Source of the DNA: Burkholderiales bacterium
GTDB taxonomy: Bacteria > Pseudomonadota > Gammaproteobacteria > Burkholderiales > Burkholderiaceae_C
Length of the DNA stretch: 64,000 nt
Reading direction: 5' to 3'
Assembly: GCA_016191525.1 (NCBI GenBank)
Contig: JACPOK010000011.1
Location: forward strand, 1-64,000
In this document: positions 1 to 64,000 of the stretch, in pieces
Layout: each line of letters opens with the position of its first letter
Numbering within the stretch: the first letter of the stretch is position 1
Program-made: the position numbers and the translations under genes
Notes under the pieces: generated by a model
What the model was told of the DNA's origin: nothing
What the model saw: only the letters and a program-made list of their open reading frames with translations
Database searches by the model: none

Positions 1-138
1 GGCCTTGGCTTCGCCGCCAAACTTGGCCGACAGCACCGTGGTGATGGCCGCCGTCAGCGTGGTCTTGCCATGGTCCACGTGGCCAATCGTGCCCACGTTG
101 ACGTGCGGCTTGGTGCGCTCGAATTTTCCTTTTGCCAT
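1..138 (-). CDS. tuf: Elongation factor Tu, N-terminal part (truncated by window edge)
   Basis: Reverse complement from ATG at 138 reads [45 protein letters not shown]. Confidence 0.97.
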
Positions 139-181
139 TTTTCGACTCCGAAAAAGTAACTATCTCAATCAACAAAACCCG

Positions 182-256
<75 letters not shown>

Positions 257-288
257 ATTTATTCCTTTCGCCGTACTGATGCGACCTG

Positions 289-362
289 TGGAGCGGGAGA
301 CGGGAATCGAACCCGCGTCATTAGCTTGGAAGGCTAGGGTTCTACCATTGAACTACTCCCGC
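289..362 (-). tRNA. tRNA-Gly (anticodon TCC)
   Basis: GCGGGAGTAGTTCAATGGTAGAACCCTAGCCTTCCAAGCTAATGACGCGGGTTCGATTCCCGTCTCCCGCTCCA. Confidence 0.95.
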
Positions 363-450
363 ATCGGGTGAACTTCAAAGACCCTTGCAGGCTTCCCAAA
401 AGCCCCACAAATCACTTCAACACTTTTCGCCAAAACCCTAAAAAAAGGCC

Positions 451-536
451 TGGTGGAGGAGGCTGGATTCGAACCAGCGTAGGCGTAAGCCAACAGATTT
501 ACAGTCTGCCCCCTTTAGCCACTCGGGCACCCCTCC
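451..536 (-). tRNA. tRNA-Tyr (anticodon GTA)
   Basis: GGAGGGGTGCCCGAGTGGCTAAAGGGGGCAGACTGTAAATCTGTTGGC... with long variable arm; conserved Tyr-Gly-Thr-tuf order. Confidence 0.95.
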
Positions 537-612
537 GGCGAACCTCGAAATATAGCATGGTTTTGGACCCTTCGTCACCTATGGGCATGCCCTGCACCCG
601 CAGAATCGGCGC

Positions 613-1767
613 ATGAATGTTGCTTCACACCCGGCCATGCGGACGATCAACCTGGCCTTGCAGGGCGGCGGCTCCCACGGTGCCTTCACCTGGGGCGTGC
701 TGGACGCCCTTCTCGCGGATGAGCGGATCGCGCTCGAGGGCCTGAGCGGCACCAGCGCGGGCGCCGTGAACGCGGTCGCGCTGGCCAGCGGCTACGCCAG
801 GGCCCTGGCGGCGGGTGACGACCCGCGCCAGAAAGCCCGCGAAAGCCTGTCCCGGGTGTGGGAGGCCATCATGTCCTGGGACAACCTGGGCGCCGTCCAG
901 CGCCAAGTGTCGGCCATGCTGTGGGGCGGCCTGCCGCCAGAGTTTGCGCCCACCAACATGACGGCCAAGGCCTGGTTCGGGCTGTGGTCGCCCTACCAGG
1001 CCAACCCGCTGGACATCAACCCGTTGCGCGACCTGCTGGAGCGGGAAATCGATTTCGACGCCATCGCCCATTGCCCGCAACTCAAGGTCTTCGTGTCGGC
1101 AACGCACGTCAATACCGGCAAGGCGGTCATCTTCGGCGGGCGCGACCTGACCGTGAAGGCGGTGATGGCTTCCGCCTGCCTGCCGATGGCGTTCCAGGCG
1201 GTGGAGATCGACGGCCAGCACTACTGGGACGGGGGCTATTCGGTGAACCCGGCGCTCAGCCCGTTGATTGACGCCTGCACCAGCCGTGACCTGGTCCTGG
1301 TGCAGATCAATCCGCTGCAGCGGCTGGACCGGCCCAGGACCAACGCCGAGATCATGGACCGGCTGAACGAGCTCACCTTCAACGCCAGCCTGCTGACCCA
1401 GATGCGGTCCATCGACTTCATCAACCGGCTGCTCGAAGATGGATCGCTCCAGGGCGGGCGCTGCAAGCAGCTGCTGATGCACCGCATCGATGGCGGCGCG
1501 GCGATGCAGGCCTATCCCGCATCGACCAAAAGCTCGGCGGACCCCGCGCTCATCCGCAAGCTGTTCGAGCTCGGCCGTGAGTCGGCCGCGGCATGGATGA
1601 GCCATCACCACACGGCGCTGGGTGTGCACGGCACCGTGGACATCCGCCGGGATTACCTGGACGACACGCGGCTGCCGGCGCTGCCCGCCCGTGGCGGCCA
1701 GCCCGTCAAGCCCGCCTTCCGGCCCTGGCTGGCGCGCCTTTTCAGGCGCTCGGGCAAACCCGCCTGA
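613..1767 (+). CDS. Patatin-like phospholipase family protein
   Basis: Oxyanion-hole GGGSHGAFTWG and nucleophile elbow GLSGTSAGAVN. Confidence 0.9.
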   Translation: MNVASHPAMRTINLALQGGGSHGAFTWGVLDALLADERIALEGLSGTSAGAVNAVALASGYARALAAGDDPRQKARESLSRVWEAIMSWDNLGAVQRQVSAMLWGGLPPEFAPTNMTAKAWFGLWSPYQANPLDINPLRDLLEREIDFDAIAHCPQLKVFVSATHVNTGKAVIFGGRDLTVKAVMASACLPMAFQAVEIDGQHYWDGGYSVNPALSPLIDACTSRDLVLVQINPLQRLDRPRTNAEIMDRLNELTFNASLLTQMRSIDFINRLLEDGSLQGGRCKQLLMHRIDGGAAMQAYPASTKSSADPALIRKLFELGRESAAAWMSHHHTALGVHGTVDIRRDYLDDTRLPALPARGGQPVKPAFRPWLARLFRRSGKPA

Positions 1768-1768
1768 T

Positions 1769-2488
1769 TTAAAACACGCCGGGGTAGCCGCGCGCCGCCA
1801 GCCAGTCACGCGCCTGCGCGAAATGGCCACAGCCCGTGAAAGGCACGGGCGGCCGGTTGGCCGACAGCGGCGAAGGATGGTTGGCCTGCAGTACCAGCAC
1901 CTCGCGCCCATGGCGCGCGGCGGTCTGCGCGATCAGCCCGGCCTTGCCCTGCGCATGCGCGCCCCACAGCATGTAGACGCAAGGCGAGGCGGTGGCGGCA
2001 ACGCGTTCGATCAGCGCATCGGTCAGTGCTTCCCAGCCCTTTTTGGCATGGCTGGCGGGCTGGCCGTCTTCCACCGTGAGGCTGGTGTTGAGCAGCAGCA
2101 CACCGCGCCGGGCCCATTCCACCAGGGAGCCGCTGGCGGGCAGCGGCTCATCGGGTGCGCAGCGCAATTCCTTGAAGATGTTGCGCAGCGAAGGCGGAAG
2201 CTTCACCCCGTGTGCCACCGAGAAGGCCAGCCCCTCGGCCTGGCCCGGCCCGTGATAAGGGTCCTGCCCGAGGATGACGGCCCGCACGCTGTGCAGCGGC
2301 GTCAACTCCAGAGCGCGCAACGGCTGCGGCGGATAAACCAGTGCGCCGGCCGCCAGCCGCTCCCGCAGGAATGAGGCGAGCCCAACGCCTGTGGGCCCGC
2401 GCAGGAAAGCGTCCACCACCGGCTGCCAGTCCGGCGCCACCGGCCAGCTTTCCGGTGCCCAGCCCTGCAGGCGCTCGGCAGGAAACAT
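1769..2488 (-). CDS. ung: Uracil-DNA glycosylase
   Basis: GQDPYHGPGQAEGLAFSV and NHPSPLSANR motifs. Confidence 0.95.
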   Translation of the reverse strand: MFPAERLQGWAPESWPVAPDWQPVVDAFLRGPTGVGLASFLRERLAAGALVYPPQPLRALELTPLHSVRAVILGQDPYHGPGQAEGLAFSVAHGVKLPPSLRNIFKELRCAPDEPLPASGSLVEWARRGVLLLNTSLTVEDGQPASHAKKGWEALTDALIERVAATASPCVYMLWGAHAQGKAGLIAQTAARHGREVLVLQANHPSPLSANRPPVPFTGCGHFAQARDWLAARGYPGVF

Positions 2489-3291
2489 CAGCCGCCAAAC
2501 AGCGCAGCCAGGGCGGAGCCCGGGTCGTCGGCGCGCATGAAGGCCTCGCCGACCAGGAAGGCGTGAATGCCGGCATCGCGCATCTTCTTCACGTCGGCCT
2601 TCGTGGCGATGCCCGATTCCGTCACCAGCAGGCGGTCGGCCGGCACGTCTTTCATCATGGCCAGCGTGGTGTCCAGCGAAACCTCGAAGGTGCGCAGGTT
2701 GCGGTTGTTGATGCCCACCAGCGGAGTCTTCAGCCGCAGCGCGCGCTGCAGCTCGGCCGCATCGTGCACCTCGACCAGCACCGCCATGTCCAGGCTGCGC
2801 GCCACGGCTTCGAGCTCGGCCATCCCGGCGTCGTCCAGGCAGGCCGCGATCAGCAGGATGCAGTCGGCGCCCATGGCGCGCGACTCATACACCTGGTAGG
2901 CGTCGACCATGAAATCCTTGCGCAGCACCGGCAGGTCGCACGAGGCGCGCGCCTGCTTCAGGAAGTCGGGCTCGCCCTGGAAGAACTGCCTGTCGGTCAG
3001 CACCGACAGGCAGGCCGCGCTGGTCACGCCGTCACCTTCCGCGTAGCTCTGCGCGATGTCGGCGGGAATGAAGTCGGCGCGCAGCACGCCCTTGCTGGGG
3101 CTGGCCTTCTTGACCTCGGCGATCACCGCGGCCTGGCCGCCGGCGATCTTCGCGCGCAGCGCGCCCTCGAAGTCGCGCGTGAGCACGCGGCTTTCCGCGT
3201 CCGCCCGCACCGCGGCCAGCGGCCGCTTCCTTTGGGCCGCCGCGATTTCCTCGCGCTTGACCGCAATGATCTGGTTCAGGATGTCCGACAT
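2488..3291 (-). CDS. trpC: Indole-3-glycerol phosphate synthase
   Basis: [20 protein letters not shown]..., [16 protein letters not shown]; start ATG at 3291 chosen over the longer ORF. Confidence 0.96.
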
Positions 3292-3295
3292 GGCT

Positions 3296-4327
3296 TCAGG
3301 CCGCCAGGGTTTTCGACAGCGCGACCAGCTGATCCAGCTTCTGCCGCGCGGCACCCGACTCCACGGCCGCGCGGGCCTTCGCGATGCCCTGCTTGATGTC
3401 CGGCACCACGTTCGCGGCATACAGCGCTACGCCGGCGTTGAACACCACCGTGTCCAGCGCTGCGCCGGCCTTGTTGTCCAGCACGCCCTTGAGCATGGCC
3501 ATGGACTGCTCGGGCGTGTCCACCTTCAGCGCGCGGTTGCTGGCCATGGGCAGGTCGAAATCCTCGGGATGGATTTCGTACTCGCGGATTTCGCCGTGGC
3601 GCAGCTCGCCCACCATGGTGGTGGCGCCCAGGCTCACTTCGTCCATGCCGTCGCGGCCGTAGACCACCAGCGCGTGCTCGGCCTCCAGCCGCTGCAGCGC
3701 GCGGATCTGGATGCCGACCAGGTCAGGGTGGAACACGCCCATCAGGATGTTGGGCGCGCTGGCGGGGTTGGTCAGCGGGCCCAGGATGTTGAAGATGGTG
3801 CGCACGCCGAGCTCCTTGCGGATGGGCGCCACGTTCTTCATGGCCGGATGGTGGTTGGGCGCGAACATGAAGCCGATGCCCACCTGGGCGATGCACTTGG
3901 CGATCGCGTCGGGCGGCAGGTTGATGTTCACGCCCAGCGCTTCCAGCACGTCGGCGCTGCCGCTCTTGCTGGAGACGCTGCGCCCGCCGTGCTTGCTGAC
4001 CTTGGCGCCCGCGGCGGCGGCCACGAACATCGAGCAGGTGGAAATGTTGAAGGTGTGCGAGCCGTCGCCGCCGGTGCCCACGATGTCCACCAGGTGCGTC
4101 TTGTCGGCCACGTTCACCTTGGTGGAGAACTCGCGCATCACCTGCGCGGCGGCGGTGATTTCGCCGATGGTTTCCTTCTTCACGCGCAGGCCGGTGATCA
4201 GCGCGGACATCATCACGGGCGAAAGCTCCCCGCTCATGATCTGGCGCACGATGTGCAGCATCTCGTCGTGGAAGATCTCGCGGTGCTCGATCGTGCGCTG
4301 CAGCGCTTCCTGGGGGGTGATGGGCAT
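3296..4327 (-). CDS. trpD: Anthranilate phosphoribosyltransferase
   Basis: [38 protein letters not shown]. Confidence 0.97.
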
Positions 4328-4337
4328 GAAGGTCTCC

Positions 4338-5060
4338 TTAACGGGCAGGATTGTCGGACAGGGCCAGCTTCAGGCCGAAACCAAGGAACATGAGGCCGGC
4401 GGCGCGCTCCAGCCAGAGAAATGGCGCCCCCACGTTCGGCGCTTCGTACCTCTCTGCCCCCCGAGGGGGCTCGGCCGCCTTGGGAGCGGCCCGGCGGCGG
4501 CCGGCCTCGCTGAATCGCGAGCCCAGCCAGGCCGCGGCCAGGCCCCAGCCGATGTTGACCCACAGGCCGTTGAAGTTGAACAGCAGCCCCAGCAGCAGGA
4601 AGGCCAGCGGCTTGTTCTGGATGGCGGGAGCGATGAACTGGGGCACGAAAGCCAGGAAGAACAGCGCCACCTTGGGGTTGAGCGCGTTGGTCCAGAACCC
4701 CTGGAAAAAGATGGCTTTTAGCCCTGCAGAGCGCGCCAGCTGTGCTCGGCCAGCTCCTAAATCAATAGCAGACGGCTTTTTCGACAGCAGCATGCGGATG
4801 CCCACGTACACCAGGTAGGCGGCGCCCGCCCACTTCAGCAGCGCGAACGCGGTGGCCGATGCGGCGAGCAGCGCGCTTACGCCCACGGCGGCCGCGAAGA
4901 TGTGGACGAAGCAGCCGGCCGTGATGCCAAACGCTGCGACCACGCCGGCACGGGCACCCGAACGCAAGCCATGCGTGACTATGTAGAGCACGTCCGGCCC
5001 GGGCGTGAGGTTCAGCAGCAGGCCGGCGGCGATGAACAGGAGCAGCTGGTCTATCGGCAT
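4338..5060 (-). CDS. LysE/RhtB family amino-acid exporter carrying two in-frame repeat insertions
   Basis: [41 protein letters not shown]; hydrophobic segments; repeat A and repeat B fall inside the ORF. Confidence 0.9.
4427..4497 (+). repeat. Interspersed repeat family B, copy 1 (inside lysE/rhtB)
   Basis: CCCCCACGTTCGGCGCTTCG...CTGCCCCCCGAGGGGGC...CTTGGGAGCGGCCCGGCG; shared with 6119-6180 and 13799-13863. Confidence 0.8.
4705..4769 (-). repeat. Interspersed repeat family A, copy 1 (inside lysE/rhtB, in frame)
   Basis: Reverse complement GCTATTGATTTAGGAGCTGGCCGAGCACAGCTGGCGCGCTCTGCAGGGCTAAAAGCCATCTTTTT. Confidence 0.85.
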
Positions 5061-5070
5061 GGCGCGCCCT

Positions 5071-6114
5071 TCAGGCCTTGAAGAATCCGCCGATGGCGGC
5101 GATGGCGCGGTCCACTCCGGCTTCCTGCACGTCCAGGTGCGTGGCGAAACGCAGGCGGTACAGGCCGGTCGCCAGCACGCCTTGCGAGGCCAGGTGCTTG
5201 AGCAGCGCCTTGGATTGCTCGCGCGCCGCGCCGGTCAGGTCCACGAACATGATGTTAGTCTGCGGCGTTTCCACCTGCAGGCCGTCAATGCCGCGCAGCC
5301 CGTCGGCCAGCTTTTTTGCCAGCGCATGGTCCTGCGACAGCCGCTCGACGTGGTGGTCCAGCGCATAGGAAGCCGCGGCTGCGAGCATGCCCGCCTGGCG
5401 CATGGCGCCGCCCGCCATCTTGCGCACCCGGCGCGCACGCGCGATGTACTCGCGCGAGCCGCACAGGGCCGACCCGACCGGTGCGCCCAGCCCCTTGCTG
5501 AAGCAGACCGAGACACTGTCGAAGCAGGCGGCGATGCGGCGGGCCTCTTCCATGGCGCTGGTGCCGCGCAGCGCGGCCTGCGCCACCGATGCGTTGAAAA
5601 GCCGCGCGCCGTCGAGGTGCCTGGACAGGCCCTTGTCCTTCGCGAGCGCCGTGGCCTGCTCCACGTATTCGAACGGCAACAGCTTGCCGCCCAGCGTGTT
5701 TTCCAGCGCCAGCAGGCGGGTGCGCGCGAAGTGCGGATCGTCCGGCTTGATGGCGGCCTCGATGTCGGCGAGGGCCAGCGTGCCGTCGCCCTGGTGGTTC
5801 AGCGGCTGCGGCTGCACGCTGCCGAACACCGCGGCGCCCCCGCCCTCCCATCGGTAGCAGTGCGCCATCTGGCCCACGATGTATTCGTCACCGCGCTGGC
5901 AGTGCGAGAGGATGCCGCACAGGTTGCTCTGGGTGCCCGTCGGCACGAACAGGGCCGCCTCGAAACCCAGCAGCCCCGCGATCTTTTCCTGCAGCGCGTT
6001 GACACTGGGGTCGTCGCCGAACACGTCGTCGCCCAGCGGTGCGGCCGCCATGGCCGCGCGCATGCCGGCGGTGGGCTGCGTGACGGTGTCGCTGCGAAGG
6101 TCAACCAAAGTCAT
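5071..6114 (-). CDS. ltaE: Low-specificity L-threonine aldolase (PLP-dependent beta-eliminating lyase family)
   Basis: MTLVDLRSDTVTQPTAGMR, GDDVFGDDPSVNALQ, LDGARLFNA. Confidence 0.92.
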   Translation of the reverse strand: MTLVDLRSDTVTQPTAGMRAAMAAAPLGDDVFGDDPSVNALQEKIAGLLGFEAALFVPTGTQSNLCGILSHCQRGDEYIVGQMAHCYRWEGGGAAVFGSVQPQPLNHQGDGTLALADIEAAIKPDDPHFARTRLLALENTLGGKLLPFEYVEQATALAKDKGLSRHLDGARLFNASVAQAALRGTSAMEEARRIAACFDSVSVCFSKGLGAPVGSALCGSREYIARARRVRKMAGGAMRQAGMLAAAASYALDHHVERLSQDHALAKKLADGLRGIDGLQVETPQTNIMFVDLTGAAREQSKALLKHLASQGVLATGLYRLRFATHLDVQEAGVDRAIAAIGGFFKA

Positions 6115-6118
6115 GAAG

Positions 6119-6180
6119 CCCCCACGTTTGCCGCCAAGGCGGCTGCACTGCCCCCCGAGGGGGCGCTAGCTTGCTTGAAG
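6119..6180 (+). repeat. Interspersed repeat family B, copy 2 (fills trpG-ltaE intergenic gap)
   Basis: CCCCCACGTTTGCCGCCAAGGCGGCTGCACTGCCCCCCGAGGGGGCGCTAGCTTGCTTG. Confidence 0.75.
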
Positions 6181-6196
6181 CGGTTCTGCGCTGCGC

Positions 6197-6769
6197 TCAT
6201 CGCCGCTCCTCCAGGAAGTTCTTCAGCATGGCATGGCCGTGTTCGGTGAGGATGGATTCCGGATGGAACTGCACGCCTTCGACGGCCAGCTCGCTGTGGC
6301 GCACGCCCATGATCTCGCCGTCGTCCGTCCATGCGGTGGTGACCAGCTCTTTGGGGCAGGACTCTTTCTCGATCCCCAGCGAGTGGTAGCGATTGACGGT
6401 GAACTGCTCGGGCAGCCCGGCAAAGACGCCCTGGCGCGTTGTGGTGATCACGCTGGTCTTGCCGTGCATCAGCTGCCGTGCGCGGATGATCTTGCCGCCG
6501 AAGGCCGCGCCTATGCTCTGGTGGCCCAGGCACACGCCCAGCACGGGCAGTTTGCCCGCGAAGTGGCGGATGGCTTCGACCGAGATGCCGGCTTCGGCCG
6601 GCGAGCAGGGGCCGGGCGAAACCACCAGCCGGTCGGGCTTGCGCGCCGCGATACCCGCCACCGTGATCTCGTCGTTGCGGAACACTTCCACCTGCGCGCC
6701 CAGCTCGCCGAAGTACTGCACCAGGTTGTAGGTGAAGCTGTCGTAGTTGTCGATCATGAGGAGTTTCAT
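6197..6769 (-). CDS. trpG: Anthranilate synthase component II (glutamine amidotransferase)
   Basis: [38 protein letters not shown]. Confidence 0.96.
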
Positions 6770-6772
6770 GGC

Positions 6773-8272
6773 TTACTCCAGGCCTTCTTCAACCAGTTCG
6801 CAGGCGCGCAGCAGGGCGCGCGCCTTGGCTTCCGTCTCTTTCCATTCCAGCTCGGGCACCGAGTCGGCAACGATTCCCGCGGCCGCCTGCACGTACAGCA
6901 CCTGGTCCTTGATGATGCCGGTACGGATGGCGATGGCCACATCCATGTCGCCCGCGTAGCTGAGGTAGCCGCAGGCGCCGCCGTAGATGCCGCGCTTGGT
7001 CGGCTCCAGCTGGTCGATCAGCTCCATGGCGTGCACCTTGGGCGCGCCGGTCAGCGTGCCGGCGGGGAAGGTGGCGCGCAGCACGTCGATGCTGGTCATG
7101 CCGTCGTTGAGGATGCCCTCCACGTTGCTCACGATGTGCATCACGTGGCTGTAGCGCTCCACCGCGAACTGCTCCGTCACCTTGACTGTGCCGGTCTTGG
7201 CAATGCGGCCGATGTCGTTGCGGGCCAGGTCGATCAGCATCACGTGCTCGGCGCGCTCCTTGGGGTCGTTCACCAGTTCATGCTCCACCGCCTTGTCGAT
7301 CTCCGGCGTGGCGCCGCGCGCGCGGGTGCCGGCCAGCGGGCGGATGGTGATTTTCTGGCCTTCGGGAGTCTGCTCCTGGCGCACCAGGATTTCGGGCGAG
7401 GCGCCCACCACATGGAAATCGCCCAGGTGGTAGTAATACATGTAGGGGCTGGGGTTGAGCGAGCGCAGCGCGCGGTACAGCGACAGCGGCGACTCGGTGT
7501 AGCGCTTCTTGATGCGCTGGCCCACCTGCACCTGCATGAAGTCGCCGGCGGCGATCAGCTCCTTGGACTTTTCCACAGCGGCGATGTAGTCGGCCTTGGC
7601 GAAGTCGCGCTCCGCTGGAAAGGTCTGCGACTGCCTGACCACCGGCGCGCTCACCGAGTACTTCAGCTGCTCGCGCAGTTCGCGCAGCCGCTTCTTGGCG
7701 TTGCTGTAGGCCTCGGGCTGCACCGGGTCGGCGTAGACGATGAGGTACAGCTTGCCCGAGAGGTTGTCGATGACGGCCAGTTCCTCGCATTGCAGCAGCA
7801 GGATGTCGGGGCAGCCCAGCGTGTCGGGCGGGCAGCTCTTTTCCAGCTTCTTCTCGATGTGGCGCACCGTGTCGTAGCCGAAGTAGCCGGCCAGGCCGCC
7901 GCAAAAGCGCGGCAGCCCCGGGCGCAGCGCCACCTTGAAGCGCTTCTGGTAGGCCGCCACGAAGTCCAGCGGGTTGCCGTGGGCGGACTCCACCACCTTG
8001 CCGTCGGTCACGATTTCGGTCACGGCGTCGGCGCCGAAGCCGCGCGCCTGCAGCAGCGTGCGCGCCGGCAGGCCGATGAAGCTGTAGCGGCCGAAGCGCT
8101 CGCCGCCCACCACGGACTCCAGCAGGAAGCTGAACTTGCCGCCGTCCCGGGAATGGGCCAGCTTCAGGTACAGCGACAACGGGGTTTCGAGGTCCGCGAA
8201 TGCTTCCGCCATCAGCGGAATGCGGTTGTAGCCCTGCAGCGCAAGGCTTTTGAATTCGAGTTCGGTAATCAA
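6773..8272 (-). CDS. trpE: Anthranilate synthase component I
   Basis: TTG start with upstream GGAGG; SPEILVR, RPLAGTRARG, LTGAPKVHAMELID. Confidence 0.96.
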   Translation of the reverse strand: MITELEFKSLALQGYNRIPLMAEAFADLETPLSLYLKLAHSRDGGKFSFLLESVVGGERFGRYSFIGLPARTLLQARGFGADAVTEIVTDGKVVESAHGNPLDFVAAYQKRFKVALRPGLPRFCGGLAGYFGYDTVRHIEKKLEKSCPPDTLGCPDILLLQCEELAVIDNLSGKLYLIVYADPVQPEAYSNAKKRLRELREQLKYSVSAPVVRQSQTFPAERDFAKADYIAAVEKSKELIAAGDFMQVQVGQRIKKRYTESPLSLYRALRSLNPSPYMYYYHLGDFHVVGASPEILVRQEQTPEGQKITIRPLAGTRARGATPEIDKAVEHELVNDPKERAEHVMLIDLARNDIGRIAKTGTVKVTEQFAVERYSHVMHIVSNVEGILNDGMTSIDVLRATFPAGTLTGAPKVHAMELIDQLEPTKRGIYGGACGYLSYAGDMDVAIAIRTGIIKDQVLYVQAAAGIVADSVPELEWKETEAKARALLRACELVEEGLE

Positions 8273-8364
8273 GGGGGAGCCTCCACAAGCCCGGCAGCAC
8301 TCGCTGCCATGTTCATCCAGGGTGCCTCAAGGTGAGGCGCGGGGGCACGGGCTGCCCCGTGCAA

Positions 8365-8448
8365 TCAGCAACGCACGAACAGTGGCTTGCGCCAGGGCCA
8401 GGCTCCCCGGCCGGCGAGGCCCGTGGTGGAGGTGCGGTGAATGAACAT
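8365..8448 (-). CDS. trpL: Candidate trp leader peptide MFIHRTSTTGLAGRGAWPWRKPLFVRC
   Basis: 27-codon ORF ending 93 nt upstream of trpE, containing TGG CCC TGG, followed by GC hairpins; candidate only. Confidence 0.6.
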   Translation of the reverse strand: MFIHRTSTTGLAGRGAWPWRKPLFVRC

Positions 8449-8529
8449 GGGCCAAAGTGTAGCAAACGATGGTTTGACACAGCGAAAACCCTGTTGCCCG
8501 GACGCATCAAATCCTTAAAAATCAAAAAC

Positions 8530-8541
8530 GAACGAGCGTTC
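8530..8541. promoter_or_regulatory. Palindrome GAACG-AG-CGTTC upstream of chalcone-isomerase-like gene (TetR-type operator candidate)
   Basis: GAACGAGCGTTC inside AAAACGAACGAGCGTTCTATTTTT, 18 bp before the ATG. Confidence 0.45.
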
Positions 8542-8559
8542 TATTTTTCAGGAGACAAG

Positions 8560-9144
8560 ATGAAGCTGATCAAGCAATGGGTTGTTGTTGCCGCCGCCGT
8601 GCTGCTGGCCGGCAGCGCCGCCGCCGACATGTTGGTGTCGGGCGTGAAGTACGAAGACGCAGCCGACGTGCGCGGCACCAAGGTGCAGCTCAACGGCGCC
8701 GGTGTCCGCTACAAGGCAGTGTTCAAGGTGTACACGGCGGGGCTGTACCTGCCGAAGAAGGCTTCTACCCCCGACGAGGTGCTGGCAATGCCCGGCGCCA
8801 AGCGCATGAACATCGTGATGCTGCGCGAAATCGATTCCTCCGAGCTGGGCAAGCTGTTCTCGCGCGGCATCGAGGACAACATGGACAAGGCGGCTTTTTC
8901 CAAGCTGATCCCCGGTGTGATGCGCATGAGCCAGATCTTCACCGACTTCAAGAAGCTCTCGCCCAACGACAGCTTTCAGATCGACTGGATCCCCGGCACC
9001 GGCACCATCATCACGGTGCAGGGCAAGCCCCAGGGCGAGCCCTTCAAGGAGCCCGAGTTCTTCAACGCGCTGCTGCGCATCTGGCTGGGCCCCAACCCGG
9101 CCGACTGGAAGCTGAAGGACGCGCTGCTGGGCAAGGCCGCCTAG
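8560..9144 (+). CDS. Chalcone isomerase-like domain protein, secreted
   Basis: Signal peptide MKLIKQWVVVAAAVLLAGSAAA; GVRYKAVFKVYTAGLYLPKK. Confidence 0.85.
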   Translation: MKLIKQWVVVAAAVLLAGSAAADMLVSGVKYEDAADVRGTKVQLNGAGVRYKAVFKVYTAGLYLPKKASTPDEVLAMPGAKRMNIVMLREIDSSELGKLFSRGIEDNMDKAAFSKLIPGVMRMSQIFTDFKKLSPNDSFQIDWIPGTGTIITVQGKPQGEPFKEPEFFNALLRIWLGPNPADWKLKDALLGKAA

Positions 9145-9812
9145 GACAGCGCGGCCAGCCCGGCCAGCGAATCCAGAAACCCGTCGGCGTCCACCGCCCG
9201 CACGGGCTCTCCGTGGTTGTAGCCATAAGTCACCAGCAGCACGGGGCAGCCGGCGGCGCGCGCGGCCGCCGCGTCGTTGCTGGAGTCGCCGATCATCAGC
9301 GTCCGCGCCGCTGAGGCGCCCAGCGCTTCGCAGGTTTTCGCCAGCGGCAGCGGGTCGGGCTTCTTGCGCTCGAAGGCGTCGCCGCCGAACACCACGCTGA
9401 AATAGCCATCCAGCCTTTTTGCCTTCAGCAGCGGCAGCGCGAACGCCGTGGGCTTGTTGGTCAGGCAGGCCAGCTTCAGGCCCCGCGCCTTCAGCAGGCC
9501 CAGGCCTTCTTCCACGCCTGGGTACACCGAAGAATAGTTGCCGTTGATGGCCAGGTAATGGCGCTGGTAGGCCTCCCAAGCCCGCGGATAGAGGCTGGAC
9601 GGGCCCCCCACATGCGCCAGCACGGCGCGGATCAGGTGTTCCGAGCCCTTGCCGACCCTGTGTTCAATGGCCTCGCGCGCGATGGCGGGCAGCTCCAGCT
9701 CCTCGAGCGTGCGGTTGAGGGCGACGGCGAAGTCGCCCAGGGTGTCCACCATGGTCCCGTCCAGGTCCACGATGGCCGCGTGCAGGTTGCTGAATTGGAA
9801 GGCGGAATTCAT
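9141..9812 (-). CDS. gph: Phosphoglycolate phosphatase (HAD family)
   Basis: AAIVDLDGTMVDTLGDF, KPDPLPL, MIGDSSNDAAAARAAG. Confidence 0.92.
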   Translation of the reverse strand: MNSAFQFSNLHAAIVDLDGTMVDTLGDFAVALNRTLEELELPAIAREAIEHRVGKGSEHLIRAVLAHVGGPSSLYPRAWEAYQRHYLAINGNYSSVYPGVEEGLGLLKARGLKLACLTNKPTAFALPLLKAKRLDGYFSVVFGGDAFERKKPDPLPLAKTCEALGASAARTLMIGDSSNDAAAARAAGCPVLLVTYGYNHGEPVRAVDADGFLDSLAGLAALS

Positions 9813-9844
9813 GCCTGAAGTGTGCCGCACTGCGGCGCGGCGCT

Positions 9845-11998
9845 TCAGGCAGGGACGGCGTCCACGTTGGCGCGGCCCCAGTGCCGGTGCTTGCCGATGG
9901 CGGCGATGAACTCCTGCGCCAGCGGGATGCGCTGGGCGGGTTCGCCCTTGCCGACCAGCACTCCCGCCGGCGCGCCGGGGGCGTCGGTGACGCCCATCGA
10001 GCGCAGCAATTCCACCCCCTCGCCGATCACGCAGATCGCCTTGCAGTGCTTGAAGGCTTCCAGCACGAAATGCACCGCGTCGCCGGTATGCGCCAGCGCC
10101 TTGGCGTGGGCGGCGCCGCTGGGCACCAGCACCGCGTCGAACATCACCGAGGGCATGTTCACGAACGTATGGTCCACGGCCAGCTGCTGGCCCGAGGAGG
10201 TGGAAACGAAACCCAGTCGCGGCCCGACGACCTTGCACACCGCGCCGGCATCCTGCAGCGCCTGCTGCACCACCTTCATGGCGCCGGTCTCCACGCCGTC
10301 GGCCACCAGGATGGCCACCTTGCGCGTCTGGATGCCGCCGCCGCTGCCTTCCATGCCGAGCGCGGGCGAGGCTTCCAGCGGCAGCTTGAACTTCGCGTCG
10401 CGAAAGCCCGGCCGCCCGGCCGCGGCCTTGGCGTCGGGCGCGGCTATGCCCAGGGGCTCGGCCACCTTGCGCGCCAGCTTGGCATCCACGTGCGCCAGGT
10501 TGTCCACCATGCGCTGGCGGATGGCGGGGTTCTCCACCTTCGACAGCTCGAACTGGAACGCCGCGATGATGTGCTCGCGCTCGGCCGGGCTCTGGCTGTT
10601 GAAGAACAGCGTGGCCTGGGTGAAATGGTCGTCAAAGCTCGGGCTGCGCCGGCGGATCTTGGGCGACTCCATTTCCTCCGGGTAGCTCTGGAAGCCCTGC
10701 TGGCCGCCGTCCACGCGGAACTCCGAGCCGCTCGCCACCGAGTTGGGCTCGTAGGCCGCCTGGCCCTTGTTGACCGTCATGCGGTGGATGCCGTCACGCT
10801 GGAAGTTGTGGAAGGGGCATACGCCCTTGTTGATCGGGATCTCGTGGAAGTTCGGGCCGCCCAGGCGCGACAGCTGCGTGTCGGTATAGGAGAACAGGCG
10901 CCCCTGCAGCAGCGGGTCGTTGCTGAAGTCGATGCCAGGCACCAGATGGCCGAGATGGAAAGCCACCTGCTCGGTCTCGGCGAAGAAATTGTCGGGGTTG
11001 CGGTTCAGCACCATGCGCCCGACGATCTGCACCGGCACCATCTCCTCGGGGATCAGCTTGGTGGGGTCCAGCAGGTCAAAGCCCAGGCTCGCGGCCTTTT
11101 TCTCGGAGACCAGCTGCACGCCCAGTTCCCACTCGGGGAAGTTGCCGGACGCTATGGCTTCCCAAAGGTCCCGGCGGTGGAAGTCGGCATCCTTGCCGGC
11201 AATCTTCTGCGCCTCGTCCCAGGCCAGCCCGTGCTTGCCCAGCTTGGGCTTCCAGTGAAACTTGACGAAGTGCGCAACGCCGTGGGCATTGATGAAGCGG
11301 AAACTGTGCACGCCGAAGCCTTCCATCATGCGCAGGCTGCGCGGGATGGCCCGGTCTGACATGGCCCACATCAGCATGTGGGTGGTCTCGGGCATCAGCG
11401 ATGCGAAATCCCAGAAAGTGTCGTGGGCGCTGGCCGCCTGCGGCATTTCGTTGTGCGGCTCGGGCTTGACGGCGTGGATCAGGTCGGGGAACTTGATCGC
11501 GTCCTGGATGAAGAACACCGGAATGTTGTTGCCCACCAGGTCGTAGTTGCCCTGCTGGGTATAGAACTTGACTGCGAAGCCGCGCACGTCCCGCACCGTG
11601 TCGGCCGAGCCGCGTGAGCCGGCCACCGTGGAAAAGCGCACGAACACCGGCGTGCGCGCGCCCACTTCCTGCAGGAACTCGGCGCGGGTGTATTCCACCA
11701 GCGACTTGGTCAATTCGAAGTAGCCGTGGGCGGCCGAGCCGCGCGCATGGACCACGCGCTCGGGAATGCGCTCATGGTCGAAGTGCGTGATCTTCTCGCG
11801 CAGGATGAAGTCTTCCAGCAGCGTCGGCCCGCGCACGCCCGCGCGCAGCGAGTTGTGGTTGTCGGGAATGACCGCGCCCTGGTTGGTGGTGAGCAGGTTT
11901 TCCGGGCCCTGGCTGAAGGACTCCAGCTGTTTCTGCTTGGCGGCGGCGGCATCGCCGGCTTTCGCCTTGCGCTGGGTATCCTGTCGGGGCTGGGCCAT
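9845..11998 (-). CDS. katE: Catalase, large-subunit HPII type with C-terminal DJ-1/PfpI-like domain
   Basis: LLEDFILREKITHFDHERIPERVVHARGSAAHG; C-terminal KVAILVADGVETGAM. Confidence 0.95.
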   Translation of the reverse strand: MAQPRQDTQRKAKAGDAAAAKQKQLESFSQGPENLLTTNQGAVIPDNHNSLRAGVRGPTLLEDFILREKITHFDHERIPERVVHARGSAAHGYFELTKSLVEYTRAEFLQEVGARTPVFVRFSTVAGSRGSADTVRDVRGFAVKFYTQQGNYDLVGNNIPVFFIQDAIKFPDLIHAVKPEPHNEMPQAASAHDTFWDFASLMPETTHMLMWAMSDRAIPRSLRMMEGFGVHSFRFINAHGVAHFVKFHWKPKLGKHGLAWDEAQKIAGKDADFHRRDLWEAIASGNFPEWELGVQLVSEKKAASLGFDLLDPTKLIPEEMVPVQIVGRMVLNRNPDNFFAETEQVAFHLGHLVPGIDFSNDPLLQGRLFSYTDTQLSRLGGPNFHEIPINKGVCPFHNFQRDGIHRMTVNKGQAAYEPNSVASGSEFRVDGGQQGFQSYPEEMESPKIRRRSPSFDDHFTQATLFFNSQSPAEREHIIAAFQFELSKVENPAIRQRMVDNLAHVDAKLARKVAEPLGIAAPDAKAAAGRPGFRDAKFKLPLEASPALGMEGSGGGIQTRKVAILVADGVETGAMKVVQQALQDAGAVCKVVGPRLGFVSTSSGQQLAVDHTFVNMPSVMFDAVLVPSGAAHAKALAHTGDAVHFVLEAFKHCKAICVIGEGVELLRSMGVTDAPGAPAGVLVGKGEPAQRIPLAQEFIAAIGKHRHWGRANVDAVPA

Positions 11999-12094
11999 GA
12001 ATGCTCCTCTTTTGGCGGCTTGCAATGAAAACGGGAAAAGGGTGGCGCAGGGTCGAGCCGCCGGATGGCGGGCAGGCCGTGCGCGCTGGGCGGG

Positions 12095-12199
12095 TCAGTT
12101 GGATTCGAGATCGAGCGCCAGGGAGAGCATGGTGACGATGGCACCCAGGGCGACGGCCCCGGCGGCGCCGGCGGTGCAGATGGCAGCGAGCAGTTCCAT
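12095..12199 (-). CDS. Small ORF, 34-aa hydrophobic peptide MELLAAICTAGAAGAVALGAIVTMLSLALDLESN
   Basis: AAGGAG 7 nt before ATG; single hydrophobic segment; same strand just upstream of katE; absent from the supplied ORF track. Confidence 0.6.
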   Translation of the reverse strand: MELLAAICTAGAAGAVALGAIVTMLSLALDLESN

Positions 12200-12407
12200 G
12201 GTGCGTTCTCCTTGCGCTTTGTGGGCTTGGCGGCTATGGGGTGAAGCTTAGGGACTGCCTCAGCCATGGGCCGTAGCCGGGGGCTGGCGCGCGTTGTCGG
12301 CGCGCGTCACGAGGCGCCGTAGGACGGCTCCCACACGGCGCGCCTCCTACAGGTGCAACGGTGTGTGTCCTACCTGTTGCACATTGCCCGCGGCGCAGCA
12401 TCGTGCG

Positions 12408-12686
12408 ATGCACAACCGAATGACCAGCCGCCCCCGCCAGGGCAACACCGTGCCCGCCCAAGGCGAAACACGGGTACAGGAAAAAGTGCCGCGCCTGCCG
12501 CATGAGCGCGACGAGTCGGCCGACAGCCAGGAAAGCGTGGAGCCGTCCGGGCGCCGCGTAGGCGGCCAGGCCCGTGAAGACGTGGAGCGCGGCGTGGTGG
12601 ATACCGACCGCGGCCCGGTCCTGGACGGCGTCTACGACAAGGTGCGCGAAGGCACGCCGGACCCGGTCAAGAAGTTCTCGCCCTAG
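12408..12686 (+). CDS. Small charged hypothetical protein
   Basis: [41 protein letters not shown]...; ends sharing CTAG with rpe; alternative ATG at 12420. Confidence 0.7.
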
Positions 12687-13369
12687 GCGCGCGCCAGCTC
12701 GGCGCGCATGCCGTCGATCACGGCCTTGTAGTCGGGCTTGCCGAACACGGCGCTGCCCGCCACGTAGGTGTCGGCGCCGGCCGCCGCCACGCGGGCGATG
12801 TTGTCGGTCTTGATGCCGCCGTCGACTTCCAGCCGGATGTCCTTGCCGCTGGCGTCGATGCGCTTGCGCGCGGCTTCTATCTTGCGCAGCGCCGAATCGA
12901 TGAAGCCCTGGCCGCCGAAGCCGGGGTTCACGCTCATGATGAGGATCAAGTCGATGTCGTCGATCACCCAGTCCAGCACGTCCAGCGGCGCGGCCGGGTT
13001 GAACACCAGCCCGGCCTTGCAGCCCTTTGCCTTGATGGCCTGCACGCTGCGGTGCACGTGGGTGGAGGCGTCCGGGTGGAAACTGATGTAGTCGGCGCCT
13101 GCTTCGGCGAAAGCCTGGGCCAACGCGTCGACGGGCTGCACCATCAGATGCACGTCCACCGGCACCGGCGTGCCGTCGGCCTTTTTCGCCAGCGGCTTCA
13201 ATGCCGAGCAGATCATGGGCCCGAAGCTGAGGTTGGGCACGTAGTGGTTGTCCATCACGTCGAAGTGGATCCAGTCGGCCCCGCTGTCAATGACGTTGCG
13301 GATCTCCTCGCCCAGCCGGGTGAAGTCGGCCGACAGGATGGACGGTGCGATGCGGTGGGTTTTGCTCAT
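12683..13369 (-). CDS. rpe: Ribulose-phosphate 3-epimerase
   Basis: [42 protein letters not shown]. Confidence 0.97.
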
Positions 13370-13410
13370 TCGCTGATTTTCGCAGGTCGGCACAGGGGTA
13401 CCATCCGGCG

Positions 13411-13791
13411 ATGGCCAAGTACCAGTTCCGCATTGAAGTGAACCCGCAGTTCCTGCCCGAGCAATCGGCGCCGGCGCAGGGGGTCTACAGCTTTTCATAC
13501 ACCATCACGATCACCAACGCCGGCGAGGTGCCGGCCCAGCTGATTTCCCGCCACTGGCTGATCACCGACGCCACCGGCCAGCTGGAGGAAGTCAAGGGCC
13601 TGGGCGTGGTGGGCCACCAGCCCCTGCTCAAGCCGGGCGAATCGTTCCAGTATTCCAGCGGCTGCCGGCTGCGCACGCCCACGGGCAGCATGCATGGCAC
13701 CTACTTTTTCGTGGCCGAGGACGGGGAGCGTTTCGAGGCGGAAATCCCCGCCTTCGTGCTGGACGACGGCACCCAGCGCATTCTTCACTGA
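13411..13791 (+). CDS. apaG: ApaG family protein
   Basis: [51 protein letters not shown]. Confidence 0.95.
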
Positions 13792-13798
13792 CTGTTAT

Positions 13799-13863
13799 GC
13801 CCCCACGTCGCTTCGCTCCTGCCCCCCAAGGGGGCGCTCAGTCGCTTGGGGCGGCCCGGCGCC
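13799..13863 (+). repeat. Interspersed repeat family B, copy 3
   Basis: GCCCCCACGTCGCTTCGCTCCTGCCCCCCAAGGGGGCGCTCAGTCGCTTGGGGCGGCCCGGCG. Confidence 0.8.
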
Positions 13864-13935
13864 ACTGAGGCGTCACGTCCTACAGGCACGGTAGAGCTGC
13901 GGGGTTAGAGTGCGCCCCGGAGGATACCCATACCG

Positions 13936-15192
13936 ATGAATGAAATCATGGCCATCTGGGCCGACTGGATCCGTCCGTCGGCCGGCCTGCCCACGGTGCA
14001 GTGGTCGCTGCTGCTGGCCGTGGCCGCCGTGGCGGGCCACCTGGTGCAGCGCTTCACCGGCCTGCCCAAGGTGGTGGGCTACTCGCTGGTGGGCACGCTG
14101 GCGGGCCTGGCCGGTTTCACCGGCGCGGCCTGGCCGCTGCAGGGCATCGGCCTTTTCATGCTGGAACTGGGCGTAACAGTTGTGCTGTTCGAGGCGGGCG
14201 GGCGCATCCCGCTGCGCTGGTTCCGCCACAACCCCATGGTGCTGCTGCAAAGCCTGGTGGAGTCGGTGCTGACCTATGTGCTGGTCTTCCAGGCGCTGCG
14301 CTGGCTCGGCGTCCAGCTGAACGTGGCCGAGGCGCTGGCGCTGGTGGCGATGGCGGCCTCACCCGCCGTGCTGGGCCGCGTGGTGATCGACACCCGGGCT
14401 TCGGGGCCGGTGACGGAGCGCGCCATGGTGCTCTCCACGCTGAGCACGCTGTACGCCCTGACCCTGTGCAGCGCGCGCGCCGGCGTGATGCACCGCCCGC
14501 ACAACGACTGGATGGACACCGCCTACCCCATCCTGGTGGTGCTGGGCCTGTCCATCGTGGTGGGCGCGCTGCTGGCGCTGGCCCTGCGCATGGCGCTGCG
14601 GGTGATGAGCCCTGCCAGCGAGAACACGTCGATTCTTTTCCTCGCGTTGCTGGCAGCCGGTGCCGCGCTGGCCGCGCACTTCGGCGGCTCCGCGCCACTG
14701 GCGGCGCTGCTGGGCGGCATGCTGCTCAAGCAGCTCAACCCCCGGCCCTGGGCCTGGCCGCGCCAGCTGGGCAGCGCCGGCTCGCTTTTGACCATGCTGA
14801 TGTTCGTGCTGGTGTCGGTGGTGGCCGCCGGGGCCGACTGGAGCATGGCCGTGGCACAGCTGGTGGCGGCCTTCGTGCTGGCGCGCATGCTGGCCAAGTT
14901 GCTGGGCGTGTCGGCCGCCAACTGGGGCAGCGGCCTGTCTTGGCGCCAGGCCATGTGGACCGGCACCGCCATGCTGCCCATGTCGTCGGTGGCGCTGCTG
15001 CTGGTGTCGCAGTTCTCGGCTTCTTCTCTCACGCTGGGCCCGCAGATCGCGCGCATCGCCCTGCCCGCCATCCTGCTGATGGAAGTGCTGGGCGCGGCGG
15101 CGGCCACGCTGGCGCTGCACCGCGCCCGCGAAAGCTCGCGGCCCTGGGGGCCGGACGCCACCGCCACCCAGCCGGGAGAACTGCGTGCCTGA
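13936..15192 (+). CDS. Monovalent cation:proton antiporter family membrane protein
   Basis: Many TM segments; [33 protein letters not shown]. Confidence 0.8.
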
Positions 15193-16321
15193 TGCCACCG
15201 CGAAGCTGGAGCCGTTCCAGAAATCGGCCGCGCTGTCGCTGGGCGTGGAGCTGGAGCTGCAGCTGGTCAACACCAACGACTACGACCTGGCGCCCTACTC
15301 CGACGAAATGCTGCGCCTGATGGCGAAGATTGCCCTGCCCGGCGCGGTGGTGCCGGAGATGACCTCCAGCATGATCGAGATCTCCACCGGCGTATGCCAC
15401 TCATCGGCGCAGGTGCTGGGCGAGCTGTCGCAGATCCGCGATGCGCTGGTCAAGTGCGCCGACAAGCTCAACATCGCCGTGGCCGGCGGCGGCACACACC
15501 CGTTCCAGCAATGGCACGAGCGGCGCATCTACGACAAGCCGCGCTTCCGGGAACTGAGCGAGCTGTACGGCTACCTCAGCAAGCAGTTCACCATCTTTGG
15601 CCAGCACGTGCACATCGGCTGCCCCGACGCGGACAGCGCCCTCTTGATGCTGCACCGCATGTCGCGCTACATCCCGCACTTCATCGCGCTGTCGGCCTCC
15701 TCGCCGTTTGTGCAGGGGCAGGACACGCAGTTCGATTCGGCGCGGCTGAACTCGGTGTTCGCGTTCCCGATGTCGGGCCGCGCGCCCTACACGCTGAGCT
15801 GGGAAGAGTTCGGCCACTTCTTCGCCAAGACCACCCGCACCGGCGTGGTGAAGAGCATGAAGGACTTCTATTGGGACATCCGGCCCAAGCCCGAGTACGG
15901 CACGATTGAAATCCGCGTGTTCGACACGCCACTGACGGTGGACCGTGCCGCCGCCCTGTCGGGTTACGTGCAGGCACTGGCCTCGTGGTTCCTGCACGAG
16001 CAGCCGTTCATGCCGGTCGAGGACGACTACATGGTCTACACCTACAACCGCTTCCAGGCCTGCCGCTTCGGGCTGGACGCCGTGTATGTGGACCCGGTGA
16101 CGGGCGAGCATATGGCGCTGCGAGACCACATCGTGCTGACCATGCGGCAGATCGACGAGCACGCGATGAAGGTGGGCGCCGCTGGCGGTATCGACCTGCT
16201 GCGCCTGTCGGCCGACATGGGCGCCAACGACGCGCGCTGGCTGCGCGAGAAGCAGGCCAAGGAACGGCTGCTGGCCGAAGTCAGCCGGCAGGCGGCCGAG
16301 CGCTTCCGCGGGCGGGGCTGA
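15185..16321 (+). CDS. ybdK: YbdK-type carboxylate-amine ligase (glutamate-cysteine ligase 2 family), GTG start
   Basis: [42 protein letters not shown]. Confidence 0.92.
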
Positions 16322-16324
16322 AGC

Positions 16325-17335
16325 TCAAGTTGCCCGCTCTCCCTGTGCAGCCCAGGTCTTGCATTCGTCGTAGTGGCGGCCCATGGCCCAATTTGGGCCT
16401 GGGCCTAGGTACCACGCCGTCCTGTCGACTTTCGTCCCTATGCGGGCCAGCAGTTCAGACGTTGTCTTCTTGTCCCGCGCCAGGCAGGCAAAGCCCGCAT
16501 GGACGTTGATCCGGTAGTCGATCGGTGAGTGCTTCTCCAGGTCGCGGAAGCCCTGGTCCAGCTTTAACCAGTCCGCCCGTCCCGGACCAAATGGATTCAT
16601 GCGCAGCTGATAGAACGACACCGCAGCCTGCTCATAGATCCGGGCGTAGCGCGCCATGCCCTCGGTTGCGCGAGTCTTCTCCGCTGCCGTGGTGGCCAGC
16701 CATTCAACCAGCTGAGGATCCCCGCGACCGCGCTGTGTATCCAAGGCACGGATGGCCGCTTCATAAGGCGCCAGCGCGACAGGATCGACCGACAACGCGC
16801 CGTTCATCAGTTCCACCACGGTTCCTGAAGGCGATTCGCGCCGCTTGGCGATCTCCAGCTTCTTGACGTACCAGTTCGAATCCCGGCTTGCCGTCGGCTG
16901 CGCGTCCAGGATTCGGCTTGCGCGATCCAGTTCATTGTCCACGGCGGCCCAACTCGCGCCAGCATTGTCCGCCATCGTCGCGCGCAGGAGGATCACCTTG
17001 GCATGCACAAGGCGCGCTAGCAGTGATGCGGGGGTTTGCTTGGCCCATGTATCTGCCTTTTTCTCCATCGCGGTCCAGGCCGACTCCGGTGCGCCGCTCG
17101 GTACGAATACCGAAATGGCTTCCATACACTCTTCCGACAGGCGCCGGAGCGCAGGTCGCGTTTCCGCCATATAGCTGCGGTACACCCGGTCTAATCCAGC
17201 AAAGTCCCCCTTGTTGAAGGCGCCTTGGCAGTACACCTGCGCGGAGCCGCCGTCATAGGGCGTCTGCGCCGCCGCGTGCATACCCACCAGACTGGCGGCG
17301 AGCGCGCCCGCATACAACATGTCTTGCCGCTTCAT
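16325..17335 (-). CDS. Secreted hypothetical protein, paralogue of the adjacent gene
   Basis: Signal peptide; CQGAFNKGDFAGLD, RATEGMARYARIYE, YDECKTWA. Confidence 0.75.
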   Translation of the reverse strand: MKRQDMLYAGALAASLVGMHAAAQTPYDGGSAQVYCQGAFNKGDFAGLDRVYRSYMAETRPALRRLSEECMEAISVFVPSGAPESAWTAMEKKADTWAKQTPASLLARLVHAKVILLRATMADNAGASWAAVDNELDRASRILDAQPTASRDSNWYVKKLEIAKRRESPSGTVVELMNGALSVDPVALAPYEAAIRALDTQRGRGDPQLVEWLATTAAEKTRATEGMARYARIYEQAAVSFYQLRMNPFGPGRADWLKLDQGFRDLEKHSPIDYRINVHAGFACLARDKKTTSELLARIGTKVDRTAWYLGPGPNWAMGRHYDECKTWAAQGERAT

Positions 17336-18381
17336 TTTCTTTCTCCTTTACTGGTTTCATTGGCCCATTCCCGGCATTCGTTGTAGGCTTGCCGCGTTTT
17401 CCAGATTTCAGGTTCGACGCGGTCACCCATCGCCGCGAGCACGCGCTTCAGCGTTTCCCGGTCACCGGCCAAACAGGCAAACCACGCAAAGCCGTTCATA
17501 TTCCATGGGTCCGGGTACCGCTTGACCATGTCTTCGTAGCCGGCACGCATGTGCTTCCAATCGGCTTTGGAGGCTTCGAATAGCCCGGCTCCAAAGTAAC
17601 CCGAGATATCCCAATAAATGCGGGCGTACAGTGCCTCGCCTTCAGTGACGCGCGTTCGCCGGGCCGCTAGGTCAGCAAAGTTCTCCAAGGTCTCCACGCT
17701 GCCGCCCCATTGCGGCAGCAACATTTCCGAGGCCGCAAAGTAGATGTCGTACTGCATCGGATCGACCTCAAGTGCCTGTTGTAGCAAGGCCGAAAATCGC
17801 TGGGGCGGCCATTGCTGCAGTCGGGCGATCCGCAGCATCTGGTAGTGCCAACCCGAATCCTTGGCACCCGCCTTCGCGCGACTGTTGAGTGCTTCGTGAG
17901 CCTTTGCCACGAGATCCGTGAACACCTTCATGTCCTTCTCGTCTACTCTGCTCGCCGGCCCATAGCCCCGAAAGACATAGCCTTGTTGCAGGTAATACTC
18001 GCTCAGAGCGATAGCTGCGAGAGATGATGCCGGGTAGGTTTGGGTCCATTTGACGGCCTTTGCCTGCCAGGCTTTCCATTGGTTCTCTTGGTGCTTGCGC
18101 ATATCAAAATCGAGGCCCGAGGCCAAACTGCCGCCCCGCGATTCGGCGGCGTCCGACAGGCAGCGCACGATGCGATTAGATGTGAAAACACCGCTGGCCA
18201 GCCGCTTGTTCTGCGCCAAAGCTTGCGCATACCGCGCGTCCAGGCCAGCAAAATCGTCCTTCCGCAAAAATTGCGCCACTTCCTGGCAAATCGCCGCGCG
18301 TTGTTCCAATTCGCCGGCTAGCGCCGATGCGGTCGATGCCAGCCATGCCAGTGCCGCGATGTAAACGCATTTCATCCCCAT
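17332..18381 (-). CDS. Secreted hypothetical protein, paralogue of the adjacent gene
   Basis: Signal peptide; CQEVAQFLRKDDFAGLD, RVTEGEALYARIYW, YNECREWA; 4-nt overlap with the next gene. Confidence 0.75.
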   Translation of the reverse strand: MGMKCVYIAALAWLASTASALAGELEQRAAICQEVAQFLRKDDFAGLDARYAQALAQNKRLASGVFTSNRIVRCLSDAAESRGGSLASGLDFDMRKHQENQWKAWQAKAVKWTQTYPASSLAAIALSEYYLQQGYVFRGYGPASRVDEKDMKVFTDLVAKAHEALNSRAKAGAKDSGWHYQMLRIARLQQWPPQRFSALLQQALEVDPMQYDIYFAASEMLLPQWGGSVETLENFADLAARRTRVTEGEALYARIYWDISGYFGAGLFEASKADWKHMRAGYEDMVKRYPDPWNMNGFAWFACLAGDRETLKRVLAAMGDRVEPEIWKTRQAYNECREWANETSKGERK

Positions 18382-18523
18382 CTAGCCTCCTGATGCTTTT
18401 GTGGAGTGCAACATAGCACCAAAGTCATCCTTTCGCCATGGCGAATCCGAGCTCATTGATCCACTTTCGGCAGCCATTGAGCCATCACGCGGACGGGAAT
18501 AAAACTCCCTTAGACTGAGCCGC

Positions 18524-19924
18524 ATGCCCAACACCGACGAACTCTGGCGCCTGCCCGCGGGTGAGATCGCGGCCCTGGTGACGCGGCGGAAAGTCTCGGC
18601 CGTGGAAGTCACGCAGTCAGCGCTGGCGCAGCTGGCGGCCGTGAACGCGGCGCTGAATGCAGTGGTCGAAAGCCGGCCGGATGAAGCGCTGGCCCGTGCG
18701 CGCGAAGTCGATGAAGCGCTGGCGCGCGGCGAGGCGGTGGGGCCACTGGCCGGCGTGCCCGTCACCACCAAGGTCAACATCGACCAGGCCGGCTACGCCA
18801 CCACCAACGGCCTGAAGTCGCAGAAGGACCTGGTCGCCCAGGCCAGCAGCCCGGTGGCCGAAAGCCTGCGCCAGGCGGGCGCGGTGCTGGTGGGCCGCAC
18901 CAATACGCCGGCCTTCAGCTACCGCTGGTTCACCGGCAACCAACTGCACGGCGCAACGCGCAACCCGCACGATGTGTCGCTCACGCCCGGAGGCTCGTCC
19001 GGCGGCGCGGCATCGGCGGTGGCGTCGGGCATCTGCGCGCTGGCGCATGGCACCGACATCGCGGGCTCCATCCGCTACCCGGCTTACGCCTGCGGCGTTC
19101 ATGGCCTGCGGCCCTCGCTGGGCCGCGTCGCGGCCTTCAACGGTACCGCGGCGCAGGACCGCGTGATCGGCGGCCAGATCATGGCCGTGTCAGGCCCGAT
19201 CGCCAGGACCATAGGCGACCTGCGGCTGGGCCTGCGGGCCATGGCGCGCCCCGATGCGCGCGACCCGTGGTGGGTGCCCGCGCCGCTGGAGGGCGCGCCG
19301 GTGGAGAAACGCGTGGCGCTGTGCCTGCGGCCCGACGGCATGGACACGCAGCCGGAAATCTGCGACGCGCTTCTCGATGCCGCCGCCCGCCTGCGCGACG
19401 CCGGCTATACGGTGGAAGAGGTCGACGCTCTTCCGCCGCTGAAGGATGCCCTGGCCGTGCAGATCATGCTGTGGATGGGCGACGGCTACGAAGGCCTGGT
19501 GCAGGCCGCCGAGCGCGAGGGCGACCCCGGCGCCATCACCGCGCTGGCCGGCCAGCGCGAGCTGGTGCAGGCCGCGGGCATCCAGGACCTGTCGATGGCG
19601 CTGATCAGGCGCGCCGGCATCGCGCGCGCCTGGCAGCTGTTCATGGAGCGCCATCCGCTGGTGCTGCTGCCCGTGTGCGCAGAGCTGCCGTTCGAGGCCG
19701 ACCTGGACCTGAAGGGCCGCGAATCGTATGAGCGCGTGTGGCGCTCGCAGCTGACCATGATCGCGCTGCCGGTGACGGGGTTGCCGGCGATCAGTGTGAA
19801 CACCGGGCGCGTGGGCAAGTCGCCGGTGGGCGTGCAGCTGGTGGCGCCGCGCTTTCGCGAAGACCTGTGCCTGGCGGCGGGCGAGGCGATCGAGGCGCGG
19901 GGCCAGGCCATCACGCCCGTTTAG
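18524..19924 (+). CDS. Amidase (amidase signature family)
   Basis: GVPVTTKVNIDQAGYATTNG, LTPGGSSGGAASAVASG, GTDIAGSIRYPAYACGVHGLRPSLGR. Confidence 0.93.
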   Translation: MPNTDELWRLPAGEIAALVTRRKVSAVEVTQSALAQLAAVNAALNAVVESRPDEALARAREVDEALARGEAVGPLAGVPVTTKVNIDQAGYATTNGLKSQKDLVAQASSPVAESLRQAGAVLVGRTNTPAFSYRWFTGNQLHGATRNPHDVSLTPGGSSGGAASAVASGICALAHGTDIAGSIRYPAYACGVHGLRPSLGRVAAFNGTAAQDRVIGGQIMAVSGPIARTIGDLRLGLRAMARPDARDPWWVPAPLEGAPVEKRVALCLRPDGMDTQPEICDALLDAAARLRDAGYTVEEVDALPPLKDALAVQIMLWMGDGYEGLVQAAEREGDPGAITALAGQRELVQAAGIQDLSMALIRRAGIARAWQLFMERHPLVLLPVCAELPFEADLDLKGRESYERVWRSQLTMIALPVTGLPAISVNTGRVGKSPVGVQLVAPRFREDLCLAAGEAIEARGQAITPV

Positions 19925-19941
19925 CCCGGTATGCTCGGCCC

Positions 19942-20916
19942 ATGGGTGAATTCGACCTCATCAAACGCTACTTCAACCGCCCCGCGAAGCGCAGCCCGCT
20001 CGGGGTGGGCGACGACTGCGCGCTGCTGGCGCCGGCGCCCGGCATGCAGCTGGCCGTGTCCTGCGACATGCTGGTGGAAGGCCGCCACTTTTTATCCACG
20101 GTCGACCCGTTCCGTCTCGGCCACAAGGCATTGGCGGTGAACCTGAGCGACTTGGCCGCCTGCGGCGCGAAGCCGCTGGCCTTCACGCTGGCGCTGGCCC
20201 TGCCGCGTGTCGATGAAACCTGGCTGGATGGTTTTTCACGCGGCCTGTTCGCACTGGCCGAAGCGCATGGCTGTGATCTCGTGGGCGGCGACACCACGCA
20301 GGGCCCGCTGAACATCTGCATCACCGTGTTCGGCGAAGTGCCCGCCGGGCAGGCGTTGCTGCGCTCCGGTGCGAAGCCCGGCGACGACCTCTATGTCAGC
20401 GGCACGCCGGGTGATGCGCGCCTCGCGCTGGAAGTGTTTCGCGGCGGCCTCTCGCTGCCGGCCGATGTGTTCGAGCATGTGCGCGGCCGCATGGAGCAGC
20501 CCACGCCGCGCGTGGCGCTCGGCCAGGCGCTGCGCGGCATCGCCACCTCGGCAGTGGACGTCAGCGACGGGCTGCTCGGCGACCTGGGCCACATCCTGCG
20601 CCAGTCCGGCGCGGGGGTCCGCATCGACACGGCAATTGCTATGAACTTGATAGCGCCTCACGCACAGCTGGCGCGCGTTGCAGGCCATTTCTCCTCTGAA
20701 AAACAGCTCGAATTCGTGCTTGCGGGCGGGGATGACTACGAGCTGGTGTTCACCGCACCGCCCGCCTCACGGGCCGCGGTGCAGGCTGCGGCGCAAGGCA
20801 GCAGCACGGCCGTCACGCGCATCGGCGTGATCGAAGCCGAGCCCGGCGTGCGGCTGGTGGATGCCGCCGGGCAATTGCTGCATCGGCACTACGCCTCGTT
20901 CGACCACTTCGCTTGA
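19942..20916 (+). CDS. thiL: Thiamine-monophosphate kinase with in-frame repeat A insertion
   Basis: GEFDLIKRYF, GVGDDCALL, VSDGLLGDLGHI, GGDDYELVFT. Confidence 0.95.
   Translation: MGEFDLIKRYFNRPAKRSPLGVGDDCALLAPAPGMQLAVSCDMLVEGRHFLSTVDPFRLGHKALAVNLSDLAACGAKPLAFTLALALPRVDETWLDGFSRGLFALAEAHGCDLVGGDTTQGPLNICITVFGEVPAGQALLRSGAKPGDDLYVSGTPGDARLALEVFRGGLSLPADVFEHVRGRMEQPTPRVALGQALRGIATSAVDVSDGLLGDLGHILRQSGAGVRIDTAIAMNLIAPHAQLARVAGHFSSEKQLEFVLAGGDDYELVFTAPPASRAAVQAAAQGSSTAVTRIGVIEAEPGVRLVDAAGQLLHRHYASFDHFA
20638..20703 (+). repeat. Interspersed repeat family A, copy 2 (inside thiL, in frame)
   Basis: GCTATGAACTTGATAGCGCCTCACGCACAGCTGGCGCGCGTTGCAGGCCATTTCTCCTCTGAAA. Confidence 0.85.
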
Positions 20917-21398
20917 ACGCGCGCAATTTTTTTACCGCGCTGCTGATCGCGCTGGCGGCCTGCGCTGTGCAAGCTCGTAGCGTGGAGGGCGTGGTGAATC
21001 ACGTGACCGACGGCGATTCGATCTGGGTGCGCCCTGCGGGCGGCGGCGAAGCGCTGCAGGTGCGGCTGCAGGGCATCGATGCGCCGGAGATCTGCCAGGC
21101 GCATGGCCGGCAGGCGCGTGAGGCGCTGGCCTCGCGCCTGCTGCACCGCACGGTGCGGGTGGACGTGCGGGCGCGTGATGCGTACCAGCGCAGCGTGGGG
21201 CGCGTCAGCATCGGCGGCCAGGACATCGCCGCCTGGCTGGTGGCCAATGGGCACGCATGGTCAACGCACTACCAGCGGCGCGCGGGCCCCTACGCGCAAG
21301 AGGAAGCCAAGGCACGCCAAGCCCGGCGCGGCCTGTGGGCGGCTGATGCGCCCGAGGAGCCCAAGGCCTTCCGCAAGCGGCACGGGTCCTGCCGCTGA
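20913..21398 (+). CDS. Thermonuclease (SNase)-like protein, TTG start
   Basis: VVNHVTDGDSIWV, VRLQGIDAPE; overlaps thiL stop. Confidence 0.88.
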   Translation: MNARNFFTALLIALAACAVQARSVEGVVNHVTDGDSIWVRPAGGGEALQVRLQGIDAPEICQAHGRQAREALASRLLHRTVRVDVRARDAYQRSVGRVSIGGQDIAAWLVANGHAWSTHYQRRAGPYAQEEAKARQARRGLWAADAPEEPKAFRKRHGSCR

Positions 21399-21400
21399 GC

Positions 21401-22315
21401 CTAGGAGGCCCGCGCGATCCGGAACGCCGAGTAGTAGTTGCGCGCGGCCGGTTCGGCCATGAAAAGCAGAGTGCTCGCCGTGGCGGTGGACATGGACGTG
21501 AGGGCGATGCCCTGGTGGGCCTGCCCTGCAATGGCGCAGCCCTGGCCGCTGAACGAGAGTGATACATCGAAAATGTTCTTGCCCGAAGCGCGCGGTGCAA
21601 TGGTGCCGCTGACCGCGCACGCGGTATAGGCGTGCTGGCGCTGGAAGTCGGAGGCCAGCGGCCGGTAGGCAATGTTTGCCATGGAGCCGGAAATTGCTCC
21701 GGTGGCGCTCACCACGATGCCCTCGTTCCACGGCCCCGCGATGGATGCCAGGCTCGCCGGCGTGTTGTAGTTGTAGAGGCTGAGGTCCGCGGCGGGAGCG
21801 TTCACTTCATTGGCCACGACGCTATTGAACCGGTAGCTGCGGCGGTCGTTCAGGGCGATTCCATCCGCCTGCATCATGGCGACCGACTGCACGGCACCGC
21901 TCTCGAAATCCCGGTCCTCCTTGAAATCCTGTGAAACATAAAAGCTCTGTCCGCCCGCCGAGCTCTGGCCGAAACGGGGCCCGACAACTTCGAAAGTGGA
22001 AGGCAGGAAAGTGCCCGAGCCGAACAGCGACACATTGCTGTACATCCAGACCTTGCCGGTCTCCAGGGTCACCGTCGTGATGTCGCCCACGCAAGGCAGT
22101 ACCAGCAGGCATCGCAAGTCCACGTGGCCCAGGATCACCCCGCCATTCAGGCGGTCTGTCGCCAGCGCCGTCCTGGCCGGTGGTGGTGCCGGTGCCGGTG
22201 CTGGTGCCGGCGCAGCGGTTACGGCCGGTGGCGCTGCGGGCGGCCCGTCGTCGCCGCCCCCACAGCCTGCGGCCAAGGCGCCGAGAACACACGCCGCAGA
22301 CAGGTTCAGTTTCAT
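21401..22315 (-). CDS. Hypothetical lipoprotein with Ala/Pro-rich linker
   Basis: MKLNLSAACVLGALAAGCGGG lipobox; APAPAPAPAPPPAR linker. Confidence 0.7.
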   Translation of the reverse strand: MKLNLSAACVLGALAAGCGGGDDGPPAAPPAVTAAPAPAPAPAPPPARTALATDRLNGGVILGHVDLRCLLVLPCVGDITTVTLETGKVWMYSNVSLFGSGTFLPSTFEVVGPRFGQSSAGGQSFYVSQDFKEDRDFESGAVQSVAMMQADGIALNDRRSYRFNSVVANEVNAPAADLSLYNYNTPASLASIAGPWNEGIVVSATGAISGSMANIAYRPLASDFQRQHAYTACAVSGTIAPRASGKNIFDVSLSFSGQGCAIAGQAHQGIALTSMSTATASTLLFMAEPAARNYYSAFRIARAS

Positions 22316-22429
22316 GAGGCCAAGTATGGGCGCCGCAGGCGCGGCCGGGAGTGACTCTTGTCACATCCGGCACGTAACAGGAGGTCACCGCCGACTGGGT
22401 AACATGAATGCTTCACAGGAGATACGCCC

Positions 22430-23401
22430 ATGAAGCTCATCATTCGCGCCGCGGCTGCTCTGATGGCCGCCGGCCTGGCGTTCGCCGCAATCGCGCAGGC
22501 CGATTTCCCGACCAAGCCCATCCGCGTGGTCGTCACATTCCCGCCCGGCGGCAGCGCCGACGCGGTGGTGCGCATGATCGTGCCGCGCCTGAACGAAAAG
22601 CTGGCCCAGCAGGTGGTGGTGGACAACCGGCCCGGCGCCGGCGGCAACATCGGCCTCGCGGTGGTCGCCAAGGCCGCGCCCGACGGCTACACACTGGGCG
22701 TGGGCGCGGCCGGCGCGCTGGCCGCGAACTCCAGCCTCTATGCGCAGATGCCGTTCGACCCGCTCAAGGACCTGAAACCGGTCAGCATGCTGGCCGCCAT
22801 TCCCTTCGTGATCGTCGGCAACCCCGCGCTGGCGCCGCGCACGCAAAAGGACCTGGTTGCGATGGCGAAGTCGCAGCCCGGCAAGCTGTCCATCGGCCAC
22901 GGCGGCAACGGCACGGCCATGCACCTGTCGGCGGCCCTGTTCAGCCAGATGGCCGACATCAAGCTGGTCGAGGTGCCGTACAAGGGCTCGGGCCCGGCGG
23001 CGCTGGACGTGCTGGGCAACCAGATCCCGCTGGCGGTGGTGGACCTGCCGTCCGCGCTGCAGCACATCAAGGCCGGCAAGCTGATTGCCTACGCCGTCAC
23101 CAGCCCGCAGCGCCTGCCGATGCTGCCAGACGTGCCCACTGTTTCCGAGGCCGGCCTGGCGGGTTACGACTCCACCGGCTGGTTCGGCGTGGTCGCGCCG
23201 GCCGGCACGCCACCGGCCATCGTCGCCAGGCTGAACGCGGAGATCACCGCGGCGCTGAACGACGAGCAGATCAAGGCCGCCATGCGCAACCTGGGCGTGG
23301 AGCCCGCGCCGGGCAAGCCGGAAGCCTTTGACGCCTACATCCGCTCCGAGACGCTGAAGTGGGGCAAGGTGATCAAGCAGGCCAACATCAAGCTGGACTA
23401 G
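22430..23401 (+). CDS. Bug-family (TctC-like) substrate-binding protein
   Basis: [49 protein letters not shown]. Confidence 0.93.
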   Translation: MKLIIRAAAALMAAGLAFAAIAQADFPTKPIRVVVTFPPGGSADAVVRMIVPRLNEKLAQQVVVDNRPGAGGNIGLAVVAKAAPDGYTLGVGAAGALAANSSLYAQMPFDPLKDLKPVSMLAAIPFVIVGNPALAPRTQKDLVAMAKSQPGKLSIGHGGNGTAMHLSAALFSQMADIKLVEVPYKGSGPAALDVLGNQIPLAVVDLPSALQHIKAGKLIAYAVTSPQRLPMLPDVPTVSEAGLAGYDSTGWFGVVAPAGTPPAIVARLNAEITAALNDEQIKAAMRNLGVEPAPGKPEAFDAYIRSETLKWGKVIKQANIKLD

Positions 23402-23403
23402 GC

Positions 23404-25134
23404 ATGAGCGCAGATATACAGACCGACGTATTGATCGTCGGTGCCGGTCCCGTAGGCCTGACGCTGGCAATGGACCTGGCCTCGCGCGGGGTGAAGGTCA
23501 CCATCGCCGAGATCCGCCGCTACGCCGAGCCACCCAACGTCAAGTGCAACCACGTGGCGGCGCGCACCATGGAAGTGTTCCGCCGGCTGGGCGTGGCGCA
23601 GAAGGTGCGCGACGCGGGCCTGCCGCGCAACCACCCCAACGATGTGGTGTTCCGCACCAGCGTCACCGGAACCGAGCTCACGCGCATTCCCATTCCCTGC
23701 CGCGAAGACCGCTATACCGAGACCGAGGGCCCGGACGCATGGTGGCCCACGCCGGAGCCGCCGCACCGCATCAACCAGCTGTTCCTGGAACCCATCCTGC
23801 TGGAGCACGCGGCCGCGCAGCCGAACATCACGCTGCTCAACCGCACACAGGTCACGGCCTTCGTTCAGAAGCCGGGCGCTGTGGAGGCGATTGCGCTTGA
23901 CCTGGACGACAACACACAACGCAAGATCAGCTGCCGCTACATGGTGGGCTGCGATGGCGGCGCATCCGGTGTGCGCAAGCAGATCGGCGCGAAGCTGGAG
24001 GGCACGGCCGTGATACAGCGCGTGCAGTCCACCTACATCCGCGCACCACAGCTGAAGGCCCTGATTCCCGGCAAGCCCGCCTGGTCGTACTACTCGGTGA
24101 ATCCGCGCCGCTGCGGCACCATGTTCGCCATCGACGGGCACGAGACCTGGCTGGTGCACAACCACCTGAACGCCGAGGAGCCGGAATTCGATTCGGTGGA
24201 CCGCGACCAGGCGATCCGCAACATCCTGGGCGTGGGCGCCGATTTCGAATACGAGGTGATCAGCAAGGAGGATTGGGTGGGCCGCCGGCTGGTGGCCGAC
24301 CGCTTTCGCAATCGCAACGTGTTCCTGGCCGGCGACGCCGCTCATTTGTGGGTGCCGTATGCCGGCTTCGGCATGAACGCGGGCATCGCCGACGCGGTGA
24401 ACCTGGCGTGGCTGCTGGCCGCGCGCGTGCAGGGCTGGGGCGAAGAAGCCATCCTCGATGCCTATGAAGCCGAGCGCCAGCCCATCACCGAGCAGGTCTC
24501 GCACTTCGCGATGGACCATGCGCAGAAGATGATCCGGGCGCGCCGCGCGGTGCCGCCCAACATCGAGCAGGCGGGCACCGAGGGCGACGCGGTGCGGGCG
24601 GAAGTCGGGCGCGAAGCCTATGAGCTCAACGTGCAGCAGTTCTGCTGCGCCGGGCTGAACTTCGGCTACTACTACACCGGCTCGCCCATCCTGTGCGCCA
24701 CTGAAGACGAGCCGCCGCCCGCCTACACCATGGGCGGCTTCACGCCCTCCACCGTGCCGGGCTGCCGCGCGCCGCACTTCTGGCTGGCCGACGGCCGCTC
24801 GCTCTACGACGCATTCGGGCCCGGCTACACGCTGCTGCGACTGGATGCGTCGGTGGACGTAGCGCCCTTGCTCTCAGCAGCCCAATCGCGCCAGATGCCG
24901 CTGAAGCTGCTTGACGTGCAGGCCGCCGACATCCCTGCGGCCTACCGCCACAAGCTGGTGCTGTGCCGCAGCGACCAGCACGTGGCCTGGCGCGGCGATG
25001 CGGTGCCGCAGGACGCTTTCGCACTCGTTGAAATGTTGCGGGGAGCAAAAGGCTGTCATGCCGGACTTGATCCGGCATCCATGCTGGAGCGCCAGGGTGG
25101 ATCCCGGGTCGAGCCCGGGATGACAGCCGGTTAA
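23404..25134 (+). CDS. FAD-dependent aromatic-ring monooxygenase (PheA/TfdB-like)
   Basis: VLIVGAGPVGLTLAMDLASRG, NVFLAGDAAHLWVPYAGFGMNAGIADAVNLAW; C-terminal ~25 aa lie in a palindromic repeat. Confidence 0.92.
   Translation: MSADIQTDVLIVGAGPVGLTLAMDLASRGVKVTIAEIRRYAEPPNVKCNHVAARTMEVFRRLGVAQKVRDAGLPRNHPNDVVFRTSVTGTELTRIPIPCREDRYTETEGPDAWWPTPEPPHRINQLFLEPILLEHAAAQPNITLLNRTQVTAFVQKPGAVEAIALDLDDNTQRKISCRYMVGCDGGASGVRKQIGAKLEGTAVIQRVQSTYIRAPQLKALIPGKPAWSYYSVNPRRCGTMFAIDGHETWLVHNHLNAEEPEFDSVDRDQAIRNILGVGADFEYEVISKEDWVGRRLVADRFRNRNVFLAGDAAHLWVPYAGFGMNAGIADAVNLAWLLAARVQGWGEEAILDAYEAERQPITEQVSHFAMDHAQKMIRARRAVPPNIEQAGTEGDAVRAEVGREAYELNVQQFCCAGLNFGYYYTGSPILCATEDEPPPAYTMGGFTPSTVPGCRAPHFWLADGRSLYDAFGPGYTLLRLDASVDVAPLLSAAQSRQMPLKLLDVQAADIPAAYRHKLVLCRSDQHVAWRGDAVPQDAFALVEMLRGAKGCHAGLDPASMLERQGGSRVEPGMTAG
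25051..25128. repeat. Palindromic multi-hairpin element forming the 3' end of the monooxygenase CDS
   Basis: Outer IR GGCTGTCAT/ATGACAGCC; inner hairpins ATGCCGGA-cttga-TCCGGCAT and ATCCCGGG-tcgag-CCCGGGAT. Confidence 0.9.
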
Positions 25135-25538
25135 GCCGGAACCAGTTCCTTCGCGCGCTTTCGGTCCAGCTGCGTCACGCCGTCATAGCCCCAGTCGCTG
25201 GCGGGCAGCTCGCGCACGATGACGTAGCTGGCTTCTTCCAGCGCCCCGCTATGGGCCAGCTGGCGCTGCAGTTCGCCGAACGCGGCTTCGATGAAGGCAC
25301 GCTTCTCGTTGGCCGTGTTGGTGCCCTGCGTGATGCTGATCTCCAGCATCGCGGTGGGCCGCTCCACCGGCCGGCCGTTGACATGCCAGCGCGCGGCGGG
25401 CAGGTCTTCGATGGTCACCGCCGTCACTTCGGCGCGCTTGCCCAGGATGTCATGCGTGATGCGGGTCAGCGCATGGGCCAGCGCCGTGTAGCGGTCGGGG
25501 TTTTGCAGGGGCGCGACGCGCAGGTTCAGGGTGGGCAT
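25131..25538 (-). CDS. Tautomerase family protein (4-oxalocrotonate tautomerase-like)
   Basis: MPTLNLRVAPLQNPDRYTALAHALTRITHDILGKRAEVTAVTIEDLP. Confidence 0.8.
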   Translation of the reverse strand: MPTLNLRVAPLQNPDRYTALAHALTRITHDILGKRAEVTAVTIEDLPAARWHVNGRPVERPTAMLEISITQGTNTANEKRAFIEAAFGELQRQLAHSGALEEASYVIVRELPASDWGYDGVTQLDRKRAKELVPA

Positions 25539-25539
25539 C

Positions 25540-25743
25540 TCACACCTCCCAGTGGGCGCGGCGTTGAGTGCGGGCCAGGGCCTGCAAGGCGCCGTGCCCC
25601 AGGCGGCGGGCCAGGCGGGCGCCAGCGTCCACCCAGCGCTCGATGTCCTCGTGGCGCAGGCTCATGGCGCGCAGCTTGCTGGCTTCGATCATGGCCGCGT
25701 CGCGGTCGGCGGGGGTGAGGTAGCTGCGGGGTGCGTTGTTCAT
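25540..25743 (-). CDS. Small hypothetical protein, co-transcribed with tautomerase
   Basis: MNNAPRSYLTPADRDAAMIEASKLRAMSLRHEDIERWVDAGARLARRLGHG...; upstream AAGGAG. Confidence 0.65.
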   Translation of the reverse strand: MNNAPRSYLTPADRDAAMIEASKLRAMSLRHEDIERWVDAGARLARRLGHGALQALARTQRRAHWEV

Positions 25744-25820
25744 GGTGAACTCCTTTCGGTATCGGGTGTGTTCACTGTAGGCATCGCCGCCCTTTGCGGA
25801 AACGGCGCGCCGCGCAAATG

Positions 25821-25843
25821 GGTGTTGCGCCTGCTGCAACACC
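25821..25843. promoter_or_regulatory. Perfect hyphenated palindrome GGTGTTGC-N7-GCAACACC between divergent small ORF and lysR
   Basis: 8-bp arms in the divergent intergenic region; matches LysR T-N11-A layout. Confidence 0.6.
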
Positions 25844-25872
25844 AAAGCCCGCGCTTCGCTACCATTGCGCGC

Positions 25873-26796
25873 ATGAGGGAACTCGATTTCGACACCATGC
25901 ACCTGTTCGCCCGCGTGGCGGAGCTGGGCACGCTGTCGGCCGTGGCGCGCGAGCGCGACGTGCCGGTCAGCCAGGTGTCACGTTCGCTCTCGCGCATCGA
26001 AAAGGCCTGCGGCGGCGTGCGCCTGATCCACCGCACCACCCATGGCCTGTCGCTCACCGCCGAGGGCGAGACCTTCCTGGCGTATTGCCACCGCATCACC
26101 GGCACGCTGGACGAGCTGGAAGGCGAATTCGTCAGCAAGTCGCACCAGGTGAGCGGCCGCGTTCGCGTGGCCGTGAGCTCGGTGATTGCGCAGTTCCAGA
26201 TGGTGCCCAGCCTGAGCGGCCTGGCCGACAAGCACCCGGGCCTGAAGATCGAGCTGCAGGTGGACGACCGGCTGGCCGACATGGCGCGCGACGGCATCGA
26301 CATCGCCATCCGCACCGGGGCCAGCCTGCCCGACACGGTGGTGGCGCGGCGCATCGGCACGCTGGCACGCGGGCTCTACGCCACGCCGGCCTACGCCAAG
26401 GCCAATGGGCTGCCGGCACATCCCGATGAATTGCGCGAGCACCGCTTGATCAGCAACAGCGCAGTGGCCATGCTGAACCACTGGCCGTTCGTGGTGAAGG
26501 GCAAGCCGCTGGCCTTTCTGGCGGAAGGCGACTTCCGTTCCAACGACACCAATGTGGTGGCCAGCATGGTGCTGCAGGGCCTGGGCATAGGCCGGCTCGC
26601 CACGCTGGCGGCGGCGCCCCTGCTGCGAAGCGGCCAGCTGGTGGCGGTGCTGGAAAAATTCGAGGATGTGCAGCCGGTGCCCATCTTCGCCGTCACCCAG
26701 GGCAGCCGGCACCGCCTGCCCAAGATCAAGGCCTGCCTGGACTGGTGGTCCGGCTGGTTCGGCGCGATAGGCGCGCCCGCGAAGCCGAAGAAATGA
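25873..26796 (+). CDS. LysR-family transcriptional regulator
   Basis: FDTMHLFARVAELGTLSAVARERDVPVSQVSRSLSRIEKACGGVRLIHRTTHGLSLTAEG. Confidence 0.93.
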   Translation: MRELDFDTMHLFARVAELGTLSAVARERDVPVSQVSRSLSRIEKACGGVRLIHRTTHGLSLTAEGETFLAYCHRITGTLDELEGEFVSKSHQVSGRVRVAVSSVIAQFQMVPSLSGLADKHPGLKIELQVDDRLADMARDGIDIAIRTGASLPDTVVARRIGTLARGLYATPAYAKANGLPAHPDELREHRLISNSAVAMLNHWPFVVKGKPLAFLAEGDFRSNDTNVVASMVLQGLGIGRLATLAAAPLLRSGQLVAVLEKFEDVQPVPIFAVTQGSRHRLPKIKACLDWWSGWFGAIGAPAKPKK

Positions 26797-27320
26797 ACGC
26801 CCCGCTCAACCCCCCCGTGCTCCCCGCCGTGCTGCGCCCCAGCCTGCGCTTCATGTTCTCGCACCCGGCGCACCTCATCGCGCTGGGCTTTGGCTCCGGC
26901 CTGTCGCGCGTGGCGCCCGGCACGGCCGGCACGTTGTGGGGCTGGCTGGCCTGGCTGGTGCTGCAGCAGTGGCTGGACACGGCGCAGCAGGGCTGGCTGA
27001 TCGCCGCGTCGCTGCCCACCGGCTGGTGGGCCTGCACCGTGACGGCGCGCCACATGCGGGTGCTGGACCCCGGCCACATCGTGTGGGACGAAGTCGTCGC
27101 CATGTGGATCATCCTGTGGCTGGTGACGCCGGCCAGCCTGTGGGCGCAGTTCGCCGCCTTCGTGCTGTTCCGCTTTTTCGATGCGGTCAAGCCCGGCCCG
27201 GTGGCCTGGGCCGACGACCTGTTCCACGGCTTCGGCTGGAAGGGCGGCTTCGGCATCCTGTTCGACGACCTGGTGGCGGCCCTGTGCACGCTGCTGGTGA
27301 TCGCGGTGTGGAGGTATTGA
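26793..27320 (+). CDS. pgpA: Phosphatidylglycerophosphatase A
   Basis: GFGSGLSRVAPGTAGTLWG, DEVVAMWIIL, FDAVKPGPVAWAD. Confidence 0.92.
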   Translation: MNAPLNPPVLPAVLRPSLRFMFSHPAHLIALGFGSGLSRVAPGTAGTLWGWLAWLVLQQWLDTAQQGWLIAASLPTGWWACTVTARHMRVLDPGHIVWDEVVAMWIILWLVTPASLWAQFAAFVLFRFFDAVKPGPVAWADDLFHGFGWKGGFGILFDDLVAALCTLLVIAVWRY

Positions 27321-27826
27321 TGGAATCCGCAACGCTATCAAATTCAGAGCGCCTTGTGCAGGCTGCATGCGCTTCGCTGGCCGATTTGCTTCTGGAAAAA
27401 GGCTGGAAGCTGGCCACCGCCGAAAGCTGCACCGGCGGCATGATCGCCGCCGCCTGCACTTCGCTGGCCGGCTCCAGCAACTGGTTCGAGCGCGGCTTCG
27501 TCACCTACTCCAACGAAGCCAAGACCGATTCCCTCGGCGTGGACGCCGCGCTGATCGAAGCCAATGGCGCGGTGAGCGAAGTAGTGGCCCGCGCCATGGC
27601 GTTCGGCGCGGCACGCCATTCGCTCGCGCAAGTCAGCGTGGCTGTCACAGGCGTTGCCGGCCCCACCGGCGGCAGCGCCAGCAAGCCGGTGGGCACGGTG
27701 TGGTTCGGCTTCCAGGTGGATGGCCTGCTCACCAGCGAAACCCGTGTGTTCCCCGGCGACCGCGCCGCCGTACGCGCGGCGACGGTGGAGCATGCGGTCA
27801 AGCGGCTGATTGAGTTGCTGGGCTAG
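27320..27826 (+). CDS. pncC: CinA C-terminal-domain protein (nicotinamide-nucleotide amidohydrolase)
   Basis: KLATAESCTGGMIAAACT, VAVTGVAGPTGG, GTVWFG. Confidence 0.93.
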   Translation: MESATLSNSERLVQAACASLADLLLEKGWKLATAESCTGGMIAAACTSLAGSSNWFERGFVTYSNEAKTDSLGVDAALIEANGAVSEVVARAMAFGAARHSLAQVSVAVTGVAGPTGGSASKPVGTVWFGFQVDGLLTSETRVFPGDRAAVRAATVEHAVKRLIELLG

Positions 27827-27868
27827 GCCTGCGCGGCAACGGGCTCGCAAGATTGGGCCGGCAGGGCA

Positions 27869-27932
27869 CTCCGCGCAGCGAATGTCCCCCGGCCCCGGGA
27901 GGGGGCCTCCTCCTTAATTTCGCTGCGCAGAG
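27869..27932. repeat. Hairpin element family C, copy 1
   Basis: Arms CTCCGCGCAGCGAA/TTCGCTGCGCAGAG around TGTCCCCCGGCCCCGGGAGGGGGCCTCCTCCTTAA. Confidence 0.85.
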
Positions 27933-28076
27933 CGCCCCGCCGACCCAGTCCTTCATGCCGCCTCACGCGCTATCCATGCGCCTTGCGGGCCTTTTTGTGC
28001 CCGCAAGCCGCGCCACGCCTGCGTTCCGGATTCCGGGTGCAAGGGCCAGCAGCGCCTTCTTTTCCCATATTTATCA

Positions 28077-28100
28077 ATATTTCAAGGATTATTGAAATAT
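28077..28100. promoter_or_regulatory. AT-rich dyad ATATTTCAA-ggatta-TTGAAATAT, operator-like
   Basis: Perfect 9-bp arms in an otherwise GC-rich region. Confidence 0.5.
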
Positions 28101-28134
28101 CGCGCATCAACAAGGCAGGCAAGCCATGGGTGCT

Positions 28135-28208
28135 GGCTGGCCGTCGCGGCGAAATCAAGGAGGAGGCGCCCTCCCGGCGCCGGGGGACATTCGCCGCGGC
28201 GGCCAGCC
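28135..28208. repeat. Hairpin element family C, copy 2 (opposite orientation)
   Basis: Reverse complement core GCGAATGTCCCCCGGCGCCGGGAGGGCGCCTCCTCCTTGATTTCGC; 19-nt arms GGCTGGCCGTCGCGGCGAA/TTCGCCGCGGCGGCCAGCC. Confidence 0.85.
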
Positions 28209-28229
28209 GGCACCCAGGGCCCACGCGAC

Positions 28230-29408
28230 CTAGGCCCGCAACAGCGCCGACACCTCCCGCCTCGGCGACGGCAGCACCTCCGCAGCCGGGTAGCCGATCC
28301 GGCAAAACATCTGCACCGTCTCATCGGCCTCGCTGCGCGGCGCGGGCTTGCCGATCAGAAGCTGGTGGACGCTGGCGTAGTGCGCTGCCATCTCGGGAAA
28401 CTCCTGTAGTGCCTGGCTCATGGGGTGCAGGCCCAGGCCGAGTTCGGTGGCCTTGAGTTGCAGGCGCACATAGGCGCGCCCGGCCTCGAGCTGGTGGGCG
28501 CGGGTGTTGCCGGGCGTGGCGAGCCAGATGAATCCCATGGCGGTGCGGCTGTGGCCGCCGAAGCGGCTCATCATCTGGTCGTAGGCGGGGCTGCCTTCGC
28601 GCGGCGGTGCGGTGCGGTCCAGCAGGCCCAGCACGTTGGCCGCGCGAGGGAAGGCGCCGTTGATGGAGATGCCGTCGCGGTGGGCTGCGATTTCCTCGGG
28701 GCCGACTCGCGTGAGGCGCAGGCTCTCCATCACGGTGGCCGGTGTCAGCAGTTCGACCTTGGCGGCCTCCCAGCACAGGCTGCGCAGCGCGGGCAGGCGC
28801 TGCTCGTCCACCGTGCCGGCGACCTTGATCGGGCCCGCGCTCGCCTGCGCCAGCGCTTGCTGCAAGACAGCGGGCGCTACCGGTTTGCTGATGTCGAAGT
28901 CCACCTTGGGCGTGTGGCGGTGCAGCACCTGCGCGAACAGCGGGTCGGCCACGCCACCGGGCGACAGCACGAGGCGCGCCACCGGGCGCTGGTCCCAGTC
29001 CTTCAGCTGCGCGGGCAACCGGCCCTGGGGCCACAGTGCGACTTCGCTGCGCAGGCCCTGCTGCGCCAGCGCCATCACCAGCAGCTCGATGAAGGCGCCG
29101 TGGCCGACCAGGATCTGGCGGCCGAACGGGTCGGTGTCGGGCAGCAGGCGCGCTCGGTCGCAATACAGCGTGATGGCGTTGGCCTCGCGCAGGTCCACCA
29201 TCCAGGGCTGCAGGTTGTGCGGATTGGGCGCGGTGATGGCATAGGCCACGGCGCGGCGGCGGGGGTCGGCCTCGGCGCCGGGGCCTTGCCACGCCACCAG
29301 CGTTTCGGCGGGCATGCCGGCCGAGAGAGCGCCGGTGCCCAGCGCCGCCGCACCGGCCGCGGCCACGAAGCCGCCACCCGCCAGGGCGATGAAGTTGCGC
29401 CGCTTCAT
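28230..29408 (-). CDS. Acg-like nitroreductase-fold protein with Tat-type signal
   Basis: MKRRNFIALAGGGFVAAAGAAALG; ITAPNPHNLQPWMVDL. Confidence 0.8.
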   Translation of the reverse strand: MKRRNFIALAGGGFVAAAGAAALGTGALSAGMPAETLVAWQGPGAEADPRRRAVAYAITAPNPHNLQPWMVDLREANAITLYCDRARLLPDTDPFGRQILVGHGAFIELLVMALAQQGLRSEVALWPQGRLPAQLKDWDQRPVARLVLSPGGVADPLFAQVLHRHTPKVDFDISKPVAPAVLQQALAQASAGPIKVAGTVDEQRLPALRSLCWEAAKVELLTPATVMESLRLTRVGPEEIAAHRDGISINGAFPRAANVLGLLDRTAPPREGSPAYDQMMSRFGGHSRTAMGFIWLATPGNTRAHQLEAGRAYVRLQLKATELGLGLHPMSQALQEFPEMAAHYASVHQLLIGKPAPRSEADETVQMFCRIGYPAAEVLPSPRREVSALLRA

Positions 29409-30427
29409 GCTGCGCTCCCGGCGGCCAGCGCGGGCGTGCTGCGGGTTGCGTCCAACAGCCCCAGGTCGGCCAGCGCCGTGCGTAGCGCCTGCGCGAACGG
29501 CGTGTGCGATTCGGCCACGCCGATGGCGGCCATGCGGGTGTTGACCAGCGTGTACGGCGTGCGCCAGAGGTAGCGCATCTCGTGCAGCGCGGCGAAGGTG
29601 GGCACGAAGATGCCGCCGACCGCCATAAGCGGCCACGGCAGCGAAGAGACGCGCAGGTCCTGCTGCGGCGCGATCCAGCCTTCCTCGCGCGCGATCGTGC
29701 CCAGCGCATCGGCCCAGTCCTGCCCGGTGAGCTGGTAACCACCGAAGTGCAGCGTTTCAAAAGCAGGCAGCATGTCGCGGCGCTGCGCCACGCTGACGAA
29801 GGTGCGGGCCATGTCGGGCAGGAAAGCCCAGGTGGTGCGCACGTCCAGCTTGCCGGGATAGGTGAGCTTGCCCTGGCGCAGGTCCTTGGCCATGACCAGG
29901 TCCATCCACGAGCCGCTGCCGCTGCCGAAAAAGTCGCCGCCGCGGATGACCACGGCCTTCATGCCGCCGTCGCGCGTGGCTTCGAGGATCTGCTTTTCGC
30001 TGGCCATGCGCAGGCGCCCCTTGAAGGTGGTGGGCTGCTGCACCGTGTCTTCACGCAGGCGCTCGGGCATGCCGGCGCCGAAGTTGTAGACGCTGGCGGG
30101 CAGCATCAGCGTGGCGCCGCCCAGCTCGCGGGTGATGGCGATGGCCGCGGCCGTGAGGCGCGGAACGCCGGCGCGCCAGGCGCGGTGGGTGTACACCGGG
30201 CTGAGCGCCTGCACCACCACGGTGGCGCCCCGCGCGGCGCGGGCCAGCGTGGCCGTGTCTTCGGGTTCGGCTTGCAGCCACTGCACGCCGGCAATCTGCG
30301 GGCCGGTGGCACCGGGGCGCAGCTGGGCATGGACGTTCCATCCGGCCTGCGCGAAGGCGCGGGCGGCGGCGCTGCCGAAGCGCCCGCGGGCGCCGAGGAT
30401 GAGGACGGAGGGGATGGTGCTGTTCAT
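29405..30427 (-). CDS. NAD(P)-binding Rossmann-fold epimerase/NmrA-like protein
   Basis: SVLILGARGRFGSAAARAFAQAGWNVHAQLR. Confidence 0.82.
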   Translation of the reverse strand: MNSTIPSVLILGARGRFGSAAARAFAQAGWNVHAQLRPGATGPQIAGVQWLQAEPEDTATLARAARGATVVVQALSPVYTHRAWRAGVPRLTAAAIAITRELGGATLMLPASVYNFGAGMPERLREDTVQQPTTFKGRLRMASEKQILEATRDGGMKAVVIRGGDFFGSGSGSWMDLVMAKDLRQGKLTYPGKLDVRTTWAFLPDMARTFVSVAQRRDMLPAFETLHFGGYQLTGQDWADALGTIAREEGWIAPQQDLRVSSLPWPLMAVGGIFVPTFAALHEMRYLWRTPYTLVNTRMAAIGVAESHTPFAQALRTALADLGLLDATRSTPALAAGSAA

Positions 30428-30514
30428 GGCGGGTTCCTTGGTGTTGATGGGGTGATTGTGGAAATTCCGGCGGTGTTCGACAATTGCCTAACTGTCCATA
30501 ACAGATATGCATGA

Positions 30515-31399
30515 ATGAATAACGACTTCGACTGGGGCCTCATCCGCTCGTTCCTGGCGGCGCTGGAGCGCGGCAGCCTGCTGGGCGCCGCCAGGGCCCT
30601 GAATTCCACCCAGCCCACCATCGGGCGGCACATCGCCGAGCTGGAGGCTCAGCTGGGCGTGCTGCTGTTCGAACGCACCGGGCGTGGCCTGTTGCCCACC
30701 GAAATGGCGCTGCGGCTGGGGGAGGCGGCGCAGGCCATGGAGTCGGGCGCCGACCAGCTGGCGCGGGTCGCGTCAGGCGCGGGCACCGGCATTTCCGGCA
30801 CGGTGCGCATCACCGCCAGCCAGCCGGTGGCGTGCGTGCTGCTGCCGCCGGTGCTGGCGCGCATGCGGCTGGAGTTGCCCGACGTGCAGGTGGAGCTGGT
30901 CTCCAGCAACCAGGTGAGCAACCTGCTGCGGCGCGAGGCCGACATCGCGCTGCGCATGGTGGCGCCCGACCAGGCCTCGCTGGTGGCCAAGCGCATCGGC
31001 AAGGTCACGCTGGGCGCCTACGCGCACCGCGACTACCTGCGAAGGCGCGGCACGCCCCGCCAGCCGCAGGACCTGTTGGCCCACGACCTGGTGGGCAACG
31101 ACCGCGACGAGACCATGCTGCGCGGCTTCGCGGCTTTCGGCTTTCCCGTCACGCGCGAAGCCTTCAGCTTCCGCACCGACGATCTGATGGCCTACTGGGA
31201 GGCGGTACGCAGCGGCACGGGCATCGGCTTCGTCGCCGACTACGTGGCGCGCACCGACCGGCAGGTGGTGCCGCTGCTGCCCATGATCAAGGTGCCGCCG
31301 CTTCCCGTCTGGCTGACGGTGCACCGCGAGATCCGCACCAGCCGGCGCATACGGGAGGTGTACGATTTCCTCGCGAGCGCCGTACCGGCCGCCCTTTGA
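30515..31399 (+). CDS. LysR-family transcriptional regulator
   Basis: FDWGLIRSFLAALERGSLLGAARALNSTQPTIGRHIAELEAQLGVLLFERTGRGL. Confidence 0.93.
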   Translation: MNNDFDWGLIRSFLAALERGSLLGAARALNSTQPTIGRHIAELEAQLGVLLFERTGRGLLPTEMALRLGEAAQAMESGADQLARVASGAGTGISGTVRITASQPVACVLLPPVLARMRLELPDVQVELVSSNQVSNLLRREADIALRMVAPDQASLVAKRIGKVTLGAYAHRDYLRRRGTPRQPQDLLAHDLVGNDRDETMLRGFAAFGFPVTREAFSFRTDDLMAYWEAVRSGTGIGFVADYVARTDRQVVPLLPMIKVPPLPVWLTVHREIRTSRRIREVYDFLASAVPAAL

Positions 31400-31418
31400 C
31401 CACCCGCACGGAGCCAGC

Positions 31419-31910
31419 ATGCACCCCAACCAGCAGACCATCGACCAGTTCTACGCCGCCTTTGCGCGGCTGGACGCCGACACCATGGGCCGCTGCTATG
31501 CGCAGGACGCTGTGTTCCAGGACGAGGTGTTCACGCTCAAGGGCCAGCGCGAGGTTTCGGGCATGTGGCACATGCTGTGCGACGCGACGAAAGCCAAGGG
31601 CGCCGACGTGTGGCGGCTGGAATACCGCGGCGTGCAGGCCGACGCGCAAATGGGCCAGGCCCACTGGGATGCGTACTACCGCTTCAGTGCCACGGGGCGC
31701 ATGGTTCACAACAGCATCGATGCGCAGTTCAGCTTCAACCCGCAGGGACAGATCACGGCGCACCGCGACCGCTTTGATTTCTGGCGCTGGTCGCGCCAGG
31801 CGCTGGGTGCGCCGGGCCTGGTGCTGGGATGGACGCCCCTGTTGCACAACAAGGTGCGGGCACAGGCGGCGGGCAACCTGCGCAAATACCTGGACAAAAA
31901 CGCGCGATGA
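31419..31910 (+). CDS. SnoaL/NTF2-like (ketosteroid-isomerase-like) protein
   Basis: IDQFYAAFARLDADTMGRCYAQDAVFQDEVF. Confidence 0.8.
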   Translation: MHPNQQTIDQFYAAFARLDADTMGRCYAQDAVFQDEVFTLKGQREVSGMWHMLCDATKAKGADVWRLEYRGVQADAQMGQAHWDAYYRFSATGRMVHNSIDAQFSFNPQGQITAHRDRFDFWRWSRQALGAPGLVLGWTPLLHNKVRAQAAGNLRKYLDKNAR

Positions 31911-31937
31911 AAAAAGCCGGCTCGCGCCGGCTTTTTT
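31910..31937. terminator. Intrinsic terminator, probably bidirectional
   Basis: AAAAAAGCCGGC-TCGC-GCCGGCTTTTTTT between convergent genes. Confidence 0.9.
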
Positions 31938-31963
31938 TGTTGTTCCTTGCGGAGCTTCGCGGT

Positions 31964-32278
31964 TTAGCCGCCCCAGTCCGAATACTTTTCGCAGGTCTTG
32001 TTGGTTTCCTTGCCCTTGCGGGTTTCGGAGAACGTCACCAGGTTGCCCTTGAAGTCATCGGGCGTTTCGTTCCACATGCAGGTGCACCAGGCTTGCGCCT
32101 TGCTCTGGCCGGCGATGGGGCTCTTTTCGTTGCCGCCTTCGTACAGCTTGGCTGCGTAGCTCAGGCACTGGCGATACTGCGCGTCGCCGGCGGGAACCTT
32201 GTTGTAGTCCTGGGCGATGGCGGCGCCACCGATGGAAAGCAGTGCGGCGCAAACGGCCGAAGCGAGAAATTTATTCAT
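31964..32278 (-). CDS. Small secreted hypothetical protein
   Basis: Signal peptide MNKFLASAVCAALLSIGGAAIAQ; four Cys in mature part. Confidence 0.7.
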   Translation of the reverse strand: MNKFLASAVCAALLSIGGAAIAQDYNKVPAGDAQYRQCLSYAAKLYEGGNEKSPIAGQSKAQAWCTCMWNETPDDFKGNLVTFSETRKGKETNKTCEKYSDWGG

Positions 32279-32386
32279 GTCTGAGTCCTTCATCCTCTCT
32301 TGCAGAGGCCATGTTATTTACCAAAGCCGCCGGCACGGTGCCGACAGGGAAAGTGTATGCGGTTGAATCAATTTGTCACAGGAAAT

Positions 32387-32800
32387 TTACACTCTCAATG
32401 CGGTGCGAATAGTCACACCGATGGCGGCCGCGCGCTTTTTCAGCGCCAGCACATCGCGGTCCTTGCTCAATAGCAGTGCATGGTGCGCCACCGCCAGGTC
32501 AATGAATTTCTGGTCGTCGGCGTCGGCACAGCTCATCCCAGCCTTGCCGGGCGCATCCACGATGGACGCATGTCGGTCGAAAGCTGTCATCACGGCCTCT
32601 TTGGTCAGGCCTCGGTCAGCCAGGCGCGGCGCGACCTTGGGGTAGGCGAGCACGCGCTCCAGCTCGCCGCGCATCGCGGCCGTGGCCAGCCAGCGCACCG
32701 TGCCCCCTTCCAGTGCATCGCGCAGGTGTTGCGCCGAATCGTCATTGAAGACCAGCAGGTCCAGGACGATGTTGGTGTCCAGGACGACGCCGGCGCTCAA
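32387..32800 (-). CDS. PIN-domain protein (putative TA-toxin-type), TTG start overlapping rlmL stop
   Basis: GVVLDTNIVLDLLVFND, ADADDQKFIDLAVAHHALLLSKDRDVLAL. Confidence 0.82.
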   Translation of the reverse strand: MSAGVVLDTNIVLDLLVFNDDSAQHLRDALEGGTVRWLATAAMRGELERVLAYPKVAPRLADRGLTKEAVMTAFDRHASIVDAPGKAGMSCADADDQKFIDLAVAHHALLLSKDRDVLALKKRAAAIGVTIRTALRV

Positions 32801-34011
32801 GCCTTCGCGTCCTTGCGCGCCGAGCCCCGGACCATGTCGAACTTGAACAGCCGGCATTCGATCGGGCCGTTCCACATGGGCACGCGGCGCGACTCCTTCA
32901 GCCGCATCCGCGAAGGCAGCTTCAGGTCGGGTGTCAGCACCCAGGCCGTCCAGCCGCTGTAGTTCTTCTTCCAGTGCGTGGCGAGCTGGCTGAAGAAGTC
33001 GCCGCCGTCCTCGGCCTGCGCGCTCTCGCGCGCTCCGAAGCGCCCCGGCCCGGCGACGCCGCCCGCCTCGATGCGCTCGCCGTAGGGCGGGTTCAGCAGC
33101 ATCACGCCCGGCGCTTCCGAGGGCGGCATGCGCTGCAGCGCGTCGCCGCCGCGGAACTGCACGGCCTGCGCCACGCCGGCGCGCTCGGCGTTGCGCTGCG
33201 CGAAATCCACCATCCGGTGCGCCACGTCACTGCCAAAAATGGCTGGAGAGCGCGCCAGCTGTGCTTGAGCCGCTTCATTTTTGATAGCAGACCAGACGTG
33301 GTCCTGGAACGGCAGCATCTTCTCGAAGGCAAAGCGGCGCAAGCTGCCGGGCGCGATGTTGCAGGCGATCTGCGCGGCTTCGATGGCGATGGTGCCGCTG
33401 CCGCAGCAGGGGTCGTACAGCGGCTGCTCACCGTCCCATCCGCTGGCGGCGATCATCGCGGCGGCCAGCGTTTCCTTCAGCGGCGCCTCGCCCTTGTCCT
33501 CGCGCCAGCCGCGCTTGAACAGCGGCTCGCCCGAGGTGTCGATGTACAGCGTGGCGTGGTCGGTGGTGAGGTGGGCGTAGAGGCGGATGTCGGGCCACTG
33601 GGTGTCGACGTCGGGCCGCACGCCGCTCTTGTGGCGGAACCGGTCGGCCACCGCGTCCTTGATCTTCAGCGCGGCGAAGTTCAGGCTGGTGAGCGGGCTG
33701 TGCTGCGCCGTCACCTCGATCTTGAAGGTCTGCTTCGTGGTGAACCAGATCTCCCAGGCCACGGCGGAGGCGGCCTCGTACAGGTCGTTCTCGTTGCGAT
33801 ACATCGTGTGCGACAGCTGCACCAGCACCCGCTGGGCGAGGCGGCTGTGCAGGTTCAGGCGCATCGCGTCGCGCCACGAGGCACGCGCCTGCACGCCGCC
33901 GCGGCCCACCAGCAGGTCATCGCCCGCCAGGCCGGTGAGGCGGTGCACCTCGTCGGCCAGGAAATCCTCGACGCCGGCGGCGCAGGGGAGGAAAAGTTGC
34001 AACGCGTTCAT
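32797..34011 (-). CDS. rlmL: THUMP-domain 23S rRNA (guanine-N2) methyltransferase, RlmL-type, with in-frame repeat A insertion
   Basis: LYDPCCGSGTIAIEAAQIA, MLLNPPYGERI. Confidence 0.9.
   Translation of the reverse strand: MNALQLFLPCAAGVEDFLADEVHRLTGLAGDDLLVGRGGVQARASWRDAMRLNLHSRLAQRVLVQLSHTMYRNENDLYEAASAVAWEIWFTTKQTFKIEVTAQHSPLTSLNFAALKIKDAVADRFRHKSGVRPDVDTQWPDIRLYAHLTTDHATLYIDTSGEPLFKRGWREDKGEAPLKETLAAAMIAASGWDGEQPLYDPCCGSGTIAIEAAQIACNIAPGSLRRFAFEKMLPFQDHVWSAIKNEAAQAQLARSPAIFGSDVAHRMVDFAQRNAERAGVAQAVQFRGGDALQRMPPSEAPGVMLLNPPYGERIEAGGVAGPGRFGARESAQAEDGGDFFSQLATHWKKNYSGWTAWVLTPDLKLPSRMRLKESRRVPMWNGPIECRLFKFDMVRGSARKDAKA
33234..33288 (-). repeat. Interspersed repeat family A, copy 3 (inside rlmL, in frame)
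   Basis: Reverse complement GCTATCAAAAATGAAGCGGCTCAAGCACAGCTGGCGCGCTCTCCAGCCATTTTTG. Confidence 0.85.
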
Positions 34012-34078
34012 CGTCCGATGTTATCGGCTTGGCCCGGCCGCCCGTGTCTTGTAGACTTTAGGTCACAGGGGACAAAGC

Positions 34079-35590
34079 ATGGCAGTTTCATCAAATGCGG
34101 GAATCGCGGCCCTCCTGGCGGCCGCCCTGGTGGCCGCTTGCGGCGGCGGCGGGGACGAGACGCAGGCCGCCACGCCCGCCGCGATGCAGGCGCAATTGAC
34201 GGCCCTGGCCTCGCAGCGCCAGCTGCAGCCGCTGGCGCTGGCGCGCGAACCCTCCTGGGCGCCGACCAGCAGCGTCTTCATGGACTGGCTGGAAAGCCGG
34301 CTGCCGGCGCTGTTTCCGCCGACGGCGTCGAACCGCAGCGTCAGCGGGTTCGCCTACCGGCTGTACGCGCCGACCGGCAACATCGTCGCCACCACCGGCG
34401 ACGAAATTTTCGTGCTGGGACCGGTGGCCACGGCCGGGCCGATCCGCCTGGGCAAGCTGGCGGACTACCGCTGCTTCATCAATCCCTCGGGCTGCACCGA
34501 GGCCGCCACGCTGCCCAGCCTGGCGCCCGCCAGCGGCGGCGCCCCCGCCACGACCAGCGTGCTGTCGGGCGTGACGGCCTCGCTGCGCTCCCCCTCGCGC
34601 ATCGACGCCGACGTCGTGCAAGGCGCGGCGATGACCGACACCACGCTGGTCGGCGCCGTCAGCGGCAGCATCACCCAGCTCTCGGGGCGCACGCTGTACG
34701 TGATCGTCGAAGACCCGCATTCGCTGTTCCAGAACCCGCCGCAGGTGAGCCTGAGCACGGCCAGCGCGAGCGCCTCGGTGCGCATGACGGGCCGCACGCT
34801 GTCCACCGTCGGCCTGATGGAAGGCACGCTGCGGGTCCACGTCTGCCTCGACTCCGCGTGCGGCCAGGTGCTGGCCGGCTCGCCGCTGCTGGTGCCTTAT
34901 CGCGTCACCGTCGCACCCGCGGTGGCGGTGGCACCCGAGTCGGTGGCGGTCACCACGGCGTTCGGCCAGCAGCCTGAGGGGCGCAGCATCCAGGTGAGCC
35001 TGCCCCTGGATACGCGCGAATGGACCGGCACATTCTTCTCCTCATCCGGTGGCAGCAGTCCCATCAAGGCGCTGGACAACCACCTCTGGGGCAACACGGT
35101 GGGTACGGTGGCGCTCAGCTTCGACCCGGCGGTGCCGGGAACCTACAGCGGCAACGTGGTGATTATTGGCAGCTCAGTGGGGTCCAGCGGGCAGACCAAG
35201 TCGTTCCTGAAACAGGTGCCGGTGAGCTACACGGTCACCGCCAATGCGGCGCTGAATTACGCGATGTGGCCGGCGCGCACCGACGCGGTCGTGAAGTACG
35301 GCGAGCGGCAATCGGGCCCGGTGTACCCCCATGTGATCGCCGGCAATACCGGCATCACCGCGAGCCGGAACGGCTTCCGGCTGCTCACCGGGCCCGTTGC
35401 GGCCGGCAGCGCCGGCCTGGCCAGCAGTGCGAGCTGGTGGAGCGATTTCTCGGAGCAGCCGCTGGCCTGTCCGGCCACGGCCTGCTGGCCGGCCGGCACG
35501 TACACGGGGCAGGTGCTTTACAACCTGCAGCGCAGCGGCACAACCATCGGCACCGCGACCCACCCCATCACGCTGACTATCTACCCCTAG
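34079..35590 (+). CDS. Hypothetical surface/secreted lipoprotein
   Basis: Lipobox LVAACGGGGDE; module FMDWLESRLPALFP...YRLYAPTGNIVATTGDEIFVLGP. Confidence 0.75.
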   Translation: MAVSSNAGIAALLAAALVAACGGGGDETQAATPAAMQAQLTALASQRQLQPLALAREPSWAPTSSVFMDWLESRLPALFPPTASNRSVSGFAYRLYAPTGNIVATTGDEIFVLGPVATAGPIRLGKLADYRCFINPSGCTEAATLPSLAPASGGAPATTSVLSGVTASLRSPSRIDADVVQGAAMTDTTLVGAVSGSITQLSGRTLYVIVEDPHSLFQNPPQVSLSTASASASVRMTGRTLSTVGLMEGTLRVHVCLDSACGQVLAGSPLLVPYRVTVAPAVAVAPESVAVTTAFGQQPEGRSIQVSLPLDTREWTGTFFSSSGGSSPIKALDNHLWGNTVGTVALSFDPAVPGTYSGNVVIIGSSVGSSGQTKSFLKQVPVSYTVTANAALNYAMWPARTDAVVKYGERQSGPVYPHVIAGNTGITASRNGFRLLTGPVAAGSAGLASSASWWSDFSEQPLACPATACWPAGTYTGQVLYNLQRSGTTIGTATHPITLTIYP

Positions 35591-37149
35591 AGCGCCTTGC
35601 GCAGGTTGGCCGGCGCGATGCGCAGCGCCTCGCGGTATTTGGCCACTGTGCGCCGCGCGCATTCGATGCCCTGCTCCTTGAGCATGTCGGAGATCTGGCT
35701 GTCGGACAGGGGCTTCTTCAGGTTCTCGGAAGCGACAAACTGCTTGATCAGCGCGCGCACCGCGGTGCTGGAGGCGTTGCCGCCGGTCTCAGTGCCCAGC
35801 GCCGAGCCGAAGAAATACTTCAGCTCGAAGGTGCCGTAGGGCGTGGACATGTACTTGGCGGTGGTGACGCGGCTGATGGTCGATTCGTGCAGGCCCAGCT
35901 CGTCGGCGATCTCGCGCAGCACCAGCGGGCGCATCGCCAGCTCGCCGTGCACGAAGAAACTCTTTTGCCGCTCGACGATGGCGTTGGAGACGCGCAGGAT
36001 GGTGTCGAAGCGCTGCTGGATGTTCTTGATGAACCAGCGCGCCTCCTGCAGCCGCTGCTGCAGCGCCTGGTGGCCCTCGCCCTTGTGCGACTTGAGGGCA
36101 CCGGCATAGATGTCATGCACGCGCAGCCGCGGCATCACGTCGGGATTGAGTTGCACGCGAAAACGCGGCTGGCCGCCACGGCCGATCTGCGTGACCAGCA
36201 CGTCGGGGATGACTACGTTGCGCTCCACATCCACGAAGCGGCGCCCGGGCTTGGGCTCCAGCCGGGTGATCAGGCCGATGGCCAGCTTGATGCGCGCCTC
36301 CGGCTCGCCGGTGAGCTGCGCCAGGCGCTTGACGTCGCGGCGCGCCAGCAGCTCGATCGGCTGCCCGCAGATGCGCAGCGCCGCGTGGCAGGGCGAGTCC
36401 TCCGGCGCGCCGGCCTGCATGGCCCGCAGCTGCAGGCTCAGGCACTCCGACAGGTTGCGCGCGCCCACGCCGGTGGGGTCCAGGTGGTGAAGCAGGCGCA
36501 GCGCCACGGTGAAGCGGTGCACCAGTTCCTCCACCTGCTCCTCGTCGCGGCCGGCCAGGCCGCGCGCCAGCTCTTCCAGCGGCTCCTCGAGGTAGCCGTC
36601 GTCGTTGAGCGACTCGATCAGGAAGCGCAGCGCGGCGCTGTCGGTCTCGGACAGGCGCAGCGACAGCGCCTGGCGGTGCAGGTGGGCCTGCAGCGATTCA
36701 TGGCCGCGCGCGAGATCGGTGGCGTCCATCTCGCCGTCGCCCGAGAGGTTGTTCTTGCGCGCGGGCGCGTCGCCGCCCCATTCGCCGTCGTCGGGAACGA
36801 CCTCGGTGCCGCCGTCGCCGCCCCAGTCGGGCGCGTCGATCTCCACGGAGGCGGCGGGCTCGCTTTCGGCGGGCGTGGTGGCGCGCTCCATTTCGGCGCC
36901 GGGCGTGAATTCCGGCGCGCTCTCGGCTTCGCGGTCATCCTCGCGCACCGCGATGTCGGCGTGCGTCAGCCCGAATTCCTCGCGCGCCGCCTCTTCCTGG
37001 GTGACTTCCAGGAAAGGGTTGTCGTCGAGCATCTGCTCGACTTCCTGCGAGAGTTCCAGCGTGGACAACTGGAGCAGCCGGATCGACTGCTGCAGCTGGG
37101 GCGTCAGCGCCAGGTGCTGCGAGACGCGGAGGGACAGCCCCTGCTTCAT
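35587..37149 (-). CDS. rpoN: RNA polymerase sigma-54 factor
   Basis: MKQGLSLRVSQHLALTPQLQQSIRLLQLSTLEL; RPLVLREIADELGLHESTISRVTTAKYMSTPYGTFELKYFF; RRTVAKYREALRI. Confidence 0.97.
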   Translation of the reverse strand: MKQGLSLRVSQHLALTPQLQQSIRLLQLSTLELSQEVEQMLDDNPFLEVTQEEAAREEFGLTHADIAVREDDREAESAPEFTPGAEMERATTPAESEPAASVEIDAPDWGGDGGTEVVPDDGEWGGDAPARKNNLSGDGEMDATDLARGHESLQAHLHRQALSLRLSETDSAALRFLIESLNDDGYLEEPLEELARGLAGRDEEQVEELVHRFTVALRLLHHLDPTGVGARNLSECLSLQLRAMQAGAPEDSPCHAALRICGQPIELLARRDVKRLAQLTGEPEARIKLAIGLITRLEPKPGRRFVDVERNVVIPDVLVTQIGRGGQPRFRVQLNPDVMPRLRVHDIYAGALKSHKGEGHQALQQRLQEARWFIKNIQQRFDTILRVSNAIVERQKSFFVHGELAMRPLVLREIADELGLHESTISRVTTAKYMSTPYGTFELKYFFGSALGTETGGNASSTAVRALIKQFVASENLKKPLSDSQISDMLKEQGIECARRTVAKYREALRIAPANLRKAL

Positions 37150-37165
37150 CGGAATTCCACTGCGG

Positions 37166-37927
37166 TCACATTCGGAAGTGCTCGCCCAGGTACACCCGGC
37201 GAACGTCCGCGTTGTTCACGATCTCCGAAGGGGTGCCCTGCGCCAGCACCGAGCCGTCGCTGATGATGTAGGCGTGGTCGCAGATGCCCAGCGTCTCGCG
37301 CACGTTGTGGTCGGTGATGAGCACGCCGATGCCGCGCGACTTGAGGAAGCCGATGATGCGCTGGATCTCGATCACCGCGATCGGGTCAATGCCAGCGAAC
37401 GGCTCGTCCAGCAGGATGAAGCGCGGCTGGGTAGCCAGCGCGCGCGCGATCTCCACGCGCCGCCGCTCGCCGCCCGACAGCGCCAGCGCGGGCGAGTCGC
37501 GCAGGTGGTCCACCCGCAGGTCCTGCAGCAGCGCGGTGAGGCGCTTGTCGATCTCCTCGCGGGCCAGGGGCTTGCCGTTCGCATCGCGCTGCAGCTCCAG
37601 CACCGCACGCACGTTTTCCTCGACGTTGAGCTTGCGGAAGATCGAGGCTTCCTGCGGCAGGTACGACAGGCCCAGCCGCGAGCGGCGGTGGATGGGCATG
37701 TGCTCGACCGAATTGCCGTCAATGGAAATGGCGCCGGCATCAGCGCGCACCAGGCCCACGATCATGTAGAACGAGGTTGTCTTGCCCGCGCCGTTGGGGC
37801 CCAGCAGGCCCACCACTTCGCCTTTTTCGACGGCCAGTGAAACGTCCTTGACCACCTTGCGGCTGCCATAGCTTTTCTGCAGGTTGCGCGCCTCCAGCCG
37901 GCTGCGCCCTGCCTCCGCCTGCATCAC
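37166..37927 (-). CDS. lptB: LPS export ABC transporter ATP-binding protein
   Basis: [47 protein letters not shown]. Confidence 0.95.
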
Positions 37928-38550
37928 TTCTTTTCCCCGCCGATGGTGGTGGTGGAGCGAAGTTGCGCGGGCGGCTGCACGGCCGGCGCGGGCGCGCCGG
38001 GCTGCGCGGCAGCGGGCTTGGGCGAAAGCACGGCGCGCACGCGGCCGCCGGGCACGCCGGGCGCCGGGCTGGCGGTGCCGCCGTCCACGGTGAAGACGTC
38101 GCTGGTGTTGTCGTAGGTGATCAGGCTGCCCGTCATCTCGTCGGCCACCGTGGCGCCACGGTAGCGGCGCAGCTCGGCGCGCTTGATGAACTTCACCCGG
38201 TCGGCCTTGCCGTCGTATTCGATGGTTTCGGCCTCGCCCTCGATGAACTCATCCAGGCCTTCGCGCTTTTGCCGGTAGAACGCCTGCTTGCCGGGCTCGG
38301 CCGTCACCACGCCGTACTGGTAGCCCTCGGGGTCCTGCCGCACATCGACGCGGGCGCCGCGGATGACGATGGTGCCCTTGGTGATGACCACCCGGCCCGT
38401 GAAAACGCTGGTCTGCTTGAGGTCGTCGTAGCGCAGGGCGTCCGACTCGACGTTCATGGGCTTGGCGCTGTCGGCCTTTTCGGCGTGGGCGGTGCCCGCA
38501 AACAGGGCGCAGACCAGGGGCAGGAGGAGGGGGATGGAGGCTTGTTTCAT
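37924..38550 (-). CDS. lptA: LPS transport periplasmic protein LptA
   Basis: Signal peptide; [37 protein letters not shown]; adjacent to lptB/rpoN. Confidence 0.93.
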
Positions 38551-38600
38551 AAAGGCACGAATCTTGCTGCTTATTGTAGCGGGCGATCGCGGGCGCCATG

Positions 38601-38627
38601 AAAAAAGCCCGCCGATGCGGGCTTTTC
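38601..38627. terminator. Intrinsic terminator
   Basis: AAAAAAGCCCGC-CGAT-GCGGGCTTTT between dsbA and lptA. Confidence 0.8.
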
Positions 38628-38645
38628 CGGTGCGGCCAGGCCACG

Positions 38646-39299
38646 TTATTTCGTCTTGCGCGCCTCGGCGATCAGGTAATCGGTGACCTGCAGCGCCCGG
38701 TCCATGTTGCCGGCCATGGTGCCATCGGTGTAGTAGCGCCCGGCAATGCCCAGGGCCGGGACGCCCTGCACCTTGAATGCGTCCTGCACCTGCGTTGCCT
38801 TGCGGGCCTTGGTGGATACCGAGAAGGAGTTGTACAGCTCCTGGAACTTGGCCTTGTCCAGCCCCTGCTTTTCGGCCCAGGCCACGATCGTGCCTTCCTT
38901 GTCGATCACGTTGTGGTCGGCGTGGATGGTGTTGAACACCTTGCCGTGCAGGTCATCGAGCTTGCCCATGGCTTCCAGCGTGTAGTACAGGCGCTGCTGC
39001 GGCACGAAGTCGTCGCGGAAGGCCACCGGCACGCGGCGCATGACGATGTCCGGCGGCAGCTTTTTGATCCAGTTGACCAGCTTGGGCTCGAACGCGTTGC
39101 AGTGCGGGCAGCTGTACCAGAAGAATTCGATCACCTCGATCTTGCCGGGCGGTGCTTCCACCGGCACCCGCTTGTCCAGCGAGATGTAGTCGGCGCCGTC
39201 TTCGGGCTTCTTGGGCTGGGCCCACACCGAACCCGGCAGCCCCAGGGCGGCCAGCGCCACCGTGCAGGCGGCGCCTGCGGAAAACTCGCGTCGATTCAT
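38646..39299 (-). CDS. dsbA: Thiol:disulfide interchange protein DsbA-like
   Basis: EFFWYSCPHCNAFEP active site; signal peptide. Confidence 0.93.
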   Translation of the reverse strand: MNRREFSAGAACTVALAALGLPGSVWAQPKKPEDGADYISLDKRVPVEAPPGKIEVIEFFWYSCPHCNAFEPKLVNWIKKLPPDIVMRRVPVAFRDDFVPQQRLYYTLEAMGKLDDLHGKVFNTIHADHNVIDKEGTIVAWAEKQGLDKAKFQELYNSFSVSTKARKATQVQDAFKVQGVPALGIAGRYYTDGTMAGNMDRALQVTDYLIAEARKTK

Positions 39300-39358
39300 T
39301 TCCTGTTCACTCCTTGAGACGGTCTGAGCAGCGGGGCGGCCGAAGGTTCCGGGCCCGC

Positions 39359-40039
39359 TCAACGCTGCACGCGCACCAGCGCGGTTTCCACGCCGCCGGC
39401 TTCCAGTTTTTCCTTGCTGCGGTCGGCCTCATCCTTCTTCTCGAAGGGGCCCACCCGCACCCGGAACACCTGGCGGCCGGACTGCTCGCGCTCGGTCACC
39501 TTGGCCTCTATGCCCATCAGCGACAGCTTGGCGCGCTGCGACTCGGCGTCTTCAGGCGTGCGGAAGGCGCCGGCCTGCACGAAATACAGGAACGGGTCGG
39601 CGCCGGGGGTGGCCGATTTGGCGGCCGCCAGTTCACCAATGGGGTCGGCGCCAGGCGCCTTAGCCACGGGCTTGGCCGGTGCGCTCGCCGCGGCGGCAGC
39701 AGGAGCCGGTTTGGCGGCGGGCGTCCCGCCCACCACGGCAGGCGCCACCAGCGGGCCGGAAGCCGAGCCCGCGGGCGGGGTGGCGATGATGCCGGGCGCC
39801 GGCGCCAGCGGCTTGGCCGGGTTCTTGCCGTACAGCGGCGCGTTGGGATCCCAGTCCTTGTTCTTGCGCGACTCGGCCGCGTCCTGTTCGGGGGTGCGGC
39901 CCTGGCCCTTGTTGAGGAAGGGAACAGGCACCTTGGTCACGTAGACGGCCACGGCCAGCGCGGCGGCCAGGCCCAGCACCACGCCGATGATGACGCCCAC
40001 GATCACGGAGCCGCGTTGATGTTTCATCGTCTGTTTCAC
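39359..40039 (-). CDS. SPOR-domain membrane protein
   Basis: N-terminal TM, Ala/Pro-rich linker, C-terminal [26 protein letters not shown]...[14 protein letters not shown]. Confidence 0.85.
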
Positions 40040-41709
40040 ATTTTTTGCGGTGCGCTGACACCGAGAACTTGCAGGCCATTGTGCAACACCTGCGCGGTGG
40101 CGGCGACCAGCGCCAGCCGGGCCTTTTTCACGGCTTCGTCGTCCACCAGGATGCGCTCGGCATCATAGTAGCTGTGGTACGCCGCGGCCAGCTCGCGCAG
40201 GTAGAAGGTGACGTCGTGCGGCGCGAAGTCCTGCGCGGCGGCGCTGAGCATGTCGGGGTACCTGGCCAGCAGCAGCATCAGGGCCATGGCCTGCGGGCTT
40301 TGCAGCGGCGCCAGGCCGGCGGCTTTCAGCGAGGCGGCGTCGCCGCCCCAGGCGGCGAGCACCGAGCAGATGCGCGCATGGGCGTACTGCACGTAGTACA
40401 CCGGGTTGTCGTTGTTCTGGGCCAGGGCCAGGTCGATGTCGAAGATGTACTCGGTGTCCGGCTTGCGCGAAAGCAGGAAGAAGCGCACCGCGTCCTTGCT
40501 GGTCCATTCGATCAGGTCGCGCAGCGTCACGTAGCTGCCGGCGCGCTTGGAAATCTTCACTTCCTCGCCGCCGCGCATCACCCGCACCATGGTGTGCAGC
40601 ACGTAGTCGGGGTAGCCCGTGGGGATGCCGACGTTGGCCGCCTGCAGCCCGGCGCGCACCCGCGCGATGGTGCCGTGGTGGTCCGTGCCCTGGATGTTGA
40701 CCACCTTGTGGAAGCCGCGCTCCCACTTGGCGATGTGGTACGCCACGTCGGGCACGAAGTAGGTGTAGCTGCCGTCGCCCTTGCGCATCACCCGGTCCTT
40801 GTCGTCGCCGTAGTCGGTGGACTTCAGCCACAGCGCGCCGTCCTGCTCGTAGGTCTTGCCGGCTTCCTGCAGCTTCTTCACGGCCGCCTCCACCTTGCCG
40901 CTGGTGTACAGGCTGGACTCCAGGTAGTAGTTGTCGAACTTCACCTGGAAGGCCTTCAGGTCCAGGTCCTGCTCGTGGCGCAGGTAGGCGACGGCGAATT
41001 CACGCATGCCGTCAATGTCCTGCGCATCGCCGCTGGCCGTGAACTCGCGGTCATCGGCCTTCACGGTTTTCTTCGCCATGAAGTCGTCGGCGATGTCCTT
41101 GATGTAGTCGCCGTTGTAGGCCGCCTCGGGCCAGCCGGCATCGCCCGGCTTCATGCCCTTGACCCGCATCTGGGTCGAGTTGGCCAGCGTGGCGATCTGC
41201 ACGCCCGCGTCGTTGTAATAGAACTCGCGGTACACGTCCCAGCCCTGGGTGGCGAACAGGCTGGAGATGGCGTCGCCCAGCGCCGCCTGGCGCCCGTGGC
41301 CCACGTGCAGCGGGCCGGTGGGGTTGGCCGAAACGAATTCCACCAGCACGCGCTGGCCGTTGGACTGCTGCGTGCCAAAAGCTTGCCCGGCCTGCAGCAC
41401 TTCGCTGACGACTTGCTGCTTGGCCTCGGGCTTGAGCCGGATGTTGATGAAGCCGGGGCCGGCGATGTCGATGTCCTGCACCCAGCGGCGAAACGGCGCG
41501 GTTTCCAGCAGCGCCGCGCGCAACTCTTCCGCCACCTGGCGCGGGTTCTTTTTCAGCGGCTTGGCCAGTTGCATGGCGGCGGTGGAGGCAAAGTCACCAT
41601 GGGCAGCGACCTTGGGCGATTCGAACGCGGCCTTGCCGCCCGCATCGGGGGAAAGCTTTTCCAGCTCCGCAGCCAGGCTGCCGAGCAATTCTTGTTTCAC
41701 GAGGAGCAT
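40036..41709 (-). CDS. argS: Arginyl-tRNA synthetase
   Basis: [25 protein letters not shown] (HIGH-type), [15 protein letters not shown]. Confidence 0.97.
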
Positions 41710-41810
41710 GGGGGGATTTTACGGGGCGGGGTCAGCGCGGTTGGCGGCTGGCCCGTTATGTGCTGGAATCCACCGAGGATTTGATTGACCCCACCTACCG
41801 AGGAAATTCC

Positions 41811-42212
41811 ATGAACAAGCTTCTTTCCGTGCTCGCCCTGGGCCTGGCCCTGTCCACCGGCGGCGCGTTTGCCGCCAGCCATGCGGGCGCCCCGATGGCC
41901 GCCGACGCCAAGAAGCCCGCCGCGGCCGCCATGGGCGGCTGTGATGCCCAGGCCGCCGAGAAGAAGCTCGCCGGCGCCGCCAAGACCAGCTTCCTCAAGA
42001 AGTGCAATGCCGACGCCGGCCCGGCCACCTGCGATGCGCAGGCTGTCGACAAGAAGCTCGCCGGTGCCGCCAAGACCAGCTTCCTGAAGAAGTGCAATGC
42101 CGATGCGGGCCCGTCCGCCTGCGAAACCCAGGCCACCGAAAAGAAGCTGGCCGGCGCCGCCAAGACCAGCTTCATGAAGAAGTGCGACGCTGACGCGGCC
42201 GCCAAGAAGTAA
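41811..42212 (+). CDS. Secreted protein with three PsiF-like repeats
   Basis: Signal peptide; CDAQAAEKKLAGAAKTSFLKKCNADAGPAT repeated three times. Confidence 0.85.
   Translation: MNKLLSVLALGLALSTGGAFAASHAGAPMAADAKKPAAAAMGGCDAQAAEKKLAGAAKTSFLKKCNADAGPATCDAQAVDKKLAGAAKTSFLKKCNADAGPSACETQATEKKLAGAAKTSFMKKCDADAAAKK
41940..42209 (+). repeat. Three 90-bp tandem coding repeats
   Basis: Near-identical DNA units starting at about 41940, 42030 and 42120. Confidence 0.85.
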
Positions 42213-42215
42213 TCG

Positions 42216-42668
42216 TTATTTGCCGAAGCCGCGTGCCAGGAACACCGCGGCCAGCGGGATCACGGCCACCAGGTGGGCCTCGACCATCACCAGCCGGCGC
42301 GCCAGCCGCACCTGGTCGGCTGACGGCAGGGCACCGCTGGCGCGCAGTTCACGCCGCCAGCGGATGAACATCAGCGTGGGCTTGATCGAGATCAGCCCCA
42401 CCGCGATGAACAGCGCGAGCTTCAGGTGCAGCAGCGGGTTGCTCCAGTACCAGCCCATGCCCTTGGCGCCCAGCCAGGTGCGCAGGAAACCGGTGGCCAG
42501 CACGGCGACGGCCGCGATGGCGTAGATCGCATCCACCTTGGCCAGGCGCTCGACCACCTGCGGATTGATCCATTCCGGGCGGCACAGCGCCGCCTCGCTG
42601 GCGAGAAAGACCACCAGCGTCAGGATGGCCAGGAAATGGGCGTAGGCCAGCAGGGCTTCCTGGGTCAT
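42216..42668 (-). CDS. DUF2214-like membrane protein
   Basis: MTQEALLAYAHFLAILTLVVFLASEAALCRPEWINPQVVERLAKVDAIYAIAAVAVLATGFLR. Confidence 0.8.
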   Translation of the reverse strand: MTQEALLAYAHFLAILTLVVFLASEAALCRPEWINPQVVERLAKVDAIYAIAAVAVLATGFLRTWLGAKGMGWYWSNPLLHLKLALFIAVGLISIKPTLMFIRWRRELRASGALPSADQVRLARRLVMVEAHLVAVIPLAAVFLARGFGK

Positions 42669-43588
42669 GGGTGTCCCCTCCAGAATTCGGGTTGGCTGTA
42701 GGTGTGCTTGAGGAAGTCGATCCACAGGCGCACCCGCAGGGGCAGGTGCTTGCGCTGGGGAAAGACGGCATAGATGCCGTTGGGCGGTGCGGCGAAGGCG
42801 CCCAGCACCTCGGTCAGGCGGCCAGCGGCGATCTCGCTTTCCACCTCCCAGGTGCTGCGCCAGGCGATGCCGTAGCCGGCCAGGCACCAGTCGTGCAGCA
42901 CCTGGCCGTCGGAGCAGTCCAGCGGGCCGCCCGCCTTCAGGTGCACCACCTCGTCGCCGTCGGCCTTGGGAACGCGGAATGCCCAGCCCCGGGTTTGCGA
43001 TGCATCGCTGGTGAGCGTGAGGCAATCGAATTTGGCCAGGTCGTTGGGATGCTGGGGCGTGCCGTGCCGCTTGAGGTAATCGGGCGTGGCCACGCACATG
43101 CGCCGGTTGTCGGCCATGCGCACGCTGACCAGCGACGAATCCGGCAGGTCGCCGACGCGCACCGCGCAATCCACGCCCTCGCCCGCCAGGTCCACCACGC
43201 GGTCGGAAAGGTTCAGCGAGATCGTCACGTCGGCATGCAGTTCGCGAAAGCGCGGCACCAGCGGAGCCACATGGCGGCGCCCGAACCCGGCCGGCGCGGT
43301 GATGCGCAAATGCCCGCTGGCCTTGACGCCGCCGGCGCTGACGCTGGCCTCGGCGTTGGCCATGTCGGCCAGCAGCCGCTGGCAATCCTCCAGGAAGGCA
43401 CTGCCTTCGTGGGTGAGCGTGATGCGCCGGGTGGTGCGCACCAGCAGCTTCACGCCCAGCCGCTCTTCCAGCGCGTCAAGCCGCCGGCCCATGATGGCGG
43501 GGGCCACGCCCTCGGCCTTGGCGGCGGCTGTCAGGCTGCCCTTGGTGGCGACCGAGACAAAGGATTCAAGCTGCTTGAGTTTGTCCAT
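42665..43588 (-). CDS. LysR-family transcriptional regulator
   Basis: KLKQLESFVSVATKGSLTAAAKAEGVAPAIMGRRLDALEERLGVKLLVRTTRRITLTHEG. Confidence 0.93.
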   Translation of the reverse strand: MDKLKQLESFVSVATKGSLTAAAKAEGVAPAIMGRRLDALEERLGVKLLVRTTRRITLTHEGSAFLEDCQRLLADMANAEASVSAGGVKASGHLRITAPAGFGRRHVAPLVPRFRELHADVTISLNLSDRVVDLAGEGVDCAVRVGDLPDSSLVSVRMADNRRMCVATPDYLKRHGTPQHPNDLAKFDCLTLTSDASQTRGWAFRVPKADGDEVVHLKAGGPLDCSDGQVLHDWCLAGYGIAWRSTWEVESEIAAGRLTEVLGAFAAPPNGIYAVFPQRKHLPLRVRLWIDFLKHTYSQPEFWRGHP

Positions 43589-43660
43589 TGCCGCACATTA
43601 TGTGTGCGCAAGTCAAAGATCAAGCGGGTTTTTCGCCGATTGCGCACTCAAGCGCGGCAA

Positions 43661-44641
43661 TTACTCGGCCTTGATCTTCGCCGCCTGGATGACCTTGCCC
43701 CATTTTTCCTGTTCCGCGCGCTGGAAGGCGGCCAGCTTTTCCGGGCCGCCGCCCACCGGGATGGCGCCCAGGTCGGTGAGCCGCTTCGCCACGGCCGGCT
43801 TCTTCAAGGCCGCATCCACCTCGGCGGAAAGGCGCCTCACCACCTCGGGCGGCGTGCCGCCGGGCGCGTACAGCGCATACCAGGACGAGGCCTCGAAATC
43901 CTTCATGCCCAGCGCCTCGGCCATGGTCGGCACCTCGGGGTAGTCGGGCAGGCGCTGCGCCGTGGTGACAGCCAGCATGCGCAGCTTGCCGCTTTTGACA
44001 AAGGGCGTGCTGGTCAGCAGCGTGTCGAACATCAGCTGTACCTGGCCGGCCACCACGTCGGCGATGGCCGGGCCCGAGCCCTTGTAGGGAATGTGCGTCA
44101 TGAAAGTGCCCGTGCGGTACTTGAAGTATTCCGGCACCAGGTGCGAGGAGCCGCCGTTGCCGGCCGAGGCGAAGTTCACCTTGCCGGGATTCGCCTTGAG
44201 GTGGGCCACGAACTCAGGAATGGTCTTGACGGGCAGCGACTGCGGGTTGACCACCACCACGATCGGTACCGTGACCACCAGGGACACGGGAGCGAAATCC
44301 TTGTTGGCGTCGTACGGGATCTTCTCGTGCAGCCGCGGGTTGATCGCCATGGTGCCGATGCTGGCCATCATCAGCGTGTAGCCGTCGGCCGGTGCCCGTG
44401 CGGCCTCGGTCACGCCGATGAAGCCGTGCGCGCCGGCGCGGTTTTCCACGATGACAGAGGTTTTCAGCGACTCTGCGATGGCCTGCCCGATGACGCGGGC
44501 GGTGATGTCGGTCGGGCCGCCGGCCGGGAACGGCACCACGATGCGGATCGGCTTGGCGGGCCAGGCGCCTTGCGCCACGGCCGTGCCAGCGGCCAGGGCC
44601 GTGAAGGCGGCCGCGGCCACGCGTTTGCGGAAGGCATTCAT
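43661..44641 (-). CDS. Bug-family substrate-binding protein
   Basis: WPAKPIRIVVPFPAGGPTDITARVIGQ, VIVENRAGAHGFIG. Confidence 0.93.
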   Translation of the reverse strand: MNAFRKRVAAAAFTALAAGTAVAQGAWPAKPIRIVVPFPAGGPTDITARVIGQAIAESLKTSVIVENRAGAHGFIGVTEAARAPADGYTLMMASIGTMAINPRLHEKIPYDANKDFAPVSLVVTVPIVVVVNPQSLPVKTIPEFVAHLKANPGKVNFASAGNGGSSHLVPEYFKYRTGTFMTHIPYKGSGPAIADVVAGQVQLMFDTLLTSTPFVKSGKLRMLAVTTAQRLPDYPEVPTMAEALGMKDFEASSWYALYAPGGTPPEVVRRLSAEVDAALKKPAVAKRLTDLGAIPVGGGPEKLAAFQRAEQEKWGKVIQAAKIKAE

Positions 44642-45831
44642 TTCTCGTCTCCTCGTATCGTCTTGCTGGATTGCATGCCGCTGATCTGGCTTTCGCTGTA
44701 GCCGGCTTCATGCAGCAGTTGGCGGGTGTGTTCGCCCAGCCGCGGCGGGTTCAGCCGCACGCCGGGACGCCGACCGCCCAGGGTGAGGGGCAGCAGCGGC
44801 ACGCGCGTTTCGCGCCCGTCGGGCAGCGTCAGCGGCGCCAGGCCGCCGGTGCCGTTGAGGTGCGGGTCGTCGAACAGGTCCTGTGGCCGGGTGATGGGCG
44901 CGAACGGCAGCGCATGCTGCTCGAACACCGCGGCGAGTTCGCCAGCGCTGTGGCCGGCCAGGCGCGAGCGCAGGATGGGCATCATCCATTCGCGCGCGCG
45001 CACCCTGTCGTTGTTGGTGGCCAGGCGCGGGTCGCCCTTGAGCTCATCCAGCCCGAAGGCCTCGCAGAACAGCGCCCATTGCGTATCGCTGACCACGGCC
45101 AGGAAGATCTGTTCGCCGTCCTTCACGCTGAACACGTCGTACACGGCCCAGGCCGAGATGCGGCTGGGCATGGGATCGGCGGCCTTGCCGGTGACGGCGA
45201 ACTGCATCATGTGCTGCGCCACCAGGAACACGTTGTTCTCGAACAGAGCGCTCTGCACTTCCTGGCCGCGGCCGGTCTTCTCGCGCTGGGCCAGCGCGGC
45301 CATCGCGCCGATGGCGCCGAACATGCCGCCCATGATGTCGTTGACGCTGGTGCCCGCGCGCAGCGGGTCGCCGGCGCGGCCGGTCATGTAGGCCAGGCCG
45401 CCCATCATCTGCACCACTTCGTCCAGCGCCGTGCGGTGGTCGTACGGGCCGGGCAAAAAGCCCTTGTGGCTGACGTAGATGAGGCGCGGGTTGAGCTTGC
45501 TGAGCGAGGCGTAGTCCAGCCCCAGCTTCCTCATGGTGCCGGGCTTGAAGTTCTCGCTCACGATGTCGGCGGTGGCCACCAGGCGCAGCGCAGCCTCGCG
45601 GCCTTCGGGCTGCTGCAGGTCCAGCGCGATGCTCTTCTTGTTGCGGTTGAACATGGAGAAGAAACCCGCCCCCGAACCCAGCAGCTTGCGCGTGTTGTCG
45701 CCTGCCAGCGGCTCGACCTTGATCACTTCTGCGCCCAGGTCGGCCAGCACCATGCCGCAGGTGGGGCCCATGACCATGTGGGTGAATTCGACCACGCGCA
45801 CGCCGGCGTACGGCAATTGCTTTTCATCCAT
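44638..45831 (-). CDS. CaiB/BaiF family CoA transferase
   Basis: GVRVVEFTHMVMGPTCGMVLADLGAEVIKVEPLAGDNTR. Confidence 0.93.
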   Translation of the reverse strand: MDEKQLPYAGVRVVEFTHMVMGPTCGMVLADLGAEVIKVEPLAGDNTRKLLGSGAGFFSMFNRNKKSIALDLQQPEGREAALRLVATADIVSENFKPGTMRKLGLDYASLSKLNPRLIYVSHKGFLPGPYDHRTALDEVVQMMGGLAYMTGRAGDPLRAGTSVNDIMGGMFGAIGAMAALAQREKTGRGQEVQSALFENNVFLVAQHMMQFAVTGKAADPMPSRISAWAVYDVFSVKDGEQIFLAVVSDTQWALFCEAFGLDELKGDPRLATNNDRVRAREWMMPILRSRLAGHSAGELAAVFEQHALPFAPITRPQDLFDDPHLNGTGGLAPLTLPDGRETRVPLLPLTLGGRRPGVRLNPPRLGEHTRQLLHEAGYSESQISGMQSSKTIRGDEK

Positions 45832-46753
45832 GCACGGCCCCCTGCTTCCAGCCCATGGGCAGGCCGGCCTCGGGCGTCATGCCATAGACCGGCTCACCGG
45901 GCAGCCCGGCGATCAGCGGCGCGCGGGCAGCAATGAGTTTTTGCAGGTCGATGCCGGTGGCCACGCCCATGGCCTCGAACATGAACACCAGGTCTTCAGT
46001 CACCACGTTGCCGGAGGCGCCCGGCGCGTAGGGGCAGCCGCCCAGCCCGCCCATCGACGAGTCGAAGGTGCGCACGCCCACGTCGTAGGCCGCAAGGCAG
46101 TTGGCCAGGCCGAGTCCCCGGGTGTTGTGCATGTGGGCGGCACCGGTGCGCCCGCCAATGGCGGCCCGCACCTTGTTGAACAGCCTGCGCACCTGCGCCG
46201 GGTTGGCCATGCCGGTGGTGTCCGACAGGCCCGACTCGTCGGCGCCGGCGGCGATGCATTCAGCCGCCAGCCGCACCACGTCGTCCTCGGCCACTTCGCC
46301 CTGGAGGGTGCAGCCGAACGCCGTGGAAATGTTGGCCTCGACCTTCACGTGCGGCGCGCGCTCGTTGCGCAGGGCAACGATGCTGCGCACTTCAACGAGC
46401 ATGTCCTCGCGCGTCTTGCGCACGTTGGCCAGTGAATGGGCGGCGCTCGCGGACACCGGAATGGTGAGCTTCATCGCGCCGGCTTCGATGGCCGCCTGCG
46501 CGCCGCGCACGTTCGGCACCAGCGCGATCACCATGAGGCCGGGAAGCGTGAGCGCGTGCCGCACCACGCCGGCCGCGTCGGCCATCTGCGGCAGCAGCCT
46601 GGCCGGCACGAACGAGGCCACCTCGATCTCGCGCACGCCCGCGGCGTGCAACGCGTTGATCCACCGCAGCTTGTCCGCCGTGGCCATGGTGGCCTTGACC
46701 GACTGCAGGCCGTCGCGCGGCCCAACCTCACTGATCAGTACTTTGGGATTCAT
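45824..46753 (-). CDS. Hydroxymethylglutaryl-CoA lyase-like protein
   Basis: ISEVGPRDGLQSVKA, GLSDTTGMANPAQV, HMHNTRGLGLAN, GGLGGCPYAPGASGNVVTEDL. Confidence 0.9.
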   Translation of the reverse strand: MNPKVLISEVGPRDGLQSVKATMATADKLRWINALHAAGVREIEVASFVPARLLPQMADAAGVVRHALTLPGLMVIALVPNVRGAQAAIEAGAMKLTIPVSASAAHSLANVRKTREDMLVEVRSIVALRNERAPHVKVEANISTAFGCTLQGEVAEDDVVRLAAECIAAGADESGLSDTTGMANPAQVRRLFNKVRAAIGGRTGAAHMHNTRGLGLANCLAAYDVGVRTFDSSMGGLGGCPYAPGASGNVVTEDLVFMFEAMGVATGIDLQKLIAARAPLIAGLPGEPVYGMTPEAGLPMGWKQGAVHG

Positions 46754-46838
46754 GGCTTGCATTCTGTAAGATAGAACGATATTCTCTCTGTTGAAATAAT
46801 GACGCGATGCGTCCCTGCTGTCAAACCCAGGAGTTTTC

Positions 46839-47567
46839 ATGCCCCGCAAGGCCCAGAACGAATCGGTGGCCGATGCCCATGCCGCCCCCGGCGGCGCGGC
46901 GGCGGTGGACCGCGCACTGTCGCTGGTGTCGGCCTTCCGCACCGGCGACGCGGCGCTGACCCTGGCCGAGCTGGCCGCGCGCACCCAGCTCTACAAGAGC
47001 ACGGTGCTGCGCATGCTGGCCTCGCTGGAGCACGCGCGGCTGGTGCAGAAGCTGGAGGACGGCCGTTACGCGCTGGGCGCCGAGGTGGCGCGGCTGCACG
47101 GCATCTACGCCGCCTCGTTCTCGCTGGACCGGGTGGTGCTGCCGGTGTTGAAGACCCTGGTGGCGCGCACCGGCGAAAGCGCGGCCTACCACGTGCGGCA
47201 GGGCGAGGCGAGGCTGTGCCTGTACCGGGTGGATTCACCCCACCCCATCCGCGACCACATCCGGGCGGGCGACATCCTGCCGGCCGACCGCGGCACCGGC
47301 GCCCGGGTGCTGGCCGCGTTCGACCCGGTGCGCAGCAAGGGGGCGGCCGCGCGCGACCGGAAGTTGTTCGCCGCCATCCGCGAGCACGGCTACTACGCCG
47401 CCAGCGGCGACCGTCTTGCCGAGGTGGCAGGCATCTCCGCGCCGGTGTTCCATGCGGACGGCAGCGTGGCCGCCGCGGTGACGCTCACCATGCCCACGCA
47501 CCGCTACGAGCAGCGCTATACCAAGCCGGTGCTGGAGGCGGCGCGCGCACTCAGCGGGCAGGTCTAG
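46839..47567 (+). CDS. IclR-family transcriptional regulator
   Basis: LTLAELAARTQLYKSTVLRMLASLEHARLVQKLEDGRYALG. Confidence 0.92.
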   Translation: MPRKAQNESVADAHAAPGGAAAVDRALSLVSAFRTGDAALTLAELAARTQLYKSTVLRMLASLEHARLVQKLEDGRYALGAEVARLHGIYAASFSLDRVVLPVLKTLVARTGESAAYHVRQGEARLCLYRVDSPHPIRDHIRAGDILPADRGTGARVLAAFDPVRSKGAAARDRKLFAAIREHGYYAASGDRLAEVAGISAPVFHADGSVAAAVTLTMPTHRYEQRYTKPVLEAARALSGQV

Positions 47568-47574
47568 GCTGGGC

Positions 47575-48045
47575 CTACTTGAGCGGCACCACGGTGCCGG
47601 CGGGCAAGGGCACGGCCGTGACGCTGTTCTGCGGCGAGCCTTCGATCACGCGGTCGGAATAGGTGAGGTAGACCAGCGCATTGCGCTTGGTGTCCACCAT
47701 GCGCACCACGCGCAGCTTCTTGAACACCAGCGAGATGCGCTCGCTGAACATCTCCTCCTGCTTTTCCAGCTTGCCCGGGAAGGTGATGGGGCCGGTCTGG
47801 CGGCAGGCGATGGAAGCCTCGGCCTTGTCCTCGGCCAGGCCCAGGGCGCCCTTGATGCCGCCGGTCTTGGCGCGCGACACATAGCAGGTGACGCCGCCGA
47901 CCTTGGGGTCGTCGTAGGCATCGACCACGATCTTGTGGTCGGGCCCGATCAGCTTGAACACGGTGTCCACTTCGCCGATCGGCTCGCCGCCGGCGCGGCC
48001 GCAAGCGGCCAGCGCCAGCACCACGGGCAGCAGGTAACGGTTCAT
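47575..48045 (-). CDS. creA: CreA-family protein
   Basis: [44 protein letters not shown]. Confidence 0.92.
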
Positions 48046-48050
48046 GCGGC

Positions 48051-49004
48051 TCACTCGGCCTTGAAACCGGAGGCCTTGATGGGCGCCTCCCAGCGCTTGA
48101 GGTGCGCGGCCTGCATGGCAGCCAGCTCGGGCCCCGTCGCGTGCGCGGGCACCAGGCCGAAGGAATAGATCTTGTCCTGCACGTCGGTGGAACGCATCGC
48201 GTCAGCCACCGCGCGGTCGATGCGGGCCACCACGTCGGCCGGCATGCCGGCCGGGCCGTACAGGCCGAAGAAGGCGTCGGCCGTCATGTTGATGCCGATT
48301 TCCTTCAGCGTGGGCACATCGGGCAGGGCCCGGGTGCGCTGCTCGCCGGTCACGGCCAGGATGCGCACCTTGCCCGCCTTGTGGTGCTCGATGGTTTCGG
48401 AAGCGGTGTCCACCATCAGCGGCACCTGCCCGCCGATCAGGTCCTGCGCGGCCGGCGCGCCGCCGCGGTAGGCCACGTGCGTCATCTGCACGCCGGTGGC
48501 CTGGCCCAGCAACTGCCCCGCGAAGTGCGGCACCGTGCCCGCGCCCGAAGTGGCGTAGTTGGCCTTGAGCGGGTTGGCCTTCATCCAGGCCATCACGGCC
48601 TTCAGGTCGCCCGCCGGCGCGCCGGGGCCGGCGGTAACGGCGAAGTCGAAGGTGGAGACCAGCGACACGGCGGTGAAATCCCTGGCCGGGTCGTAGCCCA
48701 GGTTGGAAAACAGCCAGGGCTGGATCACCAGCGCGCCGCTGGGCGAGAGCACCAGCGTCTGGCCGTCGGGCGCGGCGCGCTTGACTTCGCCCAGCGCCAC
48801 GCGGCCGCCGGCGCCGGGCTTGTTGTCCACGATCACGTTCTGGCCCAGCGAGGCGCGCATCTTCTCGGCCAGCAGCCGCGCGATCACGTCGGCCGAGCCG
48901 CCCGGCGGGAAGCCCACTAGGATGCGGGTGGTGCGCTCCTGCGCCAGGACGGCGGGGGCTGCGAGCGCGGCGGCGGCCAGGCTGGTGAATTGGCGGCGTT
49001 TCAT
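48051..49004 (-). CDS. Bug-family substrate-binding protein
   Basis: [40 protein letters not shown]. Confidence 0.92.
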
Positions 49005-49047
49005 GGGCTTGTCTCCTGTTTAAGGCTCGTTGGCCTGGTTGCGATTG

Positions 49048-50112
49048 TCATCCCGCCGCGTCCAGCGCGGTGCGCAGTGCCTCCAGCACGCGCTCGTTCT
49101 GCTGCGGCAGGCCGACGGTGATGCGCAGCCACTGGGGCAGGCCGTAGTTGTCCAGCGTGGAAACCGCGATGCCCGCTTTGAGCAGGCGGGCGCTGATGCC
49201 CTGTGCATCGCCCACGCACACCATGACGAAGTTGCCGGCCGAAGGCTCGCTGGTCAGGCCCAGCTCCGCCAGGCCATTTCGCAGCTGCACCCGGCCCGCC
49301 GCATTCATTTCGCGGCTGTCGTTGACGAAGGCGTCATCGGCCAGCGCCGCCGCGGCCGCTGCCAGCGCGGGCGTGCCCACGTTGAAGCGCGGCCGCCGCG
49401 CGTTCAGCCGGGCGGTGAGTTCGGGTTGGGCCACGCCATAGCCCACGCGCAGGCCGGCCAGCCCGTAGGCCTTGGAAAAAGTACGGGCGACGACCAGATT
49501 GGGAAAACTTCGCACCCAGCCGATGCTGTCGTAGCGCTGCGCGGGCGACAGGTACTCGGTGTAAGCCTCGTCCAGCAGCACCGTGACATGGGCCGGCACG
49601 CTTTCCAGGAAGCCCAGCAGCGCCGGACCGGCGATGAAGCTGCCGGTCGGGTTGTTCGGATTGGCGACGAAGACCAGCCGCGTGCCGTCGTCCATGGCCG
49701 CGCGCATGGCCGCCAGGTCATGGCCGTAGTCGGTGGCAGGCACCACGGTGGCGCGGGCCAGCATCTGCGCGGCCGCCTGGGCATAGACCACGAAACCGTA
49801 TTGGGAGAACACCACGCTGTGGCCCGGCTGCACCGTGGCCTGGGCCGCCAGCGTGAGGATTTCGCTGGAGCCGCTGCCCAGCGTGAGCCAGCCCGCATCG
49901 ACGCCCAGCTTGCGCGACAGGGCCGCCTTGAGCGCGGTGCCGTTGCCATCCGGGTAGTTGCTGGCGCCCTGCAGCGCGGCGGCGCCGGCCTGGCGCGCGC
50001 CCTCGGGCATGCCCCGGGGGTTCTCGTTCGAGGCCAGAAGAATCATGGACGGCTCGGAGCCAGGAAAATCATTTAAGACATTAAATATATCGGCGGGTAC
50101 CTGCTCCGGCAT
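49048..50112 (-). CDS. Histidinol-phosphate aminotransferase-like PLP enzyme
   Basis: LLASNENPRGMPEGARQA, NPNNPTGSFI, RTFSKAYGLAGLRVGYG. Confidence 0.88.
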   Translation of the reverse strand: MPEQVPADIFNVLNDFPGSEPSMILLASNENPRGMPEGARQAGAAALQGASNYPDGNGTALKAALSRKLGVDAGWLTLGSGSSEILTLAAQATVQPGHSVVFSQYGFVVYAQAAAQMLARATVVPATDYGHDLAAMRAAMDDGTRLVFVANPNNPTGSFIAGPALLGFLESVPAHVTVLLDEAYTEYLSPAQRYDSIGWVRSFPNLVVARTFSKAYGLAGLRVGYGVAQPELTARLNARRPRFNVGTPALAAAAAALADDAFVNDSREMNAAGRVQLRNGLAELGLTSEPSAGNFVMVCVGDAQGISARLLKAGIAVSTLDNYGLPQWLRITVGLPQQNERVLEALRTALDAAG

Positions 50113-50229
50113 CGGGGCCTACCCTTTCCGAAAAACGGCTGACGTCCGTGCGATTCGTAATGTTTTAGTCACGGATAAATCGCTTATTGCCTTATTAATG
50201 GCGGTCAAAGTATCAAATAAAGTAGCGGC

Positions 50230-50907
50230 ATGGAAAAGCCGCAAGCTGTCTTGTTCGATGCCTACGGCACGCTGTTCGACGTGTACAGCGTGGGCCTGCT
50301 GGCCGAGCAGCTTTTTCCCGGCCAGGGCGGCGCCCTGGGCGTGCTGTGGCGCGACAAGCAGATCGAATACACGCGGCTGGTCACCACCAGCAACAACGGC
50401 GAGCACTACAGGCCGTTCTGGGAGCTGACCCGCGCCGCCCTGCGCTACGCCTGCAAGCGGCTGGCGCTGAAGCTCACGCCCGAGCGCGAAGAGCAGCTGA
50501 TGAACCAGTACCGCCACCTCTCGGCCTTTCCCGAGAACCGCGAGGTGCTGCAGGCGCTCAGGGACAAGGGCGTGGTCACCGGCATCCTGTCCAACGGCGA
50601 CCCGGCGATGCTGGGCATCGCGGTGCGCAGCGCGGGCCTGGCCGACCTGCTGGACCTGGTGATCAGCGTGGACAGCATCCGCAAGTACAAGACCCATCCC
50701 GACGCCTACCGCCTGGGCTGCGAAGCCACGGGCCTCGCCGCGAAGCAGATCGGCTTTGTCAGCTGCAACGGCTGGGACGCGCTGGCGGCGACCTGGTATG
50801 GATTTCGCACGCTCTGGGTCAACCGCTACCAACTGCCTTTCGAGGAACTGGGCACCCAGCCCACGCGCACCGGCACCAGCCTGCGCGATGTCCTCGCATT
50901 TTTCTGA
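50230..50907 (+). CDS. Haloacid dehalogenase type II (HAD)
   Basis: AVLFDAYGTLFDVYSV, TGILSNGDPAML, SVDSIRKYKTHPDAYRL, FVSCNGWDALAA. Confidence 0.9.
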   Translation: MEKPQAVLFDAYGTLFDVYSVGLLAEQLFPGQGGALGVLWRDKQIEYTRLVTTSNNGEHYRPFWELTRAALRYACKRLALKLTPEREEQLMNQYRHLSAFPENREVLQALRDKGVVTGILSNGDPAMLGIAVRSAGLADLLDLVISVDSIRKYKTHPDAYRLGCEATGLAAKQIGFVSCNGWDALAATWYGFRTLWVNRYQLPFEELGTQPTRTGTSLRDVLAFF

Positions 50908-50938
50908 TGCATTTTCCTGATTTCAACGGAGAGAAAAC

Positions 50939-53149
50939 ATGACCGAACGCACCACCGTCCACGGCCTGCAAGTGGCCACCGAACTGCACCGCTTCATCGA
51001 AGACAAGGTGCTGCCCGGCACCGGGGTGGACGCTGGTGCCTTCTGGAAGGGCTTTGACGCCATCGTCACCGAGCTGGCGCCGAAGAACATTGCGCTGCTG
51101 GCCGAGCGCGACCGCCTGCAGCTGGAGCTGGACGGCTGGCACAAGGCGAATCCCGGCCCCATCAAGGACATGAAGGCCTACCGCGCCTTCCTGACGAAAA
51201 CCGGCTACCTGGTTCCTTCGCCGGCCAACGTGACGGCCACCGCCACCAACGTCGATGACGAGCTGGCGCTGCAGGCCGGCCCGCAGCTGGTGGTGCCCGT
51301 GCTCAACGCCCGCTATGCGCTCAACGCCGCCAACGCGCGCTGGGGCTCGCTGTACGACGCGCTCTACGGCACCGACGTGATCCCCGAGACCGAGGGCATC
51401 GAAAAGGGCAAGGGCTACAACCCGGCGCGCGGCGCGAAGGTGATTGCCTATGCCCGCAATGTGCTGGACCAAGCGGCACCCCTGGCTGCCGGCTCGCACA
51501 AGGATGCCGCGCTGTACAGCGTGGTGGACGGCAAGCTGGCCGTGAAGCTCAAGGGCGGCGCCACCACCGGCCTGGCCGACCCGGCGCTGTTCGCCGGCTA
51601 CCAGGGCGCGGCCGACGCGCCCACGTCCATCCTGCTGCGCCACAACGGCGTGCACATCGACATCCGCATCGACCGCGGCACCACGATCGGCAAGGACGAC
51701 GCGGCCGGTGTGAGCGACGTGGTGATGGAAGCGGCCCTGTCGACCATCATGGACCTGGAGGATTCCGTGGCCGTGGTGGACGCGGCCGACAAGGTCGTGG
51801 CCTATGCCAACTGGCTGGGCATCCTGCAGGGCACGCTGACCGAGGAAGTGCAAAAGGGCGGCAAGGCCTTTACCCGGGGCCTGAACCCCGACCGTGAATA
51901 CACGAATCCCGCCGGTGGCAAGCTCACGCTGCACGGCCGCTCGCTGATGTTCGTGCGCAATGTCGGCCACCTGATGACCAACCCCGCCATCCTCTATGGT
52001 GGCGGCAAGGAAATTCCGGAGGGCATCCTGGACGCGGTGGTCACCACGGCCATCGCCATCCACGACCTGAAGCGCAAGGACCAGGCCGGCGTCGTCAAGA
52101 ACTCGCGCAAGGGCTCGGTCTACATCGTCAAGCCCAAGATGCACGGGCCGGCCGAGGCCGCATTCGCCTCGCTGCTGTTCAAGCGCGTGGAGACGCTGCT
52201 GGGCCTGCCGGAGAACACCGTCAAGCTGGGCATCATGGACGAGGAGCGCCGCACCAGCGTGAACCTGAAGGCCTGCATCGCCGAGACGGCCGCGCGCGTG
52301 GCCTTCATCAACACCGGCTTCCTGGACCGCACCGGCGACGAGATCCACACCGCCATGCACGCCGGCGCGATGATGCGCAAGCCGCTGATGAAGAACACCA
52401 ACTGGCTGCGCGCCTATGAGATGAGCAACGTGCAGATCGGCCTGGCCTGCGGGCTGCGCGGCCGCGCCCAGATCGGCAAGGGCATGTGGGCCATGCCCGA
52501 CCTGATGGCCGAGATGATGAAGCAGAAGATCGCGCACCCGCAGGCGGGCGCCAACACGGCCTGGGTGCCCTCGCCCACCGCCGCCACGCTGCACGCGCTG
52601 CACTACCACCAGGTGGACGTGGCGGCGCTGCAAAAGGACATGGAAATCTTCGTCAACGAAAAGAAGTCGCTGGCGATGGAGGAGAACCTGCTGGACGCGA
52701 TCCTGCAGATCCCGGTGGCGCTGATGCCTTTCTGGACCGCGGCGGAGATCCAGGCCGAGCTGGACAACAACGCGCAGGGCATCCTGGGCTACGTGGTGCG
52801 CTGGATCGACCAGGGCGTGGGCTGCTCCAAGGTGCCCGACATCCACAACGTGGGCCTGATGGAAGACCGCGCCACGCTGCGCATTTCCAGCCAGCACATG
52901 GCCAACTGGCTCTTGCACAAGGTGGTGACCGAGGAGCAGGTGCGCAAGACCTTCGAGCGCATGGCCGCCGTGGTCGATGGCCAGAATGCCGGCGACCCGC
53001 TGTACCAGCCGATGGCCGGCAACTTCGCGACCTCCGCCGCTTACAAGGCCGCGAGCGACCTGGTGTTCAAGGGCCTCGCGCAGCCCAGCGGCTACACCGA
53101 GCCGCTGCTGCATGCCTGGCGGCTGAAGGTGAAGGCCGGCACGGCCTGA
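50939..53149 (+). CDS. glcB: Malate synthase G
   Basis: [46 protein letters not shown]. Confidence 0.97.
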
Positions 53150-53157
53150 GCGGCGAC

Positions 53158-53222
53158 GCTACATTTTTGATAGCTGCCTACGCAATACTGGTGCGCTCTG
53201 CAGCCGTTTTCTCTTCTGAAAA
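53158..53222 (+). repeat. Interspersed repeat family A, copy 4 (overlaps 3' end of GST gene)
   Basis: GCTACATTTTTGATAGCTGCCTACGCAATACTGGTGCGCTCTGCAGCCGTTTTCTCTTCTGAAA. Confidence 0.8.
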
Positions 53223-53885
53223 TCGGTTCAGAATCCGCCGCGAAATCTCCGAGCGCCGTTCCAGCAGGAACTCCCGCAGCAGCAGCGGGTACTGCGGCAA
53301 CGCGGCCTGTTGCACCGAAGGGCGCTGCGCCAGCGCGCCGCGCCAGGCGCGCACCCGCGGCGCATCGCCGAAGAAGCCGGTTTCGCCCAGCGCCTCGAAA
53401 GTGTCGAAGTAGCGGAACACCGGGCCGAACACCGCATCGACGATGCCGAAGCGCGGGCCGGCGAACCAGGGCCCGCCTTCGGGCAGCGCCTGCTCCAGCT
53501 GCATGAACTTGTGGCGCAGCTCCTCGCGGCGTGCCTGCAGGCTCGCCGCATCAGGCGCGTTGTAGAAGGCGGCAATGGTGCCCAGCACCGAGGAGCCGAA
53601 CTCCATCCACGCGCGGTGCCGCGCCCGCTCCAGCGCATCGGCCGGGTGCAGGCGCGGGGCCAGCGTGTCGTCCAGGTACTCGCAGATCACGGCCGACTCG
53701 AACACCGGCTCGCCATCCACCAGCAGCACCGGCGTCTTGCCCAACGGCGATATGGCCTTGAACCAGGCCGGCTTGTCCGCCAAGTCGACGTAGCGGCGCG
53801 CGAACACCGCGTCCTTTTCCAGCAGCACGATGGCGGCGCGTTGCACATAGGGGCACAGGGTGTGGCTGATAAGGGTGAGGTCCAT
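53178..53885 (-). CDS. Glutathione S-transferase family protein
   Basis: LTLISHTLCPYVQRAAIVLLEKDAVFARRYVDLADKPAWFKAISPLGKTPVLL. Confidence 0.92.
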   Translation of the reverse strand: MDLTLISHTLCPYVQRAAIVLLEKDAVFARRYVDLADKPAWFKAISPLGKTPVLLVDGEPVFESAVICEYLDDTLAPRLHPADALERARHRAWMEFGSSVLGTIAAFYNAPDAASLQARREELRHKFMQLEQALPEGGPWFAGPRFGIVDAVFGPVFRYFDTFEALGETGFFGDAPRVRAWRGALAQRPSVQQAALPQYPLLLREFLLERRSEISRRILNRFSEEKTAAERTSIA

Positions 53886-53932
53886 GTTCTTCTCGCGGTT
53901 GAGTGGAGAGGGAATGAAATGTAGGATTGCGC

Positions 53933-53942
53933 CAATGCATTG
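53933..53942. promoter_or_regulatory. CAATGCATTG palindrome in gst/lysR divergent region
   Basis: 10-bp perfect palindrome in the 70-bp divergent gap. Confidence 0.4.
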
Positions 53943-53955
53943 AAAATAGGCAAAT

Positions 53956-54855
53956 ATGAAAACATCCCTTGCCAAAATGCAATACGCACTGACAGCGCCC
54001 GACCTGCAGGTGCTGCTGGCGCTGGTGCGCGGCGGCAACCTGGCGCAGGCAGCGGCGCGGCTCTCCGCCGATGCCTCCACCGTGTTCCGCTCGGTCCAGC
54101 GCATCGAGAAAAGCCTGGGCCAGCGCCTGTTCGAGCGCACGCGCGCGGGCTACCTGCCGTCGGACGCGATGCTGGAGATCGCGCGGCATGCCGAGCGCAT
54201 CGAGGCCGAGCTGGAGGCCGCGCGCGCCGCCACCGCGCGGCCCAGCGCGGAGGTGGCCGGCCGGGTGCGCGTGACCACCACCGATTCGGTGCTGCGCGGC
54301 CTGGTGCTGCCGGGCCTGCCGGCGCTGGCCGCGCTGCACCCGCTGCTGCAGCTGGAACTGCGCGCCGGCAACGAGCTGGCCAGCCTGACCCGGCGTGATG
54401 CCGACCTGGCGCTGCGCGCCACGCCGAAAGCGCCGGACCATCTGATCGGCCGGCCGCTGGGCACCATCCGATTTGTCGTGTGCGGCGCCCGGCCGGCGGA
54501 CGGCTCACGGCGCAAGCGGCCCGCACTCGCCACGCTGGACTGGATCGCGCCCGACGAGGCCATGCCCGAGCACCCCTCGGTGCGCTGGCGCAGGAAGAAC
54601 CTGCCCAAGGTCACGCCACGCCACCTGGTGGATGGCATCACCGGCGTGGTGGATGCCATCAAGGCCGGGCTGGGCGCGGGCGTGGTGCCGCTGTTCATGC
54701 TGGACAGCGAGCCGCGGCTGGCGGCCCTGTCGGCGCCGCTGGAGGCCTGCGAATCGCAGCTGTGGCTGCTGGCTCATCCGGAGTCGCGCCACCTGCGGCG
54801 CATCGCGGCCGTGTACCAGCACTTCGCGGCCACGATCCGCCTGCCCGCCCGGTAA
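53956..54855 (+). CDS. LysR-family transcriptional regulator
   Basis: LQVLLALVRGGNLAQAAARLSADASTVFRSVQRIEKSLGQRLFERTRAGYL. Confidence 0.92.
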   Translation: MKTSLAKMQYALTAPDLQVLLALVRGGNLAQAAARLSADASTVFRSVQRIEKSLGQRLFERTRAGYLPSDAMLEIARHAERIEAELEAARAATARPSAEVAGRVRVTTTDSVLRGLVLPGLPALAALHPLLQLELRAGNELASLTRRDADLALRATPKAPDHLIGRPLGTIRFVVCGARPADGSRRKRPALATLDWIAPDEAMPEHPSVRWRRKNLPKVTPRHLVDGITGVVDAIKAGLGAGVVPLFMLDSEPRLAALSAPLEACESQLWLLAHPESRHLRRIAAVYQHFAATIRLPAR

Positions 54856-54864
54856 ACTGGGCCG

Positions 54865-55110
54865 GTGACTACCGCTGCGCCCGCCATCGATCCCGCCCGC
54901 TGCCCGCTGTGCGGCCAGGGCAACCGGTGCGCGATGGAGCTGGAACGCGAAATCGGCGTGAAGCAGCCGCCCTGCTGGTGCACGCAGGTGGACTTCCAGC
55001 GCGAGGTGCTGCAGCAGCTGCCCGCCGCATCGCGCGGCATCGCCTGCATCTGCCGCGCCTGCGCCACGAAAAGCGCCGCGAGCGTTGCGCCGGCGGAGCC
55101 GGCCGCATGA
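54865..55110 (+). CDS. Cysteine-rich CWC-type small protein, GTG start
   Basis: DPARCPLCGQGNRCAMELER...PCWCTQVDF...ACICRACA. Confidence 0.82.
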   Translation: MTTAAPAIDPARCPLCGQGNRCAMELEREIGVKQPPCWCTQVDFQREVLQQLPAASRGIACICRACATKSAASVAPAEPAA

Positions 55111-56570
55111 GCGGCGAAGCCAATACGCTGGCGGTGCTGTCGGCCCGCCACGGCCCGCGCTACCGCTGGCTGATGATGATCTCGGTGATGGTGGGCACCA
55201 TGGCTTCCATCATGTCGTCCACCATCATCAACGTGGCCATCCCCGGCCTGTCGCACTACTTCCACCTGGGCCAGGAACGCGCGCAGTGGGTCAGCTCGGG
55301 CTTCATGGTGGCGATGACGGTGGCCATGCTCACGACGCCGTGGCTGCTGTCGCGCTACGGCTACCGTGCCACGTATCTGGGCACCATGGTGCTGCTGATG
55401 GCCGGGGGCATAGCCGGCGGCCTCTCCGACAGCTTCGGCCTGGTGCTGGCGGCCCGGGTGGCCGAGGGCCTGGCCGCGGGTGCCGTGCAGCCGATACCCG
55501 CCATCATCATGATGCGGGCCTTCGAGCCCAGCGAGCAGGGCAAGGCCAGCGGCCTGTTCGGCATGGGCGTGGTGCTGGCCCCGGCCATCGGGCCCAGCAT
55601 CGGCGGCGTGCTGGTCGACTTCTTCGGCTGGCGCTCCATCTTCTTCATGGTGGTGCCGTTCTGCCTGGCCGCGATCTGGCTGGCGATGAAGTTCGTGCCG
55701 GTCAACGCGCCGGGCGGCGAGGCCGCCGAGCGCGGCGCCGCGCTGGACTGGCGCGGCCTGCTGCTGGGCGCGGGCGGCACGCTGTGCCTGTTGAACGGCC
55801 TGGTCAACCTGCACGGCGGCCCGGCATTGCAGGCGGGCGCGCTGCTGCTGGCGGCCGGCGCGTCGCTGGTGGCCTTTATCTGGTGGCAGCGGCGCGCGCT
55901 GGCCACGGGCCGCGAGCCGCTGATGAACCTGCAGCTGTTCAGCCACCGAGCCTTCGCCATGGGCAGCATCGTTTCTTTCATCTACGGCACCGCGCTGTTC
56001 GGTTCGACCTACCTGCTGCCGGTCTACATGCAGCTGGGGCTGAAGCTGTCGGCCTCGCACGTGGGCACCATCCTGCTGCCGGCGGGGCTGGTGCTGGCCT
56101 TCACCATTCCCGCGGTGGCGCGGCTCACCAACCGGCTGCCCACCTATGTGCTGGTCACAACCGGCCTGGTGCTGCTGGCCGCCTCGTTCCTGCTGATGCC
56201 CACGGTGGGCCTGTCGGCACCGCTGGGCCTGCTGGTGGCCTGGGCCGTGCTGGGCCGCATCGGCCTGGGCTTCATCCTGCCTTCGCTCAACCTGGGTTCG
56301 CTGCGCTCGCTGGACAAGTCGCTGGTGCCCTGCGGCGCCAGCGCCATCAACTTCGTGCGCATGCTGGGCGGCGCGGCCGGCGTCAGCGTGTGCGGCATCG
56401 TGCTGGAGTGGCGGCTGGCGGTGCATGGCGATTCGCTCACCAACCCTGAGACCAGCGCGGCGCGGCTGGCGGCCTTCAATGAATCGTTCTTCTTCCTGGC
56501 GGCGCTGTGCTGCCTGGCCATCGTCGCGGCCTGGCAGCTGCGGCCGGCGAAGAACCCGGCGAAAGGGTAG
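55107..56570 (+). CDS. MFS transporter, DHA2 (EmrB/QacA) type
   Basis: MASIMSSTIINVAIPGLSHYFHLGQERAQWVSSGFM; multiple TM segments. Confidence 0.92.
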   Translation: MSGEANTLAVLSARHGPRYRWLMMISVMVGTMASIMSSTIINVAIPGLSHYFHLGQERAQWVSSGFMVAMTVAMLTTPWLLSRYGYRATYLGTMVLLMAGGIAGGLSDSFGLVLAARVAEGLAAGAVQPIPAIIMMRAFEPSEQGKASGLFGMGVVLAPAIGPSIGGVLVDFFGWRSIFFMVVPFCLAAIWLAMKFVPVNAPGGEAAERGAALDWRGLLLGAGGTLCLLNGLVNLHGGPALQAGALLLAAGASLVAFIWWQRRALATGREPLMNLQLFSHRAFAMGSIVSFIYGTALFGSTYLLPVYMQLGLKLSASHVGTILLPAGLVLAFTIPAVARLTNRLPTYVLVTTGLVLLAASFLLMPTVGLSAPLGLLVAWAVLGRIGLGFILPSLNLGSLRSLDKSLVPCGASAINFVRMLGGAAGVSVCGIVLEWRLAVHGDSLTNPETSAARLAAFNESFFFLAALCCLAIVAAWQLRPAKNPAKG

Positions 56571-56574
56571 CGCG

Positions 56575-57336
56575 ATGTGCCAGCTGCTGGGAATGAACTG
56601 CAATGTGCCGACCGACGTGACCTTCAGCTTCACGGGCTTCGCGCAGCGCGGCGGGCGCACCGACCACCACGCGGACGGCTGGGGCATCGCCTTCTTCGAG
56701 GGCTCGGGGCTGCGGCATTTCGTGGACCACCAGCCGGCCTGCGATTCGCCGGTGGCCGAGCTGATCCGCCGCTACCCGATCAAGAGCCGCAACGTCATCG
56801 CCCACATCCGCAAGGCCACCCAGGGCGTGGTGGCGCTGGAGAACTGCCACCCGTTCGTGCGCGAGCTGTGGGGCCGCTACTGGGTGTTCGCGCACAACGG
56901 CGACCTGAAGGACTTCCACCCGCGGCTGCACGCGGGCTTCCATCCCGTGGGCACCACCGACAGCGAACGCGCGTTCTGCTGGATCATGCAGGAGCTGGCC
57001 AAGTCGCATGCGGGCGTGCCCAGCATCGCCGAGCTCACGCTCACGCTGCGCGAGCTGGCCGCGCGCATTGCGCGGCACGGCACCTTCAACTTCATGCTGT
57101 CCAACGGGCTGGCGCTGTGGGCCCACTGCTCGACGAACCTTTTTTTCGTGGAGCGCAAGCACCCGTTCGCCCACGCGCAGCTGGCCGACGAGGACCTGAA
57201 CATCGACTTCGCGCGCAACACCACGCCGCAGGACCGGGTGGCGGTGGTGGTCACCGCACCGCTGACTACCAACGAGGAGTGGACGGCGTTCCAGCCGGGC
57301 GAGCTGCGGGTGTTCGTGGACGGCGTGGGCGCCTGA
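56575..57336 (+). CDS. Class II glutamine amidotransferase (YafJ-like)
   Basis: MCQLLGMNCNVPTDVTFSF...HADGWGIAFFEG, IAHIRKATQG, FAHNGDL. Confidence 0.92.
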   Translation: MCQLLGMNCNVPTDVTFSFTGFAQRGGRTDHHADGWGIAFFEGSGLRHFVDHQPACDSPVAELIRRYPIKSRNVIAHIRKATQGVVALENCHPFVRELWGRYWVFAHNGDLKDFHPRLHAGFHPVGTTDSERAFCWIMQELAKSHAGVPSIAELTLTLRELAARIARHGTFNFMLSNGLALWAHCSTNLFFVERKHPFAHAQLADEDLNIDFARNTTPQDRVAVVVTAPLTTNEEWTAFQPGELRVFVDGVGA

Positions 57337-57349
57337 AACGCCGGCCGTT

Positions 57350-57412
57350 GCTACAAATTCAGTAGCTGCCTATGCACAGCTGGCGCGCCTCGCAGGCATT
57401 TTTTACCTCTGA
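57350..57412 (+). repeat. Interspersed repeat family A, copy 5 (contains gshB stop codon)
   Basis: GCTACAAATTCAGTAGCTGCCTATGCACAGCTGGCGCGCCTCGCAGGCATTTTTTACCTCTGA. Confidence 0.85.
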
Positions 57413-58350
57413 GTGGCGGCTTCCAGCGCATCCACAAACATGGCCGGCACGTCGAAGCCGGCCTGGTCGTGGATTTCCTGGAAGCAGGTGGGGCTGGTGA
57501 CGTTGACTTCGGTCAGGCAGTCGCCGATCACGTCCAGGCCCACCAGCAGCAGGCCGCGCGCCGCTAGCACCGGCCCCATGGCATTGGCGATTTCCAGGTC
57601 GCGCGCCGACAGCGGCTGCGCCACGCCCTTGCCGCCGGCCGCCAGGTTGCCGCGCACCTCGCTGCCCTGCGGGATGCGCGCCAGGCTGAACGGCACGGGC
57701 TTGCCGCCGATCACCAGCACGCGCTTGTCGCCGGCGGTGATCTCGGGCACGAAGCGCTGCACCATCAGGCTGGTGGCGCCGTTGCGGTTCAGTGTTTCGG
57801 TGATGGAGCCGAGGTTCAGGCCGTCGGCCTTGACGCGGTAGATACCCATGCCCCCCATGCCGTCCAGCGGCTTGAGGATCACGTCCTTGTGCAGGTCGTG
57901 GAAGGCGCGCACCGCATCCGCGTCACGCGTGACCAGCGTGGGCGTGGTGAACTGGGCGAACTCCATGATCGCCAGCTTCTCGGGATGGTCGCGCAGCGCC
58001 CGCGGGTTGTTGAAGACGCGCGCGCCCTCGCGCTCGGCATGCTCCAGCAGGTGGGTGGCGTAGAAGTATTCGCTGTCGAACGGCGGGTCCTTGCGCATGA
58101 TCACCGCGTCGAAATCCTTCAGCGCCTTCACCGGGGTGCCGGTTTCCAGGAACCATGGCTCGGTTTCTTCCGTCAGCCGGATTTCGCGCACCGCCGCCTT
58201 GACGTTGTCGCCCGAGCGCCAGACCAGGTCTTCGGGGCCGCAGGCGGCGATGCGGTGGCCGCGCCGCTGCGCCTCGCGCATCATGGAAAAAGTGGTGTCC
58301 TTGTAGATCTTGAAGATCTCCAGCGGGTCGGCGACAAAAAGAATGTTCAT
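57403..58350 (-). CDS. gshB: Glutathione synthetase
   Basis: MNILFVADPLEIFKIYKDTTFSMMREAQRRGH, KPLDGMGGMGIYRV, NVTSPTCFQEI. Confidence 0.96.
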   Translation of the reverse strand: MNILFVADPLEIFKIYKDTTFSMMREAQRRGHRIAACGPEDLVWRSGDNVKAAVREIRLTEETEPWFLETGTPVKALKDFDAVIMRKDPPFDSEYFYATHLLEHAEREGARVFNNPRALRDHPEKLAIMEFAQFTTPTLVTRDADAVRAFHDLHKDVILKPLDGMGGMGIYRVKADGLNLGSITETLNRNGATSLMVQRFVPEITAGDKRVLVIGGKPVPFSLARIPQGSEVRGNLAAGGKGVAQPLSARDLEIANAMGPVLAARGLLLVGLDVIGDCLTEVNVTSPTCFQEIHDQAGFDVPAMFVDALEAATQR

Positions 58351-59534
58351 CAGGGGGCCTGGTGTTTGCGACCGTACTGTTGCACAAAAAGCGCGATCGC
58401 GCCGGCCGCCACGCCCCAAAACGCCGAGCCGATCCCGGCTATCACCACGCCGCTGAGCGTGACCAGGAAAGTGATGAGCGCGGCTTCGCGGTGCTGCGGC
58501 TCCTGCAGCGCCGTGGCCAGCCCGCCGGCGATGGTGCCCAGCAGGGCGAGCCCCGCGATGGCCACCACCAGTTCGCGGGGGAAGGCGGTGAGCAGGCCCG
58601 TGATGGCTGCGCCGAAGATGCCCAGCAGCACGTACAACGCGCCGCAGCAGACGGCCGCCGTGTAGCGCTTGGCCGGGTCCTCATGGGCTTCCCGGCCCAT
58701 GCAGATGGCGGCCGTGATGGCCGACAGGCACAGGGCGAACGCGCCGAACGGCGCCAGCACCAGCATGGCCACGCCGGTGACGGTGATGAGCCTGGAGATG
58801 GGCATCTCGTAGCCCGCCGCCTTGATCGCCGCCACGCCCGGCAGGTTCTGCGAAGCCATGGTCACCACGAACAGCGGCAGCGCCAGGCTGGTGATGGCGC
58901 CCAGCGTGAAGCGCGGCATGGTGAACACCGGCACCGCGAGTTCCAGCGACACGCGCTGCCAGGCCATCTCGCCGCGCAGCGCGACGAAGGCGATCGCCAC
59001 GGCCAGCGTGACCACCACCGCATAACGGGGCGCAAGCCGTTTGGCGACCAGGTAGCTGCCCAGCATCAGCAGCACCAGCGGCAGCGCCGTCTGCGCGGCT
59101 GCGAACGCCTGGATGCCGAAGCGCGCCAGCACGCCAGCCAGCAGCGCCGAGGCGATCGCCATGGGAATGCGGTTCATCACCCGCTCGAACCAGCCGGTGA
59201 CGCCGAACAGGATGATGAGCGCCGCGCACACCATGAAGGCGCCCACCGCCTCCGCCATGGTGAAGCCGCCGGCCAGCCCGGCCGTCGCCAGCACGGCGGC
59301 GCCGGGCGTGGACCAGGCCACCATGACCGGCTTTTTCAGCACCAGCGAGGGAATGGCCGAGCACAGCCCCATGCCCAGGCCCAGCGCCCACATCCATGAA
59401 GTGATGAGCTCGGGCGTGGCCTGGAAAGCCAGCGCCGCCTGGAACACGATGGCCACCGAGCTGGTGAAGCCCACAAGCACCGCGACAAAGCCGGCGGTGA
59501 AGGCGGAAAGGTTGACGTCGCGAAAGAATCCCAT
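58350..59534 (-). CDS. benE: Benzoate/H+ symporter BenE-family
   Basis: FTAGFVAVLVGFTSSVAIVFQAALA; AWSTPGAAVLATAG; many TM segments. Confidence 0.92.
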   Translation of the reverse strand: MGFFRDVNLSAFTAGFVAVLVGFTSSVAIVFQAALAFQATPELITSWMWALGLGMGLCSAIPSLVLKKPVMVAWSTPGAAVLATAGLAGGFTMAEAVGAFMVCAALIILFGVTGWFERVMNRIPMAIASALLAGVLARFGIQAFAAAQTALPLVLLMLGSYLVAKRLAPRYAVVVTLAVAIAFVALRGEMAWQRVSLELAVPVFTMPRFTLGAITSLALPLFVVTMASQNLPGVAAIKAAGYEMPISRLITVTGVAMLVLAPFGAFALCLSAITAAICMGREAHEDPAKRYTAAVCCGALYVLLGIFGAAITGLLTAFPRELVVAIAGLALLGTIAGGLATALQEPQHREAALITFLVTLSGVVIAGIGSAFWGVAAGAIALFVQQYGRKHQAP

Positions 59535-59593
59535 GCGGGGGATTTTGCTTCACACAGCCGAGGTGACCGGCACGCCTCTTGCTGCGATACGCC

Positions 59594-60022
59594 ATGGCTT
59601 CGACACCCTCACCACCGCCCCCAGCCCTGGCCCCCGGCCCGCTGGTCGACGAATACCTGCGCATCCTGATGATCCCGGACCCGGACGGGGTGCGCCATTT
59701 CGTTTCGCCCCAGCTGCGCATCCGCTTCACCGGCAACCGCCCGATGCGCCAGCCCGGCGACACCTCCGCCTTCAACGCGAAGCGCTACGCCTGGGTGAAA
59801 AAGAAGATAGACCGCACCGAGGTGGTGGCCGGCGGCACGCCGGGGGAGACCGTGGTCTACAGCCTGGGCACGCTGTATGGCGCCTGGCCGGACGGCACCC
59901 CCTTCGAGGGCAACCGCTATGTGGACCGCTACGTGGTCAGCCACGGCCTCATCACCGAAATGGACGTGTGGAACGACAGCGCCGAATGGCTGCTGGTGCG
60001 GGCGGGGCTGGCCACGCTGTGA
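59594..60022 (+). CDS. SnoaL/NTF2-like protein
   Basis: LVDEYLRILMIPDPDGVRHFVSPQLRIRFTGNR. Confidence 0.72.
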   Translation: MASTPSPPPPALAPGPLVDEYLRILMIPDPDGVRHFVSPQLRIRFTGNRPMRQPGDTSAFNAKRYAWVKKKIDRTEVVAGGTPGETVVYSLGTLYGAWPDGTPFEGNRYVDRYVVSHGLITEMDVWNDSAEWLLVRAGLATL

Positions 60023-60930
60023 GCACCGCCCTGCCCGGCCACGGCCGCTTCGGCTACCAGCCCATCACGCGGCGGCCGGACTGGCACTGGCCCAACGGCG
60101 CGCGGCTGGCCGTGTACCTGGGTTTCAACCTCGAGCACTTTGCTTTCGGCGAGGGGCTGGGCGCCTGCCTGGCACCGGCCGCGCCGCAGCCGGACGTGCT
60201 GAACTTCAGCTGGCGTGAATACGGCAACCGGGTGGGCGCGTGGCGCTGCCTGGAGCTGTTCGGCGCGCTGGGCCTGCCGGCCGCCGCCATCATCAACACG
60301 GCGCTGTACGACCACTGCCCCGAGCTCGTCGCCGCTTGCGTGGCGCGCGGCGACGAGCTGGTGGCGCATGGCCACACCAACAGCGAGCGGCAGGGCGCGT
60401 TCAGCGAATCGGCCGAGCGGGAACTGCTGGCGGCCTGCCATGCGCGCATTGCCCGCGAAAGCGGCACCGCGCCCACGGGCTGGCTGTCGCCCTGGATTTC
60501 CGAGAGCCCTGCCACGCCCGACCTGCTGGCCGAAACCGGCTACCGCTATACGCTGAACTGGTGCCACGACGACCAGCCGGTGGCGATGCGAACGCGCAGC
60601 GGCGCGCCGCTGTGGTCGGTGCCCTACCCGCAGGAGCTCAACGACATCCCGATGATCGTGGCGCGGCTGATGGACGCAAAGGCTTTCGCCGACATGGTGA
60701 TCGACAACTTCGACGAAATGCTGCTGCAGTCGCGCGCCCAGCCGCTGGTGATGGGGCTGGCGCTGCACCCCTACATCGTCGGCCAGCCTTACCGGCTGCG
60801 CCACCTGCGCCGCGCGCTGGAGCGGCTGGCCCGCGCCCGCGACGAAGGCACTGTCTGGTTCACGACACCGGGCGAAATCAGCGCGCACATGGCGCGGCTG
60901 GCGGCGGAGCGCCCCGGCGATTTCGCCTGA
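60019..60930 (+). CDS. Polysaccharide deacetylase-family protein (allantoinase-like subgroup), GTG start
   Basis: YGNRVGAWRCLELFGALGLPAAAIINTALYDHCPEL, ELVAHGHTNSER, GWLSPWISESPATPDLLAETGY. Confidence 0.88.
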   Translation: MSTALPGHGRFGYQPITRRPDWHWPNGARLAVYLGFNLEHFAFGEGLGACLAPAAPQPDVLNFSWREYGNRVGAWRCLELFGALGLPAAAIINTALYDHCPELVAACVARGDELVAHGHTNSERQGAFSESAERELLAACHARIARESGTAPTGWLSPWISESPATPDLLAETGYRYTLNWCHDDQPVAMRTRSGAPLWSVPYPQELNDIPMIVARLMDAKAFADMVIDNFDEMLLQSRAQPLVMGLALHPYIVGQPYRLRHLRRALERLARARDEGTVWFTTPGEISAHMARLAAERPGDFA

Positions 60931-60936
60931 AGCGCC

Positions 60937-61644
60937 TCAGGCGCGCCTGGGGATATCCAGCCCGCGAATCACGGCCGGCCGCGCCACGAAGGCGGCCAGC
61001 ACGCGGTTGACGTTGCTGAATTCCTGCATGCCCACCAGCTCGCCCGCGCCGTAGAAGCCGGCCAGGTTGCGCACCCAGGGGAAAGTGGCGATGTCGGCGA
61101 TGCTGTACTCGCGGCCCATGATCCAGTCGCGCCCGGCCAAGTGCTTGTCCAGCACGGCCAGCAGGCGCCGCGTTTCGGCCACATAGCGGTCGCGCGGGCG
61201 CTTGTCTTCATAGTCCTTGCCGGCGAACTTGTGGAAGAAGCCCACCTGCCCGAACATGGGCCCGACGCCGCCCATCTGGAACATCAGCCACTGCAGTGTT
61301 TCGTAGCGGCCGGCGTCGTCCCTGGGCATCAGCTTGCCGCCGCTCCTGGACGACAGGTACACCAGGATGGCGCCCGACTCCCACAGCGCAAGCGGCTTGC
61401 CGCCCGGGCCGTTGGGGTCCAGGATGGCGGGGATCTTGTTGTTCGGGTTGAGCGACATGAACTCGGGCGAGGTCTGGTCGTTCTTGCCGAAGTCCACCAG
61501 GTGCACCTCATAGGGCAGGCCGGTTTCCTCCAGCATGATGGACACCTTCACGCCGTTGGGCGTGGGCAGCGAATACAGCTGCAGGCGGTCGGGGTGCTGC
61601 GCGGGCCATTTCTTCGTGATGGGGAATGCGGAGAGATCGGTCAT
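60937..61644 (-). CDS. Glutathione S-transferase, YghU-like
   Basis: LYSLPTPNGVKVSIMLEETGLPYEVHLVDFGKNDQTSPEFMSLNPNNKIPAI. Confidence 0.93.
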   Translation of the reverse strand: MTDLSAFPITKKWPAQHPDRLQLYSLPTPNGVKVSIMLEETGLPYEVHLVDFGKNDQTSPEFMSLNPNNKIPAILDPNGPGGKPLALWESGAILVYLSSRSGGKLMPRDDAGRYETLQWLMFQMGGVGPMFGQVGFFHKFAGKDYEDKRPRDRYVAETRRLLAVLDKHLAGRDWIMGREYSIADIATFPWVRNLAGFYGAGELVGMQEFSNVNRVLAAFVARPAVIRGLDIPRRA

Positions 61645-62156
61645 GGTGCCTTTGTTGGTTTGTCGGTGGTTGTGTCCGTTGTTGTGTATTGGGGGGCGCC
61701 GGCGGTGCCCACCATCAGGTAATTGATGACGCCCATGACGTCGTCCACCAGCAGCACGGCGTGCTCCATGGCCAGGGCCTGCTCCTGCGACTGCACGCAG
61801 CCCATCAGGGTGACCAGGCGGCGCTCGCCGAGCGCCCACACGGTGGTGTTGTCAAAGCGGCCGTCCTGGCGCAGGTACAGCTGCACGCGCGGGATGATTT
61901 CGCGGTCATACAGGTAGGAGTCGGGCAGGCGGCAGCGCCCGGCCCGGTAGCAGCTGCCGCCGTGCTGCGCGCGCACGTGGGCAGCGGCACGCAGCTCTTC
62001 CGGCGTCATGGCCGGCGGCCGCGGCGCGGGGCAGCCGGCCACGGCGGAAGTGACCTGAAGCAGGGGATCGTTGAAATAGTTCTGCCGCTCCTGCGCGGCG
62101 GCGATGGCCGGCAGGGCCAGGCCCATCGCCATCCACACCCATCTGCCCAGCCTCAT
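61641..62156 (-). CDS. BON-domain-like secreted protein
   Basis: Signal peptide; LDREIIPRVQLYL-type segment YLYDREIIPRVQLYLRQDGRFDNTTVWALGERRLVTLMGCVQSQEQA. Confidence 0.75.
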   Translation of the reverse strand: MRLGRWVWMAMGLALPAIAAAQERQNYFNDPLLQVTSAVAGCPAPRPPAMTPEELRAAAHVRAQHGGSCYRAGRCRLPDSYLYDREIIPRVQLYLRQDGRFDNTTVWALGERRLVTLMGCVQSQEQALAMEHAVLLVDDVMGVINYLMVGTAGAPQYTTTDTTTDKPTKAP

Positions 62157-62177
62157 CGGTGCCTCCGTTGGGGGGCC

Positions 62178-64000
62178 CTAGATTTCGATCTTGGAGCCCA
62201 GTTCGACCACGGAATTATTGGGCAGATGCAGAAAGTCTGCAGCGGCGCTGGCGTTGTGGTGCATCTGGGCGAACAGCTTCTCGCGCCAGTTGGCCATGCC
62301 GCCGCCTATGGTGGGGATGACCGTGTCACGCGACAGGAAGTAGCTGGTGGTCATGGCCTCGATCTCGCAGCCCCGGCCGCGGATCTGTTCCAGCGCGCGG
62401 GGCACGTCGGGGTCGTTCTTGAAGCCGTAGTGCAGCACCACCTGCCAGCAGTCGTGGCCCAGCGACTCGATCTCCAGCCGCTTGTTCATGCCGATCCAGG
62501 GCACCTCGTGGCTGCGCACGGTGACAAACAGGTTGTGCTCGTGCAGCACCTTGTTGTGCTTGAGGTTGTGCAGCATGGCGTTGGGCACGGTGCCCGGCTC
62601 GCCGGTGAGGAACACCGCCGTGCCCTGCACCCGCGTGGGCGGGCTGACGAACACCGCTTCCAGGAAGCTCGTGAGGTCGATGGCATCGGCGCGCAGCTTC
62701 TCGTTGAGCAGGGCCCGGCCCTGCTTCCAGGTCATCATCAGCGTGAAGATGCAGCCGCCGATCAGCAGCGGGAACCAGCCGCCCTGCAGCAGCTTGAGCA
62801 GGTTGGAGGCGAAGAAGGTGAAGTCGACGATGAAGAACCAGCCGGTGGCGGCGATGCACAGCCACAGCGGGTATTTCCAGCCGTAGCGGATCACGAAGAA
62901 CGTGAGGACGGTGGTGATCAGCATGTCGGTGCACACAGCGATGCCGTAGGCCGCCGCCAAGTTGCTGGACGAGCGGAACATCACTACGGCCAGCACGATG
63001 GCCGCGAACAGGCCCCAGTTGACGAAGGGGATGTAGATCTGGCCGGTGTCGCGCACGCTGGTGTGCTGCACGTTCAGCCGCGGCAGGTAGCCCAGCTGGA
63101 TGACCTGCTTGGTCACGCTGAAGGCGCCGGTGATCAGCGCCTGCGAGGCGACCACGCCCGCCGCCGTGGCCAGGATCACCAGCGGCAGCAGCAGCCAGTT
63201 CGGCGCCATCTTGTAGAAGGGGTTGCTCACCGCGCTGGGGTCGGCCAGCAGCAGCGCGCCCTGGCCGAAGTAATTGAGCGTGAGCGAGGGCATCACCACC
63301 GAGAACCAGGCCAGGCGGATCGGCCGCTTGCCGAAGTGGCCGAGGTCGGCGTACAGCGCCTCGGCGCCGGTGACGCACAGCACCACGGCACCCAGGATGA
63401 TGAAGGTGGTGCCGGGGTGGTGGAACATGAAGAGCACCGCGTAGTGCGGGCTCATCGCGTACAGGATTTCGGGGTGCCGCACGATGTGCGAGATGCCGAG
63501 CACCGAGATGGTGGCGAACCACACCAGCGTCACCGGCCCGAAGAATTTGCCGATGCCGGCCGTGCCGCTCTTTTGCACGAAGAACAGCACGAACAGCACG
63601 ATCAGCGTCAGCGGCACCACCCAGTCCTTGAAGGCGGGGGAGATGACCTCCAGGCCTTCGATCGCCGACAGCACCGTGACGGCGGGGGTGATGACGCCGT
63701 CGCCATAGAAGAGCGAAGTGCCGAAGATGCCCACACCCAGCAGCCATTTGCGCAGCTCGGGCTTGTCCTTCACCGCCTGCGAGGCCAGCGCCAGCATGGC
63801 GATCAGACCGCCCTCGCCGTGGTTGTCGGCCCGCAGCACCAGCACCACGTACTTGATCGAGACGATCACCGTGAGCGTCCAGAAGAAGATGGACAGGATG
63901 CCGTAGATGTTGGCGGGGTTCAAAGGGACGTGCCCCGAGCCGAAGACTTCCTTGACGGCGTACAGGACACTGGTGCCGATGTCGCCATAGACGACACCGA
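62178..64000 (-). CDS. kup: Kup-type potassium transporter (5' part beyond window)
   Basis: [24 protein letters not shown] at edge; [30 protein letters not shown]. Confidence 0.96.

Follow-up and report, generated by a model that had tools for sequence, protein, structure and literature searches.

Two dispersed repeats in frame within one LysE/RhtB-family exporter gene: insertion by the one, apparent in-place replacement by the other

How does a membrane protein of 240 residues come to carry, in frame and in two separate loops, copies of two different repeats that are dispersed through the rest of its genome, and did either of them lengthen the protein in which it now lies? The question is raised by an exporter gene in the window, the stretch of 64,000 nucleotides of DNA analysed here (Table 1), whose host would be, judging by matches to the same genus, a Ramlibacter-like member of the Comamonadaceae. 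The open reading frame runs without an internal stop, and a score of 106 bits for PF01810 against a cut-off of 25.6 assigns its product to the LysE/RhtB translocators by the Pfam profile. Against the curated cut-offs of NCBIfam the exporter scores lower on all counts (114 against 184 bits for TIGR00949, 102 against 165 for LeuE and 89 against 209 for the RhtB-type model), and its assignment as an equivalog of LeuE or RhtB was rejected on these scores. Its neighbours are ltaE and trpD, in a gene order that is preserved in relatives.

Table 1. Repeats and the exporter gene in the window, followed by the repeats of a second doubly occupied gene on contig C30 of the same genome.
Feature	Position	Strand	Evidence
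lysE/rhtB-family exporter gene, 240 aa	4338..5060	-	Pfam LysE 2e-30; TIGR00949/LeuE/RhtB relatives below curated cut-offs
Repeat A copy, 63 nt, 22-residue peptide, loop between helices 69-91 and 112-126 of exporter	4708..4770	-	R1 match, E 1.8e-13; AlphaFold2 loop
Repeat B copy, ~76 nt, 24-residue peptide, loop preceding last helix of exporter	4424..4499	-	R2 match, E 4.7e-7; AlphaFold2 loop
Intergenic repeat B, between trpG and ltaE	6116..6193	-	R2, E 8e-12
Short-variant repeat B, flanks non-coding by codon score	13797..13864	-	R2, E 6.7e-7
Repeat A copy in frame in thiL (gene 19942-20913 +)	20637..20699	+	R1, E 1.6e-22, copy part of model; thiL = TIGR01379
Repeat A copy in frame in rlmL-like methyltransferase gene (32800-34020 -)	33227..33289	-	R1, E 7e-19, copy part of model
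Repeat A copy, outside genes by codon score	53157..53219	+	R1
Repeat A copy at edge of a gene	57349..57412	+	R1 and codon score
Repeat A in FemAB-like gene	C30: 337861-337923		
Reverse repeat B in FemAB-like gene	C30: 337494-337571		

Covariance models were built for repeat A (R1) from 11 and for repeat B (R2) from 10 other copies, with the exporter copies excluded, and both nevertheless recovered their repeat in the gene, in agreement with a preliminary description of this DNA that had seen two distinct interspersed repeats in frame in a single lysE/rhtB gene. The peptides which that description had read from them are correct on translation, and its edges (4705-4769 for repeat A, 4427-4497 for repeat B) lie a few bases from those of the models. 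It had also placed both repeats in loops, with the reading frame and the helices preserved; the AlphaFold2 model of the exporter (mean pLDDT 83.5) bears this out, putting both in low-confidence coil between helices, repeat A in coil 92-111 (pLDDT 48 for residues 101-110) and repeat B in coil 192-210 (pLDDT 59 for residues 201-210). A PDB search found no relatives of the exporter, and an Rfam search of the locus gave no match better than chance.

Both elements are dispersed palindromic repeats that are frequent in the Comamonadaceae. In the host genome of 5.0 Mb and 68 per cent GC, the R1 search found at least 150 full-length 63-nt copies of repeat A and the R2 search 44 copies of repeat B of 68-79 nt, among them a tandem pair (C35:179108/179185); when single copies were folded as DNA, those of repeat A were no more stable than shuffles and those of repeat B weakly more stable. 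By a codon score on the flanks, a rough guide that called the short lysE tail after repeat B non-coding, 26 of the 102 copies of repeat A examined lie in frame within genes. All 19 forward copies share one frame, and all 7 reverse copies likewise share one, a uniformity whose chance, judged from the stop-free frames of the non-gene copies, is ~0.001 for each orientation; they yield the 22-residue peptide in forward reading and SEEKxxAERxxxAxAAIxxIA in reverse. Repeat A can thus be described as 21 codons with one frame per orientation, encoding a peptide that is plausible as an Ala/Gln-rich helix or linker. The exporter is one case of a pattern affecting dozens of other genes, housekeeping genes included; repeat A is found in thiL, rlmL, miaA, hscA, sucB, pepN, paaE and the genes for dihydrolipoyl dehydrogenase, an error-prone polymerase and a FemAB-like protein. 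Repeat B was also seen in frame in the gene for MurD, an essential cell-wall enzyme (L152:2-2347). That a single gene should carry both repeats had been called unusual, a judgement weakened by the share of in-frame copies of repeat A and by the FemAB-like gene of the same genome (G000 C30:336857-338239; L148, L189), which holds A and B as well, but upheld in so far as two such genes exceed the ~0.03 expected by a rough chance estimate (4 genes with B, ~38 with A, ~4700 genes).

It is in their effect on length that the two repeats differ. The preliminary description had taken both for independent insertions, a claim that unchanged loop lengths among orthologues were to count against, and at loop A the lengths are unchanged: the loop of the exporter is 39 aa long, as it is in most orthologues of the same genus that lack repeat A. 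For repeat B the claim holds, since the exporter has 240 aa, whereas all but one of its 29 same-genus orthologues have 213-225 aa and the exception (L239, identical in sequence to L020) itself carries repeat B. By these lengths repeat B is a true in-frame insertion that added ~24 aa to the exporter. Across 25 in-gene sites of repeat A, the length change against same-genus relatives, taken as the site mean and read off the comparisons by hand, is +2.5 aa at the median, with quartiles of 0 and 5.5, and not +21. In rlmL, the segment that holds repeat A in the window is 39 aa long, a length shared by 29 of 29 same-genus relatives, in all of which the repeat is undetectable at this site, and identity is ~0.46 within the 63 nt against ~0.8 outside. 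The length of hscA exactly equals that of relatives without repeat A, and miaA, pepN and rlmL set against solved structures of distant relatives give the same picture, with no gain of 21 aa. At lysE, too, repeat A would on this evidence occupy the loop in place and not lengthen it. Insertion is nevertheless within its means: reverse repeat A lengthens ltaE cleanly by 21 aa in L039 and L023, and one site in the host genome is longer by 18 aa (L097). It is a possibility that repeat A in general lands where homology guides it; rlmL argues for this, its native window standing in about the top 1 per cent of windows for similarity to the repeat A profile (median rank 0.011), and lysE does not, its native loop being no more like repeat A than other windows of the gene (rank 0.29).

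We therefore favour, with a probability of about 0.62, a reading in which repeat B was inserted whereas repeat A replaced its loop in register, its core being homogenised within the genome. The same lengths would also result if repeat A were an ordinary old insertion of 63 nt, after which native loop residues were deleted until the former length was restored. The clean insertions in ltaE and the +18 of L097 fit such a history, and repeat A in lysE is old, occurring across Rhodoferax, Polaromonas and Ramlibacter, which leaves time for compensation; the loops of many relatives are, moreover, rich in indels, so that equal length may be a later adjustment. Intermediate lengths are, however, nearly absent among the 25 sites, and the exact equality of rlmL and hscA with relatives lacking repeat A also tells against it, for which reasons we consider gradual restoration unlikely, if still deserving of serious weight.

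Repeat B occupies the same lysE loop in eight orthologues of the first search (L017, L018, L020, L021, L022, L028, L042, L065), and L044 bears an apparent scar of it. When the tree is computed from the sequence outside the loops, nine changes are needed to account for the nine carriers, a single clade for all nine is rejected (AU p 2e-101) and the frame of the repeat differs among carriers (L022 versus L020). As the carriers form no clade and their frames partly differ, insertion at this loop appears to have arisen several times; because three of them (L018, L028, L065) have near-identical inserts, the events would number at least four to five and not nine. These near-identical inserts, together with the similar 3' ends of L022 and L042, members of one clade, are what could be expected had repeat B entered the loop once and then spread by descent or gene transfer, with losses. 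Such a single entry is improbable given the tree and the frames, and the loops without repeat B read as an unscarred AVQRGMHWLDR, apart from the apparent scar in L044. With regard to the traits of a MITE, namely terminal inverted repeats and a target-site duplication, repeat B has internal hairpins, and at lysE no clear duplication was seen. In the favoured reading, then, repeat B would have inserted into a loop tolerant of changes in length, one that appears to have been hit several times independently in relatives.

Two further explanations carry very little weight. Repeats are common assembly breakpoints, and an assembly error or a decaying exporter gene might be suspected, but both repeats are contig-internal, the same loops are filled in many relatives, and the reading frame, synteny and conserved residues of the exporter are all intact, making this very improbable. 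Slighter still is the chance that Ala-rich native helices mimic the repeat by coincidence or convergence, no element being present in the gene, for although the native rlmL peptide does resemble that of the repeat, E values reach 1e-13 even when the copy is left out of the model, and long identical cores with AT-rich codons stand in a genome of 68 per cent GC.

Other loops at the locus are filled in a similar manner. In relatives, the ltaE loop after residue ~175-190 holds repeat B in frame at ten loci, two copies of it in L086, reverse repeat A at three (two by model, L023 by eye) and at one locus a third, unrelated repeat with the palindrome GTTCGTACTGAGC...GCTCAGTACGAAC; across lineages this loop has thus been entered, in frame, by three repeat families that are unrelated to one another (L023, L031-L033, L035, L038-L040, L046, L048, L054, L063, L070, L086). 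Loop A of lysE in L266 and L267, of the same genus as the exporter, holds a GTAG-headed REP-like palindrome in place of repeat A. The presence of different repeat families in the loops of lysE and ltaE suggests that loops tolerant of change are struck repeatedly. Elsewhere in the window, three tandem 90-nt units, 80-84 per cent identical, lie in apparent coding sequence (41919-42196), and a 54-nt inverted repeat (27874-27927 and 28145-28198; 91 per cent complementary, 217 nt spacing, CCCCCGG blocks) was missed by the models of repeats A and B.

The copies of repeat A also bear on how such loops change once occupied. A sister genome, G067, shares many of the in-gene sites of repeat A, and in 11 orthologous sites the ends of the element match by site (positions 1-18, permutation p 0.00035; positions 47-63, p 0.00005), a sign that the orthologous copies are related by descent. 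The core (positions 26-46) shows no such match, with 0.54 versus 0.52 when sites are mismatched (p 0.21), and at 11 of 11 sites the core in the host genome is nearer to its own intergenic copies than to the G067 orthologue (p 0.001), an effect whose size is biased upward because the sites were chosen by likeness to the host's own core, a choice that inflates similarity within the genome and leaves the site-matched ends free of bias. Likewise, at 18 further loci from Comamonadaceae, the core in lysE is more similar to the intergenic copy near ltaE in the same genome than to those of other genomes (p 0.0008). The reciprocal comparison starting from G067 offered 5 clear in-gene copies among the best 30, too few for a test. 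The simplest reading is that the core is kept uniform per genome, in and outside genes, through gene conversion or repeated overwriting by the current subtype, and the core of repeat A in the exporter would accordingly change together with ~150 sister copies.

How this might come about can be sketched. Within genes, repeat A would mostly displace native sequence of much the same length, in register, as could happen if gene conversion or template switching, guided by homology or microhomology, copied its core into and among sites; the same process of exchange could account for replacement and homogenisation alike, and selection would retain those copies whose peptide suits the loop and remove those that break the protein. 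Broadened to the Comamonadaceae, the proposal is that a 63-bp family overwrites coding sequence of about its own length and thereafter undergoes concerted evolution, the loops of dozens of unrelated proteins being rewritten together in each lineage, which we advance tentatively and at somewhat short of even odds. Replacement and concerted rewriting of loops, by a mechanism that we infer, appear to be new; our search, outside which most subscription journals lay, turned up no paper in which repeats of this kind are described as replacing sequence, or as evolving in concert, within the protein genes of bacteria.

Coding repeats of such a kind are known mainly from Rickettsia, which is AT-rich, and its relatives, and here they are met in a GC-rich betaproteobacterium, in genes such as thiL, rlmL, miaA, hscA, sucB and murD. 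Should homogenisation extend across genic and extragenic copies, the loops of unrelated proteins would not be independent in evolution, contrary to what alignments, trees and co-variation methods assume. Repeat-bearing loops also mark permissive sites protein by protein, of use for tagging and structural work.

Among known elements, REPs, which are mostly extragenic, share with repeats A and B a small size, a palindromic form and dispersal. The genome has a single Y1_Tnp (RAYT-like) gene (L237, G000 C8:211337-211630), conceivable as a mobiliser, within 1.5 kb of which there is no repeat A, repeat B or GTAG motif; the GTAG head is absent from the start of both consensus sequences, and a link to REP/RAYT was rejected on these grounds. 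No mobilising enzyme for either repeat was found. The head of repeat A (ATAGCT) and the AAAA-type tail that it has in relatives fit the motif ATAGCT(N)22CAAAAG of Polaromonas naphthalenivorans, left unexplained by a 2017 motif scan that counted 125 copies, 18 of them in genes (PMC5217627, Table 7), and reported it without analysis of coding, replacement or concerted evolution. Repeat B is probably BRE (Hot et al. 2011), matched on described traits and not on sequence: in PMC3110155, BREs are Betaproteobacterial elements of 75-91 bp, high in GC, sometimes tandem and with some copies inside coding sequence, to which the 68-79 nt, high GC, tandem pairs and wholly coding copies of repeat B in Comamonadaceae correspond. 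For Polaromonas JS666, 29 BREs are reported there and our model search found 16 copies of repeat B, a tandem pair included. Unlike BREs as described there, repeat B recurs at one loop. The closest known phenomenon to the repeats in the exporter is that of the RPEs of Rickettsia (Ogata et al. 2000, 2002), presented in PMC10969869 as insertions of ~150 bp, in frame in many genes. Like them, repeat A is short, dispersed and in frame in many unrelated genes, housekeeping genes among them, with a recurrent peptide, a likeness by description; unlike them, it is 63 bp long, inhabits a betaproteobacterium of 68 per cent GC and not an alphaproteobacterium, mostly adds little or no length and has a core that evolves in concert. 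The RPE habit of adding its own length, as that account gives it, is not shared by repeat A, whose 25 sites gain so little, and is shown by repeat B in lysE.

Follow-up and report, generated by a model that had tools for sequence, protein, structure and literature searches.

The window, by which we mean the whole 64,000-nt stretch of DNA analysed here, carries trpE at the head of a minus-strand gene order (3296-8272) that continues with trpG, a threonine-aldolase-like PLP enzyme (5071-6114), a LysE/RhtB-type exporter (4338-5060) and trpD, two genes of other function being placed between trpG and trpD. A divergent plus-strand gene (8560-9144, MKLIKQWVVVAAAVLL...), which looks like a secreted chalcone-isomerase-type protein and has no NCBIfam match, has a short intergenic stretch in common with the trp leader promoter, and three tRNA genes stand in a row at 185-536 on the minus strand. 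Directly upstream of trpE, and separated from its TTG start (8272) by 92 nt, lies a 27-codon ORF that ends with a TGA stop (8367-8365) and includes the triplets TGG CCC TGG, whose two Trp codons are W17 (8400-8398) and W19 (8394-8392). The original prediction had read this arrangement as a candidate trp attenuator, naming the leader ORF, the TTG start, a TACACT hexamer 7 nt before the ATG and the hairpins H2, H2b and H3; every one of these elements was recovered on reading the sequence (Table 1), while the long-range helix P1, the Shine-Dalgarno hairpin H4 and the terminators of related families had been missed.

Table 1. Coordinates of the elements of the trpE leader region and of the gene it would control, numbered along the window
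Feature	Positions	Strand	Sequence and remarks
-10 element	8456..8461	-	TACACT; last base 7 nt before leader ATG
P1 5' strand (putative)	8438..8450	-	CCATGTTCATTCA; covers leader start codon; pairing tests against shuffles and permutations
Leader ORF, trpL-like	8365..8448	-	MFIHRTSTTGLAGRGAWPWRKPLFVRC; stop codon included; sequence reading and comparison with relatives
Core (RGAWPWR)	8390..8409	-	CGGGGAGCCTGGCCCTGGCG; two Trp codons, nucleotide-level constraint; may fold as hairpin P3
Hairpin H2	8345..8362	-	GCACGGG-GCAG-CCCGTGC; just past leader stop
Hairpin H2b	8324..8338	-	GCCTCA-CCT-TGAGGC; upstream of P1 3' strand; site of Burkholderiaceae terminator hairpin
P1 3' strand (putative)	8307..8319	-	TGGATGAACATGG; family motif GAATGAAC; same position as Burkholderiaceae U-tract; pairing tests against shuffles and permutations
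Hairpin H3	8293..8308	-	GGCAGC-GAGT-GCTGCC; directly past P1
Hairpin H4	8277..8292	-	GGGC-TTGTGGAG-GCTC; contains trpE Shine-Dalgarno GGAGG (8284-8280)
trpE, anthranilate synthase component I	6773..8272	-	TTG start; controlled gene; TIGR00564, 533 bits, over cut-off

General-purpose models say little about this region. Rfam covariance models, including any for a trp leader, gave matches at chance level only, and the leader peptide matched no Pfam or NCBIfam profile up to E 10, although so short a query (27 residues) has little power in such a search. Because scanning the window found no scored -35/-10 sigma-70 promoter pair, the promoter call rests on the conserved -10 element and its spacing. 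Likewise, the scan found no intrinsic terminator, i.e., a hairpin followed by a U-tract, before trpE in the window.

Related trpE loci were compared from named genomes of Ramlibacter, Caenimonas, Hydrogenophaga, Variovorax, Acidovorax, Polaromonas, Rhodoferax and others, mostly Comamonadaceae. Searched at the DNA level, about three quarters of the family's genomes (220 of 299) matched the leader, and the motif [GE]AW.WR served to gather 163 distinct leader-trpE regions. All 163 have both Trp codons of [G/E]AWxWR, and all of these leaders lie upstream of trpE; since that very motif selected the regions, the Trp codons are not independent evidence, whereas the leaders' placement before trpE, the remainder of the peptide and the spacing are. 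The peptide is indeed conserved beyond its Trp residues (MFIHR..TG..DRGAWPWR). Among 161 relatives the -10 element is TACACT in 135 and TAAACT in 21, and it precedes the leader ATG by 6-11 nt in 155, which suggests a leaderless mRNA; for the window itself, the same spacing predicts that the mRNA may begin at or near the leader AUG. Conservation of the leader ORF and its Trp codons, put forward in the original prediction as a check, is thus what the relatives display, and the start at the AUG suggested there gains support from the -10 spacing. In Polynucleobacter and several distant MAGs, the 700 nt upstream of trpE contain no such Trp-rich ORF. Weak trpE start codons are the rule among the 163 relatives (GTG 119, ATG 24, TTG 20).

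Constraint on the core reaches the choice of codons. Across the 163 regions, CGG is kept in 151 and GGA in 149, codons that account for 6% of Arg and 3% of Gly usage, respectively, together with GCC in 144 (56% of Ala) and CCC in 141 (21% of Pro), while further upstream GGT is kept in 108 (11% usage) and ACA in 72 (3%); GGC and CCG are not among the commonest variants of the core. Judged from these frequencies, the core codons are under selection beyond the peptide sequence. One candidate object of that selection is the hairpin P3, CCGGGG-AGCCUGG-CCCUGG, with W17 in its loop and W19 in its 3' strand, in which 98.6% of cells are paired over 194 distinct sequences and nearly all variants pair through G-U or A-U. 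Because the core is almost invariant, P3 lacks proof by covariation, and its pairing does not exceed that of shuffles. Local arm stability was rejected as the cause of the constraint, synonymous recodings being more stable than the native arms. A helix P2 around the core (ACAGGT with AAGCCTGT) was also rejected, as it pairs no better than shuffles.

Pacing of the ribosome by minor codons would be an equally good reason for the codon constraint. According to this explanation CGG, GGA and CCC slow the ribosome near the Trp codons and P3 is incidental, a part of the mechanism that would fit within ribosome-mediated attenuation. It accords with the minor character of the core codons, with the scarcity of GGC and CCG among the common variants and with the behavior of P3 in the shuffles, which is what a core that hardly varies would give, and biased codon use is familiar from attenuator leaders (PMC1183508). 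Against it, the same codons recur at the distance of other families and nearly all variants preserve the pairing of P3. We regard pacing with an incidental P3 as a serious candidate that falls somewhat short of an even chance.

The second conserved feature joins the beginning of the leader to its end. In the window, P1 would consist of 13 bp formed by the region of the leader start codon with a stretch downstream of the leader stop. Although the gap from the leader stop to trpE varies, it repeatedly contains GAATGAAC, as an exact 8-mer in 49 of the 163 regions, and this motif is complementary to GTTCATTC at the leader 5' end. Pairing of the leader 5' end with the gap scores 17.7, against 15.0 in dinucleotide shuffles, and the other parts of the leader pair with the gap no better than such shuffles do. 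When leaders were permuted among gaps, the score of 16.1 for each leader with its own gap fell to 14.8 (sd 0.2) and none of 2000 permutations reached it, in a comparison that is uncorrected for kinship; positions outside the anchor motif also pair more than in the permuted set (P 0.013). P1 has more than 4 expected base pairs in 70 of 161 relatives, which means that it is clear in under half, and several close relatives whose leaders have TTCATCC show it weakly. The motif was also considered as a second small ORF or an alternative trpE start and rejected as either, since its reading frame varies among relatives, with counts of 33, 26 and 13 for the three possibilities. Taken together with the leaders of a second family, described below, we consider it likely that P1 is real and functional.

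The exact 20-nt core is also found upstream of trpE in Burkholderiaceae, a family name that was inferred from the trpE context and the leader, where DNA similarity detected the leader in 104 of 150 genomes. These leaders read MFLNKKRSLSSIDRGAWPWRRWSR; next come a hairpin, CCG and a U-tract. Their 5' region, AACAAAAAACGG, has its complement in CCGTTTTTTGTT, which is the U-tract itself, and the best helix scores 25.1, compared to 15.5 in shuffles. This P1 is unrelated in sequence to that of the window's family, being of the AAAAACGG:CCGTTTTT types, and it covaries, with A-T/G-C exchanges at two positions and C-G/T-A at another; 302 of 333 cells are paired, and at most 297 were in 5000 permutations. 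By comparison of sequences, then, P1 is common to two families that build it differently. Two further leaders (L262 and L263, from genomes G688 and G704) have GCAAACGC(AT) paired with (AT)GCGTTTGC right past the stop, a P1-like partner that, unlike that of other leaders, sits within reach of a terminating ribosome, which would cover it. Alcaligenaceae-type trpE loci present a core of the A[YW]WRWWR type and hairpins followed by U6-7. Three leaders from another family of the order (L213, L214 and L215) are shorter, end in VWSAAPGAWPWRS and have nearly the same core DNA, and the core therefore reaches a further family.

Intrinsic terminators are, by contrast with these families, nearly absent from that of the window: a hairpin with a U-run was found in 16 of 161 regions, and in 5 of the reverse-complement control, so that the lack of a U-tract terminator remarked on in the window holds for the whole clade. 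Because the U-tract is present in two other families, we infer that it was lost in the window's family rather than never gained. The gap folds better than dinucleotide shuffles (MFE, mean z -1.41 over 160 sequences, 92% below zero), compared to -0.01 for the adjacent trpE coding sequence used as a control, and the stretches flanking the P1 motif do so too, with a mean z of -1.14 for the 32 nt upstream and -1.29 for the 34 nt after it. H2, H2b, H3 and H4 recur in close relatives of the window, the stem of H2b differing among them (GCCTGA/TCAGGC, GCCTCG/CGAGGC, GTCCCGG/CCGGGAC and GCCTCCGG/CCGGAGGC), and in 38 of 47 relatives GGAGG is followed by CTC, for which a GAGC or GGGC normally lies upstream to complete H4. 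The gap is also rich in C (0.388 C, 0.308 G), while the sequence before the promoter shows no such richness (0.284 C, 0.326 G). This excess of C over G is mild and compatible with Rho without proving it.

The best explanation of the whole, and in our judgment a probable one, is a ribosome-mediated, Trp-sensing attenuator of trpE. Control of trpE by Trp sensing through the leader peptide is its firmest part and may be held with high confidence, the attenuator reading being strongly supported, at the level of sequence comparison, by the conservation of the leader and the constraint on its codons. Transcription would begin at, or a few nucleotides before, the leader AUG, as the -10 spacing indicates, and the first ribosome would start on a leaderless mRNA. 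When charged tRNA-Trp is scarce, that ribosome would be expected to stall at W17 or W19, given the conserved UGG codons, and in doing so to mask the constrained core and block the compact fold of the leader, so that transcription runs into trpE. When Trp is plentiful, it would reach the stop and leave, and the RNA could then close through P1 around H2 and H2b. Once closed, the leader would cut expression at the end of the domain, where a hairpin and a U-tract are seen in the Burkholderiaceae sequences; in the window's family termination would have to proceed without a U-tract, probably by Rho, with H4 at the Shine-Dalgarno as a possible second, translational layer. A formed P1 would hide the leader AUG and may thereby cap leader translation at about one ribosome per transcript. 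We propose tentatively, as a history that we would not quite expect to hold in full, that the terminator was lost lineage-wide, that after one round of leader translation P1 folds the leader shut, and that its 3' strand is now the site where control is exerted through Rho or through trpE translation. As the main output in the window's family we prefer termination, lacking a U-tract, to translational control, at roughly even odds against the alternatives combined.

Folding at equilibrium, with a masked ribosome placed at W17, at W19 or at the stop, gave no general switch, either in access to the Shine-Dalgarno (about +0.03) or in P1. These folds bear most directly on translational attenuation, by which a stalled ribosome keeps the core, GGGGAGCCU, off AGGCUCCCC at the trpE Shine-Dalgarno and lets trpE be translated, while otherwise the core or H4 hides that site. 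Two folds compete in the window (8448-8260), the minimum-energy one with the core on the Shine-Dalgarno region, to which it is complementary over 9 bp, and the centroid with P1. Among relatives the complementarity of the core to the Shine-Dalgarno window lies above that of shuffles (cluster mean +0.40, sem 0.12), as is not the case for other windows of the gap; H4 is conserved around the site where the latter is GGAGGCTC; and mean accessibility is slightly higher masked at W17 than at the stop (0.439 vs 0.410, a difference of 0.029, sem 0.008). However, more than 2 expected core:Shine-Dalgarno pairs occur in only 18 of 161 relatives, a rarity for which this pairing was rejected as a general switch, access in the window does not open on stalling (0.42 free, 0.32 at W17, 0.43 at W19), and H4 alone explains the conservation of GGCTC, so that the complementarity may be partly or wholly due to H4. 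Translational attenuation is, in our view, rather unlikely. Among the mechanisms that the original prediction had left open, then, the translational one drew weak thermodynamic support and the Rho-dependent one is compatible with the base composition, none being proven.

The trans-acting option among them would have the leader mainly produce an sRNA and/or a peptide for other targets, with trpE control secondary. Conservation of the peptide beyond its Trp residues and a leaderless small mRNA would suit it, and S. meliloti provides a precedent in rnTrpL and peTrpL (PMC7298713). Every collected leader, however, lies upstream of trpE, the core occurs once in the genome at up to 2 mismatches (no other match has fewer than 3), the constraint acts on codons and not on the peptide alone, and no terminator is seen in the window to give a defined sRNA; we judge this option improbable. 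That a chance ORF and functionless GC-rich hairpins would account for the locus, as many short ORFs and hairpins are expected in GC-rich DNA, is refuted by the family-wide conservation, the codon constraint, the motif-spaced -10 element and the homologous leaders with terminators in other families, and can be dismissed.

Attenuation of trpE by a ribosome that senses Trp is known as a kind; the leader family, P1 and the terminator-less form are new to us. A comparative survey of proteobacterial attenuators was reportedly made by Vitreschak and colleagues in 2004, and the leader may have been predicted earlier in some beta-proteobacteria. The open literature searched held no description on point of beta-proteobacterial trp attenuators. 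To our knowledge, a long-range helix from the start-codon region to the end of the leader does not belong to the classical attenuation model; P1, which includes the leader start region and is conserved with different sequence in two families, would stand outside that textbook scheme.

Like the E. coli trpL type, the locus has a short ORF with Trp codons directly upstream of trpE and structured RNA between the two, from which it differs in the Pro between the two Trp codons, an apparently leaderless mRNA, the family's lack of a U-tract terminator and the P1 helix. With the trpL/rnTrpL/peTrpL system of S. meliloti it shares a predicted RNA start at the leader AUG, a leader before trpE and a conserved peptide, although the peptides are unrelated, the rhizobial one having 14 aa with consecutive Trp codons and the present one reading MFIHR..RGAWPWR, and although in rhizobia the attenuator includes a terminator and gives rise to a defined sRNA (PMC7298713), neither of which is predicted here. 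Leader peptides without a clear terminator have been predicted upstream of amino-acid genes for some actinobacterial operons, and classical attenuators with terminators for the trp operons of Corynebacterium and Streptomyces (PMC1262725); the likeness to the former is the lack of an obvious terminator, the sequences being unrelated. The leaders of Alcaligenaceae also precede trpE and differ in their core type, and those of Burkholderiaceae share trpE downstream, P1 and, almost letter for letter in DNA, the DRGAWPWR core; both have the hairpin and U-tract, which in Burkholderiaceae is the 3' strand of P1. The locus gives Comamonadaceae a concrete and testable candidate element for the control of trpE, linked by homology to the Burkholderiaceae leaders, in which terminators persist. 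Since the sensing part (leader peptide, codons and start-region helix) is retained here without the terminator, the comparison offers a direct route to studying the exchange of expression platforms.

Follow-up and report, generated by a model that had tools for sequence, protein, structure and literature searches.

Within the window (the whole stretch of 64,000 nucleotides that was analysed), an intergenic region near 28 kb raises the question of what is being conserved in two oppositely oriented hairpins whose outer arms differ in sequence while each remains self-complementary. The initial annotation had described two copies of one hairpin element in opposite orientation, and both copies were confirmed at their positions with a covariance model and by pattern matches (Table 1). 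Hairpins A and B are a single inverted pair and constitute one copy of one element, which is bordered on its left by a CinA-family gene (PF02464, E 5.9e-53) with its stop at 27826, and on its right by a minus-strand ORF with its stop at 28230-28232.

Table 1. Features of the element and its edges (window coordinates)
Feature	Position	Strand	Remarks
Hairpin A (copy 1)	27850..27948	-	G-rich strand is minus; cmsearch R1 90.1 bits, E 2.6e-19; folding
Hairpin A, 5' arm of outer stem P1	27919..27948	-	Alignment to covariance model
Hairpin A, 3' arm of outer stem P1	27853..27882	-	Alignment to covariance model
Hairpin A, core CGAAATTAAGGAGGAG-P2-CGGGGGACATTCG	27879..27922	-	Pattern match
Hairpin B (copy 2)	28124..28222	+	G-rich strand is plus; cmsearch R1 85.0 bits, E 4.4e-18
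Hairpin B, arms of outer stem P1	28124-28153 and 28190-28219	+	Covariance model
Hairpin B, core CGAAATCAAGGAGGAG-P2-CGGGGGACATTCG	28150..28193	+	Pattern match
Spacer separating hairpins A and B	27949..28123		Above usual length; contains nested repeat
Nested second dispersed repeat	27958..28103	+	Approximately 150 nt, in the spacer
CTAG, left edge	27823..27826		Includes TAG stop of CinA gene; possible insertion-site duplication
CTAG, right edge	28230..28233		Includes TAG stop of minus-strand gene; possible insertion-site duplication

Architecture and folding of the hairpins

Each hairpin was found to consist of an outer stem (P1) of approximately 30 bp and a small apical stem (P2), separated by an internal loop of invariant purine sequence (AAGGNGGAG / GGNGGACA). 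This loop is asymmetric, AAGGAGGAG on one side facing GGGGGACA on the other. The covariance model placed 30 pairs in the outer stem of each window hairpin, with one non-standard pair apiece. The self-complementarity previously reported for the arms held, over a length of approximately 30 bp and not the 14 and 19 positions first given. The pattern GCGAAATNAAGGAGGAGGC was matched twice in the window against an expectation of 0.03. RNA folding of the two hairpins gave z-scores of -7.1 and -6.0 for the AAGGAGGAG strand and of -5.1 and -6.4 for the opposite strand, with none of 200 shuffles folding equally well, while DNA folding gave -41.1 and -45.9 kcal/mol for the G-rich strand compared to -32.3 and -40.7 kcal/mol, respectively, for the other.

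Covariation of the arms and strand asymmetry

Among 44 hairpins with divergent arms, 90.1% of cells were paired and double compensatory changes were present at 33 of the 35 pairs, the covariation score being 0.841 compared to 0.193 for shuffled data and 0.115-0.147 with partners slid. When hairpins were grouped into 80 clusters (<70% arm identity), all four Watson-Crick pairs were seen to be used at most outer-stem positions; pairing dropped past approximately 31 pairs, indicating that the length of the stem is set. The samples collected with the core pattern are biased towards an exact core, and 43 partner hairpins identified by structure only gave the same picture of covariation. The proposal that selection acts on a hairpin is therefore strongly supported, and variation of the arms without compensation, the outcome that would have spoken against it, was not seen among the copies collected.

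The non-standard pairs are informative regarding the strand concerned. Across 410 hairpins, G·T/T·G cells numbered 832 and A·C/C·A cells 82. In a double-stranded palindrome, transitions in one arm or the other are expected to yield G·T and A·C equally, so the excess of G·T means that structure is maintained on the G-rich strand only, as a single strand. By itself, this asymmetry does not distinguish RNA from single-stranded DNA.

The conserved core and its loop

Two G doublets on each side of the internal loop were found to be nearly invariant, with a variable residue between them. The combinations of these middle residues, counted by hand in 65 genomes with six non-hairpin rows excluded and the A/G figure lacking a few genomes, were approximately 674 A/G, 108 G/A, 28 C/G, 8 A/A, 4 G/G, 2 T/G, 2 A/T and 1 A/C. 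Under independence roughly 16 G/A combinations would be expected, so that the middle residues of the two sides act like a base pair. This bears on the likeness of the core to stem-embedded two-tetrad G-quadruplexes and to purine-purine internal loops, which share two facing GGNGG tracts between two stems. If the core were a simple quadruplex whose single-base loops are free, no covariation between the N positions would be predicted, whereas here they covary as a pair, and a simple two-tetrad G-quadruplex was rejected in favour of direct pairing.

Positions adjacent to the loop carry either A-T/G-C pairs or tandem A·G/G·A, and the stem has two more fixed positions at which A·G and G·A mismatches are found repeatedly. 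The apex of P2 was a C-GNA-G triloop in 110 of 160 distinct triloop P2 sequences, a loop that is unusually stable in DNA.

Copies in the genome and distribution among bacteria

Scanning of the genome from which the window derives (5.0 Mb, 40 contigs) with the covariance model revealed exactly three inverted A/B pairs (C21, C15 and C6) and one single hairpin. The single hairpin (C15:83132-83230; L004, L017) is a hybrid in which the outer arm of A is joined to the outer arm of B around one core, its outer stem being mostly unpaired as a consequence; it looks like a product of recombination or template switching. The pairs of C21 and C15 match at 83% across the entire unit and have in common the nested repeat, the presence of which makes the window spacer longer than usual. 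This repeat (CCTCACGCRCTATCCATGCG..., terminating in the palindrome ATATTTCAAGGATTATTGAAATAT) was also found alone at C6:76123-76274, C15:302952-303108 and C8:86655-86806.

The core pattern was matched in 122 of 399 genomes of the family, representing 59 of 141 genera, and the reversed-pattern control gave 0 matches. Numbers of hairpins per genome ranged from 0 to 69, and BLAST gave a match in 26 of the 59 genomes sampled from the same genus. In a phylum-wide sample, matches were limited to 8 of 349 genomes, every one belonging to one of two families. Named genera with matches include Ramlibacter, Variovorax, Hydrogenophaga, Rhodoferax, Acidovorax and Rubrivivax, and, in the second family, Lysobacteraceae, the genera Thermomonas, Lysobacter and Luteimonas together with a Stenotrophomonas-type strain. 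The phage records searched had no match to the hairpin, and among plasmid records only three unannotated Variovorax replicons of 1.2-1.3 Mb had one. A record titled Bacillus subtilis SK7B5 (L192) also carries hairpins, probably because it is mistitled or contains contaminating sequence.

Orthologous sites and edges of the element

In Hydrogenophaga, the joined flanks of an element matched genomes without the element and others possessing it at the same site. Dispersal, variation in copy number and such polymorphic sites identify it as a mobile element. In the filled orthologues scanned for one site (L353), both hairpins have a perfect core, with outer arms that differ, sometimes completely. 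For hairpin B at this site, 421 of 542 differing cells were double changes in which both versions are paired, 69 were single changes that preserved pairing and 52 were pair-breaking. Two orthologues (L405, L413) were found to possess a hairpin A with one arm exchanged and the other not.

Flanking target duplications had been named as a check on mobility, and none could be cleanly measured: none was resolved at empty and filled orthologous sites, the ends being too diverged, and the CTAG edges in the window are suggestive only. At the equivalent of the window site in a distant relative (G034), both genes are present with their stops overlapping in TTAA. Comparison with this site, along with the CTAG edges, suggests that the window element may have been inserted at overlapping stop codons. 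CTAG was found near elements 40 times versus 4, a difference that is mostly one-sided and confounded by stop codons. In one Ramlibacter genome (flanks L064, L069, L070 and L071), an additional outer inverted repeat (CTAGGAGGCTGGGCGGCAGAA) begins at a TAG stop codon.

Pair arrangement and gene context

Close neighbours were arranged in the -+ orientation in 163 of 172 cases (+- in 5, -- in 4), with a core-to-core gap of mostly 104-135 nt. Using heuristic gene calls, 56 of 98 pairs were placed between tandem genes, 40 between convergent genes and 2 between divergent genes, the corresponding background for 611 gene neighbours being 395, 120 and 96. The element is thus intergenic and avoids promoters. 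Single hairpins showed no preference for the strand of a neighbouring gene (11 sense, 19 antisense), and a sense orientation at mRNA 3' ends was rejected for this reason.

Widely spaced -+ hairpins were considered as the ends of cargo-carrying elements; five cases were found, one with Mrr, another with an AAA ATPase and others with metabolic genes, which was judged insufficient. The Mrr gene, for type IV restriction (mREase_IV), was observed in a Hydrogenophaga genome between inverted hairpins with identical P2 that lie 1.3 kb apart (L330 1708-3109). The AAA ATPase (ORC-CDC6-like match) was observed along with a 290-aa protein of unknown family between hairpins that share their arms and are separated by 2.9 kb (L342 704-3683).

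Nature of the element

We consider the feature to be a single copy of a mobile element that is REPIN-like and non-autonomous and is recognised as a folded single strand, and assign this reading a probability of roughly 0.6. Hairpins A and B would move or be copied as a unit of approximately 250 bp, extended to approximately 375 bp in the window copy by the nested repeat. An enzyme acting in trans may recognise each hairpin through its G-rich strand, folded as single-stranded DNA, for example at replication forks, reading mainly the invariant purine loop and the inner stem, with the outer arms needing only complementarity and a length of approximately 30 bp. Cutting or copying between both hairpins could then spread the unit. 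Single-stranded DNA is preferred over RNA due to single hairpins ignoring the direction of neighbouring genes, paired hairpins serving opposite strands and the GNA triloops, with none of these being decisive. Counting against single-stranded DNA, GNA triloops and G·U pairs also occur in RNA. Counting against a mobile element, many copies have persisted at orthologous sites in different species, as is also expected of an element useful to the host; no transposase was found beside the hairpins, and no target duplication could be read cleanly.

A related alternative, which is possible but to which we give clearly less than even odds, is that the element represents a new class of mobile element distinct from RAYT/REP. 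Its signal would be a three-dimensional purine-loop motif (tandem G doublets around a covarying A·G/G·A/C-G pair) within a stem whose length is fixed and whose sequence is free; from species to species the arms would be swapped in situ around an unchanging core.

That the hairpin is a structured RNA, as the initial annotation had also offered, is doubtful. Here the G-rich strand would act in transcripts, as a 3'-end stabiliser, a processing site or a protein-binding RNA at gene ends, and dispersal would be secondary. The excess of G·U over A·C on one strand would fit such a role, as would the position downstream of genes with avoidance of divergent intergenic regions, and the tandem G·A pairs and purine internal loop with its covarying A·G/G·A/C-G pair resemble RNA motifs. 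However, where a single hairpin lies between co-directional genes, its orientation does not follow theirs, and the inverted pair reads each strand once. Neither was there enrichment of GNRA or UUCG loops, nor a matching Rfam family, with no family above the gathering threshold and a permissive search returning only weak matches of microRNA type and sub-threshold ones. A purely structured-RNA reading is thus possible but not favoured.

Complementarity of the arms could also arise in an inert repeat, in which template switching copies one arm onto the other and covariation is a mutational by-product. Such correction is a process known in general for quasipalindromes, and it would account for the blockwise, two-sided change of outer arms seen at orthologous sites around a constant core and P2, as well as for the half-switched hairpins (L405, L413 and the hybrid). 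It is improbable as the whole explanation, as it would not give a tenfold excess of G·T over A·C on one strand, would remove the A·G and G·A mismatches that recur at set places in the stem and leaves the invariant loop with its covarying central pair unexplained. Template-switch correction nevertheless probably contributes to the turnover of arms. Ordinary bidirectional transcription terminators, alike by chance, would suit the convergent and tandem positions but are very improbable, given that there is no U tract, that a long invariant loop sequence is common to two bacterial families and that presence at orthologous sites is variable.

A published description was not found in the open-access literature, whether by words or by core letters, and the element is so far unnamed. 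Few bacterial repeats have covariation that is this clear and strand-specific. Its hundreds of natural variants form a test set for determining which enzyme reads a folded single strand and whether REPIN-like spread needs a RAYT, and they also address how palindrome arms turn over with complementarity retained. Annotators could mask or name this unlabelled element in Ramlibacter, Hydrogenophaga, Variovorax and relatives.

Comparison with known systems

The beta-proteobacterial repeat element BRE is an intergenic, G+C-rich repeat of approximately 90 bp in Bordetella and Comamonadaceae (PMC3110155). Compared by description only, its hosts overlap in part with those of the present element, from which it differs in occurring as tandem repeats of variable number. 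MITE-like repeats (ERIC, RUP, nemis) are similar in being short, non-coding, dispersed, structured and located between genes; the ends of the present element are two separate long hairpins and not one palindrome, and no target duplication could be read cleanly here.

The closest comparison is with REPINs and REP sequences with their RAYT (TnpA-REP) transposases (PMC3116915, PMC3733652, PMC8266576). Shared features are inverted dimers of imperfect hairpins, here at a fixed distance, an extragenic location with a 3'-end bias and avoidance of promoters (2 of 98 pairs divergent versus 96 of 611 in the background), one functional strand, genome-specific sequence families and a non-autonomous nature. 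REP hairpins are 20-40 nt in length with an unpaired GTAG or CGTC tag, whereas the hairpins here are approximately 100 nt and have an invariant purine loop enclosed by a 30-bp outer stem whose sequence is free, with up to 69 hairpins counted per genome. No GTAG/CGTC tag was found at the hairpin foot, with no bases conserved outside the stem among 107 cluster representatives.

A REP-associated tyrosine transposase had been suggested as a neighbour, and was not found beside the hairpins. No RAYT gene was flanked by them; one Y1_Tnp gene occurs in almost all genomes, whether or not they contain hairpins, and is flanked by other repeats, and a RAYT/Y1 transposase was rejected as a hairpin neighbour because it is not adjacent. 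In the genomes of L149 and L139, the only Y1 transposase (RAYT-like) gene has an inverted repeat of its own (TTAATTGGGGTCAGATTCCAATTAAT) on either side.

The earlier REP/MITE-like assignment thus stands for the dispersed copies, inverted dimers, intergenic location and presence/absence polymorphism; a REP tag and an adjacent RAYT were not found, nor could a target duplication be cleanly measured. As REP size, tag and adjacent RAYT all fail, the element is described here as working like a REPIN, rather than as being one.
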